From the NCBI GenBank assembly GCA_947450025.1, contig CANFTW010000005.1, forward strand, positions 1-64,000: a DNA stretch of 64,000 nt, written 5' to 3'. The translations under genes and the position numbers were made by a program. Below, one piece after another: positions 1-64,000 of this stretch (position 1 is its first letter; each line of letters opens with the position of its first letter). The stretch is from Bacteroidota bacterium. Its GTDB lineage: Bacteria > Bacteroidota > Bacteroidia > B-17B0 > Aurantibacillaceae. Under the pieces are notes generated by a model. The model did no database searches, had not been told where the DNA came from, and saw only the letters and a program-made list of their open reading frames with translations.

Positions 1-67
1 AACTTTTTTTGTGTACATCAATGCCAATGTATAATTTTGGATTAAAAGCGGTAGTTTCTGTTTTCAT
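1..67 (-). CDS. IS110-family transposase, N-terminal fragment (partial at window edge)
   Basis: Reading the minus strand from an ATG at 67-65 gives 22 codons before the window ends. They include YIGIDVHKKS, the N-terminal signature of IS110/IS1111 (DEDD, RuvC-like) transposases; the Asp of GID is the first catalytic acidic residue in that family. The product would cut and join DNA at a target chosen by a guide RNA. No stop codon occurs in the visible part. A weak TAnnTTTG match on the minus strand (129-122) could serve as a promoter, with a leader of roughly 45-50 nt. The rest of the gene lies outside the window, so intactness cannot be judged. It is too short to appear in a size-filtered gene list. 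Confidence 0.72.
   Translation of the reverse strand, partial: MKTETTAFNPKLYIGIDVHKKS
9..39 (+). promoter_or_regulatory. Promoter antisense to the IS110 transposase start
   Basis: TTG at 9-11 is followed by a 20-nt spacer and TAATTTTG at 32-39. This is a full match to the Bacteroidota housekeeping promoter (TTG, 19-21 nt, TAnnTTTG). It lies inside the transposase gene but points the other way. Initiation is predicted at about 44-47, exactly where a 15-bp inverted repeat begins. It could be chance, but it has both elements at correct spacing. Confidence 0.45.
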
Positions 68-121
68 GAGCTTACAATAATTTTGGCAGCCATTCATTTG
101 GACTGCATGTGATAAGTGATA

Positions 122-129
122 CAAAACTA
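122..129 (-). promoter_or_regulatory. Possible -7 element of the transposase promoter
   Basis: The minus strand reads TAGTTTTG here, matching TAnnTTTG. The nearest TTG on that strand (156-154) is 24 nt away, longer than usual. The element overlaps the 3' arm of the 43-57/124-138 inverted repeat. Confidence 0.25.
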
Positions 130-188
130 CTGCTTTTACATATATGCTTTATTCAATTTGGGCAGACGTATTAGGCATTTGCAAAACT

Positions 189-210
189 TGTCCCTTCGGG
201 GACATTTTTT
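189..210 (+). terminator. UUCG-capped intrinsic terminator in the IS110 end
   Basis: A perfect 6-bp stem (189-194 with 199-204) closes a TTCG loop and is followed by six Ts (205-210). It is nested in a longer imperfect palindrome whose arms are 173-185 and 218-230. The T tract is present only for the plus-strand direction. Confidence 0.5.
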
Positions 211-244
211 ATTTTGCTTTGCAAATGTCTATTAAACTTAGTAT

Positions 245-273
245 CATTGTCAGTAACATTTCGGTAGACAATG
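245..273. repeat. Inverted repeat in the IS110 non-coding end
   Basis: CATTGTC (245-251) and GACAATG (267-273) form a 7-bp stem with a 15-nt loop. It has no T tract. Together with the palindrome at 173-230 it could form part of the folded guide RNA expected for an IS110 element. Confidence 0.35.
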
Positions 274-323
274 TTTCAAAACCCAAACTGAAATAAAGCT
301 CCAAAACGTTATTTTATAACCAT

Positions 324-2987
324 CTATTCCACAATCATTTTCTTTACACCCAACAATTCCTTACAAGTAGTTCTAACAAAATAAGCACCTGAATTAATCT
401 GTAATTTCAATTCTAACTTATCTAAACTTGTTTGCTGGTGATAAACTACCCTACCCATCACATCAATAACTTCAATCAATTTTTCACTGGCGTTAGGTTC
501 AAATACTAAAGTAAACGAGCCACTATTTACTGTTGGATAAAGTTGATAATTATACGCGCCTTTGGTGGATTGATGATTTAATGAAGTGATACTACTTAAA
601 GAAGTTTCCCAGATGCCTCTTCCAAATGTTGACACATAAACTTTATTTAAAACAGGGTTAAATTCAATATCGCTAACAATCACATTTGGTAAACCAAAAC
701 TATTATTAACCCAAGTATTTAAGCCATTAGCTAGGGTGTATACACCTATATCGGTGGCAATCATCAAATCATTCGTTCCTGAAATTTGTTTGATACAATT
801 AATAGGAATGTTTGGTAAATTAAAAGTGATATTTTGCCAAGTTACTCCACCATCACTTGTTTTATAAACCTTATCTGTGGCCGAAAAACCAGCCATACTC
901 ACATAAACTGTATTCGCATCAGAGGCATTAATTTCAACCCCAGTATAATATAAACTATCAGGTAAATTATTCGTTACATTAACAAAGGTATTTCCTCCGT
1001 CCGTTGTTTTAAAAACCATTCCATTTAATCCATATTCATACCTCACTCTTCTGGCAGCATAAATTACCAAACTATTTGTATTAGAAACTGCTAATGCCGA
1101 AATTTCTGTGCTTTCTGTGGTAAGAGAATTAGTATAAATGGTTGCTAATGGAGTCCATGACATGCCACCATCCAAAGATTGAACAACGTTTTCATGACCG
1201 ATATACAATACACCGGGTGTATTATAATCTGCAACAATCGGAGTAACCCATTCACTTTGTTCGCTATTTAAATTAGTCGATAAATTAAATCCATTAATCC
1301 CATTATTATTGCTGTAATAAAAATTACCGTACTGACTAGCCCCAATCACATCAGAAGGATTTGAAGGTAATAAACAATTATCCATACCATCCCCTCCAAA
1401 AATAGTTGACCATGTGCTAGCATTATAATACATAGAAGCATTATCCTGAGCTCCCGCAATCAATTGGCCGAGTGAGTTTTTAGAACTTGATAATCGATAA
1501 AAAGAAGAAACTTGAATGTTATCATTCATTTTTGTCCAAACAGTGGGCCAAGCGCTTGTGTTCCAAGAATCAGAAATAATAGTAGACGTTTGATAAACCC
1601 CACCATCACTGCAAACAAAATAATGACCAGATAGAGGGTGACGGTTAATTTGATGAATATCTCCATGCAAAGTTGCACCATACTGGGTCGTCCAATGCGA
1701 AACAGGAGCAAATGAATTAGCCCCATCATAAGATGCCCAAATATTAATACCACCGGTATAAATAATATTGGCATCGTAATAATCCACCATTAAACCTAAA
1801 TCATAATTACCTTGCCCTCCTGAGGCAGAACCGGTTCCTCCTTCTAAAATATTGTCCATCACAGGCATCACATTCCAAGTTGAGCCTGCATTAGTTGATT
1901 TGTATATGCCGTACAAACCCCCCACCACATCCACACATAGGGCATAAATAATATTATTGTTGGAGGGCGCAATAGCAATTTTAACACGTTGTATACTTCC
2001 CGTTAAAGGCATATTAGTGTTAAGCATTGTCCACGTATTTCCAAAATCCGTTGATTTATAAATACCAGCGTTTCCAATATTTGAAGTCATGACCCAGCCT
2101 GATGAGGCATAAATAATGGCTGGGTTAATAGGATCTTGATGCATATCCCAAAACAATGAATCTAATTTTTTTGTCCACGTTACACCTGCATCTGTTGATT
2201 TATACATCCCAGACACACCACACGCCACCACATCATTTGTATTAGATGGATTAATTAAAATTTTGCGTATTAAGGAAGCATCTCCATTTGTTAAACTATA
2301 AGTTAACCCCGTTGAGTTCCAGGTTAATCCACCATCTGTTGTTTTATAAACACCTAATCCATAATGTGTATTTCGCTTTCTGCCATCTAGATGCAAACTA
2401 ATGCCTATGTATTCAAAATCACATACCGAAATATACATTTCATCTGGATTAAGCGGATTGATTGAAATATCACTAATTCTAGTGATTGGTAAATTATCTG
2501 TGAGAGGCGTCCAAGAAGTACCGTTATTTGTGGTTTTCCAAACACCTCCTTGGGCAACACCAACAAAAAAAGTGTTAGCATTAGTTGGATGAAAGGCGAT
2601 GCAATTAATTCTGCCTATTCCATTTTCCATATAACCTGTTAAATTATTGGGTAAAACATTAGGCCCAAAAGGTGTCCAGATGGATGAATTACTTTTTTGT
2701 AATTGTTGTTGTTTATCTGCAGCTTGTCTCACTGCAATATCCCTATATTCATCAAAACCAGAAGGGTCCCCATGCGCATTGGTATGAAGTTCCATTTCGT
2801 GTTCCCATCGCTTATAACTTTTCCAATATTTTTGTTTAGATAAATCATTCGTATCCTTAAATGTTTTAAACTGAGATTTTAATTCATTAAACGTTAAAGC
2901 TCTATTGAATTTGTTTTTTATAAATGTTTGGGATATAGATGTTTTAAAACAAAAAGCAATTACTATAATAAAAATATGTTTTTTCAT
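324..2987 (-). CDS. T9SS-secreted Asp-box (BNR/sortilin-like) repeat protein
   Basis: This is an 887-residue secreted beta-propeller-type protein of unknown target. I start it at the ATG at 2987, because this gives a proper signal peptide (MKKHIFIIVIAF, ending near SQ); a longer frame adds 14 implausible residues. Throughout the protein there are many Asp-box motifs (TTDGGLTW, STDAGVTW, STDFGNTW, TSDGGVTW), typical of BNR/sortilin-like propellers that bind glycans or proteins. The last 75 or so residues form a type A T9SS sorting domain with a YPT/NSGSF start and a KKMIVE end. It is therefore probably exported by the Por system and attached to the surface. An IS110 element lies directly after the stop codon without disturbing it. 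Confidence 0.85.
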   Translation of the reverse strand: MKKHIFIIVIAFCFKTSISQTFIKNKFNRALTFNELKSQFKTFKDTNDLSKQKYWKSYKRWEHEMELHTNAHGDPSGFDEYRDIAVRQAADKQQQLQKSNSSIWTPFGPNVLPNNLTGYMENGIGRINCIAFHPTNANTFFVGVAQGGVWKTTNNGTSWTPLTDNLPITRISDISINPLNPDEMYISVCDFEYIGISLHLDGRKRNTHYGLGVYKTTDGGLTWNSTGLTYSLTNGDASLIRKILINPSNTNDVVACGVSGMYKSTDAGVTWTKKLDSLFWDMHQDPINPAIIYASSGWVMTSNIGNAGIYKSTDFGNTWTMLNTNMPLTGSIQRVKIAIAPSNNNIIYALCVDVVGGLYGIYKSTNAGSTWNVMPVMDNILEGGTGSASGGQGNYDLGLMVDYYDANIIYTGGINIWASYDGANSFAPVSHWTTQYGATLHGDIHQINRHPLSGHYFVCSDGGVYQTSTIISDSWNTSAWPTVWTKMNDNIQVSSFYRLSSSKNSLGQLIAGAQDNASMYYNASTWSTIFGGDGMDNCLLPSNPSDVIGASQYGNFYYSNNNGINGFNLSTNLNSEQSEWVTPIVADYNTPGVLYIGHENVVQSLDGGMSWTPLATIYTNSLTTESTEISALAVSNTNSLVIYAARRVRYEYGLNGMVFKTTDGGNTFVNVTNNLPDSLYYTGVEINASDANTVYVSMAGFSATDKVYKTSDGGVTWQNITFNLPNIPINCIKQISGTNDLMIATDIGVYTLANGLNTWVNNSFGLPNVIVSDIEFNPVLNKVYVSTFGRGIWETSLSSITSLNHQSTKGAYNYQLYPTVNSGSFTLVFEPNASEKLIEVIDVMGRVVYHQQTSLDKLELKLQINSGAYFVRTTCKELLGVKKMIVE

Positions 2988-3068
2988 ATACGAGTTTTGT
3001 ATATTAAAAATAAGGAAAAAGGACCACAAAAAGAAAATCTTATTTGAGAATCAAGAACAGAAAAAAGA

Positions 3069-3866
3069 TTATGAATTATTTTCTTCTAGCAAATCAATTG
3101 AAGTTTTAAAAACGTAGTTAGCAGGGCCCTCTAACCAAATATTGTAAAAGGTGTTTTCTAAAACTTTATCAAACTTTACATTTAAGTTTCCTCCTAATGT
3201 TTTAATCGCACAATTATTTTTATCAGTACTTTGTCCTTTATAAGCAGCAATTAAAGCAGCAGCAGTTACGCCAGTGCCACATGATAAAGTTTCATCCTCT
3301 ACTCCACGTTCGTATGTGCGCACAAATAACTCGTTATCTTTTTTCTCAATAAAATTAACGTTAGTTCCTTCTGCTGCAAAACGGTTGTTGTACCTAATTT
3401 TTTTACCTTCTTCAAATACATTGATGGATTCAATGTCATTTACAAATTTTACATAGTGAGGTGACCCTGTGTTTAAGTAAAAGAAATCTTCTCCAACCTC
3501 TACCTGCCTCACATCATTCATTTTCAATGACACAAGCCCATCAATAATTTTAGCTTCATGAATTCCATCAATGGCTAAAAACTTTGCAGTATCAATGATA
3601 ATTCCTAATTGTTTTGCAAACGCGGTAATGCATCTTCCGCCATTACCACACATACTACTTTCATTCCCATCACTATTAAAATAAACCATTTTAAAATCGA
3701 TGCCAGGTTCTAATTCTAATAACATTAATCCGTCTGCTCCAATACCAAAACGACGATCACATAACCATTTGATTTGTTCAGTAGTTAATGAAATCGTTTT
3801 TTCACGATTATCTATCAGTACAAAATCATTTCCTGTACCTTGATATTTGTAGCATTCTAACTGCAT
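3069..3866 (-). CDS. dapF: Diaminopimelate epimerase
   Basis: The enzyme converts LL- to meso-diaminopimelate, the last isomerisation before lysine and peptidoglycan precursor synthesis, in the cytoplasm. At 265 residues it has the normal family length. Both catalytic cysteines are present: Cys73 in MCGNGGRC and Cys195 in SCGTGVTAA. The N-terminal [12 protein letters not shown] block and the late [12 protein letters not shown] block are also classical. Only 8 nt separate it from the membrane protein gene upstream (3875-4504), so the two are probably one transcript, with dapF second. Confidence 0.96.
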
Positions 3867-3874
3867 CTTAAAAA

Positions 3875-4504
3875 TTAATTAATTCTTGCTAATAAATTAG
3901 AGTCTTGAACTAGCTCCATTGGTTTAAACTCTGTGCCAGAAGATATTTTATAAACCACATCATCATTTTTTAAATAGAAATTATCATCTACTTTATAAAT
4001 TGTAATACTACTAAAATCTGACAAGCCATACAGAATAACCCTGTTACGAGTCATACGATAGCCTTTAGAATTTAAAGGGGTCTTCCAAAATTCAACAAAA
4101 AATAAATTTGGATAATCCGAACTAGTCACACCAGCCAATTGACCTGTTAAAGTATCTCGTTTAGCATTAACATCTAAATCAATCACCTTAATATTTTTAA
4201 CCGACAACAACTCTTCTTGAGCTACATTAATATCATCTTCCTTCAATAAATTATCAATTTCATTGTAATTGATATTAGGCGAATTTTTTGTATTAATGGA
4301 TACTTTTTTATCTAACTTATCTTCTTTTTTTTCCTCAGAAGATGTATTAGAAATGGACTGTTCAACAATTTTAATATTATCAATATTAGGCTTATTAAAC
4401 TTTTTTAAATAATCATCTATTTTGAAAATAAAAAATGCAACGCCTACAAGCAATCCTATAGAAACTCCGAAAACAAATGGTGGTATTTTATATTTAAATC
4501 TCAT
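3875..4504 (-). CDS. Single-pass membrane protein of unknown function
   Basis: I do not recognise this 209-residue protein. Residues about 9-29 form one hydrophobic helix ([20 protein letters not shown]). A charged, low-complexity linker rich in Lys, Glu, Asn and Ser follows to about residue 105. A compact C-terminal part (about 110-209) contains [15 protein letters not shown] and a run of alternating hydrophobic residues that suggest a small beta-rich domain. The likely topology is a short cytoplasmic N-terminus with the C-terminal domain in the periplasm. It sits 8 nt upstream of dapF in the same direction, so a link to cell-wall synthesis is possible, but only by position. Confidence 0.6.
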
Positions 4505-4707
4505 GATTAATCAAAAATAAAATTACATATATTTTCTAAACTGTTTTTAATTATTTCCCGAAAGTTTTAAAGACAAAACCACGTATATTAACAAAAAAGC
4601 GATTCTTGAATTTTTAATAATTTAACAGAATAACTCCTAATAAACTCACCAAAACCTTGCTGCCGTTAAGTATTGTTAAAAACAAAATAGATGCATAACT
4701 TCTGATG

Positions 4708-4715
4708 TAATTTTG
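4708..4715 (+). promoter_or_regulatory. -7 element of the HtrA protease promoter
   Basis: TAATTTTG matches TAnnTTTG and ends 45 nt before the ATG at 4761. No well-placed TTG is seen. The element overlaps a TTG codon at 4713 that would give a longer reading frame. If it is a promoter, that TTG cannot be the start, which supports 4761. Confidence 0.5.
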
Positions 4716-4760
4716 CGTTATGAATACAATAAGATTAGTTTAATAAATAAAAAATATACT

Positions 4761-6230
4761 ATGAAAAAAGTAATCACATCATTGTTTATTGGCGCTTTAG
4801 GAGGTGCATTTGCGTTGGCTGGCAATTACTACTTAAATCAGCGAACAGAAAGTCAAGTAACAAATTATAATCCCTACGCTACACCTACTCGACTTACTAA
4901 CTACAATTCGTTAAATACGGCTTCGGGCGCTCCTGATTTTATAAACTCAGCTGAAAAATCGGTTAATTCAGTTGTTCACATAAAAACCATTGTCGAACAA
5001 AAAAACAATTTAGCCTACGATCCATTTCAGGATTGGTTATTTGGCGGTCGACAACGACAACCTAATATGATGCAAGGAAGTGGCAGTGGCGTGATTATTA
5101 GCCAAGATGGATACATTGTTACAAACAATCACGTTGTAAATGAGGCTACTAAAATTGAAGTTGTCCTAAATGATAAACGAACCTATATTGCTGAAGTGAT
5201 TGGTACTGACCCAAACACTGATTTGGCACTATTAAAAATAAAAGAAAAAGAACTACCTTTTATTAATTATGGAAACTCTGATGATGTAAAAGTGGGCGAA
5301 TGGGTTTTAGCAGTTGGTAATCCATTTAATTTAAATTCAACTGTTACAGCTGGTATCATTAGTGCTAAAGGACGCAATATAAATATTTTAGATCATAATG
5401 CTGAGGGCGGACAACTCGCTCCCATTGAATCGTTTATACAAACCGATGCTGCTGTTAATCCAGGAAATAGTGGTGGCGCATTAGTTAGCACTACAGGAGA
5501 TTTAGTTGGAATTAACACAGCCATTGCCTCTAATAATGGGTCTTATCAAGGTTATTCATTTGCAATTCCAGTTAATATCGTAAAAAAAGTTGTATCAGAT
5601 TTAATTGAATTTGGAACTGTGCAAAGAGCTTTTATTGGCTTAAGCATACAAGACATAGATGCAAAATTTGCTGAAGAGAAACGTATTAAACAATTAAAGG
5701 GCGTTTACATAAATGGCTTAACACAAAATGGTGCTGGCGAGGAAGCTGGGATAAAAATTGGAGACGTGGTTACAAAGATTGAAAACGTGACCATAAAAAG
5801 CACATCTGAATTATTAGAGCAAGTAGGCAAATTTAGACCAAGTGATAAGATTAATGTCACTGTAGTTAGAGCAGAAAAAGAAATCGTTATTCCTGTTGTT
5901 TTAAAAAATAAAGAAAATAGTTTAGGAATAATTAAAAAACCAGAAATTTTCAGAACAGCTGTTAACTCTCTAGGCGCAGAATTTGAAGAATTAAATGCGG
6001 AAGATTTAGCAAAATACAATATCACCTCAGGTGTCAAAATAGCAAAACTTCAATCAGGAAAATTATCTAATGCAGGCATTAAAGAAGGTTTTATTATTAC
6101 TTCAGTGGATAAAAAGAAAATTAGTAACATAAAAGATATTCAATCAATGTTGGAAAATAAAACAGGAGGTGTTTTAATTGAAGGAATGTATCCAAATGGG
6201 ATGCGTGCTTATTACGGATTTGGATTATAA
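4761..6230 (+). CDS. htrA: HtrA/Deg-family periplasmic serine protease (Do-like)
   Basis: This is an envelope protease/chaperone that degrades misfolded exported proteins. It has 489 residues when started at 4761, which yields an N-terminal signal or anchor segment (ITSLFIGALGGAFALAG). The trypsin-like domain holds the triad His124 (TNNHVV), Asp154 (NTDLALL) and Ser237 (NPGNSGGAL). Two PDZ domains follow, at roughly 285-390 and 400-489; the first has the IGLSIQDI and AGIKIGDVV features, while the second is more divergent. The order and length match the usual Do/DegQ architecture. A -7 box lies just upstream, and rpoD follows after a 190-nt gap with its own promoter. Confidence 0.93.
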   Translation: MKKVITSLFIGALGGAFALAGNYYLNQRTESQVTNYNPYATPTRLTNYNSLNTASGAPDFINSAEKSVNSVVHIKTIVEQKNNLAYDPFQDWLFGGRQRQPNMMQGSGSGVIISQDGYIVTNNHVVNEATKIEVVLNDKRTYIAEVIGTDPNTDLALLKIKEKELPFINYGNSDDVKVGEWVLAVGNPFNLNSTVTAGIISAKGRNINILDHNAEGGQLAPIESFIQTDAAVNPGNSGGALVSTTGDLVGINTAIASNNGSYQGYSFAIPVNIVKKVVSDLIEFGTVQRAFIGLSIQDIDAKFAEEKRIKQLKGVYINGLTQNGAGEEAGIKIGDVVTKIENVTIKSTSELLEQVGKFRPSDKINVTVVRAEKEIVIPVVLKNKENSLGIIKKPEIFRTAVNSLGAEFEELNAEDLAKYNITSGVKIAKLQSGKLSNAGIKEGFIITSVDKKKISNIKDIQSMLENKTGGVLIEGMYPNGMRAYYGFGL

Positions 6231-6364
6231 ACTGCTTTAATAAAATTTGTTTTTGAAATTAGATATCTGTCTTGAAGCATTGACATGAAGTATAAAAACT
6301 TGAAATTACCTTATCAAAAAAAATAACAAAAACCTAATCATTTAGTAATCAAAGCGATACAAAA

Positions 6365-6395
6365 TTGGAAAAAAGCCTTTTTTTTTCTATCTTTG
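6365..6395 (+). promoter_or_regulatory. Promoter of rpoD
   Basis: TTG (6365-6367), a 20-nt spacer and TATCTTTG (6388-6395) make a full Bacteroidota promoter. The ATG at 6422 follows 26 nt after the -7 box. Confidence 0.75.
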
Positions 6396-6421
6396 TTGGC
6401 TTAATAACCATCTAATATAAC

Positions 6422-7285
6422 ATGAGACAGCTAAAAATAACCAAATCGATTACCAATCGCGAGAGTGCATCATTAGATAAATATCTTCAAGAAATTGGTA
6501 GAGAAGAATTAATTACTGCAGAAGAAGAAGTTGTTTTAGCGAAGAAGATTAAGGATGGAGATCAAGACGCTTTAGAAAAATTAACTCGCGCTAACTTACG
6601 TTTCGTTGTATCAGTAGCAAAACAATATCAAAATCAAGGTTTAAGTTTACCAGATTTAATTAATGAAGGAAACTTAGGTTTAATTAAAGCAGCTCGTCGT
6701 TTTGATGAGACTCGTGGATTTAAATTTATCTCTTACGCAGTATGGTGGATTCGTCAATCTATTTTACAAGCTTTAGCAGAACAATCACGTATCGTTCGTT
6801 TACCATTAAACCAAGTTGGTTCATTAAATAAAATTAATAAAGCATACTCTAAATTAGAACAAGAATTTGAGCGTGAACCAAGTGCTGACGAAATTGCTGA
6901 GTTATTAGATTTACCAATTGATAAAGTTTCTGATACGATGAAAGTATCTGGTCGTCATGTAAGTATGGACGCTCCATTTGCAAATGGTGAAGAAAGCTCT
7001 TTATTAGATGTATTAGTTAACCACGATTCATTAAAAGCTGATGCTGGTTTAATTATGGAATCTTTATCAAAAGAAATTGACAGAGCATTATCTACATTAA
7101 CAGAAAGAGAAAGAGATGTTGTTAAATTATTTTTCGGAATTGGTTTAAACCACGGTTTAACGTTAGAAGAAATTGGTGATAAATTTGATTTAACTCGTGA
7201 GCGCGTTCGTCAAATAAAAGAAAAAGCGATTCGTCGTTTACGTCATAGTTCTCGTAGCAAATTGTTACAACAATATTTAGGATAA
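6422..7285 (+). CDS. rpoD: Primary RNA polymerase sigma factor (RpoD/SigA type)
   Basis: This is the housekeeping sigma-70 factor that directs RNA polymerase to TTG/TAnnTTTG promoters. At 287 residues it is the short form typical of Bacteroidota, lacking a long region 1.1. Region 1.2 is seen in [10 protein letters not shown], region 2 in [35 protein letters not shown] and [12 protein letters not shown], region 3 in RIVRLPLN, and region 4 in [29 protein letters not shown]. Codons look highly expressed compared with neighbours (many CGT Arg and TTA Leu codons). A clear promoter lies upstream and a strong terminator downstream. Confidence 0.97.
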
Positions 7286-7297
7286 TAAAAATCTAAT

Positions 7298-7329
7298 AAA
7301 AAAAGCAGATAGAAATATCTGCTTTTTTT
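7298..7329. terminator. Bidirectional terminator between rpoD and the phosphoesterase gene
   Basis: A GCAGATA/TATCTGC stem (7305-7311 with 7316-7322) with a GAAA loop is flanked by an A tract (7298-7304) and a T tract (7323-7329), so it can stop transcription from both convergent genes. It overlaps the stop codon of the minus-strand gene. Confidence 0.85.
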
Positions 7330-7828
7330 ATGCTCTTTTCCCTAATTCTATCACTGCTAAATCCTTAATCTCGGATTGATCGATAACAAAACGTAATACT
7401 GTTTTCATTTGATGGAATCCATGAATACCGCAAGATCCAGGATTCATGTGCAAAACGTCATACTGTGTCTGATACATCACTTTTAAAATATGAGAATGGC
7501 CACAAATAAACAATTTTGGTTTCTCTGTAATTAAAATATCTTTTACTTCCTTTAAATAATTTGTAGGTTGGCCGCAGATATGAGTCATAAATACCTTTAC
7601 ATCCTCGCAGGTAAAGATTAAATTTTTAGGAAATTCTTGTCGTGCATTTGCATCATCAATATTTCCATAAACCGCACGCAATGGCTTAAATTTTTTAATC
7701 TCATCAGTCACACTTTCAATGTTTCCAATATCACCAGCATGCCAAACCTCGTCAGCAGCTTCAATATATTTTAATAGCCCTTGATCGAGATAACTGTGTG
7801 TGTCTGATATAAGAAGTATGTTTTTCAA
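7328..7828 (-). CDS. YfcE/MJ0936-type metallophosphoesterase
   Basis: A small cytoplasmic calcineurin-fold phosphodiesterase of 166 residues, usual length for the family. Metal-binding motifs appear in order: ISDTHS (residues 6-11), HAGDIG, YGNIDD, then MTHICG and CGHSH towards the C-terminus. Relatives hydrolyse phosphodiesters such as bis-pNPP in a Mn-dependent way, but the natural substrate is not predictable from sequence. It is monocistronic, converging on rpoD and separated from the upstream amidase gene by a terminator. Confidence 0.88.
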   Translation of the reverse strand: MKNILLISDTHSYLDQGLLKYIEAADEVWHAGDIGNIESVTDEIKKFKPLRAVYGNIDDANARQEFPKNLIFTCEDVKVFMTHICGQPTNYLKEVKDILITEKPKLFICGHSHILKVMYQTQYDVLHMNPGSCGIHGFHQMKTVLRFVIDQSEIKDLAVIELGKRA

Positions 7829-7868
7829 TTTAATTTTTAGGTAATGATACTAGTTTTCTGTAAAACAA

Positions 7869-7907
7869 AAAAGCGCTGAATAATTTTCAACGCTTTTAAA
7901 TAAATTA
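7869..7907 (-). terminator. Terminator after the amidase gene
   Basis: AAAAGCG (7869-7875) pairs with CGCTTTT (7891-7897), with a partly paired interior. On the minus strand it is followed by a T-rich run. It separates the amidase gene from the phosphoesterase gene. Confidence 0.6.
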
Positions 7908-7914
7908 ATAAATA

Positions 7915-10900
7915 TTAGTTTTTTAGTAATTTGACATTTACTTCTTTATTATGGTATTTAAATTTTAAAAAGTATATACCAGAGCTTAAATTCAAATCAT
8001 TCGTTTTTATAATCTGATGATGATCTCCTTTAATATCTTTAAATACTTGATGAAATAATTCCTTGCCTAATACATCAAATAAAATAATATCAGTTTGGCC
8101 ATCCTCTATTAAATTATAATAACATATTATTTCATCTGTAAAAGGATTAGGATATATTAATGCAGCAGAATTATTAATTTGCGTCTCAATGCTTGTACAT
8201 AAATCTACGGTTACAAAAAGTGTATTGGTTCCTACACAGATACCCGAATTTCCTGTGACTGTATAAACTGTGCTCACTGTTGGGTTTGCGATAACAAAAC
8301 TATTGGTCATAGAACTTAAATTAGTATTTGGACTCCATACATAAGACGTTGCTCCACTCACCGTTAACGTTGTTGATTGACCTACACAAATGGAAGCATT
8401 AGAAGAAGATAAAGTTAAGGAAGGGTTTAAAATGACAGTTATTGTTTTAACCGCTGTATTTGTTCCTGTAGCATTTGAAACAGTTAAACTAACTGTGTAT
8501 ACTCCAGATGTAGTGTATGAAACAGATATATTTTGAGAAGTAGCCGAAGCTGGATTAGCACCTGGCATGATCCAAGACCAAGCAGCTGGGCCACCTGAGG
8601 ACGCATCTGAAAAAGCAATCGGTTGGCCAGCACAAACCGAATTCACAGAACTGATTGATGCCGATGGAGCAGTAGGAATCGAAATAGTAGCTGTTTGTCC
8701 ATTGGTACTAATAACGTTACTGAATAAACCTGCGCCATTTTCTGACTTCACGTTAAAATAATATGCTACACCATTAAGTAAACTTAAATTTTTTACGGTA
8801 ACGGCAGTGTCACCCCAATTACTTGTCCATGTTAATGTATTTACTGCTCCAGGACTAGTTCCTATAGAATACCAATAACGAGCAATAGCAGAATTTGGGT
8901 CAGAAGAAGAAGACCAATTAGCAGACAAAGAATCACTGGTAATAACCGTATTTATATCTACACCTTTTCCATCTTTAATATCAGTTATATTGGATGGATT
9001 TGTCCAATCAATATTGACATCGTGATAATAAATGGATGATAAATTTCCGGCAACATCGTTTACTATAGATTTTACTTTACATGCATTTTGTGTGGGGTTA
9101 GGGTTTTGATAACGAGCATCGTTGCTATTTCCTGAACCAACAGATACGGTAACAGAGGTTGTTGGTCGAGAACGATACACTTTAATTTCATCTAAACTCC
9201 ATTTACAATTTCCACTTCTAAAAGAAATATGACTACCGTTAATTAAAGGTGATGAATCTGTCCATGTGGCAATAATCGTATTATCCTTGTAGATATCCAT
9301 CTTACCTGTAATTCGATCATAAAGAACTTTAAAATCGTACCACTGACCCGCTACTAAATTGACTGATGCTGTGTAAGTAGGAGAACCAAATGTATTAACA
9401 CCACCTGAATAAGATGTTTTATATATTTGAACAGCCTGATTATCTAATCGAAACCAAACAAAATAACTGTTCCCTCTATTGACACTATCTGGTGCATCAC
9501 AAAAGAAATGAAAACCTGCTCTACGATTCGTTCCTGTACCTTCTAATTTTCCTTTAAAATTATATAAATAACGATTAGATAAATTTTGTGTTAAAGCAGC
9601 ATATATATTTGTATTGGCAGCAGCTGTGCTCACTTCATCTGTTTGCTCTATTGCATTATTATTGATGCCCCAAACACCTACTTTTTGTGTCCACTCAGGA
9701 TGGATAGCTATATCAAAATTATCGGAGAAAAAACCATGTGTATAATTTCCCCTCCACTCTGCTCCATCATAATCAATGACTTGATAATAACTTTTCTCAA
9801 GTCCAGAACCACCAACATTATCAGCATCTGCGAAATTAGCAGTAAAATTAGCTGTTTGCCATGCTCCAATGGAAGTGACTGAGGTAGTAGGAATTATGAT
9901 ATCCGAAGATGTTGTTGGAGTAGGAACAGCATTAGAGGTATAGGTTGCTGCCCAACCAGTTGCTGTTGTAGCACAATCTGATCGGAATTCAATTAATAAA
10001 TTTGGTCCTGTAGAATTGATTGTTCCGGGAGAAACTGTATTTGTATATTTTCCTATTAACGTTGAACTTACTGAATTACCATCATAAATAAACATATAAT
10101 CATAATTATTTTCTAAACTAAAAGAGGTAAAACTCATGCTAATGGATGTTGCTCCTCCACTTGGTTGAAACAACCATAATTTTCTTTCATCATCACTATA
10201 ATTAGCAGACGCCCCTCCCGAATCATAAAACATTCCAGCTGAACTTGTAAGGGTTGTAATGATAGGTGTATTATTTAACAACTTATAAAATAAATCCCAA
10301 TTCCAATAAGGACCAGGATCATTGTGTGTTTGATTTGGAAACATTTGATGCCCTTTAATTTTCACACAAGTCCCTTGCTGGCATTGCTGTGTTGTTCCAG
10401 AACATCCTGGGCCAAAATAACAGCGTAATGGATTGATTCCATGACTAACGCACATATCTCTCACTAAATCTGCACTAGAAGTTAACATCACCGTTGTGTA
10501 CCAATTATAACCTGTACTAGCATATCCTTCATGTTCTATTCCTAAAGTATAAGGATTTTCAGAACCAATATGCCAAGCTTTATCAGATTCGTAAACCATT
10601 TGTGTTATTTGACCATCAGAACTTCTTACAACGTAATGTGCCGATGCTGAAGCACTACAATTCTTAAACCATGAAATACAGCCCGCATATGTCCCTTCTA
10701 TATCATGAATAGCAACCATCGAGATAGCTGTACCATTTCGAGAACTAAAATTGCAAGTTGTAGGATTCCATATTGCAGGCGTATAATCAGGAGACATCAC
10801 TGAATTTGTTACACCTGATGAACGATACACTGAACCCATATGATTAGAAATGGAATTAGTATTTATCTTAACTAGTGATGAACTTAGCACCTCATAATTA

Positions 10901-11493
10901 GACCCGAATATAGACTGTAGATTTATTTGATAATCTGGAAATCCATAAAAATCTTGAAGCTCACCATTTGACATAAACCAATACAATTGATATAAATGAG
11001 AGTTTATAGCAAAATCATTTTGCAAATTATTGGTTAAAGGTAACTCGCTTAAAGCAATAAAAATAGGCTGATACAACGCCATATCATTTCCTGAAATTGA
11101 CATTTGAATTTGTAAAACAGAAAATGCTTTTGCGTAAGCTAAAATGTTTTTTTCGACATCGGCTTTAATATCATTTACTGAATAGCCTGATAACTGAGCA
11201 ACATAAAGTAGATTATTTCTAAAATACCCCTGTCCATTTTCAGTTAACCCCATCACTCCATATGCGCTTGGATAGCCTATACAACTAGGTTCTTGAATAG
11301 GCCCTGCGAGATGACTAAATCGTGTTTGAGAAAACGCAACCGATTCTAAAACACCTTTTGGGATAGAAGGATTTAGACTATATGCTTTTCGAAAAAAAGA
11401 TTGATAAGGATGATTTATAAATAACTCATTTATGTTATTTGAATAGGTTTGCAATTGCAAAATGCAGGCAAAAAAGAAAAGTAATTTTTTCAT
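7915..11493 (-). CDS. Large T9SS-secreted N-acetylmuramoyl-L-alanine amidase
   Basis: A secreted peptidoglycan hydrolase of 1192 residues, started at the ATG at 11493 so that it opens with a signal peptide (MKKLLFFFACILQLQ). Residues about 25-210 form an unassigned domain with SIPKGVLESVAFSQTRF, similar in feel to the region before amidases in other Bacteroidota. An Amidase_2 domain follows (about 255-395): His263 (IHDIEG), the AHYVVRSSDGQI block, and HNDPGPYW with His390 and Asp392 as zinc ligand and catalytic candidates. Next come a CUB-like segment (about 415-520, YDYMFIYDG), a golvesin/LamG-like region, a fibronectin-like repeat, a PKD domain (WSWIMPG, GVYTVSLTVSN), an Ig-like repeat and a T9SS type A tail ending VKLLKN. 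It likely acts on foreign or shed cell walls at the surface. Confidence 0.87.
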   Translation of the reverse strand: MKKLLFFFACILQLQTYSNNINELFINHPYQSFFRKAYSLNPSIPKGVLESVAFSQTRFSHLAGPIQEPSCIGYPSAYGVMGLTENGQGYFRNNLLYVAQLSGYSVNDIKADVEKNILAYAKAFSVLQIQMSISGNDMALYQPIFIALSELPLTNNLQNDFAINSHLYQLYWFMSNGELQDFYGFPDYQINLQSIFGSNYEVLSSSLVKINTNSISNHMGSVYRSSGVTNSVMSPDYTPAIWNPTTCNFSSRNGTAISMVAIHDIEGTYAGCISWFKNCSASASAHYVVRSSDGQITQMVYESDKAWHIGSENPYTLGIEHEGYASTGYNWYTTVMLTSSADLVRDMCVSHGINPLRCYFGPGCSGTTQQCQQGTCVKIKGHQMFPNQTHNDPGPYWNWDLFYKLLNNTPIITTLTSSAGMFYDSGGASANYSDDERKLWLFQPSGGATSISMSFTSFSLENNYDYMFIYDGNSVSSTLIGKYTNTVSPGTINSTGPNLLIEFRSDCATTATGWAATYTSNAVPTPTTSSDIIIPTTSVTSIGAWQTANFTANFADADNVGGSGLEKSYYQVIDYDGAEWRGNYTHGFFSDNFDIAIHPEWTQKVGVWGINNNAIEQTDEVSTAAANTNIYAALTQNLSNRYLYNFKGKLEGTGTNRRAGFHFFCDAPDSVNRGNSYFVWFRLDNQAVQIYKTSYSGGVNTFGSPTYTASVNLVAGQWYDFKVLYDRITGKMDIYKDNTIIATWTDSSPLINGSHISFRSGNCKWSLDEIKVYRSRPTTSVTVSVGSGNSNDARYQNPNPTQNACKVKSIVNDVAGNLSSIYYHDVNIDWTNPSNITDIKDGKGVDINTVITSDSLSANWSSSSDPNSAIARYWYSIGTSPGAVNTLTWTSNWGDTAVTVKNLSLLNGVAYYFNVKSENGAGLFSNVISTNGQTATISIPTAPSASISSVNSVCAGQPIAFSDASSGGPAAWSWIMPGANPASATSQNISVSYTTSGVYTVSLTVSNATGTNTAVKTITVILNPSLTLSSSNASICVGQSTTLTVSGATSYVWSPNTNLSSMTNSFVIANPTVSTVYTVTGNSGICVGTNTLFVTVDLCTSIETQINNSAALIYPNPFTDEIICYYNLIEDGQTDIILFDVLGKELFHQVFKDIKGDHHQIIKTNDLNLSSGIYFLKFKYHNKEVNVKLLKN

Positions 11494-11576
11494 AGATGGT
11501 TTAATTCCATTAAAACTATGAAAAATCAAATAGATAGAAAAGTATTTTTTTCGCTAAACAGTTTTAGAGTTAATAA

Positions 11577-13355
11577 TTAAATTAATTCTAGCATTTTTCT
11601 ATAAACGCCGTCTACCTTATCCAATAACTCTTTTGTTTGACCTTGCTCAATAATTTCTCCTTTTTCCATCACAATGATTTTTTTAGCATGATGGATTGTC
11701 GATAATCGATGAGCTATAATAATAGAGGTTCTATTTTTCGCAATTTCAAAAGAAGCCTTTTGAATTAATTTTTCAGTCTCTAAATCAATCGAAGAGGTTG
11801 CTTCATCTAAAACAAAAATTGGCGGATTGTAAACATACGCTCTAACAAAAGCTATTAGTTGCCTTTGTCCTGCAGACAACATCGATCCGCGCTCTTTAAC
11901 ATTGTAATGATAGCCACCTGGTAAACTTGCAATAAACTCATGAATACCAATATTTTTAGCAGCCGTTACAACTTGGTCTTCTGTAATTTCAGGATTATGT
12001 AAAGTAATATTATTAAGTATGGTATCACTAAACAAAAATACATCTTGCAATACAACTCCTACAGACTCTCTTAATTCATTGAGTTTATAGTCTGAAATTT
12101 GAATCTGATCAATTAAAATTTGTCCTTTATTAATCTCATAAAAACGACTTAATAAATTAATAATACTTGATTTACCGGCTCCTGTGGCTCCAATAATAGC
12201 TACCGTTTCGCCCTGATTAATTTCAAAAGAAATACCTTTTAATACATAATTTTCATCCTTATAAGCAAACCACACATTTTTGAATTCCACTTTGCCTTGC
12301 ATATTTTTTACTGGAACCGTTCCTGACTCTGAAATCACTTCATCGGTGTCAATAACCTTAAATACTCTTTCAGAAGCCACAATACCCATTTGTAAGGTGT
12401 TTAATCGATCGGCTAACAAACGGATAGGGCGAAATACCATATTAATCATCATAATAAAAAAGGTGATGTCGCCTAATTTCAAATTATAAGTGTTAGCCTT
12501 TAACCCAGCAAACCAAATAAATAAGGCAACCGATACAGCGGATAAAATCTCCACAACTGGAAAAAAAACAGAATAATACCAAATAGAACGAATATTAGCC
12601 ACTTTATGTTTTTGATTAATCTCTTTAAATTTTTCATATTCCAGTTTTTCGCGATTAAACAACTGTACAATGCGCATTCCTGAAATATGTTCATTCGTAA
12701 AGGCATTTAAAGAAGCCACAGCATTTCGAACCTCTGTGAATGTTTTTTTAACACCATTTTTAAAAAGATTAGTCGCAATTAACAACAACGGAATTGTACT
12801 TAAAGTAACTAAAGCTACTACCCAATTTTTTAGCAACATGGCAGTAATAAAAATGACTAGCATCAACAAGTCTCCGCAAATCACAATAAAACCCTGAGAA
12901 AATACATCACTTAGACTTTCGATATCAGATATGGCTCTGGTTACTAAAGTGCCGACTGGGGTGTTATCGAAATACGTATTTTTTAATTTTAAAATATGAC
13001 TATAAACTTGAAGTCGCAAATCTTTTACAATGTTCTGCCCTAATAAATTAGTAATATAAATATTGGTGAATTGAAGTAAAGCTTCAGTTAATAGGACTCC
13101 AATTAGTAAAAGTCCCATGTAATTAATATATGTCATTTTTTCGCTATCGGTTAAAAAACCTTCCTCTGTGGGATTAACCATACCAACACAATTTAGCATT
13201 TGATTTATTATTAAAGGTCTCACAATAGTTAGTGAAGACAATAATAAAGTAAGTGTAATAGCTAAAAAAAATAATTTTTTATAGGGCTTACTATAAGACA
13301 AAATGCGTTTTAATAACTTAAAACTGAATTTATTTTTTTGTTCTGTTTTAGCCAT
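11577..13355 (-). CDS. MsbA-like ABC exporter (fused permease and ATPase)
   Basis: A 592-residue half-transporter that would dimerise in the inner membrane and export lipids or hydrophobic compounds; the substrate is not determinable. The membrane domain spans about 25-320 with six helices and the usual RPLIINQML and GTLVTR blocks. The ATPase domain has Walker A GATGAGKS (389-396), Q-loop VVLQD, signature LSAGQ (493-497), Walker B IFVLDE (513-518) and H-loop IIAHR. Its start overlaps the end of truA by 8 nt, so the two are co-transcribed and translationally coupled. Confidence 0.92.
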   Translation of the reverse strand: MAKTEQKNKFSFKLLKRILSYSKPYKKLFFLAITLTLLLSSLTIVRPLIINQMLNCVGMVNPTEEGFLTDSEKMTYINYMGLLLIGVLLTEALLQFTNIYITNLLGQNIVKDLRLQVYSHILKLKNTYFDNTPVGTLVTRAISDIESLSDVFSQGFIVICGDLLMLVIFITAMLLKNWVVALVTLSTIPLLLIATNLFKNGVKKTFTEVRNAVASLNAFTNEHISGMRIVQLFNREKLEYEKFKEINQKHKVANIRSIWYYSVFFPVVEILSAVSVALFIWFAGLKANTYNLKLGDITFFIMMINMVFRPIRLLADRLNTLQMGIVASERVFKVIDTDEVISESGTVPVKNMQGKVEFKNVWFAYKDENYVLKGISFEINQGETVAIIGATGAGKSSIINLLSRFYEINKGQILIDQIQISDYKLNELRESVGVVLQDVFLFSDTILNNITLHNPEITEDQVVTAAKNIGIHEFIASLPGGYHYNVKERGSMLSAGQRQLIAFVRAYVYNPPIFVLDEATSSIDLETEKLIQKASFEIAKNRTSIIIAHRLSTIHHAKKIIVMEKGEIIEQGQTKELLDKVDGVYRKMLELI

Positions 13356-14109
13356 TAAAAATTTCTTTAGGATATTGTATGTCGGTTAAATACAAAGCAT
13401 AACCAGCCGCCGACATCCCAGCATCTGATCTGTTTTTATTATTGACTATTGTTTTAAATTCTTGAAGTGATATTTTTCCTTTACCTACTTCTAATAAAGT
13501 TCCAACAAGTGCCCTAACCATATTTCTCAAAAAACGATTAGCTGTGATCTTAAATACATACTCACTATTGTTTAACTTAATCCACTGCGCAAAGGTAACC
13601 GTGCAGTTATTGGTAAAGGCTTGTGTATTTAGTTTACTAAAACTTGTAAAATCTTCAACCGACAAAAGATAAGAAGCCGCTTCATTCATTGCATCAAAAT
13701 TGATATCACCAAATACATACAATGAATTATTAAATAAAAATGGACTTTTAAATCGATGAATTAAGTACTCATAGGTTCTTGCTTTCGCATCAAATCTTGC
13801 ATTCGCTTCCTCTTTTACTGAAATTATTTTTGAAATAGCAATTTCAAAAGGCAGTACTTTATTTAATTTATAGATATAGTTTACATCAGTATGTAAATCC
13901 GTTTTAGAAGAATCAAAATGAGCATAATAATCTTTAGCATGCACACCAGCATCTGTTCTGCCACAACCCACAATTTCAATTGAATGACCAATAATCATGG
14001 TCATCTTTTCTTGTAAAATATGTTGAACTGTAAGGGGTGTATTATCTTGAACCTGCCAACCGTGATAGTGGGTTCCATTATAAGCTAATTGAATAAAGTA
14101 GCGAGGCAT
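13348..14109 (-). CDS. truA: tRNA pseudouridine(38-40) synthase
   Basis: TruA isomerises uridines 38-40 in the anticodon stem of many tRNAs. At 253 residues it has normal length. The catalytic Asp53 sits in GCGRTDAGVHA, with the early YNGTHYHGWQ strand and late NRFLRNMVRALVGTLLEVGKG block also present. The gene starts with ATG at 14109. A TATCTTTG element on the minus strand ends only 4 nt before it, so its transcript is probably leaderless. The 3' end overlaps the ABC exporter gene by 8 nt. Confidence 0.96.
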   Translation of the reverse strand: MPRYFIQLAYNGTHYHGWQVQDNTPLTVQHILQEKMTMIIGHSIEIVGCGRTDAGVHAKDYYAHFDSSKTDLHTDVNYIYKLNKVLPFEIAISKIISVKEEANARFDAKARTYEYLIHRFKSPFLFNNSLYVFGDINFDAMNEAASYLLSVEDFTSFSKLNTQAFTNNCTVTFAQWIKLNNSEYVFKITANRFLRNMVRALVGTLLEVGKGKISLQEFKTIVNNKNRSDAGMSAAGYALYLTDIQYPKEIFNG

Positions 14110-14113
14110 TTGA

Positions 14114-14121
14114 CAAAGATA
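14114..14121 (-). promoter_or_regulatory. -7 element directly abutting the truA start
   Basis: The minus strand reads TATCTTTG-TCAA-ATG. The -7 box ends 4 nt before the start codon, so initiation at normal distance would fall on or next to the A of ATG. No TTG at 19-21 nt is seen. Confidence 0.55.
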
Positions 14122-14145
14122 ATAATAGTTTTTGCAAACTAAATA

Positions 14146-14982
14146 TTACTTGAGTTTTAAAATATCAGGCTTATTGGTAATTATTCCATCAACTCCTCTT
14201 TTAGCTAGCTTTCGGGCTTTACGAGGGTTATTAACAGTCCAAACATACACCGTTTTACCAAGTTTATGAAGTTTTTTAATGACCCTCTTACTACAAAATT
14301 TATAATACACATTCACCCCTTCCCAATTTTTAAAATCATCTTTGCTAAAATGTTTATCAAAATTAAAACTCACCAAAGGCAAATTAAAAACAATTAATTT
14401 TTGAAGGTTTATACTGCTATCTCTTTTTGCAACATTCACCAAAGCCTCTTTATCAAAAGAATGAATAGTATGCACCCAACTTTGGGCATTATATTTTGTA
14501 ATTAAATCTACAATATGCTTCTCGATATTTGGATAATAAGAATTCCCTTTTTTTAATTCAATTAATAATTGAGAGCGACCATTGATAAGTTGAATAGCTT
14601 CTTCAAGCGTTGGAGGATTTTGCTTCTCAACTCCAATCGAAGTTATAGCAAGTTGCTTAAAATCGCTTGATGTAATATCTTTAATTAATCCTTTGCCATT
14701 GGTAGTTCTATCAATACTTAAATCGTGCATAATAACCACCACGCTATCTTTGGTTTGATGAACATCTGTTTCGATAATCATTGCGCCCATTTGAATGGCT
14801 TTTTCAAAAGACCCTAATGTGTTTTCTGGAGCATAAGCGCTGGCGCCTCGGTGAGCGATGATGATTGGGCTTTGAGAAAATGAAATAAATGAAAAAAACA
14901 GAATACATTTAATCGCAAAAGACGCAGAGATTTGCCTAAAAAATTGGGGGTTTATATACCTATATTTAAAAAACATTTTCAT
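14146..14982 (-). CDS. Glycerophosphodiester phosphodiesterase
   Basis: It hydrolyses glycerophosphodiesters to glycerol-3-phosphate and an alcohol, recycling lipid head groups. It has 278 residues with an N-terminal signal or anchor (about 21-37, SFAIKCILFFSFISFSQ), so it is probably periplasmic or lipid-facing. The TIM-barrel active site is visible: His44-Arg45 (IIAHRGAS), Glu53 (PENT), Glu71 and Asp73 (ETDVH), His86 (MHD). The closing VWTVNNPRKARKLAKRGVDGIITNKPD block is diagnostic. Its ATG overlaps the TAA of the OmpA-domain gene by one base (TAATG), implying translational coupling. An internal ATG 6 nt later (14976) is an alternative start. Confidence 0.93.
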   Translation of the reverse strand: MKMFFKYRYINPQFFRQISASFAIKCILFFSFISFSQSPIIIAHRGASAYAPENTLGSFEKAIQMGAMIIETDVHQTKDSVVVIMHDLSIDRTTNGKGLIKDITSSDFKQLAITSIGVEKQNPPTLEEAIQLINGRSQLLIELKKGNSYYPNIEKHIVDLITKYNAQSWVHTIHSFDKEALVNVAKRDSSINLQKLIVFNLPLVSFNFDKHFSKDDFKNWEGVNVYYKFCSKRVIKKLHKLGKTVYVWTVNNPRKARKLAKRGVDGIITNKPDILKLK

Positions 14983-16232
14983 TAACTTACTTTCTTAAAA
15001 ATTTTTTCATTAAAATTTGACTCCCTGAAAATATATTTTCTTCTCAGTAATCGTTTATAAACTTTTATCCCTAAAAAACCACGTTCAAAATCATTCTTAT
15101 CTTTACAATTCAAACAACGTCTTCTATATTCAATCAATTTTTCATTACCTGAAGCAATATACATAGTATCAATATGATTATTTTTAATGACTATGACGCC
15201 CAGATTTGGCAAGGAACCAGGGCAAGTTGTTTTGAACTTAATCTTGCGCTTAGGTCTATTTATTTTTCTGAAATTGGTCATCACACCATGACTATAGGAA
15301 GCCGCTATTATTCTATAACCATCCTTTACAACATACCTAACCTTTTTTTCCTTTAATTTTACTCCTCTGGTTCCACATCTCAATCTACAATAAGACCATT
15401 CAAATGGGCAACTGGTTATCACATCAATATACCATTTATTATCTTTGTGTTTTTGAAATTTCGCATTTTGCTTTTTTAACTGTTTTACAAACTGTTTAAT
15501 TTCCTTTGAATATTCTTTCACTAATGTATCAGAAACCTTGACACTTAAAGTAATCATACTACTTAAGCATTTAGTATTACACCATTTTACAGAAACTTTA
15601 CCAAAATTATAATAGTTATTATTATCACTTTCATTATAATCTAAATCATAAAATAAATCAAGTAAACTCGTTTTTCTTTCATACTTCAAACAATCTTTGA
15701 TTAAACCATAATCATAAAGATTTATTTTTAGAAGAGTCCCATCCTCAAACGTAATGAGCGTATCTCCATATGAATTTTTTGGAGATAATGGATCTTTGGT
15801 TATCTTAACTTGAGAATAAACAATTGTTACTTCTACTCTTCTATTCTTTCGTCTTCCTTCTTCTGAATGATTATCAGCATTAGGTTTTGTTTCGCCAAAA
15901 CCTAATGCAATATCTTCTCCTCCATTAAAATCTCGATTTAAACTATTTAAAACAAATTCAGCTCTTTGCTGCGAAAGTATCTGATTACTCTTCTTGGAAC
16001 CTTTACTGTCAGTGTGTCCAAACACAATAACTTTTTCAAATTTTGTTTTGTAGTCAATATCATTAAAGCCATATTTTGCATAAACTGAATCAATTTGCTC
16101 AGATAAATTTTCTTCAATAAAAATTTCATTTTCTAAACAATATAAAGTAAAATGAATTGTATCCAATTTTACTTGTCCAATAAGAGGTATTGAAAATAAA
16201 AATAGAATCAATAATAATTTCATACGACTCAT
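14982..16232 (-). CDS. OmpA-domain protein with a long C-terminal region of unknown function
   Basis: A 416-residue exported protein with a signal peptide (about 4-20, MKLLLILFLFSIPLIGQ). An OmpA-like peptidoglycan-binding domain occupies about residues 28-137: GHTDSKGSKKSN with Asp75, SQQRAEFV with Arg90, GFGETKP, and RRKNRRVEV at 131. The domain normally sits at the C-terminus, but here it comes first and is followed by about 280 residues I do not recognise, including several Cys residues (CPFEWSYCRLRCG, RRCLNCKD). The start ATG overlaps the stop of the mutS2-like gene (ATGA); an ATG 9 nt later gives a cleaner signal peptide. It forms an operon with mutS2 upstream and the phosphodiesterase downstream. 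Confidence 0.75.
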   Translation of the reverse strand: MSRMKLLLILFLFSIPLIGQVKLDTIHFTLYCLENEIFIEENLSEQIDSVYAKYGFNDIDYKTKFEKVIVFGHTDSKGSKKSNQILSQQRAEFVLNSLNRDFNGGEDIALGFGETKPNADNHSEEGRRKNRRVEVTIVYSQVKITKDPLSPKNSYGDTLITFEDGTLLKINLYDYGLIKDCLKYERKTSLLDLFYDLDYNESDNNNYYNFGKVSVKWCNTKCLSSMITLSVKVSDTLVKEYSKEIKQFVKQLKKQNAKFQKHKDNKWYIDVITSCPFEWSYCRLRCGTRGVKLKEKKVRYVVKDGYRIIAASYSHGVMTNFRKINRPKRKIKFKTTCPGSLPNLGVIVIKNNHIDTMYIASGNEKLIEYRRRCLNCKDKNDFERGFLGIKVYKRLLRRKYIFRESNFNEKIFKKVS

Positions 16233-18322
16233 CTATCTTTAACCAATTCAAGATTCTCCATATAAACCGTCATTTTTAAGATGCCAAAAGTAATATTAAC
16301 TTTTTCATCCTTTAAAGATTCAACAATCCCTATTTCACTACTATTTAAAATTTTGACTTTACTTCCTACTTTTAATAATGGTTTAATACGTGCTACTTTT
16401 TTCTCCGCAAAATTATCGCGTTTGTCTTGTTTAGCGAGCTCCTTACGTTTATTGGTTTCAGCAGTAATACCATCAATAAAGCGTTTAATCACATTTTTAC
16501 GATCTTCGTTTTTATTCCACTCCTCCATTAAGCGCAAATACTTTTGCCCGAAATCTGCTAAACGAGCGAGTTCAATTTTTCGTTCACGTTCTCTGTCTAT
16601 TTTGTCTCTGAAGTTTGAAGATAACACTTCATATTTTTCCTTTGAAATTTTTCTTAAAAATTCCTCATGCTCCATTCGCTCAACCGCTTCTGCCAATTTT
16701 GTTTTCTGCTGTTGAACTTCTGCTAACAATACATTTAAATCCACTTTATCTGTATCGATTTTTGCTTTAGCCCTTGTAATTAAATCCTTTGGAAATCCTA
16801 CTCTTTCTGCTACTTCAAAAGTATAACTACTACCTGGCTCACCAACGGTTAAAATATATTTTGGATCTAGTGTTTCTAAATCAAATAACATACTACCATT
16901 TAAAACTCCATTTAATTTGTTAGCCAACAGCTTCACATTTGGAAAATGCGTGGTAATTATTCCAAACGTTTTTGACTTTACTAATTCCTCTAAAACAACC
17001 TCTGCCATAGCACCTCCTAACTCAGGGTCTGTGCCGCTACCAAACTCATCCATTAATATCAACGTTTGTGCATTGACACTTTTTAAAATCGATATCATGT
17101 TTTTTAATCGAGCACTATAGGTACTTAATTCATGTTCGATACTTTGTGTGTCTCCAATATCAATTAAAATATGTTTAAAGAAACTCATCACTGAGTTCTC
17201 TTCCACACAAACTAACAATCCACTTTGTAACATGGTTTGCAATAAACCCACTGTTTTTAAGGTAATCGATTTTCCGCCTGCATTGGGACCGGAAATAACC
17301 ACCAAATGACTTTTCGCATTCAAGTGAATATTTAAGGGGACTGTATTCTTCTTAAGTTCCTTATTTTGTATAAACAAAATTGGATGATACGCCTTATTTA
17401 ATTTTAACTCGGAAGTTGCAGAAATAGTTGGCAAGGAAGCATTAATAATTTGAGCAAACTTTGCTTTAGCTTTTAAAAAATCTAATTCAATTAACAATTC
17501 CTCATATTGTTTTAATTGAAATGCATATGGACGAAGTGCATCAGATAGCTCACGAAGAATGCGATTAATTTCTCTACGTTCATCTATTTCTAATTCTGCA
17601 ATATCATTATTGATACTAATGGTTGCTCCAGGCTCAATAAAAATGGTTTTTCCTGTTTCGCTTTTATTATGCACAAAACCACTCACCTCAGATTTATACT
17701 CAACCAACACGGCTAAAGTTCTTCTACCATTAAAAAAACTTTCTTCATTATCTCTGATGAATCCTAATTTTCTTAACTCAGTCACTTGACGATCAAACTT
17801 CGCGTCACTTTCTCTTCTTTTTTCTGATAAATCTTTTCGAATTTTTTGTAATTCTTTTGAAGCTGAACTTTTTACCGATGCATCAAAATCTATAATACGG
17901 TCGATTTCAGATATGATAATTTTATTATCTTCTAATTCCTCGGCCAATTTTCCTAAATACGGTAATGTTTGTTTTTTATTTTTCAGAAAACGAATGGCGG
18001 TATTACTAATTTCTGTAGCTTGTTTAATTAACAGAAATTGCTCTTCCACTAACATACTCCCCTCTAACCCAAGTAGAGATGCTTCTTTTCTAAAGTCTTG
18101 AAATTGTATATCAGGAAAAAAAGAATCTGAACTCAACGTGTTTTTCAATTCAGAAACACGATTTAATTCTGTAATTAAATGTTCGTGATTTTCAATAATA
18201 GAAAGTTGAGTAACTTTATGTTTTGCCCCGTTACTATGACAAAAATCAGTCACATATTTTTTTACTTTATAAAACTCTAATAACTCGAGAGACTCTGACT
18301 CTATAATCTTCATTTTCAGCAT
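16229..18322 (-). CDS. MutS2-family ATPase lacking the Smr nuclease domain
   Basis: A 697-residue MutS2-type protein. It has the MutS core and clamp (about 1-330), then the ABC-type ATPase with Walker A GPNAGGKS (345-352), Walker B LILMDE and FGSGTDP, and the TTHF motif. A long basic coiled coil (about 530-650) and a KOW-like C-terminal segment (GSKVKILNSSEIGIVESL) follow. MutS2 proteins normally end with an Smr endonuclease domain at about 780 residues. That domain is absent here and no separate Smr gene follows. Relatives suppress recombination or rescue collided ribosomes, and which role remains without Smr is unclear. Either ATG, at 18322 or 18313, is possible. It is first in an operon with the OmpA-domain gene. 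Confidence 0.88.
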   Translation of the reverse strand: MLKMKIIESESLELLEFYKVKKYVTDFCHSNGAKHKVTQLSIIENHEHLITELNRVSELKNTLSSDSFFPDIQFQDFRKEASLLGLEGSMLVEEQFLLIKQATEISNTAIRFLKNKKQTLPYLGKLAEELEDNKIIISEIDRIIDFDASVKSSASKELQKIRKDLSEKRRESDAKFDRQVTELRKLGFIRDNEESFFNGRRTLAVLVEYKSEVSGFVHNKSETGKTIFIEPGATISINNDIAELEIDERREINRILRELSDALRPYAFQLKQYEELLIELDFLKAKAKFAQIINASLPTISATSELKLNKAYHPILFIQNKELKKNTVPLNIHLNAKSHLVVISGPNAGGKSITLKTVGLLQTMLQSGLLVCVEENSVMSFFKHILIDIGDTQSIEHELSTYSARLKNMISILKSVNAQTLILMDEFGSGTDPELGGAMAEVVLEELVKSKTFGIITTHFPNVKLLANKLNGVLNGSMLFDLETLDPKYILTVGEPGSSYTFEVAERVGFPKDLITRAKAKIDTDKVDLNVLLAEVQQQKTKLAEAVERMEHEEFLRKISKEKYEVLSSNFRDKIDRERERKIELARLADFGQKYLRLMEEWNKNEDRKNVIKRFIDGITAETNKRKELAKQDKRDNFAEKKVARIKPLLKVGSKVKILNSSEIGIVESLKDEKVNITFGILKMTVYMENLELVKDR

Positions 18323-18365
18323 TAAAATTAACCTTTTATTTATATAAAAAAACAGTTTGAAAGTT

Positions 18366-18394
18366 TTGTAAACTAAATTTTTCCTTTATTTTTG
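18366..18394 (+). promoter_or_regulatory. Promoter of the DUF349 gene
   Basis: TTG (18366-18368), an 18-nt spacer and TATTTTTG (18387-18394) precede the ATG at 18443 by 48 nt. Confidence 0.6.
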
Positions 18395-18442
18395 ATAGGT
18401 TAATTAAAATTAAAAAAAGCCCTAAAGAAAGGTACTAAACAA

Positions 18443-20176
18443 ATGAAACAAGCGATTATTACTAAACTAGAAGAAATGCTTCAACAACCTGAAGCTAGTG
18501 CTGTTGCTCACCAAATGCGCACTCTGCAAAAAGAGTATCAAAAATTGTGGACAGCCGAATTTGAAAAAGCAAAACAAGAATTTGTTGAAGAAGGCGGAAA
18601 AGCAAAAGAATTTGAGTATGCCAAATCACCTGAAGATGTTAAAATTTCTGAACTGATTGACAAAATCGAAAAAAAGAAAAAAGAAGAAGACGCTCGCTTA
18701 GCAATTGAACAAGGCAAAAACTTAGCCATTCGTCAAGAGATTATTAATAAAATAAACGACTTAAGTCAAGTTAGTGATAATATTGGTGCTGCTATCAAAA
18801 AATTATTAGAATTACAAGCGCAATGGAAAGCAACTGGCGCTGTGTCTCCTCATAAATACAAAGAGAATCAAGCCGATTACAGCAAAGCTATTGAAGAATT
18901 TAATTATAAATTAAGTTTATCAAAACAATTACAAGAGCATGATTTAAAACGTAACTATGAATTAAAAACAGAGTTACTTGAAAAAATTAAAGGGCTAAAA
19001 AATCTAGAAAATATTAAAGAAGCTGAACGATTAATCAAAGTATATCGTAACGATTGGGAAGATATTGGTCCTGTTCCTAATGACAAATGGGATGAATTAA
19101 AAGGTGGTTTTAGAGCTGCTTTAGAGGAAGCATACTCAAAATTAAAAGCTCATTACAACTCAGTAGAAGAAGAAAAAGAAGTAAACCTTGCGTCAAAAAA
19201 TAACATCTTAGAAAAAATAAAAGAAATCATAGCTAAATCTGAAACTGCTTCTGGCCAGGTTTGGAATAATTTAACTAATGATTTAATGGCTTTACAAACT
19301 GAATGGAAAGGGATTGGCAGAGCAAATGCAAAAGATAACGATAAAGTTTGGGCAGATTTTAGAGCCTTATGTGATCAGTTTTTTGAAAAGAAAAAAATAT
19401 TTTTCAATACCGTTCACGAAAAAATGAGTGTGATTAAATCACAAAAACAAGAATTAATTTCAAAAGCAAATACTTTAAAGGATAGTAATGATTGGCAAAA
19501 AACAGGTTTAGCATTAATTAAATTGCAAGATGCTTGGAAAAAAGTACCACATGCTGGAGGTGAAGAAAATAAATTATTTAATCAATTTAGGGCAGCATGT
19601 AACCACTTTTTTGACGCTAAAAAAGCTCACTTTGAAGCTATTGATGCCAGTTTTGAAAATAACTTAGCTCAGAAAGAAGAGTTGTTAAAAAAAATTAATG
19701 AGTTTAATTTATCTGAAAATGCTTCAGAAAATCACGCCGCTTTAAAACAATTTTCATCGGATTGGAATAATGCTGGAATGGTTCCTATGAAAGATAAAAA
19801 ACGTGTGAATGATGCCTTTTATAATCGTTTAGATGAATTATATGACAAAATGAATGTAAGCAATGCTGAAAAATTCATGATGCAATTTAAAACAAAATTA
19901 GAACGTTTATCAAATGGAGAAAGTCCTGAATTAGCATTGAAGAAAGAAGCAGATTACTTCAAAAAACAAATTGATGAAATTAATGGTCGCATTAAAACTT
20001 ACGATAACAATTTAGGATTCTTTAAAACCAGTAGTAAAGGAGCAAATCCTTTTATGAAAGAAATAGAAGATAAGATTAATGCGGAAAAACAAAAAATTAC
20101 CGATTTTAATGAGAAGCGTAAAATGGTAATGGCAGAATTAAATAAATTAAAACCTGCTGAAGCAGAATCAAAATAA
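18443..20176 (+). CDS. DUF349-repeat protein
   Basis: A 577-residue highly charged helical cytoplasmic protein built of repeated DUF349 modules. At least five copies of the signature (a Trp followed by G and a Pro/Lys-rich turn, then an aromatic helix) can be seen: WKATGAVSPHKYKEN, WEDIGPVPNDKWDEL, WKGIGRANAKDNDKVW, WKKVPHAGGEENKLF and WNNAGMVPMKDKKRVN. The spacing is about 70-75 residues. Long coiled-coil stretches fill the rest. The family is common in Bacteroidota and has no established function. It has its own promoter and terminator and so is monocistronic. Confidence 0.85.
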   Translation: MKQAIITKLEEMLQQPEASAVAHQMRTLQKEYQKLWTAEFEKAKQEFVEEGGKAKEFEYAKSPEDVKISELIDKIEKKKKEEDARLAIEQGKNLAIRQEIINKINDLSQVSDNIGAAIKKLLELQAQWKATGAVSPHKYKENQADYSKAIEEFNYKLSLSKQLQEHDLKRNYELKTELLEKIKGLKNLENIKEAERLIKVYRNDWEDIGPVPNDKWDELKGGFRAALEEAYSKLKAHYNSVEEEKEVNLASKNNILEKIKEIIAKSETASGQVWNNLTNDLMALQTEWKGIGRANAKDNDKVWADFRALCDQFFEKKKIFFNTVHEKMSVIKSQKQELISKANTLKDSNDWQKTGLALIKLQDAWKKVPHAGGEENKLFNQFRAACNHFFDAKKAHFEAIDASFENNLAQKEELLKKINEFNLSENASENHAALKQFSSDWNNAGMVPMKDKKRVNDAFYNRLDELYDKMNVSNAEKFMMQFKTKLERLSNGESPELALKKEADYFKKQIDEINGRIKTYDNNLGFFKTSSKGANPFMKEIEDKINAEKQKITDFNEKRKMVMAELNKLKPAEAESK

Positions 20177-20185
20177 AACTAAAAA

Positions 20186-20213
20186 AGCTATCACAAATGT
20201 GGTAGCTTTTTTT
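20186..20213 (+). terminator. Terminator after the DUF349 gene
   Basis: A 9-bp stem (20186-20194 with 20199-20207, one G-U) with an AAAT loop is followed by seven Ts. Confidence 0.88.
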
Positions 20214-20250
20214 ACAAAAAAGAAATTCAAAATAAAGTCAAGTAATAAAA

Positions 20251-21705
20251 TTGGAAAAGGAGATAACCGAAAAACCTAACTGGACTATTTGTTCTGAATG
20301 TCACGGTCGAGGCAAAAAAAGCCAGAGACTTCGCAAAAAGGTGCGACTCCATTACCAAAAATCAATGAATGAATTTGAAAAAAGTAAAGGAGAAGGTCTT
20401 GCTCCAACTCGGCCTAAAAGCACTTTAATTTCTTGTTTAAATTGCCACGGAACTGGATTAGTTTCTTCTAATAATCCTCCAATAGCCGACACCATAAATT
20501 ACCCCCACGTTGCTATTATTGGCGCTGGCATTGGAGGTGTAGCTATAGCGGTAGCTTGTATGCATCGTGGCATTCCATTTACATTGTATGAACGCGATAA
20601 CAACTTCGAAGCAAGATCTCAAGGTTATGGCCTAACCTTACAACAAGCTACTAAAGCGTTGGAAGCGTTGGGTATTTTATCTTTAGAAAAAGGAATTATT
20701 TCAACAAGGCATGTGGTTCATACTACAGAAGGAAAAGTGATTGGCGAATGGGGAATGAGAAAGTGGCTACAGTCAAATACAAAAACATCTCCTAAGCGCA
20801 CCAATATACATATTGCAAGACAATCTTTACGACGAGCACTGCTTGAACAACTCGATGAACGTTATGAAATACAATGGGGTTATCAGTTAATTGACATGAA
20901 TGAAAGTGAAGATGGTATAAATCTCAGTTTTCAAGTAAACGGAGATATAAAAAATTCCAAAGCTGACCTAGTTGTTGCAGCTGATGGCATTAGAAGTTCG
21001 GTACGAAGATTACTGATTGGCGAAGAGATTAGTCCGTTACGTTACTTAGGTTGCATGGTCATATTGGGCATTTGTTCCTTAGAAGCCATCAAAGATATAA
21101 ATAGTGAATTATTAGACTCTGCCACAGTCTTTCAAACAGCTAATGGTAATGAACGTATTTATATGATGCCTTTTGATGCAGATTCAGTGATGTGGCAATT
21201 GAGTTTTCCCATGTCTGAAAAAGAGGCTAAGGAACTTAGTAATAAAGGCAATCAAGGGCTTAAGGAAGAAGCTTGCCGAAGAACACAATGGCACAAACCC
21301 ATTCCTCAAATTATATCGGCAACCATGGAAACTCAAATTTCAGGTTATCCTGTTTACGATAGAGAAGTACTCACATCAGACTTATTTGAGAAATGCGGAA
21401 AAGCTACCTTGATAGGAGATGCAGCTCACCCTATGAGTCCATTTAAAGGGCAAGGAGCCAATCAAGCTTTACTAGATGCTGTGGCATTAGCTAGAGGAAT
21501 CTATAAAAATTGTGGTTCCTTATCAAAATGGAAAGAAATTGGAATAAGAAAAAGTGTATTAACTGATTTTGAATCTGAGATGTTAGAGCGCAGTGCGACT
21601 AAAGTAAAAGATTCAGCAGAAGCCGCACATTTCCTACATTCTGAGATTGTACTTCACAAGGGCGATGAACCGAGAGGGCGTTGTTTAAAGAGAAAAGAGG
21701 TATAA
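20251..21705 (+). CDS. FAD-dependent monooxygenase with an N-terminal zinc-finger-like module
   Basis: A 484-residue class A flavoprotein monooxygenase (PHBH fold). FAD-binding GAGIGG lies at 91-96, a VAADGIRSSVR motif at about 245, and GDAAHPMSPFKGQGAN at about 389. Relatives hydroxylate aromatic or polyketide-like substrates, including the TetX-type tetracycline-inactivating enzymes; the substrate here is unknown. Before the FAD domain, residues 14-69 hold two CxxCHGxG motifs (Cys14/17 and Cys62/65) separated by a basic helix, like half of a DnaJ zinc finger. The start appears to be TTG at 20251: an in-frame stop lies at 20233, no ATG falls between, and the first ATG is past the first Cys pair. 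Confidence 0.8.
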   Translation: MEKEITEKPNWTICSECHGRGKKSQRLRKKVRLHYQKSMNEFEKSKGEGLAPTRPKSTLISCLNCHGTGLVSSNNPPIADTINYPHVAIIGAGIGGVAIAVACMHRGIPFTLYERDNNFEARSQGYGLTLQQATKALEALGILSLEKGIISTRHVVHTTEGKVIGEWGMRKWLQSNTKTSPKRTNIHIARQSLRRALLEQLDERYEIQWGYQLIDMNESEDGINLSFQVNGDIKNSKADLVVAADGIRSSVRRLLIGEEISPLRYLGCMVILGICSLEAIKDINSELLDSATVFQTANGNERIYMMPFDADSVMWQLSFPMSEKEAKELSNKGNQGLKEEACRRTQWHKPIPQIISATMETQISGYPVYDREVLTSDLFEKCGKATLIGDAAHPMSPFKGQGANQALLDAVALARGIYKNCGSLSKWKEIGIRKSVLTDFESEMLERSATKVKDSAEAAHFLHSEIVLHKGDEPRGRCLKRKEV

Positions 21706-21728
21706 TACTTATCAAAAATATAGTGCCA

Positions 21729-21759
21729 TTGCAAAAGCTTATTACATTACTTACCTTTA
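21729..21759 (+). promoter_or_regulatory. Promoter of the DsbA-family gene
   Basis: TTG (21729-21731), a 20-nt spacer and TACCTTTA (21752-21759, A instead of the final G) precede the ATG by 21 nt. Confidence 0.5.
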
Positions 21760-21780
21760 CCGTGATTAAAAATAAGAACC

Positions 21781-22482
21781 ATGAAAGTAGAAATTTGGAG
21801 TGATGTGATGTGTCCGTTTTGCTATATAGGTAAACGCAAATTTGAAAATGCTTTAGCGCAATTTACTCATAAAGATAAAATTGAAGTCGTTTGGAAAAGC
21901 TTTCAATTAGATCCAACAACCGTTACTGATCCAAGCTTAAATACCATAGATAACTTAGCGGAAAAGAAAGGTTGGAGCAAACAACAAGCGCAAGAAACAA
22001 CGGCGCATGTGACTAATATTGCCAAGCAAGTTGGTTTAGAATTTAATTTTGATAAAGCAGTCGTTGCCAATTCCTTTGATGCACATCGTTTATCGCACTT
22101 AGCTAAAAAGTATGGCAAACAAAACGACTTAGAAGAAAAACTATTTCAAGCGTATTTTATAGATGGTAAAAACACAGCCGACCACTCTACCCTATTACAA
22201 ATTGGTAAAGAATTAGATATAGATGAAAAAGAAATTACCGATGTATTAAATCAAACAACTTATTCAAACGAAGTAGAACAAGACATTACAGAAGCACAAC
22301 AAATAGGAGTTCGCGGTGTCCCATTTTTTGTATTGGATAGAAAATATGCAGTATCTGGTGCGCAAGAAAGCGAAACGTTTTTAGGAGTGTTAACGAAAGC
22401 ATATGAAGAACATGCTAATGGGATTATCGAACCAATTGATTCTAATAGTACTTGTGGTTGCGGGCCAGAAGGATGTAATTAA
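21781..22482 (+). CDS. DsbA-family (FrnE-like) thiol oxidoreductase
   Basis: A 233-residue thioredoxin-fold protein without a signal peptide, so cytoplasmic. The active-site CPFC lies at residues 11-14 (DVMCPFCYIGKRKFE) and the cis-Pro is in VRGVPFFVLD (about 175-184); the helical insert between them is typical of the FrnE/2-hydroxychromene isomerase branch. The C-terminus carries an extra Cys-rich tail (CGCGPEGC), seen in some relatives. Likely roles are disulfide exchange or oxidative-stress response. It stands alone between its promoter and a bidirectional terminator. Confidence 0.88.
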   Translation: MKVEIWSDVMCPFCYIGKRKFENALAQFTHKDKIEVVWKSFQLDPTTVTDPSLNTIDNLAEKKGWSKQQAQETTAHVTNIAKQVGLEFNFDKAVVANSFDAHRLSHLAKKYGKQNDLEEKLFQAYFIDGKNTADHSTLLQIGKELDIDEKEITDVLNQTTYSNEVEQDITEAQQIGVRGVPFFVLDRKYAVSGAQESETFLGVLTKAYEEHANGIIEPIDSNSTCGCGPEGCN

Positions 22483-22519
22483 TTTTTAAAGCGACCTTAT
22501 AGGTTTATAGCCATAAAAA

Positions 22520-22543
22520 AAGCCCTCATTTATATGAGGGCTT
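22520..22543. terminator. Bidirectional terminator between the DsbA-family and acyl-CoA dehydrogenase genes
   Basis: A perfect 10-bp stem (22520-22529 with 22534-22543) with a TTAT loop, an A tract before it and T-rich DNA after it serves both convergent genes. Confidence 0.85.
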
Positions 22544-22565
22544 TTCATTTATTATTATTTTAAAT

Positions 22566-23708
22566 TTATTCTGCTAATAAAGCTCTTGAAATCACAATAC
22601 GCTGAACTTCACTCGTTCCTTCATAAATTTGAGTAATTTTTGCATCACGCATTAAACGTTCCACATGGTATTCTTTTACAAAACCATAACCGCCATGAAT
22701 TTGAACAGCCTCAGTAGTTACCCACATTGCTGTTTCAGATGCAAATACTTTTGCTTGTGCACCTTCTTTTTCACATGGTAAACCTTGGTCTTTTAACCAA
22801 GCTGCACGATGAACTAACAAACGAGCCGCTTCAATACGAGTTGCCATATCTGCTAATTTAAATTGAATAGCTTGATGTTGTGAAATTAATTTACCAAATG
22901 CTTTACGCTCTTTAGAATAAGCTAATGCTAATTCGTATGCGCCACTTGCAATTCCTAGTGCCTGAGAAGCAATTCCTATACGGCCACCACCCAAAGTTTT
23001 CATTGCAAATTTAAAACCAAATCCTTCTTCACCAATTCTATTTTCTTTAGGAACTTTTACATCTGTAAACATTAACGAATGTGTATCACTTCCACGAATA
23101 CCCATTTTATTTTCTTTAGGACCTACTACAAATCCTGGTAATCCTTTTTCAATAATTAAACAGTTAATTCCTTTATGGCCTAATTCAACATTAGTTTGAA
23201 CCATTACTAAATAAATAGATGCTGTGCTACCATTAGTAATCCAGTTTTTTGTTCCATTAACTAAATAATGATCTCCTTTATCTATCGCAGTTGTGCGTTG
23301 AGAAGTTGCATCACTGCCAGCCTCTGGCTCAGATAAACAAAATGCACCAATTTTTTCACCTTTAGCTAAAGGCACTAAATATTTTTGCTTTTGCTCTTCA
23401 GTTCCAAAATTTTCTAACCCCCAACAAACTAACGAATTATTTACACTCATTACGACGCTACAAGAAGCGTCTACTTTAGATATTTCTTCCATCGCTAATG
23501 TATAAGAAATAGCGTCCATACCGCCTCCACCGTATTTAGGATCAACCATCATACCCATGAAACCAAGTTCACCTAATTTTTGAACTTGTTCTGCAGGAAA
23601 TTTTTGAGTTTCATCTCTCTCTATGACTCCTGGTTTACATTCATTTTGAGCAAACTCACGAGCTGCTTGTTGAATCATTAATTGTTCTTCGGTTAATTGA
23701 AATTGCAT
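22566..23708 (-). CDS. Acyl-CoA dehydrogenase (short-chain type)
   Basis: An FAD enzyme that oxidises acyl-CoA to enoyl-CoA in fatty-acid or branched-chain amino-acid breakdown. At 380 residues it has normal length. Visible blocks are the FAD/substrate motif CLSEPEAGSD, the GIRGSDTH region, the QHQAIQFKLADM helix, and the catalytic Glu363 in YEGTSEVQ, the position used by short-chain (butyryl/isobutyryl) enzymes. No electron-transfer flavoprotein gene is adjacent. It is expressed from its own promoter and converges on the DsbA-family gene. Confidence 0.94.
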   Translation of the reverse strand: MQFQLTEEQLMIQQAAREFAQNECKPGVIERDETQKFPAEQVQKLGELGFMGMMVDPKYGGGGMDAISYTLAMEEISKVDASCSVVMSVNNSLVCWGLENFGTEEQKQKYLVPLAKGEKIGAFCLSEPEAGSDATSQRTTAIDKGDHYLVNGTKNWITNGSTASIYLVMVQTNVELGHKGINCLIIEKGLPGFVVGPKENKMGIRGSDTHSLMFTDVKVPKENRIGEEGFGFKFAMKTLGGGRIGIASQALGIASGAYELALAYSKERKAFGKLISQHQAIQFKLADMATRIEAARLLVHRAAWLKDQGLPCEKEGAQAKVFASETAMWVTTEAVQIHGGYGFVKEYHVERLMRDAKITQIYEGTSEVQRIVISRALLAE

Positions 23709-23745
23709 GGTCTAAAGTTTTTAATAATTGAACGTTTAATCCTGA

Positions 23746-23753
23746 CAAAAATA
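23746..23753 (-). promoter_or_regulatory. -7 element of the acyl-CoA dehydrogenase promoter
   Basis: The minus strand reads TATTTTTG 37 nt upstream of the ATG. A TTG on the same strand is 23 nt further up, a little longer than usual. Confidence 0.45.
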
Positions 23754-23881
23754 GAAGATATTTCGAATTATTCAGCCAAAATTGTCGATTTGTTAAAATA
23801 ATTTTGTTGAGATATTTTTAGCTCAACTCTACCTAACTAAACAATTCTGCTTACTTTTAGTTTAAAATGCAAGACGAATCT

Positions 23882-24922
23882 ATGAAAATAGTTGGTATTA
23901 TGAGTGGAACATCGCTAGATGGCTTAGATTTAGCATTATGTGAATTTAAAACTCTAGAAGGGAGAGTTTCCTTTAACCTTATAGCCGCCCAAACTATTCA
24001 ATATGATTCAGTTTGGAAGGAAAAACTACAAAATGCATTTGGCGCTCCTGCTGAAACATATTTTAAAATTCACAGTGCTTATGGATCATTTATTGGACAA
24101 CAAATTAATGAGTTTCTAACCAAACACGGGCTAAACATTGATGCCATTGCATCTCATGGACATACGATTTTTCATCAACCACAACATGGATTTACTTCTC
24201 AAATAGGATGTGGCGCAGCTATTGCAGCTAAAACAGGAATAACGACCATTTGTGATTTCAGAAGTCTAGATGTTGCTTTAAAAGGCCAAGGCGCACCTTT
24301 AGTTCCTATTGGCGATAGAGATTTATTTCATTCATTTGAATCGTGTTTAAATATTGGAGGCATTGCCAATATTTCGTTTACAAAAACTGGCATCACCTCA
24401 GCTTTTGATATTTGTATCGCTAATATGGCTCTTAATTATTTAACAGAAACAGTTGGTATAGCCTTTGACGATGAAGGGAAAATGGCTCAAGCAGGGAACT
24501 GTCATCCTATATTATTACAAACTCTTCTCAAGTTAAATACTCAACAGCAATCGTTAGGTAGAGAATGGTTTGAAAATAATTTTTTACCGGCATTAAATAA
24601 ATCAAACCTTTCATTGAACGATAAACTTGCCACCTGCACTGAATATTTAGCTATTCAAATTAGCGAATGTTTGAATACAAATCAATTAAATTCAGTTTTA
24701 ATTACAGGTGGTGGTGCTTATAATATATATTTTATTGAACGCTTAAGAAATTATTATAAAGGGAGCATAGAAATTCCCAATGATAATATTATACAATTTA
24801 AGGAAGCCATTATTTTTGCCTACTTAGGGTATCTAAGATTAACTAAAAAAATAAATACATTAAACTCTGTTACTAAAGCTAGTAAAGATAGTATTGGCGG
24901 AGCGGTATATAGAGGAAATTAA
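23882..24922 (+). CDS. anmK: Anhydro-N-acetylmuramic acid kinase
   Basis: AnmK phosphorylates and opens 1,6-anhydro-MurNAc during peptidoglycan recycling. It has about 346 residues, and the IMSGTSLDGLD phosphate-binding start is diagnostic. SHGHTIFHQP, LNIGGIANIS and the late VLITGGGAYN block also match. Two ATGs are possible, 23867 and 23882. I prefer 23882 because the conserved MSGTSLDG motif then sits at the usual distance from the N-terminus, and a TAnnTTTA-like element at 23852-23859 would leave a leader of normal length. crcB follows 41 nt later and may be co-transcribed. Confidence 0.94.
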   Translation: MKIVGIMSGTSLDGLDLALCEFKTLEGRVSFNLIAAQTIQYDSVWKEKLQNAFGAPAETYFKIHSAYGSFIGQQINEFLTKHGLNIDAIASHGHTIFHQPQHGFTSQIGCGAAIAAKTGITTICDFRSLDVALKGQGAPLVPIGDRDLFHSFESCLNIGGIANISFTKTGITSAFDICIANMALNYLTETVGIAFDDEGKMAQAGNCHPILLQTLLKLNTQQQSLGREWFENNFLPALNKSNLSLNDKLATCTEYLAIQISECLNTNQLNSVLITGGGAYNIYFIERLRNYYKGSIEIPNDNIIQFKEAIIFAYLGYLRLTKKINTLNSVTKASKDSIGGAVYRGN

Positions 24923-24963
24923 TGATTTATAAACGTAAAAGAGAACACTAAAAAAACAAACAC

Positions 24964-25317
24964 ATGAATTACATACTAGTATTTATTGGTGGTGGATTAG
25001 GAAGTTTATTACGTTTCCTTATTTCATTAGGTCTTAGTAAAACATCCATTAACTTACCCCTAGCCACATTTTCATCAAATGTGATTAGTTGTTTAATTTT
25101 TGGCACACTAATTTACACCTATCAAGAAAAAAATTTAATTCCTGACACCTACAAACACTTAGTTTTAATAGGAATATGCGGCGGTTTAAGCACCTTTTCT
25201 ACGTTTAGTTATGAAACCTTTGAATTAATTAAACAAGGCATGACAATGTGGGCATTAGTAAACGTGATTATAAGTTGTGCTTTGTGTACAGGCCTGTTTT
25301 TTTTATTTGCAAAATAA
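24964..25317 (+). CDS. crcB: Fluoride channel (CrcB/Fluc)
   Basis: A small inner-membrane protein that exports fluoride as a dual-topology dimer. At 117 residues it has the classic length, with four hydrophobic helices. Key motifs are GGGLGSLLRF near the start, TFSSNVISC (the pore Asn region) and GICGGLSTFSTFSYE (the TFSTF phenylalanine box). No fluoride riboswitch is evident in the 41 nt upstream. It follows anmK in the same direction. Confidence 0.93.
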   Translation: MNYILVFIGGGLGSLLRFLISLGLSKTSINLPLATFSSNVISCLIFGTLIYTYQEKNLIPDTYKHLVLIGICGGLSTFSTFSYETFELIKQGMTMWALVNVIISCALCTGLFFLFAK

Positions 25318-25339
25318 ATTTCATTTCAATATTTTTTGA

Positions 25340-27772
25340 TTACTCTTTTGCGACTTTAATAACTTTTTGAGAACGATCCTTCATGGTGATAGTCATTGAA
25401 TAAAGCCCTTTTGACAAATCATTGACATCAATTTTAGATTCAAATGCTGAAGTCTCTATCATCTTAACTAACTTTCCTAAATAATCATATATCAAGATGG
25501 ACGATATCTCTTGATTGGATTGAACAGTAAAGATATCAGTTGTTGGATTTGGAAACACATGAAGTGAATGATTTTCCTTTTCATTTATTCCTGAACAAAA
25601 CATAACCTCAATCGTTTGAGTTTGAGCCACAGAACAATTGCCGCTAACATTTAAAGAATAAGTAATTGGATATAAACCAACTCCGATAGATGGGTCAAAC
25701 ATATTTAAGGTAACACCTGATCCTAAATAAATGCCGCCAGAGGGAGAGGCTGTTAAAGTATATAATGCCGCTGTATTACATATTGGAGAGGCACTCACAG
25801 AAAAATCTATTGATGGTAATAAACTTACAACAACTTCATGTGAGGCAGTGTCCCCACAGGCTCCATTAAAAGCAATAACCGAATAAGTAAATGTACCAAC
25901 CGGCGCAACTGAAATACTTGCTGTATTTGCTCCATTATTCCAACTATAAGTAACACTTCCTGTTGAATTAGCGATTAAATTAGCAGTTCCTCCTTGGCAA
26001 ATCGTATCGATACCTGTAATGGTTACAGTTGGAGATGGCACCATGGTGATAGGTTGCATTAATGAGTCAATACATCCATTTATTGTTGTTCCAACAACTG
26101 AAACCGTCATTGAATTGCTCACAATAAATGAATTGGTATTTGTAGTGACCCCGCTATTCCATAAATAAGTATCAGCACCTGAAGCTGTAAGATTAATTAA
26201 ACTTTTTTCACAAACGATTGTATTTCCCGCTATTGCTAAATTAGGCCCAGGATAAACATCAAGGGTAAATGTAACTTGGGTGTAACAGGAATTTGTATAT
26301 GTATTTGTAACAGTATAAATGGTTGTACTCTGAGCTGACAACGAATGATTAACTCCTATAAACCCATCACTCCAAATATACAAACTACCAGACCCATTAG
26401 CTGAAGCTGAAACTGGTTGATTAGGGCATACCGTTACAGAAGGAACATTTACTTGCAATGTTGGTGTAGGTAAAACACTCATGGTATATTCTATCATGGA
26501 TTCACATCCATTAATGCCAGAGGCAGATACTGTATAAACAGTTGTGATTGAAGGAGAAACAACTACGCTAGAAGTATTAACACCTGTGCTCCAAGTATAG
26601 GTATTGGCTCCAGATGCTGATAATACCTCTTGAGTATTTGCACACATATTATTAGTGCCTGAAACAATAATATTTGGCGAAGATTGTACATTGATATTCA
26701 TGGTAAATGAAGGCGTGGTGGAACAACTATTTTGAGCAAACACACTTAAAGTTCCTGATGCAGATGCATTAGCAAAATCTAAAGCTACTATATTTCCAGT
26801 TCCTGTTACAGATGCCACTCCTCCTGAATAATTCCAAAAAAATATGACATTAGTTTGTGATGATACAGCATAACTTACACCTTGTTGCCCTGAACATACT
26901 GTATCTGAATATAGGGTAAATGCGTTAATTACAGACGGAGGATTTATAGACAAAATAGTTACCGAACTAGTATCTGTGCAGTTTAAAGCATCCTTAACCA
27001 CCAAAGTATAATTACCAGCAGTTAAGCCAGATTCCGTCATGTTATCATTATAATCTCCTAATCCATCCATACTCCAATCAAACAATAAAGCACCAAAACC
27101 TCCAATAGCAGAAGCTTCCAATTGACCATTAGCAGCACCATTACAAATTGTATTTCCATCAATAAAACTGATAGACAGTGGAGCAAAAGCACCTACTGAT
27201 TTTTCAATTTCGAAAACAATTGTATAAACTTGAGGGCAAACGACATCTGATGATGTTTGAGTAAACTGTGTGGTGTATGTTCCATTTGAAGATGTCGGTA
27301 TAGTATAGGTCATAATTTGAGAGGCAATTATACCATCGGCTAAAGGCGTTGTTGATGGAAATGAAACATCATCATTTTCATAAGCTCTCCATGTTAAAGT
27401 TAATAAAGTTGGCACTTCATTTTTACAGTTATAACTTCTGTCAAAAAATACACCTGAAGTTGGAGAAAACACTGCAAGTCCTGGAGAAGATGGAATTATT
27501 GTAAAAGGACCATTTTGCTCATTAATGGTGACATAATTGCAAAACCCTATACTTCCAGAAACGGGTGTATTATTAGAATACGCAAAAGGTGAATTATCTT
27601 GAGCCTTAAACTCAAACAAAAAATCGCTATTATCCACTGCACCTGCATCACAATCCAATGATGTTGCAACAGATATACTATTTACTTTAACTTTTAATTG
27701 AATTTGAGCATTTAATATACAAGTCAAAGTGATAAAACTAAAAAAATAGATAAAACGTAAATTATTTTTCAT
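25340..27772 (-). CDS. T9SS-secreted protein with repeated Ig/PKD-like domains
   Basis: An 810-residue secreted protein, started at the ATG at 27772 to give a signal peptide (MKNNLRFIYFFSFITL ending near NAQ). The N-terminal 190 residues are unassigned. A SprB-like repeat (NGQLEASAIGGFG, YTLVVKDALNC) follows, then several related repeats of about 80 residues with the pattern C-x-G-x-x-x-L-x-A-x-G-A-x-T-Y-x-W, characteristic of Ig-like/PKD-like modules in Bacteroidota adhesins. The C-terminus is a T9SS type A sorting domain (VFPNPTTDIFTV ending VIKVAKE). No catalytic motif is seen, so an adhesive or structural surface role is the best guess. Confidence 0.85.
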   Translation of the reverse strand: MKNNLRFIYFFSFITLTCILNAQIQLKVKVNSISVATSLDCDAGAVDNSDFLFEFKAQDNSPFAYSNNTPVSGSIGFCNYVTINEQNGPFTIIPSSPGLAVFSPTSGVFFDRSYNCKNEVPTLLTLTWRAYENDDVSFPSTTPLADGIIASQIMTYTIPTSSNGTYTTQFTQTSSDVVCPQVYTIVFEIEKSVGAFAPLSISFIDGNTICNGAANGQLEASAIGGFGALLFDWSMDGLGDYNDNMTESGLTAGNYTLVVKDALNCTDTSSVTILSINPPSVINAFTLYSDTVCSGQQGVSYAVSSQTNVIFFWNYSGGVASVTGTGNIVALDFANASASGTLSVFAQNSCSTTPSFTMNINVQSSPNIIVSGTNNMCANTQEVLSASGANTYTWSTGVNTSSVVVSPSITTVYTVSASGINGCESMIEYTMSVLPTPTLQVNVPSVTVCPNQPVSASANGSGSLYIWSDGFIGVNHSLSAQSTTIYTVTNTYTNSCYTQVTFTLDVYPGPNLAIAGNTIVCEKSLINLTASGADTYLWNSGVTTNTNSFIVSNSMTVSVVGTTINGCIDSLMQPITMVPSPTVTITGIDTICQGGTANLIANSTGSVTYSWNNGANTASISVAPVGTFTYSVIAFNGACGDTASHEVVVSLLPSIDFSVSASPICNTAALYTLTASPSGGIYLGSGVTLNMFDPSIGVGLYPITYSLNVSGNCSVAQTQTIEVMFCSGINEKENHSLHVFPNPTTDIFTVQSNQEISSILIYDYLGKLVKMIETSAFESKIDVNDLSKGLYSMTITMKDRSQKVIKVAKE

Positions 27773-27808
27773 ATATGGTGTTGAATTTAATAGATTATAA
27801 AAATACAA

Positions 27809-27831
27809 AAAGCCGCTCAAAGAGCGGCTTT
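27809..27831 (-). terminator. Terminator after the thioredoxin-like gene
   Basis: A perfect 10-bp GC-rich stem (27809-27818 with 27822-27831) with a 3-nt loop is followed on the minus strand by a T-rich run. It lies upstream of the T9SS gene that starts at 27772 and isolates it. Confidence 0.82.
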
Positions 27832-27855
27832 AATTTTTTAACTGTTTATTAAAAT

Positions 27856-29379
27856 TTATTTTTTAACGGCTTTATATTCCTTTTCCATTTGCTTAATCAT
27901 ATCTTTTACTTGCTCAGTGCCTATACGCTTGGCCTTAATACGTTTGTTTTTATCTAATACATAAATCACTGGAGTTGAATAGATGTCATATTTTTCTTTG
28001 ATATTATTAACGTGAACACCATCATAAAGATTCATCCAATCCAATTTATTGTCAATAATGTATTTTTTCCATTTTTCATAATCATGTTGCGTATACACGC
28101 TAAACACTTTTAAATCATAACCTTCTTTTTTTAATGCGTGATATTCCTCTAATAATTTTGGGATTTCTGTTTTGCAATGTCCGCAATCTACATCCCAAAA
28201 AACTAATAATAAATAATCAGATTTTACACCATAAAGGGTTGTAAACGTTTGTGCTAAATTTTGAACATTATCATAATATAATTTTGTTGCTCCTTGGCTA
28301 GTTTTAACTGTATCAAATCCCATTTTAGCAATTTGTTTATGACCAATTGTATCAATCATTAACAAGTCAGGCGCTTGACTTCCTAATAGCAATGGTTTCA
28401 AGATATCTCCACGTTCTTTAATTTTTTCGATTGTTTTTTCATCATAAACTTCTTTTGCCATTCCCGTTCTGATGTATTTATCAATCACGTGAACAAATAC
28501 TTTATCAAAGCCCATGAGTTTTGATGATTCAGATGTAAATAAAAAATGAGCAATTAACAACTTTTGCATCATGGTACCTGATTTCGTTTTTGACATTAAT
28601 CGATCAATCTCAGCACTAACGGTATCAGGATGTTGAATAATCACATTATTAAAATATTTTTTTAATCGATCAGCAAAAAATGGCGTTCTCATAATTCCAT
28701 CATCTTCAAAATTAACCCCATCCCAAAAATGATTTTTGTAATAAGTGTAAACATACAAACTATCTGGTCTGCCATTTGAAGCTTTAGGAATATCCTTCGC
28801 TTCTTTTTCCATCTTAAGATTAATCACATCTCCCACAAATGTTCCTTTATGCTCTGCTAAAAAATTATTTTCAAATGCCACAACAGTTTCATTTAAAATC
28901 TTTCCTTTTTCCATCATAAAAGCAGCTGAATCTTTAGAAGTCATACCAGCTGTTTTACTTTTTATTTCACCGTACTCCTTATTTTTATCTGTAATAAAAT
29001 TAATGTACTTAAAAAAGTCATCATTCTCTTTTGACGTAGGGCTTTTTAAGTTTTTTACTAAATTTTCATTATCCGTATTAATAGTAATTTTTTGATTTTT
29101 ATCACTGATAAAAAAATCAAAATATTTTGCTTTGTCTTGGCTTACTAGGTAATATACACCTTTATCTAAAGAGTTTTTTCCTTTAAAAACAACATTACCC
29201 TTTACTACTTTCTTACAAGTATCGGCCAAATAGGATTTATCAAACTGGTAATAGGCTAAATACATAACTGTATCTTTGCAGTTTTTAAAATTGACATGAA
29301 TATCATGTCCTTGATTGGCTTGAGCTGAAACTTTTGTTATAAAAGATAACAAACTAAGACTTAATAATAATTTCTTCAT
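27856..29379 (-). CDS. Exported thioredoxin-like protein (TlpA/DUF5106-type)
   Basis: A 507-residue periplasmic thiol-disulfide protein with a signal peptide (MKKLLLSLSLLSFITKVSAQ). The N-terminal part (about 25-130) resembles the DUF4369-type beta domain common in Bacteroidota redoxins. A helical middle (about 130-340) follows, then a thioredoxin domain with the CGHC active site in FWDVDCGHCKTEIP (about 398-411) and a cis-Pro in YSTPVIYVLD. Such proteins reduce or oxidise envelope disulfides, and the partner is unknown. A TATTTTTG element ends 16 nt before the start codon. Confidence 0.85.
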   Translation of the reverse strand: MKKLLLSLSLLSFITKVSAQANQGHDIHVNFKNCKDTVMYLAYYQFDKSYLADTCKKVVKGNVVFKGKNSLDKGVYYLVSQDKAKYFDFFISDKNQKITINTDNENLVKNLKSPTSKENDDFFKYINFITDKNKEYGEIKSKTAGMTSKDSAAFMMEKGKILNETVVAFENNFLAEHKGTFVGDVINLKMEKEAKDIPKASNGRPDSLYVYTYYKNHFWDGVNFEDDGIMRTPFFADRLKKYFNNVIIQHPDTVSAEIDRLMSKTKSGTMMQKLLIAHFLFTSESSKLMGFDKVFVHVIDKYIRTGMAKEVYDEKTIEKIKERGDILKPLLLGSQAPDLLMIDTIGHKQIAKMGFDTVKTSQGATKLYYDNVQNLAQTFTTLYGVKSDYLLLVFWDVDCGHCKTEIPKLLEEYHALKKEGYDLKVFSVYTQHDYEKWKKYIIDNKLDWMNLYDGVHVNNIKEKYDIYSTPVIYVLDKNKRIKAKRIGTEQVKDMIKQMEKEYKAVKK

Positions 29380-29395
29380 AGGATTGTATAGTAAT

Positions 29396-29403
29396 CAAAA
29401 ATA
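29396..29403 (-). promoter_or_regulatory. -7 element of the thioredoxin-like gene
   Basis: The minus strand reads TATTTTTG, 16 nt before the ATG at 29379. The nearest TTG is about 25 nt further upstream. Confidence 0.4.
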
Positions 29404-29510
29404 AGGATTTAATTGCATTATTTGAATTCAAATTTAAGCTCAATAATGTCTTAGATATATTTAAATTTTGTTAAATGAGTAAAATAGTGCTAGTAGCTAG
29501 TAATAAGGTT

Positions 29511-29544
29511 AAAAAGATTAGGCATTGACATATAAAACCTAATC
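29511..29544 (-). terminator. Terminator overlapping the stop codon of the patatin gene
   Basis: GATTAGG/CCTAATC arms (29516-29522 and 29538-29544) enclose a 15-nt loop and are followed on the minus strand by five Ts. One arm includes the TAG stop codon at 29541-29539. Confidence 0.65.
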
Positions 29545-31854
29545 AATTGATTTTTTATTGTAAATAGTGTATCCAAAATGGAAGAAAAAGGAAAAACTAT
29601 TTTCATTTTTATCATAATAATTTACTCCCAAACTGATAGGTCCAATTGGTGTATGATATATTAAAGCGCCCATACCCAAAAAATGATGGTATAAAAAAGG
29701 TGTGCTATACTCTGCTTTATTACTAGATGTTTTGGTAATAGACAGCACTGGTTGAAACAAATAGCCTTCAAAACGCAATTCTAAATTTGTGTAAGGTGTT
29801 GCGATTGCCTTTAACCCACCAGAAATATATTGATGAGCTCTATAATCATTTATAAATAAAGTTTGACTTTCAGGAATTGGATTAAACGATGGCGCCGATA
29901 AAATAGAAGCAGAATAATTTCTAAAAAAATCTTGGGTAGAATAAACCCCTTCTGCAAAAACACCTATTTTAAAATATTTAATTGGTTTAATATATTTATC
30001 TATCGTTAATTTTAAGTTAAACCAATGATGATTAGGTCCATCAATCTTAGCAACGGTATCGGCAGCCGTAGAACCCGGATAATAACTTTCAATACCATTA
30101 ACATATTTTGCTCTTAAAAAAACATTTGTTCCTTCAGAAGCATATTGCTTTCGATTTAAAGTATTGATTTGATAAGACAATTGAGCATATCCAAAATCAA
30201 ACAAACTCACATCGCTGGTATCCAATCTGGTAAAATTTTCAACCTGATAATATTTATTCTTCCATTCGCTAGCACCACCACATAGAACAACTTTACCTAT
30301 ATTGCCAACTGGCGCTCCAATATTTAATTCCCCAAAAAGATCTTCCTGTATTAGATAAGCAGGTTTTTCAAAATCATAAAACAAAGCACTACTTTTATAA
30401 TAATCCCATCTTGATATCGTAAATGAAGGTTCAATATAAAAAGGAATTTTAGTAGGGAACTCAAATCGTATTTTTGTTAAAGTACTCGAATTTAATTTCC
30501 CTAAATACCCATTAGCATATGCTGTAAAACCAATTTTTCCAATATAATTATATTGAACTGCTAAAAAGAAATTACTAATTGGTCGGTTAGATAAATTTCC
30601 TCCGATATCAAAAAACAGATGTTTGTCTTTTTTAGTATTAAGTGTTAAGGTATACTTACCCGAACTGGTATCTAATTTGGTAGTAGGGTATGCGGATTTG
30701 ATTTTCTCATCAGCCATCATTCTGAAATATTGTTTCTTAAGTTGTTTAAAAGAAAAAGTATCCCGTTTATGAGTTATACTTTTCACAACAAATGATCTCA
30801 TTTTATCGTCAACACCTTTTACAATCACTTTATCAAATATCATATTGGATGATATTGCTTTAGCTCTAAATCTTTTTCTACTTTCAGCTAATCGTTCGTC
30901 ATTTTGATAATTGGAGATGTATGCTTTGATTTCAGGCATTTTTCGCATCGTTGCAACATATCCACTATCTATTAACCGTTGGGCTGATTCAAAGTTAAAA
31001 ACACCAACATTTGCCCATGGTTGAATAATAACACCATTTTCACACACTGGACTAAAATTACTTTTACTCATAAGCATATTTCTCAATTGTAAATACAAAT
31101 TATCATCGCTTGGCAACTGCGAATTTTCTGTTACAGAACTTCCTATGATAAAATCTGGATACAATTCGTCATACATCACATTAGAAGGAAAATTATTATA
31201 TAAACCACCATCAAATAACAAGGTACTGTCAATAGAAATTGGTCTGATATAAAACGGATAACTCATGGATGCCCTGATAGCAGATGGCAAATCTCCATCA
31301 CGAAAAACGACACTTTGTTTCTTTTCAATATCCGAAGCCACACATCTAAAGGGAATCATTAAACTATCAAAATTATAATGAGAAGCTGCATTTGCAGGTG
31401 CAAAGGTTTCCATTAAATAAAAATCAATAGGTACTGAATTAATAAGGTTTGTGGCCAAATTCCCAATTAACGTGTTATTTAAATTTAACTTTAAAGTTCT
31501 CCAAGATGCATAATCATCTCGTTTTCTAACAAAATAACCAAATTTAGGAGACATTTCACCCTTTGTTAAATTAGAAAACGTGTGATCTTTAACCATACGT
31601 TCTATTTCTAGCGGAGTATAACCTGAAGCATACAAGCCTCCAATGATACTTCCAATGGATGTGCCTGTAATACAATTTACCGGGATATGATTTTCTTCAA
31701 GCGCTTTTAATACTCCAATATGAGCAATTCCACTTGCGCCACCTCCACTCATAACGAGCCCAACCTTTTGCGCCTGATTATTTTTTACAGACAAAAAAGA
31801 GACGATACAAACAACGTGTATTAAATAGGCTTGTATTTTCTTGAAAAAAATCAT
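29539..31854 (-). CDS. Patatin-like phospholipase fused to an outer-membrane beta-barrel
   Basis: A 771-residue envelope protein. After a signal peptide (about 1-29) comes a patatin domain with the oxyanion loop SGGGASG (36-42), nucleophile Ser66 in GTSIG and Asp215 in DGGLYNN, forming the Ser-Asp dyad. A POTRA-like segment follows (about 340-400), then a C-terminal region of amphipathic strands ending FSFFFHFGYTIYN that resembles BamA/TamA 16-strand barrels. This is the PlpD-type class 5d autotransporter layout. It probably acts on phospholipids at the outer membrane. A longer frame begins with TTG at 31863, but that codon lies inside a TAAATTTG promoter box, so I use the ATG at 31854. Confidence 0.9.
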   Translation of the reverse strand: MIFFKKIQAYLIHVVCIVSFLSVKNNQAQKVGLVMSGGGASGIAHIGVLKALEENHIPVNCITGTSIGSIIGGLYASGYTPLEIERMVKDHTFSNLTKGEMSPKFGYFVRKRDDYASWRTLKLNLNNTLIGNLATNLINSVPIDFYLMETFAPANAASHYNFDSLMIPFRCVASDIEKKQSVVFRDGDLPSAIRASMSYPFYIRPISIDSTLLFDGGLYNNFPSNVMYDELYPDFIIGSSVTENSQLPSDDNLYLQLRNMLMSKSNFSPVCENGVIIQPWANVGVFNFESAQRLIDSGYVATMRKMPEIKAYISNYQNDERLAESRKRFRAKAISSNMIFDKVIVKGVDDKMRSFVVKSITHKRDTFSFKQLKKQYFRMMADEKIKSAYPTTKLDTSSGKYTLTLNTKKDKHLFFDIGGNLSNRPISNFFLAVQYNYIGKIGFTAYANGYLGKLNSSTLTKIRFEFPTKIPFYIEPSFTISRWDYYKSSALFYDFEKPAYLIQEDLFGELNIGAPVGNIGKVVLCGGASEWKNKYYQVENFTRLDTSDVSLFDFGYAQLSYQINTLNRKQYASEGTNVFLRAKYVNGIESYYPGSTAADTVAKIDGPNHHWFNLKLTIDKYIKPIKYFKIGVFAEGVYSTQDFFRNYSASILSAPSFNPIPESQTLFINDYRAHQYISGGLKAIATPYTNLELRFEGYLFQPVLSITKTSSNKAEYSTPFLYHHFLGMGALIYHTPIGPISLGVNYYDKNENSFSFFFHFGYTIYNKKSID

Positions 31855-31860
31855 GTTACA

Positions 31861-31868
31861 CAAATTTA
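31861..31868 (-). promoter_or_regulatory. -7 element next to the patatin start
   Basis: The minus strand reads TAAATTTG-TGTAAC-ATG. The box ends 6 nt before the ATG, predicting no leader or one of a nucleotide or two. Confidence 0.4.
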
Positions 31869-31974
31869 CCTGAAAATTTTAAAGCATATCATAATGTTCA
31901 AATTTCGCTTAAATTATTTTAGTATACTGAATTATTTTATTTACTTAGCAGATTATAGAGACTGGCTTTAAACT

Positions 31975-33051
31975 GTGATAAAATATATAACTAAAAAAAT
32001 ATTATATGGTATACTCGTTTTATACGGAGTGATTACTGTTATCTTTTTTTTGTTTAATGTTTTACCAGGTGATCCTGCTACTATTATGCTAGGCCAAAGA
32101 GCTAATAAGGAAGCAATTGAGGCTATTCACAAGGATTTAGGAACTGATCGACCAATTATGGAGCAATACGCCATGTATTTAAATGATTTATCTCCGCTTT
32201 CTATTCATAATAATTCCAATAATAAAAGTCATTGGTTTTTAAATCCAGAAAAATACAGCTGGACTCCATTATTTACAATAGGAAACAACAAATCCATAGT
32301 TGCTAAATTACCCTTTTTAAGACGTTCATATATTACCAAACGTCGTGTTTCAGACATCATCATCGAAACATTACCAGAAACGGCTGTTTTGGCTTTTACA
32401 TCAATTGTTATTGCTTCTATTATTGGAATATTTTTAGGTATTATCAGCGCTATCAAACAAAACACTATTTACGACAGATTATCACTTGTATTAGCCGTTT
32501 TAGGAATGGCTGCTCCTTCGTTTTTTGTAGGGTTAATCATTGCTTGGCTTTTTGGTTATGTTTTAGCAGACTATACAGGGTTATCACCAACAGGAAGTTT
32601 ATATGATATCGACGTTTGGGATGGTGAAAAAATTAAGTTAAAAAATCTTATTCTGCCTTCAATCACATTAGGAATTAGACCATTGGCCATTGTTGTGCAA
32701 TTAATGCGAAGCTCGTTATTAGATGTTATGAATCAAGATTATATAAGAACTGCTAAAGCTAAAGGGCTTAGTATGTGGTCTGTGATTATTAAACACGCTT
32801 TAAAAAACGCATTAAATCCAGTTGTAACGGCAATATCGGGATGGTTTGCTGGATTAATGGCCGGAGCAGTTTTTGTAGAATATATTTTTAGTTGGAAAGG
32901 TATTGGATACGAAGTTTTTGAAGCTTTAACAAAAAATGATTTACCAGTAGTCATGGGTGCTACATTGATATTTGCTACTATTTTTGTGGTAACCAACATC
33001 TTTGTAGATATTGCCTATGGAGTATTAGACCCACGTGTAAGAGTTAAATAA
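31975..33051 (+). CDS. OppB/DppB-type ABC transporter permease (orphan)
   Basis: A 358-residue inner-membrane permease of the peptide/nickel family, with about six helices. The N-terminal GVITVIFFLFNVLPGDPATIM block and the EAA loop AKAKGLSMWSVIIKHALKNALNP are diagnostic. Residues about 60-110 form an insertion before helix 2. It starts at GTG: a TAA lies two codons upstream in frame and no ATG is near. The partners OppC, OppA and the ATPases are not in the window. Its TAA overlaps the ATG of tpiA by one base, so the transporter subunit and a glycolytic enzyme are translationally coupled. Confidence 0.9.
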   Translation: MIKYITKKILYGILVLYGVITVIFFLFNVLPGDPATIMLGQRANKEAIEAIHKDLGTDRPIMEQYAMYLNDLSPLSIHNNSNNKSHWFLNPEKYSWTPLFTIGNNKSIVAKLPFLRRSYITKRRVSDIIIETLPETAVLAFTSIVIASIIGIFLGIISAIKQNTIYDRLSLVLAVLGMAAPSFFVGLIIAWLFGYVLADYTGLSPTGSLYDIDVWDGEKIKLKNLILPSITLGIRPLAIVVQLMRSSLLDVMNQDYIRTAKAKGLSMWSVIIKHALKNALNPVVTAISGWFAGLMAGAVFVEYIFSWKGIGYEVFEALTKNDLPVVMGATLIFATIFVVTNIFVDIAYGVLDPRVRVK

Positions 33052-33812
33052 TGAGTAGTAGAAAAAAAATAGTTGCAGGTAATTGGAAAATGAACAAATC
33101 ACTACAAGAAGCTAAAATTCTTGCAGAACAAATTACCAATCAGGTAAATGAATTTGACGAAGTCACAAAAATCATTATTCCACCATTTCCCTTTCTAGAA
33201 ACGGTTAAACAAACCATCTCAAACAAACCAAACTTTTATATTGGAGCACAAAACTGCCACACAAACTCTAGTGGGGCTTTTACTGGAGAAGTGAGTGCAA
33301 ATATGCTACATTCTGTTGGGTGTGAATATGTATTAATTGGGCATAGTGAAAGAAGACAATATTTTAAAGAAAAAGACGCTGATTTTATTTTAAAGATAAA
33401 AGAAGCCTTAAAAAATAATATTCATCCTATTTTTTGCATTGGAGAAACCATTCATGAGCGAAAAACAGATAATCATTTTAAAGTCATAACAGAACAATTA
33501 ACTGCTGTACTTAAAGAATTCTCAGTAGAAGAATTTTCAAAATTTATATTGGCCTATGAACCAGTTTGGGCAATAGGAACAGGAGAAACTGCCACATCTG
33601 CTCAAGCGCAAGAAATGCATGCGTTTATTAGAAGTATCGTAACTGATATTTTCGATTCTTCAGTTGCAGCAAATGTTTCAATCCTTTATGGAGGAAGCTG
33701 TAATGCTCAAAATGCTCAAGAATTATTTAGATGTCCAGATGTTGATGGAGGTTTAATAGGAGGCGCATCATTAAAAGCAGATGACTTCTGCAAAATTATA
33801 TTCTCGTTTTAA
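33051..33812 (+). CDS. tpiA: Triosephosphate isomerase
   Basis: It interconverts dihydroxyacetone phosphate and glyceraldehyde-3-phosphate in glycolysis. At 253 residues it has normal length. Active-site residues are all in place: Asn11 and Lys13 in AGNWKMN, His98 in IGHSERR, Glu170 in AYEPVWAIGTG, and the phosphate-binding LYGGSC and GGLIGGASL. The start ATG overlaps the permease stop codon (TAATG). Confidence 0.97.
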   Translation: MSSRKKIVAGNWKMNKSLQEAKILAEQITNQVNEFDEVTKIIIPPFPFLETVKQTISNKPNFYIGAQNCHTNSSGAFTGEVSANMLHSVGCEYVLIGHSERRQYFKEKDADFILKIKEALKNNIHPIFCIGETIHERKTDNHFKVITEQLTAVLKEFSVEEFSKFILAYEPVWAIGTGETATSAQAQEMHAFIRSIVTDIFDSSVAANVSILYGGSCNAQNAQELFRCPDVDGGLIGGASLKADDFCKIIFSF

Positions 33813-33894
33813 TATTATACATTTTAAGAAAGAAATTAAACATCAGGTATTCATAATTCTGATTTTAACAATTAACTTAATCTATCATAATTAA

Positions 33895-33902
33895 TACCTT
33901 TG
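33895..33902 (+). promoter_or_regulatory. -7 element directly abutting the prmA start
   Basis: TACCTTTG-AGT-ATG: the box ends 3 nt before the ATG at 33906, so the mRNA is predicted to be leaderless. The box contains the TTG codon at 33900 that would otherwise give a frame two codons longer. Confidence 0.55.
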
Positions 33903-33905
33903 AGT

Positions 33906-34730
33906 ATGGATTATATACAATACGATTTTAAAATAACACCTATTGAACCAGGATCTGATATTTTGATTGCTTTATTAGCAGATTTAGGTTTTGAAAGCTT
34001 TACTCAAAATGAAACTGGTGTTGAAGCCTACATTCAAGAAGAATTTGAAAATGAAGATTTAGTTAAAGAATTATCATTTGAAGATTTTACATTTTCTTAT
34101 GTTAGAACCGTTATTCCAAAAACAAATTGGAATGAAGAATGGGAAAAGAATTTTAGTCCTGTTTACGTAGATGATTTAGTATGTATCAGAGCTCACTTCC
34201 ATCCATTAGCTGAAGACATAAAACATGACATTGTGATTACACCAAAAATGAGTTTTGGCACAGGACATCACGACACTACATGGTTAGTCAGCAAAACTAT
34301 GTTTAGCATTCCATTTGTAAATACTCATGTTTTAGACATGGGATGTGGAACAGGAATTTTAGCCATACTAGCTAAACAACTTGGATCAACAAAATTATTA
34401 GGCATTGACATTGACGATTGGAGCATCGAAAACTCTATTGAAAATGCGGCCATCAATCATGCTTCAGATATTGATTTCCAAAAAGGTGATGCCTCTATAC
34501 TTCCAAACACAGAAACCTTTGATGTTATTTTAGCTAACATCAATAAAAATGTGTTGAAAAAAGATTTGCCATCATATTATACTTGTTTAAAAAAAGATGG
34601 ACATTTATTATTAAGTGGCTTTTTTACAGCTGATGTGGAAGAATTAAAACAATTGGCTCAAAGCATCGGTTTTACATTTATTGAAAGCTATCAAAAAAAC
34701 GAATGGGCTGTTATTAAATTAAAAAAGTAA
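33906..34730 (+). CDS. prmA: Ribosomal protein L11 methyltransferase
   Basis: PrmA trimethylates ribosomal protein L11 using S-adenosylmethionine. It has 274 residues when started at the ATG at 33906. The N-terminal substrate-recognition domain (about 1-100) leads into a Rossmann methyltransferase with MSFGTGHHDTT, motif I LDMGCGTGILAILA, the acidic IDIDDWSIENS and the post-I ANINKNVL motif. The C-terminal LSGFFTADVEEL block is typical. A small membrane protein gene follows 11 nt later, and a GlcD-like gene overlaps that one, so the three may be an operon. Confidence 0.95.
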   Translation: MDYIQYDFKITPIEPGSDILIALLADLGFESFTQNETGVEAYIQEEFENEDLVKELSFEDFTFSYVRTVIPKTNWNEEWEKNFSPVYVDDLVCIRAHFHPLAEDIKHDIVITPKMSFGTGHHDTTWLVSKTMFSIPFVNTHVLDMGCGTGILAILAKQLGSTKLLGIDIDDWSIENSIENAAINHASDIDFQKGDASILPNTETFDVILANINKNVLKKDLPSYYTCLKKDGHLLLSGFFTADVEELKQLAQSIGFTFIESYQKNEWAVIKLKK

Positions 34731-34741
34731 TTCTTTTATTA

Positions 34742-35251
34742 ATGACTATAGAATTTAAAGAAGAACAAAATTTCAGAAAATGGTGGCATTTTGTTATTGC
34801 TGGATTTCCTGTAATTATTGTTAGTATGATGTTTTTCTTAGTTCAATTAGATTTTGTGCATACAAAAAACAATCAAAAAGAACCCATATTTTTCCTAATG
34901 CTAATTTTATTTATGATTCTAATTTTTGTTTGGTTCTTATTTCTAAGACTAGAGACTACCATCAACGAAAAAGGTATTATTGTTAACTACCGAGGTATTC
35001 CTTTTTGCAAAAGAAAGATTACATGGGGAGAAATATCTTCAATTTCTGTCATTAAGTATTCTCCATTAACTGATTACGGAGGCTGGGGCGCTAGGTATAG
35101 CTTGTCCGGAAACGGCTGGTGTTATAATGTATCTGGAGAATATGGCATTAAATTATTTTCCACTGATAACAAACCATTTTTAATAGGCACTCAAAAAAAA
35201 GAGGCAGCTCTAGAAATCATCAATCATTACTTTAATAAACAAATTGCATAA
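34742..35251 (+). CDS. Small two-helix membrane protein with a PH-like C-terminal domain
   Basis: A 169-residue protein I cannot name. Two hydrophobic helices (about 15-35 and 48-68) form a hairpin in the membrane. The C-terminal 95 residues are beta-rich (TTINEKGIIVNYRGIPF, ITWGEISSISVI, GIKLFSTDNKPFLIGTQ, ending in a helix AALEIINHYF), which is the look of a bacterial pleckstrin-homology-like fold. It is flanked by prmA 11 nt upstream and overlaps the next ATG by one base (TAATG), so it is translationally coupled to the GlcD-like gene. Confidence 0.65.
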   Translation: MTIEFKEEQNFRKWWHFVIAGFPVIIVSMMFFLVQLDFVHTKNNQKEPIFFLMLILFMILIFVWFLFLRLETTINEKGIIVNYRGIPFCKRKITWGEISSISVIKYSPLTDYGGWGARYSLSGNGWCYNVSGEYGIKLFSTDNKPFLIGTQKKEAALEIINHYFNKQIA

Positions 35252-36654
35252 TGTCATACACACAAATCAACGTCAATATCATTGAACAATTAAAACAAAT
35301 AATTGATTCGCAAGATGTATTAACTGACCATGAAAATCTTGAAAAATACGGGCAAGATGAAACGGAAGATTTTATATTTAAACCTGAAGTAGTTGTTAAA
35401 CCTAAAAGTGTTCATGAAATTTCAGAAATAATGAAATTAGCAAACGCTTATAAAATACCTGTTACTGCTCGTGGCTCAGGAACTGGATTAAGCGGTGGCG
35501 CCTTACCTATTCATGGTGGGATTATTATTAGCATGGAACGGTTTAATCATATTTTAAATATTGATGAACGAAATTTACAAGCTACAGTTGAACCAGGTGT
35601 GATTAATTATATTTTTCAAGAAGAAGTAAAAAAAGTAGGATTATTTTATCCTCCTGATCCTGCAAGTTGGGGAAGTTGCTCTTTAGGCGGGAATGTTGCA
35701 CATAGCAGTGGTGGCCCGAAAGCAGTAAAATATGGTACAACAAGAGATTATGTTTTAAATATTGAAATGGTTTTGCCTAATGGTGATATTATTTGGACTG
35801 GCGCTAATACCTTAAAATATTCTACAGGATATAACCTTACGCATTTAATGGTTGGTAGTGAAGGCACCTTAGGGATTATCACTAAAATTGTTTTCAAATT
35901 AATTCCTTTACCAAAACACGACTTATTAATGCTCGTGCCATTTACATCAGCAGAAAAAGCCTGTGAAGCAGTTGGCGCTACTTTTAGAGCAGGTATCACG
36001 CCGAGTGCTATGGAATTCATGGAACGCGATGCGATAGATTGGAGTATCAAGTTTGCAGGAGAAGTAAACTTTACAATTAAACCAGAATGGAACGCTTTGT
36101 TATTGATAGAGGTTGATGGCAACAACATGGATGTATTATTTAATGACTGTGAAACTATTAGCAATATCATGGCAGAAAACGGTTGTGATGAAATTCTGAT
36201 GGCAGATAGTGCTGAACAAAAAGCAGCATTATGGAAAATACGTCGTAAAGTTGGCGAAGCTGTAAAAAGTAATTCAGTGTATAAAGAAGAAGATACTGTT
36301 GTGCCAAGAGCTGAATTACCAGTGCTTTTAAAAGGAGTCAAAGAAATTGGCAACAAATATGGATTCAAGAGCGTTTGTTATGGCCATGCCGGAGATGGCA
36401 ATTTACATGTTAATATAATTAAAGGAGATTTATCTGATGAAGTTTGGGAAACAGAATTACCAAAAGGAATTATAGAAATTTTTGAATTATGTAAAAAACT
36501 TGGTGGAACCATCAGTGGTGAACATGGAATTGGCTTAGTGCAAAAAGACTATCTATCCATTGTATTTCCTGAATACCAAATTGAACTAATGAGAAATATT
36601 AAAAAACTATTTGACCCAAATCTTATTTTAAATCCAGGAAAAATGGTCTTTTAA
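35251..36654 (+). CDS. FAD-binding 2-hydroxyacid oxidase/dehydrogenase (GlcD-like)
   Basis: A 467-residue FAD enzyme of the glycolate oxidase/D-lactate dehydrogenase group (FAD-linked oxidase, VAO fold). The N-terminal FAD domain has TARGSGTGLSGGA (about 75-87), GSCSLGGNVAHSSGGP and VGSEGTLGI. The C-terminal cap has CYGHAGDGNLHVN and ISGEHGIG with metal-ligand His residues. It probably oxidises D-lactate or glycolate and passes electrons to quinone or a partner; no GlcE/GlcF genes are adjacent. It is coupled to the upstream membrane protein. Confidence 0.9.
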   Translation: MSYTQINVNIIEQLKQIIDSQDVLTDHENLEKYGQDETEDFIFKPEVVVKPKSVHEISEIMKLANAYKIPVTARGSGTGLSGGALPIHGGIIISMERFNHILNIDERNLQATVEPGVINYIFQEEVKKVGLFYPPDPASWGSCSLGGNVAHSSGGPKAVKYGTTRDYVLNIEMVLPNGDIIWTGANTLKYSTGYNLTHLMVGSEGTLGIITKIVFKLIPLPKHDLLMLVPFTSAEKACEAVGATFRAGITPSAMEFMERDAIDWSIKFAGEVNFTIKPEWNALLLIEVDGNNMDVLFNDCETISNIMAENGCDEILMADSAEQKAALWKIRRKVGEAVKSNSVYKEEDTVVPRAELPVLLKGVKEIGNKYGFKSVCYGHAGDGNLHVNIIKGDLSDEVWETELPKGIIEIFELCKKLGGTISGEHGIGLVQKDYLSIVFPEYQIELMRNIKKLFDPNLILNPGKMVF

Positions 36655-36737
36655 AAAAATGAACAAAAAAAATTCGATTTAGATTTCAGCATTTTTTGTT
36701 TTTAGATTCAAAATATACGGTTTAGCCTCTTTTTATT

Positions 36738-36767
36738 TTGAAAGCCACTTCAAAATAAATATATTTG
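36738..36767 (+). promoter_or_regulatory. Promoter of the T9SS protein gene at 36791
   Basis: TTG (36738-36740), a 19-nt spacer and TATATTTG (36760-36767) form a full Bacteroidota promoter, 23 nt before the ATG at 36791. Confidence 0.75.
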
Positions 36768-36790
36768 AGATACAATTAAAACTTATGTAT

Positions 36791-37804
36791 ATGAAAAAAA
36801 TATTACTATCATCCTTTACTTTTTTAACCTTATTAGGTTCAGCTCAAACTCTTACTCAAGCTAACCATGCTCCTGCAGTGGGAAATCCAATTTATGCCAC
36901 TTATCAATGTGATTCAGCAGGTATTTCGCCTGGCGGATCTGGCGCTGGACAAAATTGGAACTATGCTATTACCGAACATCTTTCCGTTTTAAGTACCTAC
37001 ACAACGAGTGCTTCTTCAAACATTGCCTTTAACCCTGCTGATGTTTCAGTCAGTTCTGCTGCTAATAACACTGTATACTACAAATCATCTTCTAGTGTCT
37101 TAGATTATTATGGTGGCGATATTTCGATTGCAGCATTTGATCTTAACGTTAAATATACTTCGCCTGCTGTAGTTGCAATTTATCCTATGAGTTTAAACTC
37201 AACTACAACATCTGCCACTAGCGGCTCTGTCAATGTAATCTCACCTTTAGCAACATCGGGAACATTTAATGGCTCTTGCGTGGTAACGGCTGATGCAACT
37301 GGTACATTAACATTACCAGCTAAAACATTTACTAATGTTATTAGAGTTGTAACCTCTCAAACACTTTCAGCAAGTATTGCTGGTGGCGCTACTGTTAATT
37401 TACTAGTATATGACTATTATAGCACTGATGCTTCTAAGGCTCCTATTTTAACGATTAATACCTCTACTATCTCTTCATTAATTGGTGGAACAAGCACTCA
37501 AACTATTGTTTCTGTTCAAAAAAATTATGATGTGGTTGGATTAAACGAAGCACAAAAAACAAAAATTGAGTTAAGCGTTTTTCCAAATCCAGCAAGTCAT
37601 GTAATTAATTTCAATACTCATGGCACAGAAGCATTTAAAGTAACTGTTTTTGATATGACTGGTAAATTAGTTTCTGCTGAATTAATGGATATGGGTAAAG
37701 CAAAAATGAATACTTCCAATTTCACAAGTGGTGTATACACGTATTTAGTTTCTGACAAAAACAATCAAATACTAACCTCTGGTAAATTTAACATTAGTAA
37801 ATAA
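36791..37804 (+). CDS. T9SS-secreted protein of unknown function
   Basis: A 337-residue secreted protein with signal peptide MKKILLSSFTFLTLLGSAQ; an ATG two codons earlier (36785) is possible. The middle (about 20-250) is Ser/Thr/Ala-rich with beta-strand character and shows no domain I recognise. GAGQNWNY and TTSATSGSVN are typical of surface proteins in this phylum. The last 75 residues are a T9SS type A sorting domain (VFPNPASHVINF, DMTGKLV, FTSGVYTYLV, ending GKFNISK). It has its own promoter and a strong terminator that runs into the next gene. Confidence 0.8.
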   Translation: MKKILLSSFTFLTLLGSAQTLTQANHAPAVGNPIYATYQCDSAGISPGGSGAGQNWNYAITEHLSVLSTYTTSASSNIAFNPADVSVSSAANNTVYYKSSSSVLDYYGGDISIAAFDLNVKYTSPAVVAIYPMSLNSTTTSATSGSVNVISPLATSGTFNGSCVVTADATGTLTLPAKTFTNVIRVVTSQTLSASIAGGATVNLLVYDYYSTDASKAPILTINTSTISSLIGGTSTQTIVSVQKNYDVVGLNEAQKTKIELSVFPNPASHVINFNTHGTEAFKVTVFDMTGKLVSAELMDMGKAKMNTSNFTSGVYTYLVSDKNNQILTSGKFNISK

Positions 37805-37820
37805 GTTATTTTTCATATTA

Positions 37821-37862
37821 AACAAAGCCTTATCTTTACTTAAGATGAGGCTTTGTTTTTTT
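37821..37862 (+). terminator. Long terminator hairpin that contains the next gene's start codon
   Basis: A 16-bp stem (37821-37836 with 37842-37857, one G-U wobble) with a 5-nt loop is followed by a T tract to 37862. The ATG of the L,D-transpeptidase gene (37845) lies in the 3' arm. Confidence 0.85.
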
Positions 37863-39497
37863 ACACTAATTTTATTTATTCTTTTTTCTTCTTGTTCTAA
37901 TGGGACAAAAGAAGAAACTAAAATTGTAAAAGTAAATGCACCTCAAGATTTAAAAAAAGAAATTGACAACTTAATTTCAGTATATATTACAACTGATTCA
38001 ATCATCAGCATTGATTCGATTCCTTTAACATGCTATTCATATTTCAAAAAAACATATCAGCAACAACTACTATGGTTTAATCAATCAAATTTAAATTCAA
38101 AAGGTGATAGCTTATTAAAACTCATTCAAAATATAACCTATTATGGTTTAATTCCAAATCAATATCATTTACAAAAAATCACTACGCACCTAGATTCTAT
38201 CCATTCAAACAGAACGCTCATCAATGTTACCTCTTTAGTAAAAGCTGATTTATTACTTAGCGATGCCTATTATTTAATTGGCGCACATTTAAACAAAGGT
38301 CGTTTTTACAACGATAGTTTATTACTTCAAACTAATTTCAATAAACTTGATAAAGGATGGGATAGCATTTTAGTTAGCGGATACCAAAAGGCTAATTTGA
38401 AAGCTACCTTTGATTCATTAGAGCCAAAATTTTATGGCTACAAAATGCTAAAAAAAGAATTAGCAGTTATTCTTAACAACGGTAAATTATTTCAAATAGA
38501 TTCAATTCCCTTTATAAGTGAAAAAGATTCTATTATTAGAAATAAATTAATTATTCAAAATTTAATAATACAAGGATTGTATGACACCTTATCATCAGCT
38601 AATGATAGCATTAAATTAACAAAGGCTATTCTTAAACTTCAAAAAAAATGGTTTATCCAACCAGATGGGAAATTAGGAAAATATACCTCTCAAGCACTAT
38701 CCTATAACAGAGAAAAGATAATTAAACAAATATGCATGTCCATGGAAAGATGGAGATGGGAAATGACATTTCCTGAAAAATACATTTTTATTAATATCCC
38801 TGAATTTTGGTTAACTGTTTTTGAAAAAGACACTATTGTTTTACAATCAGCTATTGTTTGTGGGAAACCTGATCATCAAACCCCTATCTTAAAAAGCAAA
38901 ATTGACCATATGTTAATTTATCCATACTGGAATGTTCCAAGTAGTATTGCTACAAAAGAAATTTTACCAGCTGTGAAAAGAGATATTAATTACATTTCTA
39001 AAAAGAATTTTGAAGTATTAGGGGCTGGCAACAAAGTTTTAGACTACACTAAATTACCGTGGAAAAAATATACCAAAGATTACTTACCTGTTAGATTTAG
39101 ACAACGTATTGGCGAAGAAAATAGCTTAGGAATTGTCAAATTTAATTTTAATAACCCGTTTGGAGTTTATTTGCACGACACAAATTCGAAACGTTATTTT
39201 AAAACCAATAACCGATCACAAAGTCACGGCTGTATTCGTATAGAAAATTATTTAGACCTAGCCAATTTTTTAGTACGAGATGATAGTGTTCACTATACTC
39301 CAGATAGTCTTCGTCTGTATTTTTCTAAAACAGAACAACGTAAAATCAGATTAAAAAAAGCCATGCCTATTTTTACTCGATATTACACTGCAAAAGCAGA
39401 TAGTAATGGCTTAAAGTTATTTATAGACATCTATCAAAAAGATGAAGAGATGATGAATTTAATTTACAATAAAAATCTTTCAGTTATTGCACAATAG
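37845..39497 (+). CDS. YcbB-type L,D-transpeptidase lipoprotein
   Basis: A 550-residue murein L,D-transpeptidase that makes 3-3 cross-links or anchors proteins to peptidoglycan. The N-terminus is a lipoprotein signal with lipobox FSSCS (Cys17). A helical scaffold comes first, then a peptidoglycan-binding motif (LQKKWFIQPDGKLGKYTSQAL, about 267-288), then the YkuD catalytic domain with an upstream His in VYLHDTN and the catalytic SHGCIRIENY (His461, Cys463). The ATG at 37845 is needed for the signal peptide, yet it sits inside the terminator hairpin of the preceding gene. The 3' end overlaps the convergent DUF4249 gene by 14 nt. Confidence 0.9.
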   Translation: MRLCFFTLILFILFSSCSNGTKEETKIVKVNAPQDLKKEIDNLISVYITTDSIISIDSIPLTCYSYFKKTYQQQLLWFNQSNLNSKGDSLLKLIQNITYYGLIPNQYHLQKITTHLDSIHSNRTLINVTSLVKADLLLSDAYYLIGAHLNKGRFYNDSLLLQTNFNKLDKGWDSILVSGYQKANLKATFDSLEPKFYGYKMLKKELAVILNNGKLFQIDSIPFISEKDSIIRNKLIIQNLIIQGLYDTLSSANDSIKLTKAILKLQKKWFIQPDGKLGKYTSQALSYNREKIIKQICMSMERWRWEMTFPEKYIFINIPEFWLTVFEKDTIVLQSAIVCGKPDHQTPILKSKIDHMLIYPYWNVPSSIATKEILPAVKRDINYISKKNFEVLGAGNKVLDYTKLPWKKYTKDYLPVRFRQRIGEENSLGIVKFNFNNPFGVYLHDTNSKRYFKTNNRSQSHGCIRIENYLDLANFLVRDDSVHYTPDSLRLYFSKTEQRKIRLKKAMPIFTRYYTAKADSNGLKLFIDIYQKDEEMMNLIYNKNLSVIAQ

Positions 39498-40356
39498 TTT
39501 CTTTAAACCCAACTGCACTGATACAAAACCAACCCACCACTTTTACTTTATCATTAGTGGTGTTTTTTATATTTGTTTTGACGTTTTCAGGACTTGTTGC
39601 AAATAAACCCGAATTGGTTGTTTGAGTTTGTACTTGAGTTAAAAAATTAAATGTTTCTACATTAATTGAATGTATCTCCACTCTACAAACATCATACTTT
39701 AAAAATACTTCTCCAAAAGGTGTGATAGACTCTGCAATGGGAGGAATAAAAGGAAAACCATCAGCTCCATTACCATAAGCTCCATCAGCACAAATATTGA
39801 TATCTCCTCCTTTGTTAAAAAACACACCATTTCGGTATGATTTAATCCAATAATAATCCATCGTATCACCAGGAACATCAAAACCTAAAAAAGCTAATCG
39901 ATATCCTTCTTTGCCTCCAAATGGCCCTGCTTCTTGAAATTTAGAAATCAAACTATCCACCTTACTTGTTCTATTCATGCGTGTTGTAGTGGAAGTGAAA
40001 ACATTACCTTGATGTGTGACTGTTAATTGATATTGATGCCCTACTCTGCCTATTGTATCCGCAGATGTTAAATTAAATAAATAATTCCCATCATTATTAT
40101 CAACGAAATTATAGTCAATACCGGAAGTTAAATCCTTTACCTTTACAACTGCTCCTTTAACAGGCTCGTTTGGCTTTTGACTAAAATAATTATCTGAATA
40201 GGTTAATCTGATTTTTTGAGAAGCTCTCATATCATTAATAAAAGCGTCAATGGTAATCATTGGATCACCTTGGTCTAACTTTACTTGAATCACATCTTCA
40301 CAAGATGTTAATCCTATCAGTGCTATTAAAATAAAAAATAATTTAATCGTTTTCAT
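39484..40356 (-). CDS. DUF4249 outer-membrane lipoprotein (TonB-receptor partner)
   Basis: A 290-residue lipoprotein (signal MKTIKLFFILIALIGLTSC, Cys19) of the DUF4249 family: EDVIQVKLDQGDPMITIDAFI at the start and repeated beta-strand segments (GAVVKVKDLTSG, YQLTVTHQGNVFTSTT). DUF4249 genes almost always accompany a TonB-dependent receptor, as here, where the receptor gene is 5 nt upstream. By analogy with SusD-type proteins it may help capture the ligand, which is unknown. Confidence 0.87.
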   Translation of the reverse strand: MKTIKLFFILIALIGLTSCEDVIQVKLDQGDPMITIDAFINDMRASQKIRLTYSDNYFSQKPNEPVKGAVVKVKDLTSGIDYNFVDNNDGNYLFNLTSADTIGRVGHQYQLTVTHQGNVFTSTTTRMNRTSKVDSLISKFQEAGPFGGKEGYRLAFLGFDVPGDTMDYYWIKSYRNGVFFNKGGDINICADGAYGNGADGFPFIPPIAESITPFGEVFLKYDVCRVEIHSINVETFNFLTQVQTQTTNSGLFATSPENVKTNIKNTTNDKVKVVGWFCISAVGFKETIVQ

Positions 40357-40361
40357 ATATC

Positions 40362-42719
40362 TTAAAATTTGAAATTATAGGTAATCGCAGGAATGATGGT
40401 CCCAACTACTGAATATCTTACTGCTTCTGTATTAATAGGATAATCAGGGTTATTTCTGAAGTAAATAGAGAAAGCATTTCTTCTATTATATAAATTGTAA
40501 ACACTCAACACAATGGTTTGCTTATATCGTCTAATATCATTCTTTTTGAAATTATACGTAATGCCGATATCTGCTCTGTGATAAGGTGTATTGCGATAAT
40601 TATTTCTCTTATTATCAGTATTGTATGGAATCACATAACCTTGAACTTCTACTTTTGCAGTTGGAAAAGTAGCTGGTGTTCCTGTTTGATAAATAAAATT
40701 GGCAGAAAAACTAAATCGCTTATTTAAATCATAAATCATAACCACATTCACATTATGAGTTCTATCGTACTTTGATAAAAACCAATCGTTATTGCTGATA
40801 CCAATCACTTTACGTTCTGTTTTAGATAATGTATAACTTACCCAACCGTTTAATTTACCTTTTGCTTTTTTAATATATAATTCCAAACCATATGCTCTTC
40901 CTTTGCCTTGAATTAAATCAGCTTCTAAATATTTATTCAATAAAAGATTAGCATTGTCAACATAATCTAATTGATTTTGCAAATTCTTATAATAGACCTC
41001 TGCGGATGTCTCAAACATATTTTCTTTAAAATTTCTAAAGTAACCTAATGTCGCCTGATCAGAAATTAAAGGTTTTATATTATTAGTTACAGGGGTATAA
41101 ATATCTAAGGGAGTAGATGCTGCCGTATTCGAAACAATATGCAAATACTGTGACATTCTATTATATCCTAACTTAATAGAACTTTTATCATTAATCGTAT
41201 AATTAACTGCTAATCGAGGCTCTGGGACATTATAGGCTTTAATAGTCTTACCTGCAGAAATAGTTGTCTCACTATCTAAAGGTTTACTTTCATTAGGGAT
41301 GGTATCTCTATAAGTATATTTTGTTCCCTTACCCATATAATTAAAGAAAGACCATCTTATACCATATTGTAATGTAAAACGATTTGATAATTTTTGTTCA
41401 TTATCGATATACGCCGCGTACTCAACACCATATTGATTATTTAAGCTAATATTAGATTCACTCCCATTTTGAGCTGTAACAATGGCTGAGCCCGGTTTAA
41501 ATGTATATAAAATACCCTGAGCGCCGAAACGAATAGTGTTTTTACTATTGAGATAATAGGTGAAATCTGGCTTAACACTATAATTAATAATATTGGAAGT
41601 CCACTCAAATTTCTGACTTGTCCCATCAGCTTTAAAGCCTAATTCATATTTATAGTTGCTATAAAATGTGCTCATATTCATAAATAACTTACTATTATAA
41701 ATATGGTTCCATCTTAAGGTAGCAGTACTATTTCCCCAATTAAATTTAAATCCTGCTCCAAATACATCTCTTCCAAAATAACCACTTGCAAACACAGTGT
41801 TTTTATCATTAATTCTCCAATTAAACTTTGCTGTTAAATCATAGAAATAAAATTTAGCGTTTTTTAAATCAGGTTGTTTTTTTTCTAAAATAGGTTTTGC
41901 TAAAACATCAATATAACTTCTTCTAGCAGCAACAATAAACGAAGCTTTATCTTTTAATATTGGTGCTTCGATAGATAGACGACTAAATATAGTACCTAAG
42001 CCACCATTAACTTCCATTTTTTTACTATTGCCTTCTTTCATTCTAATATCTAAAACAGAAGAAGCTCTTCCACCATATTGAGCAGGAATACCGCCCTTAA
42101 TTAATTTAACATCTTTTACGGCATCTGGATTAAAAATCGAAAAGAATCCAAATAAATGTGATGAATTGTATACTGGAGCTTCATCCATCAACACTAAATT
42201 TTGATCAATATTTCCTCCACGTACATTAAAACCACTCGCGCCTTCTCCAACTGTGGTAACACCAGGTAATAACTGAATACTTTTGATAATATCAACTTCA
42301 CCAAGTAATGCAGGCATTTTTTGAATTTGTTTAATATCCAATTTAGCCACACTCATTTCCATACTCTTAATGTTTTTATCTTCTCTTTCGGAGGAAACTA
42401 CAACTTCTTCTAAATCTTTTCCTTCATCTCCCAACTCAATGCTTAAGGTTTGATTGGCAATTAAATTAATTGGCTTTAAGATTGATTTATAACCCACAAA
42501 TGAAAACACAACGGTATCTTGACCTTTAGGTAAGGTTAAAGAATAAAAACCATACTCGTTGGTACTCGTGGCAATTTGTGAATTTTTTTTGTGAACCGTC
42601 ACTCCAATCAAAGCCTCTCCGTTTTTAGAATCTTTGATGTAGCCACTGATTGTGAATTTATCTTGAGCAGAAAGCATATTAACTGCACAGACAAACCATA
42701 CTAAAACTAATTTTTTCAT
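40362..42719 (-). CDS. TonB-dependent outer-membrane receptor with carboxypeptidase-like N-domain
   Basis: A 785-residue active-transport receptor. After the signal peptide (MKKLVLVWFVCAVNMLSAQ) comes a CarboxypepD_reg-like domain (about 23-105, ISGYIKDSKNGEALIGVTV), a plug domain (about 115-225, LLPGVTTVGEGASGFNVRGG, GGIPAQYGGRASSVLDI) and a long beta-barrel ending in ITYNFKF with the terminal Phe needed for outer-membrane insertion. I start at the ATG at 42719, which gives the signal peptide. A full promoter lies 21 nt upstream. It forms an operon with the DUF4249 lipoprotein. The substrate cannot be told; siderophores, peptides and glycans are all possible. Confidence 0.92.
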   Translation of the reverse strand: MKKLVLVWFVCAVNMLSAQDKFTISGYIKDSKNGEALIGVTVHKKNSQIATSTNEYGFYSLTLPKGQDTVVFSFVGYKSILKPINLIANQTLSIELGDEGKDLEEVVVSSEREDKNIKSMEMSVAKLDIKQIQKMPALLGEVDIIKSIQLLPGVTTVGEGASGFNVRGGNIDQNLVLMDEAPVYNSSHLFGFFSIFNPDAVKDVKLIKGGIPAQYGGRASSVLDIRMKEGNSKKMEVNGGLGTIFSRLSIEAPILKDKASFIVAARRSYIDVLAKPILEKKQPDLKNAKFYFYDLTAKFNWRINDKNTVFASGYFGRDVFGAGFKFNWGNSTATLRWNHIYNSKLFMNMSTFYSNYKYELGFKADGTSQKFEWTSNIINYSVKPDFTYYLNSKNTIRFGAQGILYTFKPGSAIVTAQNGSESNISLNNQYGVEYAAYIDNEQKLSNRFTLQYGIRWSFFNYMGKGTKYTYRDTIPNESKPLDSETTISAGKTIKAYNVPEPRLAVNYTINDKSSIKLGYNRMSQYLHIVSNTAASTPLDIYTPVTNNIKPLISDQATLGYFRNFKENMFETSAEVYYKNLQNQLDYVDNANLLLNKYLEADLIQGKGRAYGLELYIKKAKGKLNGWVSYTLSKTERKVIGISNNDWFLSKYDRTHNVNVVMIYDLNKRFSFSANFIYQTGTPATFPTAKVEVQGYVIPYNTDNKRNNYRNTPYHRADIGITYNFKKNDIRRYKQTIVLSVYNLYNRRNAFSIYFRNNPDYPINTEAVRYSVVGTIIPAITYNFKF

Positions 42720-42740
42720 ATAATATTTGATAATCGGGTG

Positions 42741-42770
42741 CAAACTTAGGAAACTTTTTTATCAATTCAA
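42741..42770 (-). promoter_or_regulatory. Promoter of the TonB receptor-DUF4249 operon
   Basis: On the minus strand TTG (42770-42768), a 19-nt spacer and TAAGTTTG (42748-42741) precede the ATG by 21 nt. Confidence 0.7.
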
Positions 42771-42832
42771 GTTTCCTGAATGATTTTTTAACCACTTGTG
42801 TAACGCTTAACTTTATAAATTGTTGTGGAAAT

Positions 42833-45800
42833 TTAACTTAATATCTCTACTTCCTGCTCGTGAATGTATAATAATATTTTTTTGACCGAGGTGTAACCCA
42901 AACTTAACAATGCATATTCATAGTCCTGCATTTGGACATGGTATTTTTGAGCATTCTTTTTCCCTGTTTTATAGTCAATCACGACAGCTATATTATTTGA
43001 AACAACCACTCTATCTGGACGTAAAATGTCGCCTGTAGATGTCAAAATTTCCAATTCATTCTTTACATCAACGCCTTCTTCAAAGTAGCAAGAAATAGAG
43101 GGGTTTCTGAGTAATGATTTAATTTCTTGGGCCATCTTTTGAGATTCACCCTTTGTAATATCGCCTCTTAATATAGCTTGTTCAATCACATATTCAATAT
43201 CATCATATGTTTTTATTTTAGATAAAATATAATGTACTAAAATACCATATTCACGCGCTTTTAAAACTTCTTCATTTGAATTGTAAGAAGAAGCGCCTTT
43301 AATTTGAACCACATCATGATTTGGATTAAAGGATAAATTTTTTATTTGAAGTTGTTCTAATCCTAATTTAGCATGAGAAGTTTTGCGACTTTTAGCAAAT
43401 ATTCCCCACTCCAAAACTTGATTCACAGAATCATATAGGGACTGTGATTCGGCAAAAGCTTTTAACCAATGATGACAGGTTTTTAAACTCTTCTTTTTGG
43501 ATGGTGGTGAGATAATATGTAATCGATCAACTGCTCTTGTAAAATCAACATACAACATATTGATGCTATCCAAAGTTTGTTGTTGTCTTTCTTTATCTAC
43601 TAAAGGTTTATAAACTGTATCATTAGCAGCTTTACTAGTATTGATAAGCGCCACGGGTAAGTCAATATCATCTTCATTAATATCAACCCAAATAGATTGA
43701 GGCGTTTCAATATCCCAATTTAAATAGGGGGTTATGACTATCGGAAACTCTAATCCTTTAGAAGCATGAATGGTCATAATATTTACCGCATTGATGCCTT
43801 CGGGAATAATAACAGAAGCCTTATCTAAACGACGCTCCCACCAATCCAAGAACAAACTAATATTAGACGTATTACCTTGCAAGAACCCTAACACTTCATC
43901 CAAGAAAAAACGGACATATTGAGGATTACCCTCATTTAGTTTTAATGAATACACAATCTCCAAACAAGCGTCAAATAAATTAGAGGCACTCAGTTTTAAA
44001 ACATTAACCTTTAATTGGCACTCATTTAAAATGTCAAATAAAGTTTTTGTTTTAGAGGTATTTAATTCTCTTAAATAATTTATGCTTTGGAACTCACTAC
44101 AAATTTGTCTATCATGCAAATAATTAATGACTACTGAGGCAGAAACATAATCTTTTTGATTAGAAATGTATTTTAGAAATGCTAAAATTACGGTGACTTC
44201 TTTTGCATTATTCAACAATAATGAATCTGCAGAAACAACGGGTATACCTTGCTCTATTAAAAAATTAGCTATACTATTTCCGTGCCGGTTTTGACGAACA
44301 ATGATGCAAATATCGCTATACGAAAAATCATCTTCAATAGCCTTTTGTATATATTTTAAAATCAAGTTGGTATTTACAGTATCAGGATTGTCTTCTCCTA
44401 ATTCGGGAAAATCCATACTCACGTAACCACACTCATCAATTTTATGTTCTTGTTTTTGATTGAGATATATTTTTTTTAAATCGTCGTCTAAATTGGATTC
44501 AGACAAAAATTCGAACAAGGTGTTATTAAATTTTACAATTGTACTTTCACTTCTAAAATTTTTATCTAATACTTTCCCTTCAAAATTTCGTATTAATGAT
44601 TTCTCACGCTCAATGAGTAGGTCGTTTTTATCAGTGGCTTTTACATAAGGTAAATTCACAAATTGTTCTACATCGGCATTTCGCCAACGGTAGATTGATT
44701 GTTTGCCATCACCCACAATTAGATTCATATGGCCATTTCCTAAAGAATTATCAATTAAAGGCAACATATTTTGCCATTGCATCGAAGAGGTATCCTGAAA
44801 CTCATCCAATAAAAAATGTTTGTACTTATCGCCTAAACGTTCGAAAATGAAAGGCGTTGGCTCGTTATTAACAACTTCAGAAATACGTTCATTAAATTCA
44901 GAAATAAATAAAATATTTTCATCGTTTTTGTAATCGTTAGTAAGCTTGGCTAATTCATTGACCAAGCCCATGGCATAAATGTTTTTATAAATCAATCTAA
45001 ACACATTGTAGCGCTGTTCATTCTCTTGCAAATATGCTAATACCTCTTTTGCAATTTTTTCCAGTTCCACTTTAATACTATCAATGGCCAATTTTTCATC
45101 AGATGTTGCTTTACCACCATGCCATTTGTCATTTTCTAATGTCTTAATAACATTAGAGCCAAACAACTCACTTTGTGAAATTTCTTTTAAGTTTACTAGC
45201 TTAACGTAAAAGTTATAGATACCAGAACCTCCACTTGCAAAGGCGCTTGCTGTTAATTGCTTTTCTTCAATTAATTTCAAGGCTTTTTCGCCATGAGATA
45301 TTAAAAACGATTCATACGTTTTAATTCTCGTTTTTAATTGCTGTTTTATTTTGTCAAAATCAGCAATATCAAATTGATTGAGTTGATGAATTAAATCACC
45401 TACTCCTTCTTTATTAATTTCCTTTATAAAATCAATTAAAGTTTGCTCTGGATCCCAATTCTTATTGTCTTCAATTTGTGCTAATGAAAATTGAACTAAA
45501 TAATCCGTCATTAATTTATCCTTCCCTAAATTATTAATTAAGGTAGAAATCACTTTTTTAAATACCGTTTCCGAATCAGTTTCAATTTGAAAATTGATGG
45601 GTAATTTTAAATCTAAGGCAAAAGTTCTGATAATACGATGCGTAAAACTATCAATGGTTCCAATTGAAAAATCCGAATAATGATGCAAAATATCTGTCAA
45701 TACCACTTCGGCTCTTGTTTTTAAATCGTCTTTAGAAATAACCAGTTCCTTAGCAATTAAAGAACTCAGCATGTCGTTATTTTCTAAACAAATTTCTTTT

Positions 45801-46000
45801 AGGGCCTTAATAATTCGGCCTTTCATTTCAGAAGCGGCTTTATTAGTAAAGGTAATCGCCAAAATGCCTTTATACGCCTTAGTTAAAAGATGCTGATCGG
45901 CTAAAGCTATTTTTAAATATTCTTTAACCAGGGTAAAGGTTTTTCCGCTTCCTGCTGAGGATTTGTAAACAACAAAATTATTTTGACGAAATGGAAGCAT
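42833..46000 (-). CDS. UvrD/RecB-type helicase-nuclease (AddA-like)
   Basis: A 1055-residue enzyme (from the ATG at 46000) that joins a superfamily 1 helicase to a PD-(D/E)XK nuclease, the AddA/RecB layout for double-strand-break processing. Helicase motifs include YKSSAGSGKTFTLVKEYL (Walker A), AITFTNKAASEM, LLDEFQDTSSMQW (Walker B), VGDGKQSIYRWRNAD, NIMTIHASKGLEFPIV and LYVDFTRAVDRLHI. The C-terminal nuclease shows LVHYIL, RPDRVV and VIDYKTGK. The longer frame starts with TTG at 46039 and adds 13 residues. No AddB-type partner is in the window. The gene is followed by the TonB operon, which has its own promoter. Confidence 0.9.
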   Translation of the reverse strand: MLPFRQNNFVVYKSSAGSGKTFTLVKEYLKIALADQHLLTKAYKGILAITFTNKAASEMKGRIIKALKEICLENNDMLSSLIAKELVISKDDLKTRAEVVLTDILHHYSDFSIGTIDSFTHRIIRTFALDLKLPINFQIETDSETVFKKVISTLINNLGKDKLMTDYLVQFSLAQIEDNKNWDPEQTLIDFIKEINKEGVGDLIHQLNQFDIADFDKIKQQLKTRIKTYESFLISHGEKALKLIEEKQLTASAFASGGSGIYNFYVKLVNLKEISQSELFGSNVIKTLENDKWHGGKATSDEKLAIDSIKVELEKIAKEVLAYLQENEQRYNVFRLIYKNIYAMGLVNELAKLTNDYKNDENILFISEFNERISEVVNNEPTPFIFERLGDKYKHFLLDEFQDTSSMQWQNMLPLIDNSLGNGHMNLIVGDGKQSIYRWRNADVEQFVNLPYVKATDKNDLLIEREKSLIRNFEGKVLDKNFRSESTIVKFNNTLFEFLSESNLDDDLKKIYLNQKQEHKIDECGYVSMDFPELGEDNPDTVNTNLILKYIQKAIEDDFSYSDICIIVRQNRHGNSIANFLIEQGIPVVSADSLLLNNAKEVTVILAFLKYISNQKDYVSASVVINYLHDRQICSEFQSINYLRELNTSKTKTLFDILNECQLKVNVLKLSASNLFDACLEIVYSLKLNEGNPQYVRFFLDEVLGFLQGNTSNISLFLDWWERRLDKASVIIPEGINAVNIMTIHASKGLEFPIVITPYLNWDIETPQSIWVDINEDDIDLPVALINTSKAANDTVYKPLVDKERQQQTLDSINMLYVDFTRAVDRLHIISPPSKKKSLKTCHHWLKAFAESQSLYDSVNQVLEWGIFAKSRKTSHAKLGLEQLQIKNLSFNPNHDVVQIKGASSYNSNEEVLKAREYGILVHYILSKIKTYDDIEYVIEQAILRGDITKGESQKMAQEIKSLLRNPSISCYFEEGVDVKNELEILTSTGDILRPDRVVVSNNIAVVIDYKTGKKNAQKYHVQMQDYEYALLSLGYTSVKKILLYIHEQEVEILS

Positions 46001-46120
46001 ACCTTTCGAAGGTAGGAATTCTCTATTTAATAAACACAAAAAATTACAAAATAAACTTTTATAAAATACTATTTAGTTTATTTGTAACTAATTATAAAAA
46101 CTGAATTATAACCATATAAC

Positions 46121-46570
46121 ATGAAGCACTTTTTTTATATCATATTCACATTGATCTTCTTGATGTCTTGTAAAGATTTTAAAGAAATCAGCGTTACCAA
46201 CGTAGATAGTTTTTATTTAAACAACATCACTACTGATAAAATTGAAGCTGAAATCAATGTTAAAATTAATAACCCTAATCATACTGGGTTCTCCATTTAC
46301 CCATCTGAATTTGAGGTCATATTTAGCGGAATTAGATTAGGTAAAGCTAAATTAAATAAACGAGTTCATATTGATGGGAAAACCGAAAAAGTATATAAGT
46401 TTAAACTGAATTCTAAAATAGCAGATATGAACCCATTGGATGCTTTGAGACTTTTAAACATAGATAATCTTGGTAAAATTGAAATAAAAGGAGAGTTAAA
46501 AGCTGGGAAATTCTATTTTAAAAAGAAATTTCCTGTAAACTATGCTGATAAAGTAAAATTATTTAAATAA
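46121..46570 (+). CDS. LEA14-like lipoprotein
   Basis: A 149-residue lipoprotein with signal MKHFFYIIFTLIFLMSC (Cys17). The body matches the LEA type 2 (water stress and hypersensitive response) fold: LNNITTDKIEAEINVKINNPNHTGFSIYPSEFEVIFSG has the hallmark NPN segment, followed by a beta-sandwich pattern. Function in bacteria is unclear; it may bind lipids or protect against desiccation. It diverges from the helicase-nuclease gene and lies 51 nt upstream of the sigma-factor gene in the same direction. Confidence 0.82.
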   Translation: MKHFFYIIFTLIFLMSCKDFKEISVTNVDSFYLNNITTDKIEAEINVKINNPNHTGFSIYPSEFEVIFSGIRLGKAKLNKRVHIDGKTEKVYKFKLNSKIADMNPLDALRLLNIDNLGKIEIKGELKAGKFYFKKKFPVNYADKVKLFK

Positions 46571-46621
46571 AACGTAACCATTAATTCATTATTGATGTAT
46601 AAATTAGCACTAACCTAATTT

Positions 46622-47206
46622 ATGTCTCAAGCTGAATTGATATCGGCATGCACTAAAAACGATAAAACTGCAAAAAAGCAGTTATTTAATGAGTATTGCG
46701 GTAAATTAGCATACATCTCCTTAAGATATTCAAAAAATTCAACACAATCTGAACATATCTTACTTCAAGGTTTTGCTCATATTTTCTCAAAATTAAATCA
46801 ATTTAAAAATCAAAATGCTAAAACCTTAAATGAATTCATTAAGAGTGAATTTATTTCGTTTGCTGTAAACTTTATTAAAAACATTAGAAATGAATATTAT
46901 GTGGCTAGTACCATCAAAGCTGTAGAACATAGGGAGCGTTCATATGATTTGTTTTTAGATAGTAAATTTATTGATTTTAAAAATATTAATCAGGACGTTT
47001 TATTAAAATCGATTCAAGAGTTAGTTCCCTCCCAACGATTGGTTTTCAACTTAAATATTATTGATAATTACTCTTTAACAGCTATTTCTGAATTGTTAGA
47101 TACCAGTGAGCAAAGCATAAAAGCAAATTTAGAAAAATCAAGATTTAATTTGCAAAAAAACATAGAACGTAATTTAAAATTTAGTAACGATGAGCAGCCT
47201 GTTTAA
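46622..47206 (+). CDS. ECF-type RNA polymerase sigma factor
   Basis: A 194-residue sigma-70 family regulator. Region 2 is divergent (KNDKTAKKQLFNEYCGKLAYISLRY, then QGFAHIFSKLNQF). Region 4 is clearer: LVPSQRLVFNLNIIDNYSLTAISELLDTSEQSIKANLEKSRFNLQ is a helix-turn-helix of the ECF type. The gene overlaps by 17 nt the following gene, which encodes a single-pass membrane protein, the normal arrangement for a sigma factor and its membrane-bound anti-sigma. Its regulon is not visible here. Confidence 0.82.
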   Translation: MSQAELISACTKNDKTAKKQLFNEYCGKLAYISLRYSKNSTQSEHILLQGFAHIFSKLNQFKNQNAKTLNEFIKSEFISFAVNFIKNIRNEYYVASTIKAVEHRERSYDLFLDSKFIDFKNINQDVLLKSIQELVPSQRLVFNLNIIDNYSLTAISELLDTSEQSIKANLEKSRFNLQKNIERNLKFSNDEQPV

Positions 47207-47819
47207 TTACGAATTAGACGAACGTCAAATTAAAATTCTCATGCAGGATTCTGAATCTGAGTATGATGAATCGTTATGGCAAAAATTTAATGAATTACCG
47301 GTATGCGAATCTAAATTAGCAATAGAGATTAACAAGTTTTCTCCTAAGGTCAATATTAATATTAGTCGCTCTGTTTTTGTTCCTATAGTATTTGTGGTGA
47401 TTATTGGTGGATTATCCTCACTCCTATTTAGTTTCATCGATTTTAAGAAAAAAGAAACCATCCATACAGAAATTCCGTTGATTGCAGACCCTGAAAATTA
47501 TAATAAAACGAATCCCCAATCGATTCAAAAAACGAAATCGATTATTGCAAAAAAAATCCAAATTACATCTCCTAAAAAAGACAGTGTTAAACTAGTTGAA
47601 TCTAACTCTGCTATAAAAGAAAGTCCCGTAGTCGAACTAAAAAAAGAAAATCATAGCAAGAAAGCTGAAATAATACAGAGTGATTTGGCAGTCAAAAAAG
47701 AATCGACATCTCCATCAAGGAAAAAAAGCAATCGCATTCATACGCAAGAATTACCTGCTATAAAAACAATTACAAGTTTAAATGAAGAAGTGAAAGAGCC
47801 TGAATTAGACTTAAGATAA
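47190..47819 (+). CDS. Putative membrane anti-sigma factor
   Basis: A 209-residue protein with a cytoplasmic N-terminus (about 1-60, including SEYDESLWQKFNELP), one transmembrane helix (about 63-86, VFVPIVFVVIIGGLSSLLFSF) and a Lys/Ser/Glu-rich, low-complexity periplasmic tail of about 120 residues. I see no zinc-binding HxxxCxxC anti-sigma motif, so the assignment rests on position: the gene overlaps the ECF sigma gene by 17 nt. The disordered tail could act as a sensor or be cleaved to release the sigma factor. Alternatively it is an unrelated membrane protein. Confidence 0.6.
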   Translation: MSSLFNYELDERQIKILMQDSESEYDESLWQKFNELPVCESKLAIEINKFSPKVNINISRSVFVPIVFVVIIGGLSSLLFSFIDFKKKETIHTEIPLIADPENYNKTNPQSIQKTKSIIAKKIQITSPKKDSVKLVESNSAIKESPVVELKKENHSKKAEIIQSDLAVKKESTSPSRKKSNRIHTQELPAIKTITSLNEEVKEPELDLR

Positions 47820-47821
47820 TG

Positions 47822-48274
47822 TTATCGTAGATTTAACATATCACCGATTCGTTTATCGATAATAAATGTAAAATCACTTTCTGAAATTTCATCTAATGCT
47901 ACCCATCTCATAGATTGTGCCCCTTCTTTTAAGACCTCAAAATCAAAGGGTTTAGTAGAAATTTTACAACTCAATTGCTTTGAATCAAAAAATTCTTTAG
48001 CCTTAACAATATAATAAACGCTGATGATTTGATTATTTAAACTAAATGCAGAATTGACAAAAAAATCAGTCGTATAAAAATGTTTTTCTACTTCTATGTC
48101 TAAATCGAGTTCTTCCTTAAATTCTCTAATCACGCAGTCGATTGTTCCTTCCCCAAATTCCAAGCCTCCACCAGGTAATTTAGTAATATTCATACCTTTT
48201 ATATACTCGTCTGAAACTAATACCTTATTATCATGAATTAAGATACCATACACACGAACATTAAAACTTTTCAT
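47822..48274 (-). CDS. NUDIX hydrolase
   Basis: A 150-residue cytoplasmic pyrophosphohydrolase. The Nudix box is GGLEFGEGTIDCVIREFKEE followed by LDL; it fits Gx5Ex7REUxEExGU except that the last Gly is Asp. The fold around it (VRVYGILIHDNKVLVSDEY at the start, WVALDEISESDF near the end) is standard. The substrate, a nucleoside diphosphate derivative, cannot be predicted. It converges on the putative anti-sigma gene with only 2 nt between stop codons and no terminator in the gap. Confidence 0.88.
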   Translation of the reverse strand: MKSFNVRVYGILIHDNKVLVSDEYIKGMNITKLPGGGLEFGEGTIDCVIREFKEELDLDIEVEKHFYTTDFFVNSAFSLNNQIISVYYIVKAKEFFDSKQLSCKISTKPFDFEVLKEGAQSMRWVALDEISESDFTFIIDKRIGDMLNLR

Positions 48275-48328
48275 GCTATAAATTTACTGTAATAAATTGA
48301 GAGTTTTCTTAAATAGATAACAGAATCT

Positions 48329-49399
48329 TTATTTTTTGTGAAAGTAATTTAGATTAGTTGTGACCCCAATTGTATGAGCATTACCTGTTAAAGCATATTT
48401 ATAAAACGAATAATCAAAATGAAATTTTGAAATTTTAATACCAAATCCCAAGGCAAGTCCATTCGCCTTTTTTACATCAGGTAAGGCCATTTCTTTGCCT
48501 TTTCTAAAATTATAGGCTACTCTAATCGTAAAATTTTTACCTAATATAATCTCCGTCCCTATAGTTAAATGTCTACCAAATTTATCTAAACCTGCTTTTA
48601 TTTTATCGTTTCGTTTTTGCTTATCTGTTTTAACAATAGGTTTATTGGTAAATGGGTCGATACTACTAGATTGGTCTTGAGGATTAACATATGTTAAATC
48701 CCATTTTAATAATTGATCGTACTGAAATACAACTCTAAAGGGAGCTTTAGGAATTTTTTTACTAAATCCTAATTGAATATCAGTTGGCAAAGATTGCTTC
48801 ACTCCATTTTCAAAATAAGGTTTCCATTGCTTTCCATAATTCTTTGCCAAAATAGAAACTGTTAATTGTTTTTTATTGTGATAAGTTAACCCAACATCAA
48901 TCGCATTTCCAAATGAATTATAAATATCATAATGCGAATAAATCGTTTTTAATGCAACTCCTAAAGAAAGTGAACTGTCTTTATTTAACGTTTTTGCAAA
49001 GGCCAGATTCAAACAATAATCTGCCGCTCTAAAAGTCCCCGTTTCAATATTATATTCATCTCTTCCATCAAATTTTCCGTAATTAAAATATTGCAGTCCA
49101 ACAGCAAACGTTCCATATTTTTTTAATTGCTGTGCATACAAAAAATTACCATAGTTTAAATCAGAAACATAGTTTACATAATTGAAAGATAACTGCTTAG
49201 AAACCGAAGGGTTTAAAAGTGCAGGATTACTATACCCTAAATTCACATCTTTATCCCAAATTGCGATTGATGAACCTCCTAAAGCACTTGTTCGAGCTGG
49301 TATAGGTAAATCTAAAAAACTATATGCTTTAATGCCCCCTAGTTGGGCAAAAACAGCAACATTGCTAATCAGTAAAAGGTATGTGAGTATTTTTTTCAA
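48329..49399 (-). CDS. porQ: Type IX secretion system protein PorQ
   Basis: A 356-residue outer-membrane barrel protein with signal peptide MKKILTYLLLISNVAVFAQ. The start of the mature protein (YSFLDLPIPARTSALGGSSIAIWDKDVNLGYSNPALL) is the PorQ/PorV-family signature, and the rest is a run of amphipathic strands ending HTIGVTTNLNYFH. In Porphyromonas, PorQ helps the T9SS attachment complex link cargo to the surface. This fits the five intact T9SS cargo genes in this window. It follows the tryptophan dioxygenase gene by 36 nt and may be co-transcribed. Confidence 0.9.
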   Translation of the reverse strand: MKKILTYLLLISNVAVFAQLGGIKAYSFLDLPIPARTSALGGSSIAIWDKDVNLGYSNPALLNPSVSKQLSFNYVNYVSDLNYGNFLYAQQLKKYGTFAVGLQYFNYGKFDGRDEYNIETGTFRAADYCLNLAFAKTLNKDSSLSLGVALKTIYSHYDIYNSFGNAIDVGLTYHNKKQLTVSILAKNYGKQWKPYFENGVKQSLPTDIQLGFSKKIPKAPFRVVFQYDQLLKWDLTYVNPQDQSSSIDPFTNKPIVKTDKQKRNDKIKAGLDKFGRHLTIGTEIILGKNFTIRVAYNFRKGKEMALPDVKKANGLALGFGIKISKFHFDYSFYKYALTGNAHTIGVTTNLNYFHKK

Positions 49400-49435
49400 T
49401 ATTCTTATAAACGAGTAAATATATGGTTTATTGTG

Positions 49436-50446
49436 TTATGACTTCCCTAAACGAAACACATTGGTTTCTACCCAGCCTTTACCCCAATCTTCATGCTCTT
49501 GACTTGTCCACAACTCAGGATAAAAAATACGTTTTTGGAAACGTGGAGGTAAATATTTTTGCCAATTAGTTCCTCCTGTTGCTGCAATATCTTCGGTGTT
49601 TTGTTGTAAATAACGCACGGCACTTTTGTAATGCATCAATGGCCAGTTGATATTGACATTAACATCTAGCTCTTTTAAAGCATTTATTAAATTGGGATTT
49701 TTTTGATCATGCTCTGACAATGATTTATACTTTGCCCACATGTTTTTATCCTGATACTCTTTTGCTAGGGTTAAAAATTCAACTCCATACTTCTTTTCAA
49801 ACTGATTTAAGGTTAAGGTTTTTTTGCCAGTAGCTAATTCAGTTGCGCCTTTATTCCAATAAATATTTTCAAACATTTCTTCGAGACTGCTAGGATTCTT
49901 AACGAAACGATCACGAATATCTTTATCGACTAAATTTATAAAATCAGTTGCGCAAATTTCAATTTTACGATATTGAGCACTTTGAAAGCCACTAGCAGGT
50001 AATAAAGCCATTCTGTATCGCAAGAATTGTTCTTTTTCCATTCCATCTACCATTATTTCAAATGATTTAGTTAATGATTCAAAATAACGATTGATACGGG
50101 TGATTCTAGAAATAAATAAATTAACATCTAAGCTCTCTTTCCATCCTAAATCATGGCCATTAGATTGAATATTTTTACCATTATTTGCCAATTGTTCCAT
50201 CTCATGTAAAGAAAGTTTAAAATACAATTCCGTAATTTGATGATACATGATAAATATTTTCTCATCCGGAAAATCCGTTTTAGGATTTTGAAGCGTAAGA
50301 AGAGTATCTAATTGAATATAATCCCAATAGGTTAAATAATTAGATAAAAGAAGACCATCCAAATAGCTTTCAATACTTTGACCCATCAAGCTGTATTTTT
50401 CTTCCAGTTGATTTACACGTTCTATAATTTCTTTTTTTAATTCCAT
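49436..50446 (-). CDS. kynA: Tryptophan 2,3-dioxygenase
   Basis: A 336-residue haem enzyme of the tryptophan dioxygenase family that opens the indole ring to N-formylkynurenine, the first step of tryptophan breakdown. Conserved segments are YLTYWDYIQLDTLLTLQ, IMYHQITELYFKLSLHEM (active-site His and substrate contacts), SGFQSAQYRKIE and the late NWPLMHYKSAVRYLQ. The remaining kynurenine-pathway genes are not in the window. A terminator separates it from the DUF3108 gene upstream. Confidence 0.9.
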   Translation of the reverse strand: MELKKEIIERVNQLEEKYSLMGQSIESYLDGLLLSNYLTYWDYIQLDTLLTLQNPKTDFPDEKIFIMYHQITELYFKLSLHEMEQLANNGKNIQSNGHDLGWKESLDVNLFISRITRINRYFESLTKSFEIMVDGMEKEQFLRYRMALLPASGFQSAQYRKIEICATDFINLVDKDIRDRFVKNPSSLEEMFENIYWNKGATELATGKKTLTLNQFEKKYGVEFLTLAKEYQDKNMWAKYKSLSEHDQKNPNLINALKELDVNVNINWPLMHYKSAVRYLQQNTEDIAATGGTNWQKYLPPRFQKRIFYPELWTSQEHEDWGKGWVETNVFRLGKS

Positions 50447-50454
50447 AAGGCTAA

Positions 50455-50490
50455 AAATAGAAAAAGGATATTGATTTACACAATATCCTT
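50455..50490 (-). terminator. Terminator after the DUF3108 gene
   Basis: A perfect 10-bp stem (50464-50473 with 50481-50490) with a 7-nt loop is followed on the minus strand by a T-rich run ending at about 50455. It sits just before the tryptophan dioxygenase gene, so the two are separate units. Confidence 0.78.
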
Positions 50491-50515
50491 CTCTATAATT
50501 TTTTGAATTTTTACT

Positions 50516-51364
50516 TTATTTAATTTCGGAAGTTGGATTCGCTAAATTTTTAACACTTGTAATATCTAATTTGATGGATCCTACCAGTAATTTTGCCTGT
50601 GCTCTTAATGGCACATGGTTTTTATCATCTGTTAACCAAACATTTAAATCATCTTCACTTTTAAAGATTCTTCCTTTTTGAACAATTGGTCTAAATTTCA
50701 CACAATTATAGGTTCCTATGTCACATGTGATTTTTTCTTTACCAACATACCTTATTTTTAATGGCCAAATTTCCTTATCGACAATACTATTAATTGTAAA
50801 TATATCTCCTTCCTTAGCATTAGTTAAATCTAAATTTCTAGCAGAGTAAAAGGCTGAAATCATATCTTGAGTTCCTGCAGGAATTTCAATTTTTTCTCCT
50901 CCACCAACATCCACTTTATTGGTATAATGATTAAACGTATAATCTTGGTTTATCGTATAACCGCCTTCATAAACTCTTCGAACAAACATCCACGGTAACA
51001 TCGCATCTTTATCTATAAAGGTTTCATAGCGATCTCGCACTTTGAAAAACCAATCAAAAGTCCCTTTTGAATAACCATTCCCAACAATATGATAAACTTT
51101 TCGACCAGCAACTTCAAGCACTTCAGGTTTCACTTCCATTAAAATAACACCTGCATCCATTACACCATAGTGCAAGCGATAAGATAATATTTCGCCCGCC
51201 TTGAAGGCAGTATTTGGTCTATTTGGCAATTCTTTATTAGAAAAATCTGTTGGTATAACTTGCTCCAATTTTTCCACTGACGACGCATAAAATCCAGCAG
51301 AACATAAAGCGACAGCTACTGTACAAGCCGTTACGATAATTGCAGTATGTTTAATCATTTTCAT
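50516..51364 (-). CDS. DUF3108 exported protein
   Basis: A 282-residue protein with an N-terminal signal or anchor (about 5-25, HTAIIVTACTVAVALCSAGF). The remainder matches the DUF3108 family: FKAGEILSYRLHYGVMDAGVILMEV, YHIVGNGYSKGTFDWFFKVRDRYETFID, and VWLTDDKNHVPLRAQAKLLVGSIKLDI at the end. The fold is lipocalin- or LolB-like and periplasmic. Function is unknown, though the family is often linked with envelope lipid handling. It is monocistronic with a strong terminator. Confidence 0.82.
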   Translation of the reverse strand: MKMIKHTAIIVTACTVAVALCSAGFYASSVEKLEQVIPTDFSNKELPNRPNTAFKAGEILSYRLHYGVMDAGVILMEVKPEVLEVAGRKVYHIVGNGYSKGTFDWFFKVRDRYETFIDKDAMLPWMFVRRVYEGGYTINQDYTFNHYTNKVDVGGGEKIEIPAGTQDMISAFYSARNLDLTNAKEGDIFTINSIVDKEIWPLKIRYVGKEKITCDIGTYNCVKFRPIVQKGRIFKSEDDLNVWLTDDKNHVPLRAQAKLLVGSIKLDITSVKNLANPTSEIK

Positions 51365-51470
51365 TGTGTAACAATTTAGCTCATAAGGCTCAAAACCTAT
51401 GCCAACATAAAGTTACAAATAAATTATGATGTTAAATTATGTAAAATGAAAAATACTATCAACGAAACAT

Positions 51471-51478
51471 TATCTTTG
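51471..51478 (+). promoter_or_regulatory. -7 element directly abutting the chagasin-like gene start
   Basis: TATCTTTG-AAAT-ATG: the box ends 4 nt before the ATG at 51483, predicting a leaderless transcript. Confidence 0.55.
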
Positions 51479-51482
51479 AAAT

Positions 51483-51821
51483 ATGAAATTAAGACCATTA
51501 ATTCTTTTACCAGCTATATTTTTTTTCGGATGTTCTTATCCATTAGCAGACAAAGAGGCTCCATTAGAAAACAGCATTGAAGTAAATAAACAATTTAGAG
51601 TTGCATTACCTGAAAATCATACTACTGGTTATATGTGGCAACTAAATAATAATTTTGATAAAAAAATAATTGATTATTATGGTTCTGTTTTTAGAGGGAA
51701 TGAGAAAGGAGTTGATTTTAATTTTAGAGGTTTAAAACGAGGAAAAACCACCTTACAATTTGCATTAATCAAATATAGAGACACAGCTTCTGCAAAGAAA
51801 TTTATTATTGAAATAAAATAA
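51483..51821 (+). CDS. Chagasin-like cysteine-protease inhibitor lipoprotein
   Basis: A 112-residue lipoprotein (signal ending FFFGCS, Cys17) of the inhibitor I42/chagasin family. The first inhibitory loop is HTTGYMWQL (about 39-47, family NxTTGYxW), the second the KGVDFNFRGLKRGKTTLQF segment, and the third the end of the last strands. Bacterial members block papain-type proteases, either foreign or the cell's own. The second loop is weaker than usual, so inhibitory activity is an inference. It converges on tamB with one base between the stop codons. Confidence 0.78.
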   Translation: MKLRPLILLPAIFFFGCSYPLADKEAPLENSIEVNKQFRVALPENHTTGYMWQLNNNFDKKIIDYYGSVFRGNEKGVDFNFRGLKRGKTTLQFALIKYRDTASAKKFIIEIK

Positions 51822-51822
51822 T

Positions 51823-54800
51823 TTAGTTGCTTTTTTCTTTCTTTCTAATTTTAGAAATGTAACGTTTGTATAACTCACCTAAGCTCTCATATTCTTCTCT
51901 GTAAAAAACACCTATACCTTGACTAAAAGGTCCTCCATTTGTAGCAGCATCCGTGTTATCATTACTTCTATTGAACCCTTTAACTCTGTATTTTCCGGAT
52001 TCGGATAATTTATATTCTATAGTAACATCTCCAATAATATTACTTGAATTATTATTCTTTCCTGAAGAAGTGCTATTTGCTGTATTATTATTTGTAACAC
52101 CAAAATTACCATCAATTGCCAAACGGTTATTAAACAGTTGTTTAGAAAGCGCTAAATCCAACTCATCACTACTCAATGTTCCTCCTGGCCTATAGTTCAC
52201 ACCAATATCAATATCCTTAGTTACACCATTTAACCAATTACTCATTTTATTACTCAACATTTCGGAACCGGTAGCTACTGCTGCTCCTCCAGCGCTAATG
52301 CCTCCAGAACCAGCTATAGAGAGTGGCGTAACAAAGCTCCTTAATAACAATAAAGAAAAAACTTGCCTATTTAATTCATTTTCATCACTTAATAATATCT
52401 TAATTGCAGACCTTGTTGTTTCATCTATTGTAGGCAATTCTATTCCAAATGAAATATCAGGAGAGGTTAATTTATTTTTCATATACAATTTACAATCAAC
52501 TGGATAACGCTTATTGTAATTATTCACCGAATCATTTGGAAACAAAGGCTTAATAGAAGCTCGTTGTTTATAGTTTGCAACGATATCAATATTTGCTTTA
52601 TAAACATTTCCATTCCACTTGATATTACTTCCTTTTTGAATTTCAAATTTCTTGGTCACAAAATCTTCCAGAGTAAATAAATAGTCACCTGAAGAAAGGA
52701 CATAATCACCGAACATATCAAATTTTCCTTTAGAGTTTATTTTCATATTTAGAAACCCATCTCCTCGAGCTTTGATAATATCACCAGATTTTTCATCAAA
52801 TATGAGTTGTACCTCAGCATCTTTAGTTGCTTCTAAATTAAAATCTAATGAAAAATTTGATGACTTACTTTTTACTACTGTTTTAATTGTATCCTTGGTG
52901 ACAAATCTTACAAAATCATTATTTCCCATTTCAGAAGGTCCATTTAGTGGGATATAAAAATAAGTGCCACCTAATGTTTTTAAATTCAATTCCATTTTAA
53001 TATCATCTACAAAACCATAAATTCCAACATTACCGGATGCATAAGCTGTTCCATAATAACTTGGATTATTAGCGGCAGTAGTATTTAATACCATTAACTT
53101 ATTAGTATTGAAATCGAAGTCAATCCGCATATCTTTAAAATTATTATGAAAAATATTACCAGATAAATTAGCCACATTACCTCCAGATTTACCCTTATAA
53201 GGAACATCCTGCACAATAATATTATCAAATCTTATTTGCTTTGGAAAAATTTCTACATCACCATTAATGACATACTGAACATTAGTATAATCAACAATTA
53301 AGGCGCATTTAAAAAAATTTAATTTGGCATTAATTTGTGGTTCATCAATCGTGCCTGTAATGGTTCCATTACCTTTAACAAAACCAACTTTAAACGTAAA
53401 GATATCTTTTAAATAAGGTTGTAATAGAGTTAAATCAAAAGGTTCAGCTTTAAATTTTACATCTAAATTTTCTTGGTCTCGTTTTGGGTAATACGCTCCA
53501 TCAAAAACAATATTTTTCATAAGATTTCCTTCAAAATCTTTTGAAAAAGCAGAAAAGCCATTAATATTTATAAACTCATTTTCAGGATTATAACTACTAT
53601 TAATTTCACCATAACCGAGTAATCTGTTATTTACTTTTAAGTCAATAAAATTTGTTTTGCTAAATAAAATAGTTTTACCAAAAACTCCAAAAATGGATGT
53701 GTTACCTGTTAATAAACCATCTACAGATAATTTAGCACTCTCTAATAATGGATTTAATTGTGCTAATCTAAAATTTTGAATAAATATATCTAGTTTGTCT
53801 TGGCTATTTTTTGACATTTTTCCACCAATAGTAATAAGTTGGTTATGGTTATAAAATGTTATAGGGCTTATGTCAACTGAAAATGAAGAATCAATCACAA
53901 TTGGATTTGATTTAACTATTTGCCATATACTATCTTCAATTGTGTAATTTAATTTATCTAGTAAAACAGTGGCTTGTGTAGTTTGAAAAATTGCTTTTCC
54001 ACTAATAATACCAGCATTTTTTGGTGACGACAAATTATCCCAATTTACGTTAAAGTCAGTGTTTTTATCATTTGAGTTAACGATAATAACAGGGCTTCTA
54101 AATGCAAAACTATCCGATAGATTAATTGATTTTGCATTATATAAAATTTGTACACCGTTAACCAAAGAGTTTACAGAGAGGTGATTGTTTTTAAATTTCA
54201 CCTTAGAATATTCGATTAGATCACTGTTTGTTTTTAAATACAAATAATTAATTGCTGCATCAAAGGAACACTCTAAAGTAGAATTTGGGGCAAACATCAG
54301 ATCTTTTAAAAACAACTCTTTTATGATAGTGAAATTTTTAATTTTAATTGATAAATCCGCTTTATCTCTATAGATATAACGAGTTTTTGTTTTAACAAAA
54401 GTCGGAAAATAATCATTTAAATATTGCTTAAATGCATCTTGAAGAGAACTCAAATTGTATGTTCCTTTTAATCGAGCATTTGCAATAGAAGAATTAAGTT
54501 GTATGTTTTTTATGGGAGATGATTGATCTAAATTTAATTTAAAACTACTTAGCTTATAACTTTTAGTTTCGGTTTTATAAACTGTATTATCTAGACTGAT
54601 TAACCCACTCAAATTATCAATACTATTACCATTTAAATTAATTAATATTTGAGAAGATATTTTTCCATTCAGCTGTGGTGTAGAAAAATTTGTTTCTTCT
54701 AAATCAATATTATTAATAGTTGAGATAAAATCCATTTTAGGAACAGTTTGATTAAAATCAACAGAACCATTGAAATCAAAATTTGCATTCGTATCTCTAC

Positions 54801-56322
54801 TGACTACATAACCAGTAAAAATTTGTTGTTTAAATGATCCGTCAATTTTAACATTTTTATAATTATACCCATGATATGAAATCGATTGAATCATGCCATC
54901 AAACTTGGCATCCAACTCGTCTGTTTTCAATCCTCTGCCTTCTATTTTTGTTGACAAAGAAATTGGGCCAATAAACTCAACGGTAGGGAACAATTTAGAT
55001 AAATCAAAATTGTTTGTTGTCACGGAGCCTGAGTATTGTAATAATTTTGAGCCATCATTGCTCTTGACCTGTAAGTCGGTTTTTATATTTCCAATAGCCG
55101 TTTTAAATGTGCCATATGTTGCAAAATCACCATAAAACCCATCAAACTTTCCTTTATAAGAAACGACTCCTAATCTACCTAACTCATTAGGAAGTTTTAA
55201 ATAAGTTGGTTGATGAAATGGCGGAATAGGAAATTTTTCCAAATCTGATTTTGAAGTAGCTAATTTTTTAGCGTCAAAATGAATAAATGAATTTTTAAAA
55301 TCTGGTAGTCCTGAAATACTAGCATCACCAATAAATTGAGTATGATTGCCATAACTAACATTCATTTGAGTCCCACTTAATTCGTTTACAAAACCTCGAA
55401 TTTGTCCACTCAAAGAAAGTGTCTCGTGAAATCCATTTATGTCTTCAGAAAAATAAGCAATATCTTTAAAATTAACATAGGTGCTGTCTTTAAAATCACC
55501 TTTCATATAAACCTTATTTATAAAATCTTTGTAATCTTTCCATTGCTCATATTTAAATTGTAGGCTCCCTTTTAGGTAACTGTTTGCCGTTTTTAGAAAC
55601 AAGCTATCACACCTTAATTCTGAAGAGCTGATTTTAGCTTTAGTGGTTAAATTTTTGATTTCAATTCCACATTGCTCCTTAGCTCTTAAACCGTTAATTT
55701 GAGCTTCAATTGTATCACTTTTAAAACCAATTTCTGAAAGTGTCCCAAAAACATGAGAAAGATGAATATGATTATAGTTCAAGTTTTGAACTAATTGATT
55801 AGTATCTCTTAGAAGATGGTATGTAAAATCTACATTCTTTAACTTCAAATTACCATAAGTGATTTTCCATTTAGAAGTCGTTGTGTCTTTTGGCGAATCT
55901 TTAGGTGAAAAATAATCAACTAAAAACTGAAAGTTCCAATCATCTTCGTTTTTATATTTCAAGAGTTTAACTTTTACATTATCTAAAACTAATTCTTCTA
56001 ATTTTAAATGATGTGCTTTATAATTAAAATTATTTACATCCAAACTGATATTTTTACCATATACTAAAGTGTCTTGATGCTTATCACCAATAAAAACACC
56101 CTGCAAAGTCACATTTCGAATGAAAGAAATTTTAACCTTATCTACATAAACAGTTGCATTTAACTCTTTACTTAAATAACTAGTTAGCTTTTGAGCTGTC
56201 CATGTTTGAAAAACCTCAGTTTGAAACAACACCATCAGAGCAAGGGCAAGTCCAATAATAAATACCATAGAAAACAATACTGTTTTCCATAATATTCTTG
56301 TAATTTTACGCCACCAACTCAT
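51823..56322 (-). CDS. tamB: TamB-like translocation and assembly module protein
   Basis: A 1499-residue AsmA/TamB-family protein that spans the periplasm and moves phospholipids or assists outer-membrane protein insertion. Residues about 13-33 are the inner-membrane anchor (TVLFSMVFIIGLALALMVLF). A very long run of alternating beta-strands follows (a hydrophobic groove), and the conserved C-terminal TamB/DUF490 domain includes GDYLFTLEDFVTKKFEIQKGSNIKWNG-type segments and IDIGVNYRPGG. Length is normal for Bacteroidota. No TamA is adjacent, though the patatin-barrel gene at 29539 carries a related barrel. It diverges from tsaD. Confidence 0.92.
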   Translation of the reverse strand: MSWWRKITRILWKTVLFSMVFIIGLALALMVLFQTEVFQTWTAQKLTSYLSKELNATVYVDKVKISFIRNVTLQGVFIGDKHQDTLVYGKNISLDVNNFNYKAHHLKLEELVLDNVKVKLLKYKNEDDWNFQFLVDYFSPKDSPKDTTTSKWKITYGNLKLKNVDFTYHLLRDTNQLVQNLNYNHIHLSHVFGTLSEIGFKSDTIEAQINGLRAKEQCGIEIKNLTTKAKISSSELRCDSLFLKTANSYLKGSLQFKYEQWKDYKDFINKVYMKGDFKDSTYVNFKDIAYFSEDINGFHETLSLSGQIRGFVNELSGTQMNVSYGNHTQFIGDASISGLPDFKNSFIHFDAKKLATSKSDLEKFPIPPFHQPTYLKLPNELGRLGVVSYKGKFDGFYGDFATYGTFKTAIGNIKTDLQVKSNDGSKLLQYSGSVTTNNFDLSKLFPTVEFIGPISLSTKIEGRGLKTDELDAKFDGMIQSISYHGYNYKNVKIDGSFKQQIFTGYVVSRDTNANFDFNGSVDFNQTVPKMDFISTINNIDLEETNFSTPQLNGKISSQILINLNGNSIDNLSGLISLDNTVYKTETKSYKLSSFKLNLDQSSPIKNIQLNSSIANARLKGTYNLSSLQDAFKQYLNDYFPTFVKTKTRYIYRDKADLSIKIKNFTIIKELFLKDLMFAPNSTLECSFDAAINYLYLKTNSDLIEYSKVKFKNNHLSVNSLVNGVQILYNAKSINLSDSFAFRSPVIIVNSNDKNTDFNVNWDNLSSPKNAGIISGKAIFQTTQATVLLDKLNYTIEDSIWQIVKSNPIVIDSSFSVDISPITFYNHNQLITIGGKMSKNSQDKLDIFIQNFRLAQLNPLLESAKLSVDGLLTGNTSIFGVFGKTILFSKTNFIDLKVNNRLLGYGEINSSYNPENEFININGFSAFSKDFEGNLMKNIVFDGAYYPKRDQENLDVKFKAEPFDLTLLQPYLKDIFTFKVGFVKGNGTITGTIDEPQINAKLNFFKCALIVDYTNVQYVINGDVEIFPKQIRFDNIIVQDVPYKGKSGGNVANLSGNIFHNNFKDMRIDFDFNTNKLMVLNTTAANNPSYYGTAYASGNVGIYGFVDDIKMELNLKTLGGTYFYIPLNGPSEMGNNDFVRFVTKDTIKTVVKSKSSNFSLDFNLEATKDAEVQLIFDEKSGDIIKARGDGFLNMKINSKGKFDMFGDYVLSSGDYLFTLEDFVTKKFEIQKGSNIKWNGNVYKANIDIVANYKQRASIKPLFPNDSVNNYNKRYPVDCKLYMKNKLTSPDISFGIELPTIDETTRSAIKILLSDENELNRQVFSLLLLRSFVTPLSIAGSGGISAGGAAVATGSEMLSNKMSNWLNGVTKDIDIGVNYRPGGTLSSDELDLALSKQLFNNRLAIDGNFGVTNNNTANSTSSGKNNNSSNIIGDVTIEYKLSESGKYRVKGFNRSNDNTDAATNGGPFSQGIGVFYREEYESLGELYKRYISKIRKKEKSN

Positions 56323-56399
56323 AGAGTATAAAAATAACGAAATAACCTAAAACAAAAACGTTAATATAGTTTAAGTTATTGGGTAAATAGAAGGGATAA

Positions 56400-57452
56400 A
56401 TGGCAGTAAATACCACTAAGTATAAAGATATTCTTGTTTTAGGAATAGAATCAAGCTGCGATGATACGTCGTGTGCTATTCTTAAAAATGGCATTTTACT
56501 ATCCAATATTACAGCCAATCAAAAAATACATGAACAATACGGTGGTGTAATTCCAGAATTAGCTAGCAGAGATCATCAAAAAAATATCATACCTGTAGTT
56601 GATGCGGCATTAAAGAAAGCAAATATCAACCTTTCTCAAATTAATACTATTGCGGTAACCAGAGGCCCTGGATTAAGTGGTAGTTTATTAGTTGGATTAT
56701 CTTTTGCAAAATCATTATCCCTAGCATTAAACATCCCATTAGTGGAGGTGAATCATATGCAAGGACATATTTTAGCACATTTTATTACAGAAGAAAATCA
56801 AGAAATTAAACAGCCTAGTTTTCCTTTTTTATGTTTAACAGTGAGCGGTGGGCATACACAAATAGTAAAGATTACGAACCATTTAAATTTTGAATTATTA
56901 GCAGAAACAGAAGATGATGCTGTTGGCGAAGCCTTTGATAAAGCGGCAAAAATATTAGGGCTTCCATACCCTGGAGGTCCTTTAATTGATAAATATGCGC
57001 AACTAGGAGATTCAACTAAATACAAATTTCCTATGCCACAACTTAAAAACAATAATTATAGCTTTAGTGGGGTAAAAACTTCTTTTTTATATTTTATTCA
57101 AGAACAAACTAAACAAAATTCAAATTTCATTTCAGAAAACATTAATGATATTTGTGCCTCATATCAAGCCCATTTGATAAAATATTTGCTAAAAAATTTA
57201 TTAGCTGTTAGTAAAGAAACCAACATCAAACAAATTACAATTGCCGGTGGCGTTTCTGCAAATTCAGGATTAAGAAATGAACTAGAATTATTAGGCAAAA
57301 AACATCATTGGGATACCTACATACCTAAATTTGAATATTGCACCGATAATGCTGCTATGATTGCTATTACTGGTTACTACAAGTTTTTAAATCAAGAATT
57401 TTGTGGTTTAGAGGCTTCTCCACTTGCCAGATATGATATACAAAACAAATAA
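56400..57452 (+). CDS. tsaD: tRNA N6-adenosine threonylcarbamoyltransferase
   Basis: TsaD, with TsaB and TsaE, transfers threonylcarbamoyl to A37 of ANN-decoding tRNAs. It has 350 residues. The ASKHA ATPase start ILVLGIESSCDDTSCAIL, the metal-binding HMQGH (His119, His123), TRGPGLSGSLLVG, SGGHTQIV and the late GGVSANSGLR and CTDNAAMIA motifs are all present. TsaB and TsaE are not in the window. Its stop is one base from that of the convergent pth gene. Confidence 0.97.
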   Translation: MAVNTTKYKDILVLGIESSCDDTSCAILKNGILLSNITANQKIHEQYGGVIPELASRDHQKNIIPVVDAALKKANINLSQINTIAVTRGPGLSGSLLVGLSFAKSLSLALNIPLVEVNHMQGHILAHFITEENQEIKQPSFPFLCLTVSGGHTQIVKITNHLNFELLAETEDDAVGEAFDKAAKILGLPYPGGPLIDKYAQLGDSTKYKFPMPQLKNNNYSFSGVKTSFLYFIQEQTKQNSNFISENINDICASYQAHLIKYLLKNLLAVSKETNIKQITIAGGVSANSGLRNELELLGKKHHWDTYIPKFEYCTDNAAMIAITGYYKFLNQEFCGLEASPLARYDIQNK

Positions 57453-57453
57453 T

Positions 57454-58020
57454 TCATTTTGTATTAAATTCATTCATACATCTTGCTAAACCTATAAATG
57501 CAAAGGCTTTCACGGCATCGGCTGCAATTTTAATTCTTTCATCTAAGGTTTTCTTTTCTTCATCACTCCACTTTCCTAACACATAATTTACTTGGCTTCC
57601 TTTATTAAATTCGTTACTAATGCCAAATCGTAAACGAGGGTATTGATTCGTATTTAATATCTCTTGAATATTTTTTAATCCATTATGTCCGCCATCACTT
57701 CCCTTTGGCCCCAAACGAATTTTACCAAAAGGCAATGCTAACTCATCAACAATAACCAATACATTTTCAACTGGGATTTTTTCAGCTTGCATCCAATAGT
57801 TAACGGCTTTGCCACTTAAATTCATATAAGTGGTTGGCTTTATCAATACTAATTGTTTGCCTTTAAATTTAAATTCAACCATATCAGCTAATCTATCTGA
57901 TTTAAATTTTAAATCATTTTCTTTAGCCAAATAATCTAACACGTCAAAGCCTATATTATGACGAGTGTGAGCGTACTCATCGCCAATATTTCCTAATCCT
58001 ACTATTAAAAACTTACTCAT
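57454..58020 (-). CDS. pth: Peptidyl-tRNA hydrolase
   Basis: Pth frees tRNA from stalled peptidyl-tRNA, recycling it for translation. It has 188 residues. Catalytic and binding residues are visible: Asn11 (GLGNIG), His21 (HTRHNIGF), Asn67 (TTYMNLSG), Asp92 (VDELALPFG) and Asn113 (GGHNGL). The gene starts with ATG at 58020. A TACCTTTG element on the same strand ends 4 nt upstream, so the mRNA is probably leaderless. Confidence 0.97.
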   Translation of the reverse strand: MSKFLIVGLGNIGDEYAHTRHNIGFDVLDYLAKENDLKFKSDRLADMVEFKFKGKQLVLIKPTTYMNLSGKAVNYWMQAEKIPVENVLVIVDELALPFGKIRLGPKGSDGGHNGLKNIQEILNTNQYPRLRFGISNEFNKGSQVNYVLGKWSDEEKKTLDERIKIAADAVKAFAFIGLARCMNEFNTK

Positions 58021-58024
58021 ACAA

Positions 58025-58032
58025 CAAAGGTA
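58025..58032 (-). promoter_or_regulatory. -7 element directly abutting the pth start
   Basis: The minus strand reads TACCTTTG-TTGT-ATG; the box ends 4 nt before the start codon. No TTG at 19-21 nt is seen. Confidence 0.55.
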
Positions 58033-58221
58033 TTTTTTTTAGCAAAAATGCTACTTATTTTGGGTATAAAATTTATTTTCAAATTATTTTGTTTTATAAA
58101 ATTAATGCTTATACTTGTATCATCGTAAATAAGACTATACATTTTCTTGTTGGTCTAAAATCACAAAAGCATTAAAATAAAAAACTCTTTTTAATTATTA
58201 TTCCCCTTATTAAACATAACT

Positions 58222-59943
58222 ATGTTTGAAGTATTAGATTTAACTGGCAGAGCATTACCTCAGCTAAAAGACATTTGTAAACAATTTGGTATTGATGTAA
58301 AAGGATTAGCAAAACCAGATATGGTTATGAAAATTATTGACGCACAAGCTTCTAATCAAGAATTAGCTTTACAATTGATGTCACAATTTCCAAAAAAAGA
58401 TACTGAAAAAGTTGAAAAAACTGGAGAAGTTAAGATTAAAAAGCCTCGTATTCAAAAACCAGTTGAAGGGGAAGTAAAAGTTGAAAAAACGTTATTTGAA
58501 GAAACGCCTTCTTTAAAAGAAATTGAGGTAAAAGCAGTAGCAGAGAAAGTTCAATCTGAACGTCCAGTGCGTCCAACGATGACTGAAAGAAAAGAAGAGC
58601 AAGTTCGCAAAGTGCCTGTTCATAATCATCCAAAACCTCAACACCATCATAATAACGTTAATCCTTCTTCAATTGAAGCAACTGAATCAAAACCAGTAGT
58701 GAATAATGATTTAGCTATTAACATTGAACCTGAAGAAAAACCTCAAACTCCAGATGGAATGGATATGGGTGAGAATAAACCTGAACATAAGCATCAGCCG
58801 AAACCAGAACGTGTATATTATAATTTTGATGGCATTGCAATTGGTGAAGGTGTTTTAGAAATGATGCCAGATGGTTATGGTTTTTTAAGAAGTTCAGATT
58901 ATAATTATTTAAGTTCCCCGGATGATATTTATGTATCACAATCTCAGGTAAAATTATTTGGATTAAAAACAGGAGATGTCGTGCGCGGCGGTATTCGCCC
59001 ACCTAAAGATGGTGAGAAATTTTTCCCTTTAGTAAAAGTTGAGGAAATTAATGGACGCGAGCCTTCGTATATTAGAGATAGAGTTCCATTTGATTATTTA
59101 ACCCCATTATTCCCTTCTGAGAAATTAAAATTAACTGGACATCCATTACAAAATAACAGCACTCGTATTATTGATATGTTCGCTCCAATTGGTAAAGGGC
59201 AACGTGGTTTAATTGTAGCACAACCTAAAACGGGTAAAACTGTTTTATTAAAAGACATTGCTAATGCTATTGCTTTCAATCATCCTGAAGTTTACTTAAT
59301 TATTTTATTAATTGATGAACGTCCTGAAGAGGTAACTGATATGGCACGAAGTGTAAAAGCAGAAGTGGTATCTTCTACCTTTGATGAGCCAGCTGAGAAA
59401 CATGTAAAAATTGCCAACATTGTTTTAGAAAAAGCAAAACGTATGGTAGAGTGTGGACATGATGTCGTGATTTTATTAGACAGTATTACTCGTATGGCAC
59501 GTGCTTATAACACGGTTGCTCCTTCAAGCGGAAAGGTATTATCAGGTGGTGTTGAAGCCAATGCTTTACAAAAACCAAAACGTTTTTTTGGTGCAGCTCG
59601 TAAAATTGAAAATGGTGGTTCATTAACTATTATTGCAACGGCATTAACAGAAACTGGATCTAAAATGGACGAGGTTATCTTTGAAGAATTTAAAGGAACT
59701 GGTAATATGGAATTACAATTGGATAGAAAAATTGCTAACCGTCGTATTTTCCCTGCAGTAGATTTATCTTCTTCTTCGACACGTAGAGATGATTTATTAT
59801 TAGACAAAGAAACCTTACAACGTTTATGGGTGTTAAGAAAACACTTATCAGATATGAATCCTGTTGAAGCCATGGAGTTTTTATTAAATCAATTAAGTAA
59901 AACGCGTTCAAACGAAGAGTTTTTAATTGGAATGAATCGCTAA
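58222..59943 (+). CDS. rho: Transcription termination factor Rho
   Basis: Hexameric RNA-dependent ATPase that ends transcription. It has 573 residues, about 150 more than the E. coli protein. An N-terminal Rho_N helical part (1-55) is followed by a charged, Lys/Glu/Pro-rich and His-rich low-complexity insert (about 55-205, including a PKPQHHHNN run). The RNA-binding cold-shock-like domain ([16 protein letters not shown], about 209-225) comes next, then the ATPase with Walker A PKTGKT (about 333-338), the [10 protein letters not shown] block, Walker [11 protein letters not shown] and the late [10 protein letters not shown] and [17 protein letters not shown]. Disordered inserts of this kind are known in Bacteroidota Rho proteins and have been linked to condensate formation. 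It lies 6 nt upstream of the DUF4199 gene. Confidence 0.97.
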
Positions 59944-59949
59944 TATATT

Positions 59950-60468
59950 ATGAGCTCTAAAACTTTTATTTTCCCAGCCATTTATAGTTTATTAGTCATT
60001 TCAGCTACTTGTATTACCTTTTATGGTGGCTATTCTGAGAACATCAATAAAGTAACCATTATTGGATGGTTACTGATTGTTCCTTTTTGTGTTGCTGCGA
60101 TGATTTTTGCAAAAAAATCTATTTATAAAAATAACATTGGAGGAAAGGATGCCGTAAAAGAAGGATTGAAATTTATAATTTTCAGTACTATTATTTTAGT
60201 TATTTTTCAATCTATCTTTTTCACTTTAGATTTTAAAGCTTATAAAATTAATTTTATGCAAACCTATGGTGTTGAATTAGCGAAAACACAAATTAAAAAT
60301 GGTAATTTAAAAATTACAGAGACTGAAATCCCTAATTTAATCAAGCAAGAAATCGACCAAGTCACACTTTTTAAAGAATGCACGAGTATTATATTTAAGA
60401 ACTTGTTTTTAGGGACCATTACTTCTGTCATCACAGCTGTCACCATGAGAGCTAAATTAAGAGGTTAA
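59950..60468 (+). CDS. DUF4199 membrane protein
   Basis: A 172-residue integral membrane protein of the DUF4199 family common in Bacteroidota. Four hydrophobic segments are visible: about 6-26, 36-55, 73-93 and 148-167. A polar loop with a conserved GVELAKTQIKNGNLKITE-like stretch lies between the third and fourth. Function is unknown. It starts 6 nt after rho and is probably co-transcribed with it. Its end is followed almost at once by the decayed T9SS tail. Confidence 0.78.
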   Translation: MSSKTFIFPAIYSLLVISATCITFYGGYSENINKVTIIGWLLIVPFCVAAMIFAKKSIYKNNIGGKDAVKEGLKFIIFSTIILVIFQSIFFTLDFKAYKINFMQTYGVELAKTQIKNGNLKITETEIPNLIKQEIDQVTLFKECTSIIFKNLFLGTITSVITAVTMRAKLRG

Positions 60469-60473
60469 GATAA

Positions 60474-61012
60474 GTGTTGAATTAATTCATTTTAATGCTA
60501 TTGCAAATGGGAATCATACTATAGTTACTTGGGAATCTGCTATAGAAAAAAATTTAATGATTATGAATTAGAAAGCTCTGAGGCCAGTATAATCTTTTTG
60601 AAAATTGAAACCATAAGCCCCAAAGGAAACTTATTGAGCTATAATAACTACTCTTAGCCCTATTACCTATTTCAGACTTAAAATGGTGAATTTAGATCAC
60701 TCTGATGAATATAGTCAAATTGTGTCGCTAGAATACAATTCATCTAAAGAAGAATTACTTATGGTTTATCCAAATCCAACAATTGATGAATTGTTTATAT
60801 CACTTATTGCTCCAAAACACAATTCTGCTGAATTGGCGATAAAAGATGTTTTGGGAAGAGTGATTTATCAATATCATATTAATTTGGATCAGGATTTTTA
60901 AAACTATTTAATTAATACCACAAGCTTCGAAAGTGGTTCCTAAATTATCAATATATTATATGACGATCAAACTTCTGAAAACATAAAAGTGATTATTTCT
61001 CATAAAAATTAG
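60474..61012 (+). pseudogene. Decayed T9SS C-terminal region, paralogue of the gene at 61281
   Basis: Read through its disruptions, this stretch encodes the same C-terminal 180 residues as the glycine-rich protein downstream (VELIHFNAI, TWESAIEKN, NYELESS, SPKGNLLSYNNYS, RLKMVNLDHS, VYPNPTIDELFISLIAPKH, DVLGRVIYQ, VIISHKN). It carries at least one frameshift near 60550 and in-frame stops near 60657 and 60899, plus a further one near the end. Nothing resembling the paralogue's signal peptide or glycine-rich body remains. An open stretch of 72 codons at 60683-60901 is only a fragment of it. It looks like a truncated tandem duplicate. Confidence 0.85.
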
Positions 61013-61031
61013 AATTGATGGCTTGGCAAGT

Positions 61032-61063
61032 AAAAAGGACTTATTAACTCCAAGTCTTTTTTT
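61032..61063 (+). terminator. Terminator after the T9SS tail pseudogene
   Basis: An 11-bp stem with one G-T wobble (61032-61042 with 61052-61062) and a 9-nt loop ends in a T tract. It has outlasted the reading frame it served. Confidence 0.65.
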
Positions 61064-61114
61064 ATTTATATAATCTCAGTTAGTTCCTGAAAAACAATCA
61101 TATATAATTAAAAC

Positions 61115-61154
61115 ATCGATAAAAAATCAATTTTAATCGATAAAAAATTAATTG
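61115..61154 (+). repeat. Short 21-bp direct repeat, about two copies
   Basis: ATCGATAAAAAAT begins at 61115 and again at 61136, each followed by an AATT-type stretch, giving a 21-bp period. The surrounding intergenic DNA (61064-61222) is very AT-rich and shows nothing else I can support. Confidence 0.4.
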
Positions 61155-61222
61155 GTATATTTTACTCATATATTTTACATTATTTATAGCACTTTTATAT
61201 TTTTTTTTAATTTTGCTTAACT

Positions 61223-61230
61223 TACTTTTG
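61223..61230 (+). promoter_or_regulatory. -7 element of the glycine-rich T9SS gene
   Basis: TACTTTTG matches TAnnTTTG and lies 50 nt before the ATG at 61281. No TTG at the right distance is seen. The predicted leader contains an 11-bp hairpin. Confidence 0.5.
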
Positions 61231-61238
61231 TTTTAAAA

Positions 61239-61269
61239 TACTTAAATGCCTTACGCAAGCATTTAAGTA
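61239..61269 (+). promoter_or_regulatory. 5'-leader hairpin of the glycine-rich T9SS gene
   Basis: A perfect 11-bp inverted repeat (61239-61249 with 61259-61269) with a 9-nt loop lies between the -7 box and the ATG at 61281. It has no T tract, so it is not a terminator. It could stabilise the mRNA or be an operator. Confidence 0.45.
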
Positions 61270-61280
61270 AAAATCATTAT

Positions 61281-63200
61281 ATGAAAAATATTATTGTATT
61301 GGCTTTATTAATTTTAACCACTATTAGTAAGAGCCAAATTCTAAATGCTTATGCAAATATCTCTGCTATCAGCGGCGCTAAGACAACTTTAACAGTTACT
61401 AATGTTAACCAAGCCTCTCATACATTCACCCTAGGTGGGCAAGTTGTGGTGATGCAAATGCAAGACGATGCCATAGGAAGCAACACCACTAATGTTTCAA
61501 CTTTTGGTAATTTGGGAAGTATTGGAAATGCAGGGGTATATGAAATAGGAATTATATCTTCTAGATCACCTGCAACTGGAACACCAACAACCATTACGTT
61601 ATCAAATCCTTTAGTGAACAACTTTAATGTAGGAGCTAATTCTTCCGTTCAATTAATTACTCTTCGTAATCTTGGAACTAATTATACCACTACCGCAAAT
61701 ATTACTGGTCTAACATGGGATAATACAAATGGAGTTGGTGGAGTGATTGCAATATCAATAACTAATTCCTTAACACTAAATCATAGCATATCGGCCGATG
61801 GGATTGGGTTTAATGGGGGAGGCAGATCTAGTGATAATCTTGGCTCAGTATGTGCTGCAGCTAATAGTACGGTTTATATTTCTAGTAGTGCAAATTTAGG
61901 TTACAAAGGTCAAGGGATCTATCGCAGGTCCGCTGCAGCCTATAGAAACGGACGAAGCAAAATCTTAAATGGCGGTGGCGGTGGTGGTGACCATAATGCC
62001 GGCGGCGGCGGCGGCGGAAACTATTCTGCCGGTGGGCAAGGAGGGAACGGATATAATACTTCAAGTACTGCATGCATGGCATATCCATCAGGAGGTCTTG
62101 GAGGCTTGAGTTTATCAAGTTCCATTTCAAGTAACAGAATTTTTATGGGTGGTGGTGGTGGTGGTGGCCAGCAAAATAACTCAAGAGGATCTGATGGTGG
62201 TTTTGGCGGTGGGATTATTTTGATAAAGGCTGGTACTATTTTAACCAATTCAACTTGTGCAAGTGCTATAAAAATTACAGCTAACGGATTAAATGCAAAC
62301 AATACTTCGAGTGGCGGTAATGATGGTGCTGGAGGAGGAGGCGCAGGCGGTAGCATTGTCCTTCAAGTGAATAATTACAGCAATACAAGTACCTGTCCAT
62401 TAACCATTAACGCTAATGGAGGCAATGGAGGCAGCGTTAGTACAACTGAACCCCATGCGGGTGGCGGTGGCGGTGGCCAAGGTGTTATTGTGTTTTCCGG
62501 AAGCCAACCAACCATTAATGTTACAAGTGGAACAAATTTTGGTACTCCAGGATTAGATAACACTGGAGGAACAGCTACAGGAACCGCTGGCGGCGGACCA
62601 GCAAATGGAGGAATATTTGTATCAAGTCCTAGTGTGCTTCCTGTTGAATTAATTTATTTTAATGCCATTTCAGAAGACTCTTACAATTTAATTAGTTGGG
62701 AGTCCGCAATTGAAACAAACTTTAAGAATTATGAATTAGAGAGTTCAGAAGATGGAATAAATTTTATGAAAATTGCAACGATGAATCCTAAGGGTAATTT
62801 ATCAAGCTATAATAATTATTCTTATTTAGATTTTAATTTCTATAAACCTATTACATATTATAGACTTAAAATGGTTGATTTAGACAACTCTTTTAAATTC
62901 AGTCCAATCACATCTGTAGAATATGGTTCCTCCAAAGAAGTTTTATTTTCAGTTTTTCCAAATCCTGCAATTAATGAATTATTTGTTTCTCTAATTGCTC
63001 CTAAGCATGAGACAGCTGAATTGAAAATCATTGATGTTTTGGGAAGAGTAATTTATCATCAACCTATAAATTTGGAACAAGGATTTGCAGATCATCAAAT
63101 TAGCACCACAAACTTTGAAAATGGCTTTTATTTTGTAAATGTCTATTATGAAGACAAAACATCTGAAAGTATAAAAATCATTATTTCTCATAAAAATTAA
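61281..63200 (+). CDS. Glycine-rich T9SS-secreted surface protein
   Basis: A 639-residue exported protein with signal peptide MKNIIVLALLILTTISKSQ. Residues about 20-190 are Thr/Asn/Ser-rich beta repeats. From about 225 to 450 there are several poly-Gly blocks (six to seven Gly in a row, near residues 233, 243, 292 and 395) spaced by Asn/Ser/Gln stretches, suggesting an extended or glycine-helix structure. A linker domain VLPVELIYFNA with LISWESAIETNFKNYELESS (a fibronectin-like segment common before T9SS tails) follows, then the type A sorting domain (VFPNPAINELFV, DVLGRVIYHQPI, ending IIISHKN). Its C-terminal third is duplicated as a pseudogene upstream. Confidence 0.85.
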   Translation: MKNIIVLALLILTTISKSQILNAYANISAISGAKTTLTVTNVNQASHTFTLGGQVVVMQMQDDAIGSNTTNVSTFGNLGSIGNAGVYEIGIISSRSPATGTPTTITLSNPLVNNFNVGANSSVQLITLRNLGTNYTTTANITGLTWDNTNGVGGVIAISITNSLTLNHSISADGIGFNGGGRSSDNLGSVCAAANSTVYISSSANLGYKGQGIYRRSAAAYRNGRSKILNGGGGGGDHNAGGGGGGNYSAGGQGGNGYNTSSTACMAYPSGGLGGLSLSSSISSNRIFMGGGGGGGQQNNSRGSDGGFGGGIILIKAGTILTNSTCASAIKITANGLNANNTSSGGNDGAGGGGAGGSIVLQVNNYSNTSTCPLTINANGGNGGSVSTTEPHAGGGGGGQGVIVFSGSQPTINVTSGTNFGTPGLDNTGGTATGTAGGGPANGGIFVSSPSVLPVELIYFNAISEDSYNLISWESAIETNFKNYELESSEDGINFMKIATMNPKGNLSSYNNYSYLDFNFYKPITYYRLKMVDLDNSFKFSPITSVEYGSSKEVLFSVFPNPAINELFVSLIAPKHETAELKIIDVLGRVIYHQPINLEQGFADHQISTTNFENGFYFVNVYYEDKTSESIKIIISHKN

Positions 63201-63221
63201 AAAAATATTTATCTTACTCTG

Positions 63222-63254
63222 AAAGCCCTATTTGTCTTATAAATAGGGCTTTTT
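63222..63254 (+). terminator. Terminator after the glycine-rich T9SS gene
   Basis: A perfect 12-bp stem (63222-63233 with 63241-63252) with a 7-nt loop ends in Ts. Confidence 0.88.
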
Positions 63255-63343
63255 CATAAACCAAAAATACAATTACAAACGACTACAATTAGTTATATCC
63301 GGATCTAAATGACTAATAACCGAATCTTTTTTTGTGTTGTACT

Positions 63344-63351
63344 TACCTTTG
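63344..63351 (+). promoter_or_regulatory. -7 element of the ssb promoter
   Basis: TACCTTTG matches TAnnTTTG. It would give a leader of about 80 nt before the ATG at 63439. No TTG at the correct spacing is seen. Confidence 0.45.
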
Positions 63352-63438
63352 TATCGTCGAAAATGATGAAGCGCTTCAAAATCAAAAAACGACAAAATTT
63401 AATTTGTAGAAAGTATAATAATTTAAAAAAGAAAACAC

Positions 63439-63777
63439 ATGAACACTTTAAGAAACCGCGTACAATTAATTGGAAATTTAGGTACAACTCCAGAAGTAAA
63501 AACCTTAGAAGGAGGATTAAAAATGGCAAAACTAGTTATTGCTACAAACGAGGTATATAAAAATCAAAAAGGAGAAAAAATAACAGACACAACATGGCAT
63601 AATGTTACCGCATGGGGTAATCAAGCTGCCTTTGCTGAAAAATTTTTAGAAAAAGGTGTTGAAGTTGCTATTGATGGTAAATTACAAAACAATCATTATA
63701 CTGATAAAGATGGTGTAAAGCGTTATGTAACAAATATCATCGTGAACGAATTTACCTTATTAGGAAAAAAGAAATAA
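63439..63777 (+). CDS. ssb: Single-stranded DNA-binding protein
   Basis: A 112-residue OB-fold SSB that coats single-stranded DNA during replication and repair. Diagnostic segments are NRVQLIGNLGTTPEVK, MAKLVIATNE, TTWHNVTAWGNQAAFAEKFLEKG and IDGKLQNNHYTDKDGVKRY. The protein ends at LLGKKK right after the OB fold, so the disordered linker and acidic C-terminal tip that recruit partner proteins are missing. Short tailless SSBs occur in this phylum, sometimes as a second copy. It is monocistronic with its own promoter and terminator. Confidence 0.94.
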   Translation: MNTLRNRVQLIGNLGTTPEVKTLEGGLKMAKLVIATNEVYKNQKGEKITDTTWHNVTAWGNQAAFAEKFLEKGVEVAIDGKLQNNHYTDKDGVKRYVTNIIVNEFTLLGKKK

Positions 63778-63795
63778 TCATATATTCTTTAAAAT

Positions 63796-63832
63796 AAAAA
63801 AAGCGCGATCTCTATGAGATGGCGCTTTTTTT
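63796..63832. terminator. Bidirectional terminator after ssb
   Basis: Stem arms 63803-63812 and 63816-63825 (one G-G mismatch, 3-nt loop) are flanked by seven As (63796-63802) and seven Ts (63826-63832), serving ssb and the convergent gene at the right edge. Confidence 0.85.
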
Positions 63833-63848
63833 ATGAGTTAGCGTTGAT

Positions 63849-64000
63849 TTATTTAACCACTAAAATTCCTTTTGCTAGAAAACGTATTTCTTTCTTAGGT
63901 TCCTTAATGGCATCAATTTCTGATTGCGATTTTTTTCCATCTTCAGCATAATGCTTTAATTCTTCTACGGTCGTTGTTTTTATAAAAGCAATTCCATCCA
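63849..64000 (-). CDS. C-terminal fragment of an unidentified protein (cut by window edge)
   Basis: The minus strand is open from the window edge to a TAA at 63851-63849, giving 49 or so residues: DGIAFIKTTTVEELKHYAED, then a Lys/Glu-rich helix and IRFLAKGILVVK. The composition looks like real coding sequence, and it is followed by a terminator shared with ssb. The fragment is too short for me to assign a family. Confidence 0.5.
   Translation of the reverse strand, partial: DGIAFIKTTTVEELKHYAEDGKKSQSEIDAIKEPKKEIRFLAKGILVVK

What the first reader, a model, noticed from the sequence alone, without database searches (positions are those of the whole stretch)
9..210. Promoter-to-terminator unit antisense to the IS110 transposase start: possible transposition-control RNA
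On the plus strand, TTG-N20-TAATTTTG (9-39) would start transcription near 45. The first 15 nt of that RNA pair with 124-138, and the transcript ends at a UUCG-capped stem with six Ts (189-210). The roughly 165-nt RNA would cover the transposase ATG and leader. Two wobble positions in the long stems (50/131 and 175/228) are G-U on this strand but A-C on the other, weakly pointing to plus-strand RNA. This is an IS10 RNA-OUT-like layout in an element class known for guide RNAs. I do not know of an antisense control RNA described for IS110 elements.
Basis: partly seen in the sequence, partly recalled or inferred. Interest (0 to 1): 0.72.

Follow-up and report, generated by a model that had tools for sequence, protein, structure and literature searches.

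The report
Conserved antisense RNA in attC-targeting IS1111

Summary
Its 3' half and its novelty claim do not.

The window starts inside an IS110/IS1111-type transposase (minus strand, ATG at 67-65). The element ends at about 145/146. Everything beyond, including the "terminator" at 189-210, is flanking target: an attC site (integron cassette recombination site). So the 45-210 unit straddles the insertion junction.

Relatives show a shorter antisense RNA that lies wholly inside the IS. It starts near 44, folds 43-57 with 124-138, and stops at the U-run of the subterminal repeat, about 137-142.
- 19 of 19 diverged relatives fold better on the antisense strand.
- The stem covaries, with G-U pairs on the antisense strand in 37 cells against 6 on the sense strand.
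- The codons that spell the -33 and -7 boxes are among the most synonymously constrained in the gene (CAC 18/18, TTA 18/18, against 30% and 28% background).
- A covariance model built without the window finds it at 29-147 (+), E 5e-5.

The elements are IS1111-type. A downstream seekRNA region has guides that covary with the attC flanks, so the antisense RNA is probably not the guide. An antisense RNA is already published for an IS110/IS492-type element (ISPpu9 Asr9). Expression and effect remain untested.

The parts
2..67 (-). 5' end of the IS110/IS1111-type transposase gene (ATG at 67-65; 22 codons MKTETTAFNPKLYIGIDVHKKS), cut by the contig edge
   Evidence: The longer copy in G019 (178 aa, identical over these 22) hits PF01548 DEDD_Tnp_IS110 at 6e-11; the 77% identical full-length relative P0002 hits NF033542 IS110 family RNA-guided transposase.
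9..39 (+). Antisense promoter: -33 TTG (9-11), N20, -7 box TAATTTTG (32-39), inside tnp codons 10-20
   Evidence: TAnnTTTG is the flavobacterial sigma-A -7 box, at -12 to -5 (PMC9723704). In 18 tnps the box-forming codons are fixed on rare synonyms: H19 CAC 18/18, L12 TTA 18/18, Y/F13 C-ending 17/18.
44..140 (+). Predicted antisense RNA, about 95-98 nt: start at 44 (box end + 5), hairpin, 3' end at the U-run near 137-142; covers the tnp start codon and leader
   Evidence: fold (-32.8 kcal/mol, z -4.2, against -23.7 on the sense strand); covariance model from 19 other elements hits 29-147 (+), 36.7 bits, E 5e-5, next best in the window E 0.45. Ends are inferred.
43..57 (+). 5' arm of the antisense hairpin (in tnp codons)
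   Evidence: 15 pairs with 124-138; the same arm covaries in relatives
124..138 (+). 3' arm of the antisense hairpin, overlapping the left subterminal repeat, with the TTTT (134-137) that would end the RNA
   Evidence: TGCTTTT[TA]CAT is invariant in the 19 aligned relatives, but it is also part of the subterminal repeat, so its conservation is confounded.
125..145 (-). Left end of the IS with subterminal repeat (ATATATGTAAAAGCAGTAGTT read on minus); boundary with target at about 145/146, uncertain by about 3 bases
   Evidence: Alignment of five insertions; sequence is shared from ATATATG inward and differs outward of AGC
146..314 (+). Flanking target: most of an attC-like site (L'' 147-164, central hairpin, L' 283-299, R' GTTATTT 308-314); R'' would lie on the other side of the IS
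   Evidence: Recurs without IS at G000 C1:327695, C1:328392, C17:1792, C11:2214. Outer arms of interrupted sites in G047 and L059 have different sequence and keep the pairing. G047 site heads a cassette array of about 10 attC.
189..210 (+).
   Evidence: Lies outside the IS boundary; absent from the flank of the 99% identical copy in G019

Best explanation
The window carries the left end of an attC-targeting IS1111-type insertion sequence of Bacteroidota. Inside that left end is a gene for a short antisense RNA. A promoter written in tnp codons 10-20 fires outward. Transcription starts at the base of a long hairpin (near 44) and ends at the U-run in the left subterminal repeat, giving an RNA of about 95-98 nt complementary to the tnp leader, start codon and first 7-8 codons. 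Most likely it pairs with tnp mRNA, blocks translation initiation and keeps transposition rare, as RNA-OUT does for IS10. Shown here (by sequence): promoter-codon constraint, hairpin covariation, strand bias, and placement inside the IS. Inferred: transcription, exact ends, pairing with mRNA, and the inhibitory sign.
For: Antisense strand folds better in 19/19 unique relatives (mean -22.5 vs -14.3 kcal/mol) and in 5/5 of the window-type plus G365 set. Hairpin: 92.7% of cells paired vs 86.1 +/- 1.0 shuffled, 18 double-change cells vs 6.4, both 0/500; slid versions at most 45%. G-U on antisense in 37 cells, on sense in 6; one pair is U-G in 18/19. In L059, 18 consecutive pairs on antisense, 12 on sense. 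Promoter codons: H19 CAC 18/18 (background 0.30), L12 TTA 18/18 (0.28), Y/F13 C-ending 17/18 (0.27); among 65 two-fold pyrimidine columns, columns 19, 13 and 17 have the highest C fraction; the rest of the gene shows little synonymous conservation (0.09 vs 0.37). Box-to-hairpin distance agrees with a start at the hairpin base using the -12 to -5 box position. The model from the other elements finds the window. A 50-bp left end suffices for a mini-IS of ISEc11 (PMC11187229), so constraint beyond 100 bp is not expected from end recognition alone.
Against: No transcript was seen; no expression data could be searched. The third T of the -7 box varies (TAACTT[T/G/C/A]GG) in about half of the relatives, so promoter strength would vary. 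The U-run is also the subterminal repeat, so terminator conservation is confounded. The 5' arm lies in coding sequence. In the one characterised IS110-type case (ISPpu9) the antisense RNA stimulates translation, so the sign is open.
Confidence: 0.66

Rival explanations
1. The antisense RNA exists but activates tnp, as Asr9 does for ISPpu9: it opens the folded tnp leader and exposes the start site.
For: Closest experimentally studied case (PMC8450116): antisense RNA over the 5'-UTR, promoter in early tnp codons, stimulates translation. The sense leader also has a conserved inner hairpin over the start codon (helix 2).
Against: Sense leader fold is weak here (mean -14.3 kcal/mol, L059 z -0.6), so there is little structure to open; the RNA itself covers the start codon. 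The leader is 52-80 nt against 244 nt in ISPpu9.
Confidence: 0.15
2. The palindrome and codon constraint serve DNA-level recognition by the transposase (subterminal repeat plus an internal inverted copy), with no RNA.
For: 3' arm overlaps the subterminal repeat, which IS1111 elements need; both strands fold to some extent.
Against: G-U pairs sit mostly on one strand (37 vs 6); the constrained synonymous sites form promoter boxes with the right spacing, over 100 bp from the end; ISEc11 mini-IS needs only 50 bp of LE.
Confidence: 0.1
3. The left end encodes the guide (seekRNA/bridge RNA) of this element, on either strand.
For: In IS110-type elements the guide comes from the upstream noncoding region (PMC11187229).
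Against: Upstream region is only about 52-80 nt; a 290-325 nt region downstream of tnp carries both guides in IS1111 order, and they covary with the flanks (right: 33/40 variable letters match, shuffled 18.4 +/- 3.0, p < 1e-4; left: 158/175 vs 142.0 +/- 4.2, p 2e-4).
Confidence: 0.03
4. The reader's full 165-nt unit, 45-210, is the functional RNA.
For: A good terminator-like hairpin lies at 189-210 in this copy.
Against: It is in the attC target, outside the IS, and is missing beside the 99% identical copy in G019. Read-through to it in this one copy is possible but not a property of the element.
Confidence: 0.05

Closest known systems
Asr9 of ISPpu9 (IS110/IS492 type, Pseudomonas putida; PMC8450116)
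   Same: Antisense RNA over the tnp 5' leader of an IS with a DEDD transposase, promoter inside early tnp codons, element inserts in extragenic palindromes
   Different: Asr9 is about 180 nt on a 244-nt leader, comes with a second RNA (Ssr9), and stimulates translation; here about 70-98 nt, one hairpin ending at the IS end, IS1111-type element, Bacteroidota promoter
RNA-OUT of IS10 (recalled; IS10 antisense RNA is cited as inhibitory in PMC8450116)
   Same: Short, stable, single-hairpin antisense RNA that covers the transposase start, made from an outward promoter at the IS end
   Different: IS10 is a DDE element with unrelated sequence; the inhibitory mechanism is proven there and only inferred here
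IS1111-attC group (ISKpn4, ISPst6, ISPa25; Tetu and Holmes 2008, cited in PMC11187229)
   Same: IS1111-type elements with downstream seekRNA that insert in attC sites
   Different: Those known members are, from memory, proteobacterial; no sequence comparison was made here; no antisense RNA is described for them in the papers found

Membership tests
IS1111-type of the IS110 superfamily | DEDD transposase with IS110 C-terminal domain | tested here: met
   P0002 hits NF033542 at 2e-60 over 13-344; P0001 hits PF01548. The window itself has only 22 codons.
IS1111-type of the IS110 superfamily | Subterminal inverted repeats | tested here: met
   ATGAAAAAGCAG / TGCTTTTCAT in complete relatives; the window shows only the left copy
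IS1111-type of the IS110 superfamily | Longer noncoding region downstream of tnp, carrying a seekRNA with top-strand match 5' of bottom-strand match | tested here: met
   290-325 nt downstream vs 51-53 upstream in relatives; guides covary with flanks in the stated order. Not testable in the window copy: right end not assembled.
IS1111-attC group | Insertion at a fixed place in attC sites | tested here: met
   Flanks..TAGC left..GTTNGGC-type R'' box right, in over 20 insertions; G047 array
IS1111-attC group | Transposase relationship to ISKpn4/ISPst6/ISPa25 | not tested
   Reference sequences were not compared; plasmid hits are all under 60% identity
Integron attC sites | R''-L''/L'-R' palindrome with variable arms, one per single-gene cassette, all in one orientation | tested here: met
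   Covarying arms; about 10 sites with same-strand ORFs between them in G047
Integron attC sites | Neighbouring integron integrase (needed for a complete integron, not for a CALIN) | tested here: not met
   No TIGR02249 match over cut-off in six genomes; these are then CALIN-like clusters or their IntI falls below the model
Antisense transposase-control RNA (RNA-OUT / Asr9 kind) | Conserved promoter and structured RNA opposite the tnp start | tested here: met
Antisense transposase-control RNA (RNA-OUT / Asr9 kind) | The RNA is made and changes transposase expression | not testable with these tools
   Needs RNA-seq and reporter fusions

The most novel reading that the evidence does not exclude
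The left-end antisense RNA is not only a translation regulator but a second RNA partner of an RNA-guided transposase: it binds the transposase or the seekRNA complex and couples target choice or circle formation to element copy number.
Probability: 0.07. Interest if true: 0.8.

Novelty: new variant of a known kind. Interest (0 to 1): 0.52.

Why it matters
IS110/IS1111 elements are RNA-guided and studied as genome-writing tools, yet I found only one element (ISPpu9) for which control of the transposase by small RNAs is described. A compact, conserved antisense RNA gene, with its promoter written into synonymous codon choice, would be a second and structurally different control system, in Bacteroidota, and directly testable. 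It also warns that the first ~20 tnp codons of such elements cannot be recoded freely without losing a regulator. The side result, guides covarying with attC flanks in over 20 natural insertions, is independent comparative support for the seekRNA model.

Tried and rejected
Rfam: only sub-threshold chance matches on 1-1000. Right end of the window's element: pattern search gave only noise, so it is probably not in the assembly. Viral contigs: no relative. Plasmids: only distant IS110 members under 60% identity. Early idea that 45-300 was an IS110 bridge RNA on the minus strand: dropped when homology stopped at 148 and the guides were found downstream of tnp in relatives. The G000 tyrosine recombinase at C17:60929 as IntI: it is XerA-like, below the integron integrase cut-off and lacking the middle part of that model. 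Matches of window 1-170 in G052 and G007 read as unrelated DNA. Tetu and Holmes 2008 is not in the library. Plain sigma-70 scan is not informative for this phylum.

Full report
What is in the window. The window begins at the edge of contig C5 of its genome, inside a transposase gene on the minus strand: ATG at 67-65, then MKTETTAFNPKLYIGIDVHKKS up to the edge. A copy in a same-genus genome (G019, L017) extends it to 178 residues and matches the IS110 DEDD family. A 77% identical full-length relative (L059, P0002, 352 aa) matches NCBI's model for IS110 family RNA-guided transposases.

Where the element ends. Searching window 1-170 in 100 related genomes gave two true copies whose homology stops at 148 (G019, 99%; G047, 85%). 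Aligning five independent insertions places the left end at ATATATGTAAAAGCAGTAG (read on minus), with the boundary at about 145/146; AGC outside it belongs to the target motif. Beyond that, window 160-312 recurs four more times in the same genome, in intergenic DNA, with no transposase.

What the flank is. The flanking repeat is an attC-like site. Outer arms of the interrupted sites differ in sequence but stay complementary, for example CTTTATTCAATTTGGG/CCCAAACTGAAATAAAG (window), GCTACCAGTAATTGGCG/CGCCAACTACTGGTAGC (G047) and a third version in L059. The G047 copy sits at the head of about ten such sites spaced by single same-strand genes, which is a gene-cassette array. No integron integrase passes the curated cut-off in six genomes, so these look like cassette arrays without a recognisable integrase.

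A larger family. A search with P0002 in one family of the same class gave 29 located homologues at 46-55% identity in 20 genomes. All with a recognised left end have ...TAGCAT(C)n-ATG(A/T)AAAAGCAG with the tnp ATG 51-53 nt inside. Complete copies have a 290-325 nt noncoding region downstream of tnp and a right subterminal repeat TGCTTTTCAT. That region carries two short guides. The right guide (AACACCGT, AACAACGT, AACAATGT, AACACTGT) is complementary to the right flank, and its two variable letters match the element's own flank in 33 of 40 cases against 18.4 +/- 3.0 when shuffled. The left guide (..TATAGC or CGGTTAGC) matches the left flank, 158 of 175 letters against 142.0 +/- 4.2, p 2e-4. 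This is the IS1111 seekRNA layout described in PMC11187229. The guide therefore lies downstream, and the left end needs another explanation.

The antisense hairpin. Folding the left end plus first codons on both strands, the antisense strand is more stable in all five of window, G019, G047, L059 and G365 and in all 19 unique segments of the larger family (mean -22.5 against -14.3 kcal/mol). On the alignment of the 19 (A2) the hairpin keeps 92.7% of cells paired, against 86.1 +/- 1.0 in shuffles and at most 45% when slid; 18 cells have changes on both sides against 6.4 expected (0/500). One arm is in tnp codons, the other just inside the left subterminal repeat. G-U pairs fall on the antisense strand in 37 cells and on the sense strand in 6; one pair is U-G in 18 of 19. 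In L059 the antisense stem has 18 unbroken pairs including six G-U; the sense strand would have 12. The sequences are related, so these counts are not independent events.

The promoter. Conservation is what counts. The G of TTG and the T of TA sit at third codon positions of H19 and L12. In 18 distinct tnps these are CAC 18/18 (background 0.30) and TTA 18/18 (background 0.28). Y/F13, just before the -7 box, ends in C in 17/18 (0.27). Of 65 two-fold pyrimidine columns, columns 19, 13 and 17 have the highest C fractions, and of 24 leucine columns L12 has the highest TTA fraction. Only four of 214 scored columns are fully fixed on one codon, and H19 and L12 are two of them. Mean excess synonymous homogeneity is 0.37 over codons 9-22 and 0.09 over the rest of the gene, so shared ancestry explains little. 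The third T of the -7 box is free. In Flavobacterium the TAnnTTTG box spans -12 to -5 (PMC9723704), which puts the start at window 44 and at alignment column 16, one base before the first helix column (17).

An independent check. A covariance model built only from the 19 segments of the other family finds the window at 29-147 plus strand (36.7 bits, E 5e-5; next in the window E 0.45). It also finds G019, G047 and L059 and four further elements that were not in the alignment.

How it most likely works. Transcription from inside tnp starts at the base of the hairpin, runs outward, and stops at the U-run after the hairpin (window TTTT 134-137). The product, about 95-98 nt here, is complementary to the leader, start codon and first codons of tnp mRNA. 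The most likely effect is to block translation. The published counter-example is ISPpu9, whose antisense RNA Asr9 stimulates tnp translation by opening a folded leader (PMC8450116). Here the sense leader is short and only weakly folded, which is why I favour inhibition, but the sign is open.

Novelty. Antisense RNAs of transposases are a known kind (IS10, IS30, IS200, ISPpu9, as listed in PMC8450116). I found no report for IS1111-type elements or for Bacteroidota in the searched library, which lacks most subscription journals. I rate it a new variant of a known kind.

Noticed in passing
L098 (G047:C1:512000-531685), read on minus: Cassette array of about 10 attC-like sites with one same-strand gene each, its first attC interrupted by this IS; no integron integrase over cut-off in the genome.
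   Followed up: partly
L019 (G001:C143) about 385-417: An attC-like site without IS that reads GGCATAACATATATGCTTTATTC: it holds ATATATGC exactly where the IS left end would be. Could be an excision scar or a target that resembles the IS end.
   Followed up: no
L138 (G1115:C12): Copy with two stops in tnp whose antisense hairpin has many broken pairs (60.4 bits against 89-101 for three other elements outside the alignment): hairpin seems to decay with the transposase.
   Followed up: no
L114/L139, L118/L133, L127/L137 pairs: Several genomes carry two copies of the IS 4-17 kb apart, as expected if they sit in one cassette array.
   Followed up: no
G000 C17:60929-61747 (L021): 377-aa tyrosine recombinase of the XerA/integron-integrase-like model NF040815; each of the other five genomes searched also has a tyrosine recombinase with similar TIGR02249 coverage. 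Whether it acts on these attC sites is unknown.
   Followed up: partly
window 324-3029 (-): 901-aa protein with what looks like a C-terminal sorting tail; its stop lies just past the R' box of the interrupted attC, so the gene points at the site.
   Followed up: no
alignment A2 columns 36-41/63-68: Inner helix over the tnp start codon is conserved and pairs about equally on both strands, so the sense leader may also fold over its own start site.
   Followed up: no
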